A stretch of DNA of 10,685 bases, from assembly GCA_026713205.1 (NCBI GenBank), contig JAPOOY010000235.1:1-10685 (forward strand), written 5' to 3'. The position numbers and the translations under genes were made by a program. Under the pieces are notes generated by a model. It was not told the DNA's origin. It saw only the letters and a program-made list of their open reading frames with translations, and did not search any database. The DNA comes from Bdellovibrionales bacterium (GTDB taxonomy: Bacteria; Bdellovibrionota; Bdellovibrionia; Bdellovibrionales; UBA1609). Each line of letters opens with the position of its first letter. Within the stretch, counting starts at the first letter, position 1. Positions 1 through 10,685 of the stretch are shown here, piece by piece.

Positions 1-873
1 ATGATTGGAAAAAGAAAAAACCTCTATCCCTTGGGTATTTTTATATTTTTCCTTAATAGAGGCAAACTCCTGTTTCCCGGTTTGATGAAAAATAAATATG
101 TCCTGACGCCAGGATTCCTCCAGAAGAGCCTTGGAGACCACTTGATTTAAAAGCGACGCCCCCTGACTTCCCCCTAAAACCAACACCTGAAAGGGCCGTC
201 CCCTCTCTCCATCAGGTTTTCCGTCCTCTTTCTCCAGGGAATCAGAACCTGTGGAAAAAAACGACTCCTGCCTTTTTCCTGTAGGTAATTGTTTAGCATC
301 AAGTGTCTGATTTTTTTCTTCAGGAAAGGTATCTTTTGTAGGCAATGGCTTTTGATTAAACCCTTTTCGTAAAGGATAGCCACAAAGAATTTGTTTTTTT
401 CCGGAAATATTTAAAACCTTCGGGAAAACCGTGAACACAACCGGTAAAAAAGACGCTAAATAACGATTCGCCAAACCACTGACGGCATTACCCTCCCAAG
501 CGGCTCGCCGCCGACCAAATAAAAACGCGGAAAACAAAACAGGGGCGGAAATGGACCCTCCTGTTCCAAAAACCGCCAGAGGCCAAATCCGAATCATCAG
601 AAAAAATATCCGTATAAATATAAGGGGAAGAAATAAAAAAGTTTTTAATCTGGAAATAAAGGAAACCCCTCCCGCCAAAACCAAAGGAGACAAGGTATAA
701 GTGATCCAACCTTCCCGGGAAAAAACTTCCTTTTCCAAGGGACTTCCCGTGTGAATAACATGGATTTTTAAATCCGGCCTGAGCTTTAAAAGAGCCTCTG
801 CCACAGCTAAAGCCGGAAAAGCATGTCCTCCGGTTTTTCCGGCAGTGATGACAACATTTTTAGAAAAGGTCAT
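1..873 (-). CDS. murG: MurG-like UDP-GlcNAc:lipid I transferase, 3' end missing
   Basis: The frame is open from an ATG at 873 to the window edge, giving 291 residues of an expected ~355-400; the C-terminus lies outside. MurG is the peripheral membrane GT-B transferase that adds GlcNAc to lipid I to make lipid II. Seen here: the N-terminal loop AGKTGGHAFPALA (residues 11-23), a second Gly-rich loop FGTGGSISAP (102-111), WEGNAVSGLANRYL (126-139), the interdomain motif GYPLRKG (165-171) and the C-domain loop LGGSQGASLLNQ (233-244), then HQTGK. Odd points: about 60 residues separate GYPLR from LGGSQGA, against about 20 in E. coli, and the extra stretch (172-226) is polar and rich in K, E, S, T and P. 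Tyr of the usual GGY motif is Ser, and His of the usual HEQN motif is Trp. A short SD (AAGG) lies 4-5 nt before the ATG. A MurG paralogue is possible, but the family assignment is firm. Confidence 0.9.
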   Translation of the reverse strand, partial: MTFSKNVVITAGKTGGHAFPALAVAEALLKLRPDLKIHVIHTGSPLEKEVFSREGWITYTLSPLVLAGGVSFISRLKTFLFLPLIFIRIFFLMIRIWPLAVFGTGGSISAPVLFSAFLFGRRRAAWEGNAVSGLANRYLASFLPVVFTVFPKVLNISGKKQILCGYPLRKGFNQKPLPTKDTFPEEKNQTLDAKQLPTGKRQESFFSTGSDSLEKEDGKPDGERGRPFQVLVLGGSQGASLLNQVVSKALLEESWRQDIFIFHQTGKQEFASIKEKYKNTQGIEVFSFSNH

Positions 874-882
874 AATCCTTAC

Positions 883-920
883 TGAATTATACTCATCTGA
901 CTTGAAATTTCATGATCTTA
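883..920 (-). repeat. Degenerate repeat flank just upstream of murG
   Basis: Read on the minus strand, this stretch runs GAAATTTCAAGTCAGATGAG then TATAATTC and ends a few bases before the murG SD. It resembles the flank of repeat copies B (4757-4810) and C (10514-10567), which read GAAAATTTCAAAC-YGGAGGAGTAWAAC. It also contains a TATAAT (886-891) that could act as a -10 for murG. No convincing -35 is present at the right distance, so promoter function is a guess. Confidence 0.4.
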
Positions 921-1100
921 TATGGCTATTCCTGAAAAAATCTCAAAATTCTGGGATTATATACTTGATGCCACAAATAAAAGAAAACCAAAGTTTTGAA
1001 TGGCAAGAGGAGATGATCCCCATTGAATTTGCCTTTAATAAGCTATAATTTGACTTAAGCCTCCATTTTATTAAATGCGGCTTTAGGTATATAGTTCCTG

Positions 1101-1138
1101 AAAATTCAAACATGAGTAATCGATCCGGTTTGAATTTT
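1101..1138. repeat. Hairpin flanking repeat copy A
   Basis: AAAATTCAAAC (1101-1111) and GTTTGAATTTT (1128-1138) form an 11-bp perfect inverted repeat around a 16-nt loop. It ends 25 bp from the outer end of repeat copy A. Copy B has a hairpin in the equivalent place (4963-4996), built from different bases but also using a TCAAAC/GTTTGA core, so this looks like part of the larger repeated unit. There is no T-tract on either side that would make it a standard terminator. Confidence 0.6.
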
Positions 1139-1163
1139 GAAATTTTCTGTTTACATGAATTAG

Positions 1164-1284
1164 CCCTTCCTGAGAGTCTATGGGGGTCAAAAGTGAGTTC
1201 GGCTTTGACACAGATGCGACTGAAAGTCGCTCTGTGGCAAAACGCATGTTTGAACTTTTGACCCCCATAGACTCTCAGGAAGGG
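1164..1284 (-). repeat. 121-bp palindromic repeat, copy A (inverted relative to B and C)
   Basis: Arms 1164-1193 and 1255-1284 are a perfect 30-bp inverted repeat. The 61-bp interior holds a second hairpin (1209-1236: CACAGA and TCTGTG, then GCGACT and AGTCGC with a 3-nt loop). Read on the minus strand, the interior matches copies B and C almost base for base, while the arms differ from B at seven positions, each mirrored in the opposite arm. Flanking bases are also shared: TTACA outside one arm and CTAA (CTTA in B) outside the other. It lies between tsaD and murG. It could be a non-autonomous mobile element, a structured RNA, or both. Confidence 0.9.
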
Positions 1285-1333
1285 TGTAATCATGCTTTCG
1301 TTTAAAAAATCTGAAAATTCAAACATCAGTATA
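1285..1333 (-). repeat. Outer flank of repeat copy A
   Basis: On the minus strand this reads GTTATACTGATGTTTGAATT, then TTCAGATTTTTT, then GATTACA up to the arm. It is a diverged match to the flanks of copies B and C, so the repeated unit is longer than the 121-bp core. The CTGAAAATTCAAACAT segment recurs on the other side of copy A (from 1099), giving the whole block a loosely nested inverted structure. Confidence 0.55.
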
Positions 1334-1353
1334 ACAATTTAAACGCAATTCAC

Positions 1354-2490
1354 TTAAGACGGTAAAATCTGACGAGAAAAAAAATCCTTTTCCAGATGCC
1401 TTGGAGAACAGGCTGAAAGGTGGATTTTTCCTCTAAGAAATTGTCTAATTCCCGCAAAAGCTATCATCGCGGCATTATCCGTGCAATAAGAAGGTTGAGG
1501 CACAGCCCATTCCACCTTTTTTTCAAAAGCCCATTTCTTTAAACTGTCTCGTAAAAGGCCATTAGCAATCACCCCTCCTCCTATCACAACCTGACGACAG
1601 GGATAGAGTTGAAAAGCTAAATCCAGTTTTTCCATCAAATGACTGACAATGACCTGTTGATATTCCGCACAAAGTCTCTCTTGATTCTCCTTCAGCCATT
1701 CCGGGGAATGGGATTCAATTAACCTTCGCGCCGCACTTTTTATTCCGGAAAAACTAAAAGCCAGCCCCTTTGTGTTGATTCTTGAGAAAAACCTCTTTTC
1801 CGGTAACAAAACGCCTCTCGCCTGTCTTTCAATCTGAGGTCCTCCCGGGAAAGGAAGCTCCAGCAGCCGAGCTAATTTATCCAAAGCCTCTCCCGCTGAA
1901 TCATCCAAAGTACAGCCCAACAAAAAAACTTCCTCCTCTCCCTTCATGTAAAACAAATGGCTATGTCCACCACTCACAATAAGAGCCAAAAGGGGATACA
2001 AAATCTGTGTTCCGGAATCTTCCGGTGATATAACAGACCTTTTACCCGCCTGAGAAATCAAAGGTTTCTCAGCAGAAATTTTAGAAGGATTTGAAAGAGT
2101 CTGCTTTTCGGTTATTTTTTCTTTTGACCATAAAAATGGACTTAAAATATGCCCCTCAATATGATTGACCCCGATGACCGGTTTATTCCAGGTCATCCCA
2201 AGCGTCTGAGCTGTGACATACCCCACTAAAAGGGAGCCTAACAGCCCTGGACGATTAGTCACCCCGATCACATCAATTTGATTCACAGATACGATCTTTA
2301 AGGCTTTCTCAATCAAAGGTAACAAATAAAGACTGTGGTTGCGGCCCGCTAACTCCGGTACAATACCGCCATACCTATCATGGAGAAGATCTTGATTTTG
2401 AGCGCCATTAAATAAAACCTGTCCCCTCTCATTAACAAGAGAGACACAGGTGTCATCACAGCTTGTTTCTATACCAAGAGCTATTGGCAT
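1354..2490 (-). CDS. tsaD: TsaD, tRNA N6-threonylcarbamoyladenosine transferase subunit
   Basis: TsaD transfers threonylcarbamoyl from TC-AMP to A37 of ANN-decoding tRNAs, working with TsaB and TsaE in the cytoplasm. Seen (numbered from the ATG at 2490, 378 aa): GIETSCDDT at the start, YGGIVPELAGRNH, the metal-binding HIEGH (His 110 and 114), LIVSGGHSH, LDDSAGEALDKLAR followed by LPFPGGP, FSFSGIKSA, IGGGVIANGLLR, and YCTDNAAM with the third metal ligand Asp 338. ATG 2490 is preferred over an upstream TTG (2496) because GGAGGAG sits 7 nt before the ATG but only 1 nt before the TTG. Odd: between HILSPFLW and YPLLALIV are about 43 polar residues (roughly 122-165), against about 8 in E. coli. The gene starts 39 bp after the cpoB-like stop, so it is probably part of the pal operon. 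Confidence 0.96.
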   Translation of the reverse strand: MPIALGIETSCDDTCVSLVNERGQVLFNGAQNQDLLHDRYGGIVPELAGRNHSLYLLPLIEKALKIVSVNQIDVIGVTNRPGLLGSLLVGYVTAQTLGMTWNKPVIGVNHIEGHILSPFLWSKEKITEKQTLSNPSKISAEKPLISQAGKRSVISPEDSGTQILYPLLALIVSGGHSHLFYMKGEEEVFLLGCTLDDSAGEALDKLARLLELPFPGGPQIERQARGVLLPEKRFFSRINTKGLAFSFSGIKSAARRLIESHSPEWLKENQERLCAEYQQVIVSHLMEKLDLAFQLYPCRQVVIGGGVIANGLLRDSLKKWAFEKKVEWAVPQPSYCTDNAAMIAFAGIRQFLRGKIHLSACSPRHLEKDFFSRQILPS

Positions 2491-2497
2491 GTCCAAA

Positions 2498-2504
2498 CTC
2501 CTCC
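2498..2504 (-). promoter_or_regulatory. Shine-Dalgarno of tsaD
   Basis: GGAGGAG on the minus strand, 7 nt before ATG 2490. It decides the start codon against the in-frame TTG at 2496. Confidence 0.8.
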
Positions 2505-2529
2505 AGTCTGAGCTTTTTCAATGAAAAGA

Positions 2530-3267
2530 CTATTTTATAAGCTTCTGGGCTTTTTTCGCAAAGGGAGAGTTAGGATAACCGGCGACTAATTCTTTAAAAA
2601 AGATTTGAGCCTCTTCTTTCATATTCAGTTCCTGAAAAGCTCTGCCAATTAAATAAGTGGCGGAAGGGTATTGAGTTCCTTCCGGATGTTTGTTTCTGTA
2701 CTCCTCAAGAACTTCAATGGCCTTTTCCCAGGATTGTTCAATAAACAGTTTCTGTCCGCTAATAAAAAGTTTTTTTGAAGAGGCCGTCTCTTTTTTCCCC
2801 TTTGTATCTTCTGAAACTTCTTGATCTTTTTTTGATTTTTTTTCAGCATTTTGAGGAACCGGCAACTTCTCTGTTTTTTGAGAGAGAAACGGATTATCCA
2901 CTTCCTCATCCTCATCAAAAAGATCGGGAACTTCTTCCATTAGGGCTGTTTCCCCCTCCTCTTCCACAGTGATCTCCACATCCTCACGATTTTGAATTTG
3001 ACGAACCAACTGTTGAACCCGATTTTCCAATAAGACAATCCGCTTTTGCATATCCTTGTATTTCCTGGTTGCGGTTTTAAGTTTTTTAAGTAGAAAATCC
3101 ACATTTTCCTTTCCTTCAGCCAATACCTCCTGGGAAAGATACCGAGCCTGATCAATGATCCCCTGAGAGGTAACCTGACGGTTCATTTGTTCAACGGAAG
3201 ATTTTTTGGCTGTTCCGGAACAATGAACAATAAAAGGAATTAAAAAAGAAAGAAAAATAGGTTTCAT
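2530..3267 (-). CDS. CpoB/YbgF-like envelope protein: coiled coil plus C-terminal TPRs
   Basis: CpoB proteins are periplasmic Tol-Pal partners that link outer-membrane constriction to wall synthesis. Numbered from ATG 3267 (245 aa): a hydrophobic signal segment MKPIFLSFLIPFIVHC (1-16); a heptad-like coiled-coil region (about 25-95); a highly charged linker with DEDEE and K/E runs (about 100-165); and two TPR-like units (about 166-242) with the YbgF pattern, including NKHPEGTQYPSATYLIGRA and GYPNSPFAKKAQK. The Cys in IVHC could be lipidated, but His at -1 is a poor lipobox, so soluble periplasmic export is also possible. A TTG at 3285 would add six residues and overlap the DUF4398 stop; ATG 3267 gives a cleaner signal peptide. 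The gene sits two steps after pal. CpoB is the best guess; a generic BamD-like or TPR lipoprotein is the alternative. Confidence 0.8.
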   Translation of the reverse strand: MKPIFLSFLIPFIVHCSGTAKKSSVEQMNRQVTSQGIIDQARYLSQEVLAEGKENVDFLLKKLKTATRKYKDMQKRIVLLENRVQQLVRQIQNREDVEITVEEEGETALMEEVPDLFDEDEEVDNPFLSQKTEKLPVPQNAEKKSKKDQEVSEDTKGKKETASSKKLFISGQKLFIEQSWEKAIEVLEEYRNKHPEGTQYPSATYLIGRAFQELNMKEEAQIFFKELVAGYPNSPFAKKAQKLIK

Positions 3268-3281
3268 TAAAATTGTGTCTC

Positions 3282-3617
3282 TCAAAAACCGTGATCCCCA
3301 ACTCTAGCCCGTTTAATGCGAGTTAGATCTTCTGATCTTTCCGCATATTCCGCCGCTTCTTCAAAACGATCTCCAGCCCGATCATAATAACGATCCTTAA
3401 AAGCGGACTCTCCGGAACGATACAGTTTGAGGGCCTTTCCATAGTAACCCGGATAATGTTTATCCGCCTTATGTTTTTCCGCCTGGGAAATAGCCTCCCG
3501 AGCTAGAGAATACTCTTTAATCGGTGGAAGACCCGCACAGGAAACAAGGAAAGAAAAACAAATCAACCCACTGACAACCGGAATAACGGAATGATGGGAG
3601 TTAGTAAATCGGAACAA
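3282..3617 (-). CDS. DUF4398-type small lipoprotein
   Basis: The protein has 111 residues. It has a signal sequence ending in a good lipobox FLVSC, so Cys27 is the probable lipidated residue. The mature part is almost all helix: KEYSLAREAISQAEKHKADK, then a KALKLYRSGESAFKDRYYDRA stretch and RFEEAAEYAERSED. This Ala-rich pattern with regularly spaced A/Y residues is typical of DUF4398 domains, whose function is not well defined and which often sit beside OmpA-family proteins. The start is a TTG at 3617, overlapping the pal stop by 17 bp with AAGGG about 7 nt upstream; no ATG is available in frame and later starts would destroy the signal peptide. The overlap suggests translational coupling to pal. 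Its product is probably anchored to the outer membrane beside Pal. Confidence 0.82.
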   Translation of the reverse strand: MFRFTNSHHSVIPVVSGLICFSFLVSCAGLPPIKEYSLAREAISQAEKHKADKHYPGYYGKALKLYRSGESAFKDRYYDRAGDRFEEAAEYAERSEDLTRIKRARVGDHGF

Positions 3618-4098
3618 AATTCACCCTTCTGTTCTTAGCATTGTCCGTATAAGATAAAGGCTTTTCCTCTCCATAACTGATAATTTCCAATTTTTCTTCC
3701 GGAATATTAAGAGCTTTTAAATATCGCTTTACCCTTTCAGCCCGACGCTGTCCCAAGCCGATATTATAGGCCTCTGATCCCAGAGAATCACAATGTCCCT
3801 CTAATTCCATACGCACAACCTCAGGATGACTGTTCAACCATTTAACATTGGCTTCCAAAGCGGCTTTGGATTCAGAAGACAGAACAGCCGAATCCAAGTC
3901 AAAAAAGATCGTACTCAGACCTGAGATAGACCCTGAATCACTGTCCTTTCGGTCTTCACTGGTCATATTTTCAATATCCTCCGCCCCTTCTCCAACAATC
4001 TGATTTCGGCCCTGAAGTTTATCCTTCATCTTCTGAAAGGAAGAACAAGCCGGAAAAACCAAAATAACTGCTATTAAAACTGAAACTCGGAAATACAT
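3601..4098 (-). CDS. pal: Pal, peptidoglycan-associated OmpA-family lipoprotein
   Basis: The protein has 165 residues. Residues 1-17 form a signal sequence followed by Cys18 (VFPAC, an imperfect but plausible lipobox). A short polar, acidic linker (about 25-60) leads into an OmpA_C domain (about 62-165): STIFFDLDSAVLS, then LEGHCDSLGSEAYNIGLGQRRAERVKRYL with the usual diaminopimelate-binding Asp (104) and Arg (119), then ISYGEEKP and the terminal NRRVNF. This GHCD-x-x-GS-x-x-YN-x-x-LG-x-RRA form is that of Pal rather than porin-type OmpA. Pal is outer-membrane anchored, binds peptidoglycan and works with TolB. The start at 4098 has a strong AAGGAGGAG SD. It is the first gene of the operon, behind a promoter at 4151-4182. 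TolB and TolQRA are not in the window. Confidence 0.93.
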   Translation of the reverse strand: MYFRVSVLIAVILVFPACSSFQKMKDKLQGRNQIVGEGAEDIENMTSEDRKDSDSGSISGLSTIFFDLDSAVLSSESKAALEANVKWLNSHPEVVRMELEGHCDSLGSEAYNIGLGQRRAERVKRYLKALNIPEEKLEIISYGEEKPLSYTDNAKNRRVNFVPIY

Positions 4099-4100
4099 AA

Positions 4101-4109
4101 CTCCTCCTT
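4101..4109 (-). promoter_or_regulatory. Shine-Dalgarno of pal
   Basis: AAGGAGGAG on the minus strand ends 2 nt before ATG 4098. Its AGGAGG core is the strongest SD match in the operon and fits high expression of an abundant lipoprotein. Confidence 0.75.
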
Positions 4110-4150
4110 ATTGGCTTACAAGCCGCATTACTCTTCCGGTCCCCTTGACC

Positions 4151-4182
4151 ATTATAACCTCTATTGTTTGAATGAATCTCAA
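4151..4182 (-). promoter_or_regulatory. Probable sigma70-type promoter of the pal operon
   Basis: On the minus strand TATAAT (4151-4156) is a perfect -10 about 52 bp before the pal ATG. The only -35-like hexamer is TTGAGA (4177-4182), 20 bp away, longer than the usual 16-18, so the promoter may depend on the -10 or on an activator. Confidence 0.5.
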
Positions 4183-4187
4183 TAGAG
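4159..4187. promoter_or_regulatory. 8-bp inverted repeat overlapping the pal promoter
   Basis: CTCTATTG (4159-4166) and CAATAGAG (4180-4187) are separated by 13 bp and span the -35 and the spacer of the pal promoter. Centre-to-centre spacing is about 21 bp, two helical turns, as for a dimeric repressor or activator site. The region is shared with the divergent gene at 4260. No known regulator consensus is recognised. Confidence 0.4.
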
Positions 4188-4197
4188 TTAATTTTTT

Positions 4198-4227
4198 TAG
4201 ACAATTGGAAAACATTGTGTTTAATAT
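4198..4227 (+). promoter_or_regulatory. Possible promoter of the 154-aa gene
   Basis: TAGACA (4198-4203), an 18-bp spacer and TAATAT (4222-4227) lie 32 bp before ATG 4260. The match is moderate and the surroundings are AT-rich, so chance is possible. Confidence 0.4.
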
Positions 4228-4259
4228 AGCTGGTTTTTTAAAAACAAACAAGAGGGTTT

Positions 4260-4724
4260 ATGCAAGAGTCCTGGCTTCATGATCTTATTGAAGAGGAAAA
4301 GACCAACCGTCTCTCTTCTTTTTCACAGGAGGTGGATAGAGAATCGGCTGTCAAAGACGGGCTGTCCGAACTTAAATCTCTATTTCAGAAATTTATAACA
4401 ACTTTTAATAAAATAAAAGATCCCCTCAGCGGATCTATTCACCTGTACAAATTAGCCCACTCTGAAACAGGATTTTTGATCTTCCGCAGAGGATGTCGTT
4501 TGATTTTTTTTCAACCTTCACCAGAACAAATCCGTATTCAGTTTCTAAAGAAAGAGGAAGAAAAACTGGTAACCCATGTGGATGCTCATATCCGTATCTT
4601 TTTCCATAATCCTTTCAGTCCGGCTTGTTGGACTCATGAGGGATGGCCCGGATTTGTGGACATGGATTGTCTGGCCCGTTACTACCTGAAAATGCTTATT
4701 TATCATAGCAACGGCCCACGCTAA
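4260..4724 (+). CDS. Protein of unknown function (154 aa)
   Basis: This is the only plus-strand gene in the window, divergent from pal. ATG 4260 has AGAGGG 3 nt upstream. I do not recognise the family. The N-terminal part (1-50) is charged and probably helical. A central part (about 58-115) alternates hydrophobic and polar residues in a strand-like way (HLYKLAHSETGFLIFRRG, LIFFQPSPEQIRIQFL, AHIRIFF). The C-terminal part holds WTHEGWPGFVDMDCLARYYL. There is no signal peptide or clear membrane segment, so it is probably cytoplasmic. Base usage is like its neighbours. The sharp start, long uninterrupted frame and ordinary amino-acid make-up support a real gene; function cannot be stated. Confidence 0.72.
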   Translation: MQESWLHDLIEEEKTNRLSSFSQEVDRESAVKDGLSELKSLFQKFITTFNKIKDPLSGSIHLYKLAHSETGFLIFRRGCRLIFFQPSPEQIRIQFLKKEEEKLVTHVDAHIRIFFHNPFSPACWTHEGWPGFVDMDCLARYYLKMLIYHSNGPR

Positions 4725-4756
4725 AGATCTTTTCCGATCTGAAGCAACATTTCTGG

Positions 4757-4810
4757 TTATACTCCTCCAGTTTGAAATTTTCCGGTTTTTCATAATAAAG
4801 AATGCTTACA
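4757..4810 (+). repeat. Outer flank of repeat copy B
   Basis: TTATACTCCTCC, a GTTTGAAATTTTCCGG block, TTTTTCATAA and GCTTACA lead into the left arm of copy B. Copy C has the same order with a handful of changes (10514-10567), and copy A has a diverged version. Read on the minus strand it ends in GGAGGAGTATAACC, an SD-like sequence followed after 3 nt by an ATG, but that frame closes after nine codons. Confidence 0.75.
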
Positions 4811-4931
4811 CCCTTTATAACAGCCTATAGGGGTCAAAAATTCAAACATGCGTTTTGCCACAGAGCGACTTTCAGCCGCTACTGTGTCAAAGCCGAACTC
4901 ATTTTTGACCCCTATAGGCTGTTATAAAGGG
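4811..4931 (+). repeat. 121-bp palindromic repeat, copy B
   Basis: Arms 4811-4840 and 4902-4931 are a perfect 30-bp inverted repeat. The interior contains a hairpin at 4859-4886 (CACAG and CTGTG outer pairs, GCGACT against AGCCGC with one mismatch). It lies between the convergent ends of the 154-aa gene and the secreted-protein gene. No T-tract follows either arm, so it is not a standard intrinsic terminator, though a hairpin this strong could still stop or protect transcripts. Confidence 0.93.
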
Positions 4932-4962
4932 CTTATGTCTCTTAAATAAAAACAGGAAAAAT

Positions 4963-4996
4963 TCAAACACGATTGGTATATATGAATCGTGTTTGA
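4963..4996. repeat. 12-bp hairpin flanking repeat copy B
   Basis: TCAAACACGATT (4963-4974) pairs perfectly with AATCGTGTTTGA (4985-4996) around the 10-nt loop GGTATATATG. It starts 31 bp after the end of copy B, matching the position of the hairpin beside copy A (1101-1138) although the stem bases differ. On the plus strand a T-rich stretch follows after about 10 bp (GATTTTTTG), so a terminator role for the 154-aa gene is possible but weak. Confidence 0.6.
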
Positions 4997-5045
4997 GCTT
5001 TCTGATTTTTTGTTGAAATAAAAATAATCAAGAGTACAGGAATTA

Positions 5046-5118
5046 CAAATTCACACAGGCGTTTTGCCACAAAGTGACTTGTAGTCGCTCCGTATCAAAT
5101 CCGAACTCCCTTTTGAAT
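5046..5118 (+). repeat. Degraded repeat copy D, without arms
   Basis: GCGTTTTGCCAC, a GTGACT-TGT-AGTCGC hairpin and TCAAATCCGAACTC match the interior of copies A-C in order and orientation with scattered changes. The 30-bp arms are missing or unrecognisable. The inner hairpin survives, with one G-T pair. The reading frame that is open in A-C is broken here: the ATG has become AGG and a TGA appears six codons later. Confidence 0.75.
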
Positions 5119-5141
5119 CTTTCCTCTCCTTTTTACTCCAC

Positions 5142-6128
5142 TCAATATGTATAGGTATCTGCTTCAAGAGAATTTGTAAAAGCAAGTTCAACAATACCTT
5201 TTGAATTACAAATCCTTACATTATGCCCTTCCTTCACCTTGGAAGGAATAGCATTTCCCTCGTAGCCATCTTGTATTTTTTCCAACCAATATTGTGCGGT
5301 GGCGAAGTTGGCCTTCTGATCTGGAACTGCTGCAGGCAAAATCACAAAATATAATTCCGCGGAAGAATAATCCGGCTTGGAATTTTCAGCTTCAATCATA
5401 ATGGGCATTACAAAAAACCGCGGCAATGGTGGGGGAATCGGTAAAGGTTTTGGCGGCAATGGCAGCTTAGAGTCCTCACCTTCAATCATAATGGGCATTA
5501 CAAAAAACCGTGGCAATGGTGGGGGAATCGGCAAAGGTTTCGGTGGTAATGGCAGCTCACCATCATACTGAAAGAACTCCTCACCACCTGATAAAATAGA
5601 TGCCAGTGATGATTCGCCAGAGGGAGACATAAAGCAGGCGGCTGAAGAGGCAGAATTCTTTTTGAGTTTGACGGCAGAGGACTCTCCCCTAAGAGCGCGC
5701 ATATTTCCTATTTTGGAAAAATATTGAACATTTTGAATCCCTTCCTGATCAAGGCCAAAATTCGGATTCCAATAAGCCCTTAAAGGCATAACAAAAGAAT
5801 GACCTCCATTGTTACTTGAAAAGGCTGCCATTTGTTTCTCAAGCTCATCATTGATAAGCTCCAGAACAGCATTATTCCTCTTTCCATTAAAAAAGGTGTG
5901 AAAATCAACCCCTCCCTTCTCAAAGAGAATCCAAAGACTATCTCCTGCCGCCTGTTCAATGGAGGCGGAGGCTATTGCAGAAGGAAAATAATTTTCTATA
6001 TATTCTTTTTTGAAAAATCCTTGTTCACCCCGATAAAATTTATTTTCATAATACCCCTCATCGGCAAAACAAGACAGACTTACTAAAAACCCTATTAATA
6101 TTCCGGACAGAAATAAGTATTTTTTCAT
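5142..6128 (-). CDS. Secreted protein with proline-rich tandem repeat, function unknown
   Basis: The protein has 328 residues. It has a clear Sec signal peptide, MKKY then a hydrophobic run to LSCFA, with likely signal peptidase I cleavage after Ala22 (CFA-DE). The Cys at 20 does not fit a lipobox. Residues 23-190 are mixed and resemble nothing I know; they contain GHSFVMPLRAYW. Residues 192-221 and 222-251 are two near-identical 30-residue units built of LPLPPKPLPIPPPLPRFFV, MPIMIE and a charged end. The last 75 residues contain YFVILPA, so short FVMP/FVILP strands recur through the protein. GGAGG lies 6 nt before ATG 6128. The gene starts 29 bp after the regulator's stop, so the two are probably co-transcribed. 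A periplasmic or surface protein is likely; the Pro-rich repeats could form a stiff spacer. No enzyme motif is seen. Confidence 0.85.
   Translation of the reverse strand: MKKYLFLSGILIGFLVSLSCFADEGYYENKFYRGEQGFFKKEYIENYFPSAIASASIEQAAGDSLWILFEKGGVDFHTFFNGKRNNAVLELINDELEKQMAAFSSNNGGHSFVMPLRAYWNPNFGLDQEGIQNVQYFSKIGNMRALRGESSAVKLKKNSASSAACFMSPSGESSLASILSGGEEFFQYDGELPLPPKPLPIPPPLPRFFVMPIMIEGEDSKLPLPPKPLPIPPPLPRFFVMPIMIEAENSKPDYSSAELYFVILPAAVPDQKANFATAQYWLEKIQDGYEGNAIPSKVKEGHNVRICNSKGIVELAFTNSLEADTYTY
5376..5555 (-). repeat. Two-unit 90-bp coding tandem repeat
   Basis: Units 5466-5555 and 5376-5465 encode 30 residues each. The first 25 residues are identical, and the DNA of that part differs at five codons, all synonymous (TTG/TTA, CCG/CCA, CCA/CCG, TTA/TTG, CCG/CCA in transcript order). 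The last five residues differ (GEDSK against AENSK). Confidence 0.9.
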
Positions 6129-6157
6129 GTGACACCTCCATTGTTATTTAAGACTTC

Positions 6158-7495
6158 TTATTTAATTAAAATTCTAGCCCCTTCATTTAGATGATACCCT
6201 TTTTTAGTTCTACGAATATAAACGGGGCGACGGCTGTTGTGCTCCACCAATTCCCTGAGCCGTTTAAAGGTAACATAAATTTTGTTATCATGAACCAAAG
6301 GCATATAATCCTGCCTCCAAACTGTTTCCACAAGCTGTTGTTTGGAAAAGGCTGTTCCCGGACGCGAGGCAAGTAAACCCATGATATCCCATAATATATG
6401 TTGATTTTTAAAGCTAATGCAACCCTTTTGTTTTTCCACAATGGAACGATGCTTCCTATCAAAGATTATATCATAATTTTTCTTTAGGTTATCCTTATCT
6501 TGCCGCCGTAAGTTCAATAAATTTTTAACTTCGCGAATCCTATGTCCTAACCTTTTAAAGTTAGTAAAGTCCGTGTATTTTTCCGCCAGTTTTAAAAAGG
6601 TGGCGGCCTGATCCAGATCATTTAATTCTATATAATTTTCTGACATATCAATATACATATAACCCATCAACTGATCACTGTGCAAAATTCTAGCCTTTTC
6701 CAGTGTGTTCAACAGGAGTTGTTCCTTTTGCCTGTAATCCTGCTCAATAAGAGCTCCCATGTATTTAATATGAATATCTATTTTTTCCACAAAAGAAACC
6801 ACCTTACGATGAGCCCATAAAAGCTCTTGCAAGGTCTTTTGATCCTGAGCATTATCCGTTCTGGATTTTTCCTCACGAATCTGATCTTCCATCTGATAAT
6901 AATCCTCCAAAAGCATCCTTACATTTTTCAACTCCTTGCGACACTCATCCATCTGTCTATTCTTGTAATAATAGAAGACATACGCATAAAGACAATACAT
7001 TATATCCAACCTGGCTATAAACTCTTCTATGCGATTATTGCTCTTCTGGCCCTCTAATTCCCGCTTTAAAGCTAAATTCAGAATTCTTTCTAATGCGCGT
7101 GAGATTTCTTTCCTGTTCTGAGTATCCATGGAATAAAAAACCATGACTACAAGAGTTCTGGGATCTTTTTCAATACTGTATTTTTTACATACTGATTCAA
7201 ACTCGGTCTTCATAACTTCCAACTCTTCTTCCTGACATAACTCATGCGAAGCATGAAATAACATATCGTAACAATCAAGATAGCGTGGGAAGTTCTTTTC
7301 CTTTATGAAATGATTTTTGGCCTTTTTTAAATAAGGGATGCTTCCACTAAAATCTCCCTGTTTAAAACGGCTTTTACCTGATTCAAAAAGCTGATTTTGA
7401 GAGGATTGAATGGAATTTGGACCAAGAGGAAGTTGAATCAAACTGTGAGTAAGACTTTGCTCTCCAGAAATTCCAGTGGTACTTGGGCTGTACAT
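6158..7495 (-). CDS. TPR protein with C-terminal OmpR-type winged helix, transcription regulator
   Basis: The protein has 445 residues. The first 30 are Ser/Gln/Gly-rich. Residues 34-70 form a TPR-like helix pair (LFESGKSRFKQGDFSGSIPY), and helical repeats continue to about 330, with another clear unit at 278-308 (YIDMSENYIELNDLDQAATF). Residues 341-440 form a Trans_reg_C-like winged helix: FDRKHRSIVEKQKGCISF, the LLASRPGTAFSKQQLVETVW turn, the recognition-helix region VHDNKIYVTFKRLRELVE (401-418) and the wing YIRRTKKGYHLN. There is no receiver or sensor domain, so the signal is probably read by the TPRs through a protein or peptide partner. The ATG at 7495 has GGGGAG upstream. It lies 29 bp before the secreted-protein gene and may regulate that gene and itself. 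Similar TPR/winged-helix proteins are, as I recall, common in Bdellovibrio relatives. Confidence 0.85.
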   Translation of the reverse strand: MYSPSTTGISGEQSLTHSLIQLPLGPNSIQSSQNQLFESGKSRFKQGDFSGSIPYLKKAKNHFIKEKNFPRYLDCYDMLFHASHELCQEEELEVMKTEFESVCKKYSIEKDPRTLVVMVFYSMDTQNRKEISRALERILNLALKRELEGQKSNNRIEEFIARLDIMYCLYAYVFYYYKNRQMDECRKELKNVRMLLEDYYQMEDQIREEKSRTDNAQDQKTLQELLWAHRKVVSFVEKIDIHIKYMGALIEQDYRQKEQLLLNTLEKARILHSDQLMGYMYIDMSENYIELNDLDQAATFLKLAEKYTDFTNFKRLGHRIREVKNLLNLRRQDKDNLKKNYDIIFDRKHRSIVEKQKGCISFKNQHILWDIMGLLASRPGTAFSKQQLVETVWRQDYMPLVHDNKIYVTFKRLRELVEHNSRRPVYIRRTKKGYHLNEGARILIK

Positions 7496-7533
7496 AAGTC
7501 GTTTCTCCCCATTTACCTTAAATCTGACTGCAC

Positions 7534-7627
7534 CTTACATAAGAATCCTGCTCTTCGTCAATATAAATAATGAAAATGTAAGATTTTCTTTATATTATGA
7601 TAAATAAGGAAGAAAAGTCAATGTAAG
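7534..7627. promoter_or_regulatory. Three ATGTAAG/CTTACAT sites, possible operators
   Basis: CTTACAT at 7534-7540 and ATGTAAG at 7576-7582 and 7621-7627. The last overlaps the regulator's -35 hexamer by one base. Sites two and three are in the same direction, 45 bp apart; the first is inverted. OmpR-type winged helices often bind direct repeats, so autoregulation by the TPR/winged-helix protein is a reasonable guess. Seven-base words recur easily in AT-rich DNA. Confidence 0.35.
7592..7621 (-). promoter_or_regulatory. Probable sigma70-type promoter of the regulator/secreted-protein unit
   Basis: On the minus strand TTGACT (7616-7621) is followed by TAATAT (7592-7597) after 18 bp, or by CATAAT (7594-7599) after 16 bp. 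It lies about 100 bp before ATG 7495. A TTGACG in a poorer context lies further downstream. Confidence 0.6.
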
Positions 7628-7763
7628 AGGAGTAATATAAGATAAAAACCCACTTTTAAATTGAATTTTTCAGAAAAAAACAGAGATTTATGCTTATTTT
7701 TTAAGCAATATGTTGAATCACGCACAAAAAAAGAGCCTTTAGCAAAAATATCCGGAAAAAAGA

Positions 7764-10256
7764 TCAGCTTTGTTCCAACCGTTTTTCTGTTTTTGACAAA
7801 GGGAAAGTTAAATCCGGCTTAAGCCAGGAAGAGGAGGGCGTGGACTTAAAAAGTTGATCAGCAGTTTTGATTTCCAGGGCTTTAACCAGAACCTGATCAA
7901 TATGATTCACAGGGAAAACCTCAATATCCTTCAGGGCCTTTTTTGGAATTTCCTTCAAATCCTTTTGATTATCAGCAGGAATGATAACCGTTTTTATTTG
8001 TGCCCGATGAGCCGCAAGGGTTTTTTCTTTTAACCCTCCAATGGGCAACACCCTTCCTCTTAAAGTGATTTCCCCCGTCATGGCCACAGCCCGGTGTACG
8101 GGAATCCTCAAAATAGCTGATACCAAACTGGTTGTAATGGCAATACCGGCAGAAGGACCGTCCTTTGGTATAGCCCCCTCCGGAACATGAATATGAAAAT
8201 CATGCACCTTAAAAAAATTGTCCTTAATTCCAAACAGCAAACCTCGGGAACGAACATAACTGAGTGAGGCGGAGCAGGATTCCTTCATCACATCTCCCAA
8301 TTGGCCTGTGAGAGTGTATTTTCCCGTTCCCGGCACTACTGCGGCTTCCACAGAAAGGGTATCTCCCCCCACTTCCGTCCAGGCTAATCCCGTTGTCAAA
8401 CCAACCAAGCTCTCCTTTTCCAACTGAGTGAGACGATATCTTCGGGGTCCCAGAAATTTTTCCAAATCCGCTGATTTTTTAACGGATATTTTCCGAGAGG
8501 AAGGAGAGGATGCGCCCTTCTTCTTTGCCTCTTCCTTTTTACCCTTTTTTTCCTCAACAGAAGATTGCGCAATAACCACTTCCTTAACAACTTTTCGTAA
8601 TACTTTTGCCAGAGACCGCTCCAATTGTCTCACCCCGGCCTCTTTGGTGTAATAGCCTATGATTTCTTTCAAAATGGAATCAGAAAATTCCATGGAAAAA
8701 TCCTGTAAGCCATGTTTTTTAACCTGCCGGGGAATAAGATATTTTTTCGCAATATTCACCTTTTCCTCTTCAATATAACCCTCAATGGGTATGACCTCCA
8801 TCCGATCCTGTAGAGGGCCTTTCAGAGAATGAAGGGAGTTGGCTGTACAGATAAATAAAACAGTGGAGAGATCGTAATCCACCTCCAGATAATGATCCTG
8901 AAAAGTATGGTTTTGCTCCGGATCCAATACCTCCAAAAGAGCCGAAGAGGGATCCCCTCTGAAATGAGCTCCACCCATTTTATCCACTTCATCCAAAAGC
9001 ATAACAGGGTTGCCTTTTTTAACTTTTTTTAAAGCTTGAATCACCTTCCCGGGCATGGCTCCCACATAAGTCCTTCTGTGGCCCCGAATTTCCGCTTCAT
9101 CCTGAACACCCCCCAAAGAAATACGGCAAAAAGAGCGATTAAGGCAACGGGCTATGGATTGCGCCAAAGAGGTTTTTCCCACACCGGGAGGACCGACAAA
9201 ACAGATAACAGGGCCTTTGGAATCCTTTGTCATTTGCCGGACAGCCAAATGCTCTAAGATTCGCTCTTTGACCTTTTCAAGCCCCCAATGATCCTGATTT
9301 AAAATATCCTCCGCATTTCGGATATTGCTTTTTTCCTCTGAAAAATCCTTCCAGGGAAGCTCCAGCATCCAATCCAGATAATTTCTCACCACGGTGGCCT
9401 CTGCGCTCATGGGTGACATAAGCTTCAGTTTTCCAAGTTCTTTCTTAAATTTTTCTCCAGCCTCTTCCGTCCATTTTTTCTCCTGGGCTCTCTTTTCCAT
9501 TTCACGAACTTCTTTTTGAAAATCGTCCTTATCCCCCAACTCTTTTTGTATGGCCTGGAGCTGCTCATTGAGGTAATACTCTTTTTGAGATTTTTCCATC
9601 TGTTCCTTAACGCGGGTGCGAATCTTTTTCTCCACCTTAAGAACTTGAATTTCCTTTGTAATGAGCTTTAAAACCTCTTTCAATCGTTTAACCGGATCAT
9701 ACAGCTCCAAAATCTTTTGCTTATCTTCAAATCTCAAACTGAGCTGACTGGCAATCACATCCGCTAATTCACCACAATTGTCTATGGAGGAAATACGAGC
9801 CAACACTTCCGGTGGAATCTGTTTATTGAGCTTGATGTAATTTTCCACCATGGAATAAACCATACGAAGCAAAGCCTCTGCCTCCGCGTTACTGACAATA
9901 GGCTCCTCTAACCTCTCCACATCCACCATCATGCACTTGTTCGCTTCAACAAAATTCTCAATTCTCACACGATAACGCCCCTCAACTATGGTTTTAACTG
10001 TCCCGTCAGGCAGTCTTAAATGCTGAACCACTGAGGCCGCCGTTCCAATATTGTAAATCTGTTTGCCCGAGGGATTATTAATCCGAGCTTCTTTCTGGGA
10101 AGCTAATACAATATCCGTTTTATTGGAGATGGTCTTCTCCAAAGCGGTAATGCTTTTTTCCCGTCCAATGAAAATAGGAAGCATCATGTGAGGGAAAATA
10201 ACCAAATCCCTCAGAGGCAATAAAGGAAGTCTGATTAAATGAGATTTATCCGCCAT
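7764..10256 (-). CDS. lon: Lon ATP-dependent protease
   Basis: The protein has 830 residues, a little longer than the usual ~780-810. LonA proteases unfold and degrade damaged and regulatory proteins in the cytoplasm as hexamers. Seen in order: N-terminal substrate domain ([20 protein letters not shown], 11-30); coiled-coil stretch (about 190-275); AAA+ module with Walker A GPPGVGKT (355-362), Walker [10 protein letters not shown] (418-426) and RTYVGAMPG; then WTEVGG (626-631) and the protease domain with the Ser-Lys dyad Ser702 (PKDGPSAG) and Lys745 ([11 protein letters not shown]), 43 residues apart as in E. coli. Odd: a low-complexity insertion rich in K, E and S (about 566-590) sits between the AAA+ lid and the protease domain. 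No SD precedes ATG 10256, whose upstream -10 is very close. The start is otherwise well supported because family similarity begins within a few residues. Confidence 0.98.
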
Positions 10257-10265
10257 GGCTCTTGT

Positions 10266-10293
10266 ATTATATAACCTATGAAACGAAAGTCAA
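10266..10293 (-). promoter_or_regulatory. Sigma70-type promoter of lon, very close to the start codon
   Basis: On the minus strand TTGACT (10288-10293), a 16-bp spacer and a perfect TATAAT (10266-10271). Only nine bases separate TATAAT from ATG 10256, so a start point 6-8 nt after the -10 would leave a leader of about 1-4 nt. No sigma32-like or CIRCE element was found. Confidence 0.65.
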
Positions 10294-10380
10294 AAACGAG
10301 GGCTATCCTTGACACAACCGGACCTATTTCCTCTTTTTCAAAAAAGATCAGAAAACTGAAACCAGGACCATACGATTATT

Positions 10381-10512
10381 TTACACACCAAATACCGCCC
10401 CTTTCTTCTTAATTGTCTCTGTAACAACCACTTTACCTTTTAAAGAGGACTTGAACCGTTCTTTTTCTCCCGTCATACCGTTAATAGTATCTCTTTTTGT
10501 GGAGAAATTCAT
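10381..10512 (-). CDS. Possible small basic protein (43 aa)
   Basis: ATG 10512 is preceded by GGAGGAG with 6 nt between (GTAAAC), an ideal SD. The 43-residue product starts MNFSTKRDTINGM and ends KKKGAVFGV; it is Lys-rich with no signal peptide or membrane segment. It ends 125 bp before lon. I do not recognise it. Caution: the SD lies in the flank shared with repeat copy B, where a similar SD-plus-ATG leads only to nine codons. The SD may therefore belong to the repeat and the frame may be chance; a frame of this length is not remarkable by itself. Confidence 0.4.
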   Translation of the reverse strand: MNFSTKRDTINGMTGEKERFKSSLKGKVVVTETIKKKGAVFGV

Positions 10513-10513
10513 T

Positions 10514-10567
10514 GTTTACTCCTCCGGTTTGAAATTTTCCGGTTCTTCATAAGAAAAAACGCTTACA
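10514..10567 (+). repeat. Outer flank of repeat copy C
   Basis: GTTTACTCCTCC, a GGTTTGAAATTTTCCGG block, TTCTTCATAA and CGCTTACA match the flank of copy B closely over its whole length, with small substitutions and a short length difference in the A-rich part. It directly abuts the start of the possible 43-aa gene on the other strand. Confidence 0.78.
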
Positions 10568-10685
10568 CCCTTTATAACAGACTATAGGGGTCAAAAATTC
10601 AAACATGCGTTTTGCCACAGAGCGACCTTTGGTCGCATCTGTGTCAAAGCCGAACTCATTTTTGACCCCTATAGTCTGTTATAAA
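10568..10685 (+). repeat. 121-bp palindromic repeat, copy C (last 3 bp outside the window)
   Basis: The left arm is 10568-10597 and the right arm begins at 10659, running to the window edge; every visible base of the right arm pairs with the left. The inner hairpin lies at 10616-10643 (CACAGA/TCTGTG, then GCGACC/GGTCGC with a 3-nt loop). It differs from copy B at arm position 14 (A here, C in B, T in copy A), with the mirrored base changed each time. Confidence 0.92.

Follow-up and report, generated by a model that had tools for sequence, protein, structure and literature searches.

The window (the whole stretch analysed, 10,685 nucleotides) is the entire contig C89 of a draft Bdellovibrionales genome (1,506,820 bases in 302 contigs, 85% complete), and holds three copies of a hairpin repeat, here called A, B and C, together with a degenerate fourth core (Table 1). 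Read directly, A and B are 121-bp hairpins in which both pairs of 30-bp arms are fully complementary, and copy C shows a perfect 28-bp inverted repeat (10571–10598 with 10658–10685), its outermost positions being hidden by the contig end. Seven of the 30 arm positions (6, 7, 9, 11, 14, 19 and 30) differ between A and B, and all seven differences are mirrored in the opposite arm; the pair at position 14 takes three forms (copy A, T-A; copy B, C-G; copy C, A-T). Co-change extends to the inner hairpin of the core, which reads ACT/AGT in A and ACC/GGT in C and has an A·C mismatch at this point in B. The paired arms, their mirrored differences and the co-changing inner hairpin agree with the initial annotation, of which extent and orientation had to be amended: B and C run in one direction and A in the other, and the conserved unit is about 219 bp, reaching beyond the 121 bp described. 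RNA folds predicted for both strands of the three copies (n = 6) gave z-scores of –12.9 to –16.5, and none of 200 shuffles was equally stable for any fold. Between copies B and C, two 90-bp direct repeats (5375–5554), 89% identical and in frame, duplicate a proline-rich segment of a 328-aa ORF (5142–6128, minus strand).

Table 1. Positions of the repeat copies and their parts in the window
Feature	Position	Strand	Description
Copy A hairpin	1164–1284	–	Arms 1164–1193 and 1255–1284, core 1194–1254 (minus-strand reading); perfect arms; fold z –13.9, –16.5
Whole element around A, approximate	1118–1331	–	Remnants of outer inverted repeats in the 1098–1118 region and at 1311–1331; lower end degenerate
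Copy B hairpin	4811–4931	+	Arms 4811–4840 and 4902–4931, core 4841–4901; perfect arms; fold z –13.5, –15.2
Whole 219-bp element around B	4760–4978	+	TAC...GTA, outer inverted repeats; TA flanks 4758–4759 and 4979–4980
Left near-invariant core strand, TTCAAACATGCGTTTTGCCACA in copy B	4841–4862	+	Conserved in core alignment of 54 sequences from 7 genomes
Right near-invariant core strand, CAAAGCCGAACTCA in copy B	4888–4901	+	Conserved in the same 54-sequence, 7-genome alignment; pattern search
Degenerate fourth core	5047–5116	+	82% identity to B core, E 1.2e-12; flanks unpaired at 15 of 30 positions
Copy C hairpin, cut by contig end	10568–10685	+	Fold z –14.4, –12.9
Part of element around C held by the contig	10517–10685	+	Left outer repeat, spacer, hairpin; 169-nt repeat, 92% to 4760–4928

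Architecture and distribution of the element

The alignment of flanking sequence continues well past the arms, which places the hairpin in the middle of an element of about 219 bp with the order TA-TAC(NNN)TCCGGTTTGAAATTTTCCGG, spacer, 30-bp arm, 61-nt core, arm, spacer, inverted end and TA. Terminal inverted repeats of the form TAC(NNN)TC..GGTTTGAAATTTTCCGG occur at both ends; in a profile of 216 ends, the two preceding positions were T in 92% and A in 88%, and this TA may be a target-site duplication or may belong to the end itself. Among 50 pairs of ends that match a strict pattern 60–260 bp apart, 34 were spaced at 215–224 bp, six at 200–209 bp, one at about 250 bp and nine at 90–149 bp, and the nine short ones were found on reading to have lost the hairpin wholly or in part. 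Such loss would be expected if the hairpin forms during replication. Short elements that retain both outer ends and spacers and lack the hairpin, as if by a replication deletion, lie in the host genome (G000) at L137 18940–19032, L116 6462–6564 and L126 5507–5607. At three other host loci (L203 near 8164, L112 near 6684 and L057 near 1469) an arm is broken by an apparent second, shorter palindromic insert ending CACAGG.

A 17-base core pattern with up to three mismatches gave about 167 sites in the host genome (93 + 74), compared with 0 + 3 for its reversed control, and a second core pattern gave 95 + 71; many host contigs terminate within the repeat. The elements avoid genes: one of 116 lies mostly within an ORF of at least 150 aa, although such ORFs make up 71.8% of the 723,060 bases examined. 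Being short (below about 500 bp), without a coding gene and dispersed in many copies, the repeat is apparently the central hairpin of a non-autonomous, MITE-like palindromic mobile element of about 219 bp. A main role as transcription terminator was rejected, since the 68 elements with two near neighbours lie between 36 tandem, 17 divergent and 15 convergent ORF pairs, and those between tandem genes share the genes' orientation in 21 cases and oppose it in 15.

As regards a mobilising enzyme, DDE_3 was not found in the host genome, an incomplete draft, and DDE_Tnp_1 was found in G016 alone among seven genomes, the host among those without it (all incomplete drafts). A single 118-aa Y1_Tnp (HUH transposase) ORF, cut by the contig end, is present in the host (L310 1–354; G000 contig C72, minus strand) and absent from the incomplete drafts of six relatives; it is a possible partner of the element.

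Matches to the core at E ≤ 0.001 occur in eight of 140 genomes of the order, the host included. Seven of the eight belong to one family and three genera, and the eighth, G118, which belongs to another family, has a single 24-base match (contig C37, 35243–35266) that we take as chance. G003, one of four genomes in the host's genus, has no core copy. Across 84,980 species genomes (genome_contigs, a set from which records close to the window's genome may be omitted), the exact two-part core pattern occurs in 71 stretches confined to six MAGs (CAR1_bin_21, RHO2_bin_34, RHO3_bin_17, RHO3_bin_33, IP30a_bin.14 and IP30b_bin.7) with titles naming Bdellovibrionales, Bdellovibrionaceae or Oligoflexia, and with isolate names that we take to denote sponge samples. 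The same exact pattern had no match in viral_contigs, and a phage origin was set aside.

In each relative, the best core match has 89–92% identity over 66–71 bases. The six other Bdellovibrionales/Oligoflexia genomes carry the core with different, mostly paired arms, and the likeness of arms between genomes is slight save at the A/T-rich inner end. By eye, 54 cores from seven genomes present two near-invariant strands that flank a variable, mostly paired inner hairpin. With one genome per species compared, the TsaD protein of the host is 40–62% identical to that of G001, G004 and G016, and G001 and G003, of the same genus, have diverged too far (50–62%) to supply orthologous insertions. In G001 the core forms tandem arrays at L208 4579–4990, L209 79–370 and L217 3700–3900, with periods near 129, 128 and 106 bp, in which the inner units have a right arm and a non-matching left flank. 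At two G031 loci (L158 near 1496 and L173 near 1471), another palindrome replaces or extends the inner hairpin of the core (CGTCATTCCGGCG...GCCGGAATCA).

Pairing and covariation of the arms

From the part of the host genome that was extracted, 146 cores were obtained, of which 133 had both arms (13 lacked 30 bases on a side) and 125 also had a 61-nt core (eight did not). Ungapped pairing was perfect in 53 of the 125, left one to four positions unpaired in 45 and at least six in 27; on reading, this last class includes truncated copies, copies bearing insertions and decayed cores. The description of the arms as always perfectly paired therefore holds for the three copies in the window (for C, its visible part) and not for the genome as a whole, and the frequent unpaired arms that the initial annotation had named as counter-evidence are present in part, in those 27 copies. 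When gaps were permitted, the arms of the same copy scored at least 18 in 101 of 124 host copies, compared with 17.5% for left and right arms drawn from different copies. At the same score, and with seven copies of uncertain origin excluded, the relatives gave 7/8 in G002 (cross-copy control 21.8%), 8/12 in G004 (6.8%), 9/12 in G016 (11.7%), 6/8 in G031 (0%) and 19/21 in G135 (24.0%). The weak case is G001, with paired arms scarcely above control (41/71 versus 42.7%) and, in its tandem arrays, inner units that have no left arm matching the right.

Pairing deteriorates together with the core. Across the 125 copies, the number of unpaired positions correlates with that of changes at 37 conserved core positions (Spearman 0.47): the median is 0 where the core has no such change (85 copies), and the mean is about 10 where it has at least three (15 copies). 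Novel mismatches in subfamily 1 (16 distinct ones in 20 cells, over 60 arm sites) were only slightly rarer per site than singletons in the flanks (43 over 103 sites; 15 over 61 in the core), which indicates that correction is not fast in resting copies. Hybrid mismatches, which combine two paired alleles, account for 8 of 28 mismatch cells in subfamily 1 and 11 of 14 in subfamily 2, and point to recombination between copies or misassembly.

Covariation was evaluated on the 98 copies with the fewest mismatches, the 27 of 125 with more than five unpaired positions being dropped, against a null in which parsimony-placed substitutions on a FastTree tree were reassigned to random columns on the same branches (20 replicates). 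Fourteen of the 30 arm pairs exceeded all 145,200 null values, and pairs 26–29 scored zero. In the inner hairpin, for which covariation had also been claimed, pair 60–64, which closes the apical loop, lay above all null values, and no further pair outside the arms did so. Compensatory pairs of changes on the same branch numbered 161, against a null mean of 28.6 (maximum 41, 200 nulls) and 1–7 for slid partners; trees built from the left arm plus core, or from the core alone, gave 189 versus 33.3 and 443 versus 95.3. The earlier claim that pairing itself is kept is hence upheld by covariation far beyond a null that retains both tree and substitutions, and the converse outcome it had allowed for, covariation no greater than shared ancestry supplies, did not hold. 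RNAalifold returned no consensus structure for the core alone, a register shift of the inner helix from genome to genome being one possible cause.

As the cause of the co-change, shared ancestry by itself is rejected. The wider proposal that descent from a few subfamilies, or else an assembly artefact, mimics it is barely credible: subfamilies do exist, many contigs end in the repeat and some copies look chimeric, yet the co-change exceeds a null that preserves tree and substitutions, slid partners yield 1–7 pairs where the true partners yield 161, and seven draft genomes are alike in pattern with different arms.

Origin of the paired changes

The supply of paired changes was compared with that of single changes within subfamilies, on the presupposition, for both expectations, that the flanks evolve near-neutrally. 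Among 29 copies of subfamily 1, whose flanks differ from consensus at about 7% of sites, 18 of 870 arm pairs departed in a paired manner where independent double hits at that rate predict 1.5, and 19 were unpaired; the 18 represent 12 distinct alleles, so the cells are not independent events. For 32 copies of subfamily 2 (flanks 18–20% off), the same formula predicts about 11 paired departures, where 97 of 960 were found together with 14 unpaired. The paired changes seen are thus about tenfold in excess of what independent double hits can supply. Selection can purge mismatched copies and cannot generate second hits, and this excess weighs against independent hits. On one tree, 5.4 paired changes per arm pair compare with 4.5 substitutions per core site (6.3 to 3.9 and 14.8 to 2.5 on other trees), a ratio that depends on the tree and lies near the one expected were roughly every second single hit copied to the other arm.

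Length changes and orientation were also recorded. Six host copies carry a one-base insertion mirrored in both arms, and an inserted A in G001 is found in both arms of two copies, one arm of seven and neither arm of 14, the remaining 48 of 71 lacking the motif on a side. Automatic flank motifs placed the core in canonical orientation to its spacers in 75 copies and in the inverted one in 10; a further 38 were undecided and 23 too short. Homogenisation of arms and inversion of the spacer are the outcomes of template switching described in PMC8604942, and both were found here, the former beyond what ancestry gives. In spectrum, the paired changes look like ordinary mutations, with transitions making up 98 of the 161 paired changes, 179 of the 275 substitutions in the core and 40 of the 76 changes that break a pair. 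PMC8794818 gives 61.0% transitions for instantaneous compensations in rRNA, and involvement of G-U in 78.5% of two-step ones; our 98/161 equals the former figure, so that transition share does not discriminate and was discarded as an argument against RNA, and confidence in template switching is slightly lowered.

We favour, with moderate confidence, a MITE-like palindrome in whose active lineage template switching rewrites each arm from the other, probably with selection also keeping the hairpin. The element would become single-stranded while an active copy is replicated, or in an intermediate of transposition, and one arm could then fold onto the other and serve as its template, as in quasipalindrome template switching. 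A mutation in a single arm would be either erased or copied to the other, each arm base pair would evolve much as one site, and an inverted core could likewise result from strand switching. Selection on some step, probably mobilisation, would keep the core and maintain a hairpin of about 30 bp, so that resting copies would lose pairing with age. Of the two competing explanations offered in the initial annotation, arm-to-arm correction is the better supported, by the excess of paired changes, the mirrored insertions and the inverted cores; selection probably also acts, given that the core is conserved across three genera and that pairing falls in copies with decayed cores, and a need for the hairpin in mobilisation is its likely form. 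Because mismatches rise with decay, and because subfamily 1 has novel mismatches and hybrids occur, the rewriting is placed in the active lineage and not in every resting copy.

Independent compensatory mutation fits poorly as the source of the co-change, and compensatory selection alone, in which a folded RNA or extruded DNA strand is functional, the arms mutate independently and mismatched copies are purged or rescued, is in our judgement unlikely. Near-invariant core strands that flank outer and inner helices, variable yet mostly paired in seven genomes, do have a structured-RNA look, pairing is lost as the core decays, and comparable stems in Borrelia plasmids have been interpreted in this way (PMC2674063); the tenfold surplus of paired changes and the mirrored insertions argue against it. 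Wobble pairs bear on the question only loosely. Distinct mismatch events favour A·C over G·T on the core plus strand (G·U on the minus strand) by 60 to 38 across seven genomes (p 0.033; relatives 43:25), which hints weakly at folding of the minus strand, but the host taken by itself gives 17 to 13, which is not significant, and, of 170 distinct events, 72 are mismatches of transversion type. Counts by cell (36:16 in the host, 63:26 in relatives) had suggested a wobble preference as proof of an RNA fold, which was rejected as distinct events are weak. Controls for mutational asymmetry disagree, with 52:30 agreeing in direction, 19:84 and 14:101 pointing the other way (both inflated by shared subfamily alleles) and 25:24 for distinct rare core alleles, and a wobble bias, present or absent, is no main argument on either side. 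Nor did Rfam yield a family at gathering score, in the window or in the loci of four relatives; a permissive search of 261 bases returned sub-threshold hairpin families, at best MIR9408, a miRNA hairpin, with 34.5 of 90 bits.

Less probable again is template switching coupled to replication in every copy and at all times, with zero selection for the hairpin. It would produce the same covariation, mirrored insertions and inversions, yet the fall in pairing with core decay is not what correction acting equally on all resting copies should give, and the 89–92% conservation of the core in the relatives' best copies is left unexplained. Gene conversion or recombination between copies, spreading paired blocks that arise rarely and shuffle as units, could account for the hybrid mismatches and for core variants common to several arm subfamilies, as seen in eight copy pairs that have no core or unpaired differences and average 9.75 arm-pair differences. 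As such exchange moves paired alleles and does not make them, and as 12 distinct ones occur in 30 subfamily 1 copies, 10 of them in single copies, we consider it very improbable as the whole explanation. A further reading, held tentatively and well short of even confidence, is that the element is a structured nucleic acid of a new kind, an RNA or single DNA strand of defined polarity in which two helices of free sequence surround a near-invariant asymmetric internal loop; it would be recognised by, or act in, the mobilisation machinery, and each mobilisation would rewrite one arm, such that the hairpin is regenerated at every jump.

Relation to known repeats and implications

In its parts, the element is of known kinds, a palindromic MITE and quasipalindrome correction. 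Palindromic bacterial MITEs such as ERIC, Correia/NEMIS and the Coxiella QMITE2 are likewise small, non-coding, high-copy and mostly intergenic with inverted-repeat ends, and share with it predicted stem-loop transcripts, according to a review (PMC10969869). Unlike them, it has a conserved middle with arms that vary and co-vary between copies, no parent transposase was found for it, and in the searches made it is confined to one bacterial family. Template-switch correction of quasipalindromes, as treated for yeast genes (PMC8604942) and RNA genes (PMC8794818), similarly homogenises arms and may invert the spacer; there it was established among orthologues of known ancestry and mostly for short arms, whereas the present case is deduced from dispersed copies whose arms measure 30 bp and whose loop is 61 nt. 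The covarying stems of Borrelia plasmids also have compensatory changes, transversions included, and little mispairing, but are shorter, present in few copies (for example eleven loci) and, in PMC2674063, interpreted as conserved RNA structure. REP/REPIN sequences with Y1 transposases are high-copy intergenic palindromes too (PMC3733652, PMC8266576 and PMC3116915), and the host does have its one Y1_Tnp ORF. REPs are, however, 20–40 bp long (PMC3733652), whereas the present unit is no single palindrome of that size but 121 bp within 219 bp, with outer inverted repeats and TA, and Y1_Tnp was not found in the drafts of the six relatives. Our literature searches found no description of a conserved middle with free but coupled arms.

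The work adds a repeat family that these searches encountered within a single family of Bdellovibrionales-type bacteria and of which the literature searched gave no description. Covariation is standard evidence for functional RNA structure. In this case, more than 100 replicate hairpins in one genome present strong covariation for which a mutational process, partnered by selection, is the best explanation. The family offers a test bed for template switching versus selection, and a caution for structure calls made on mobile palindromes.
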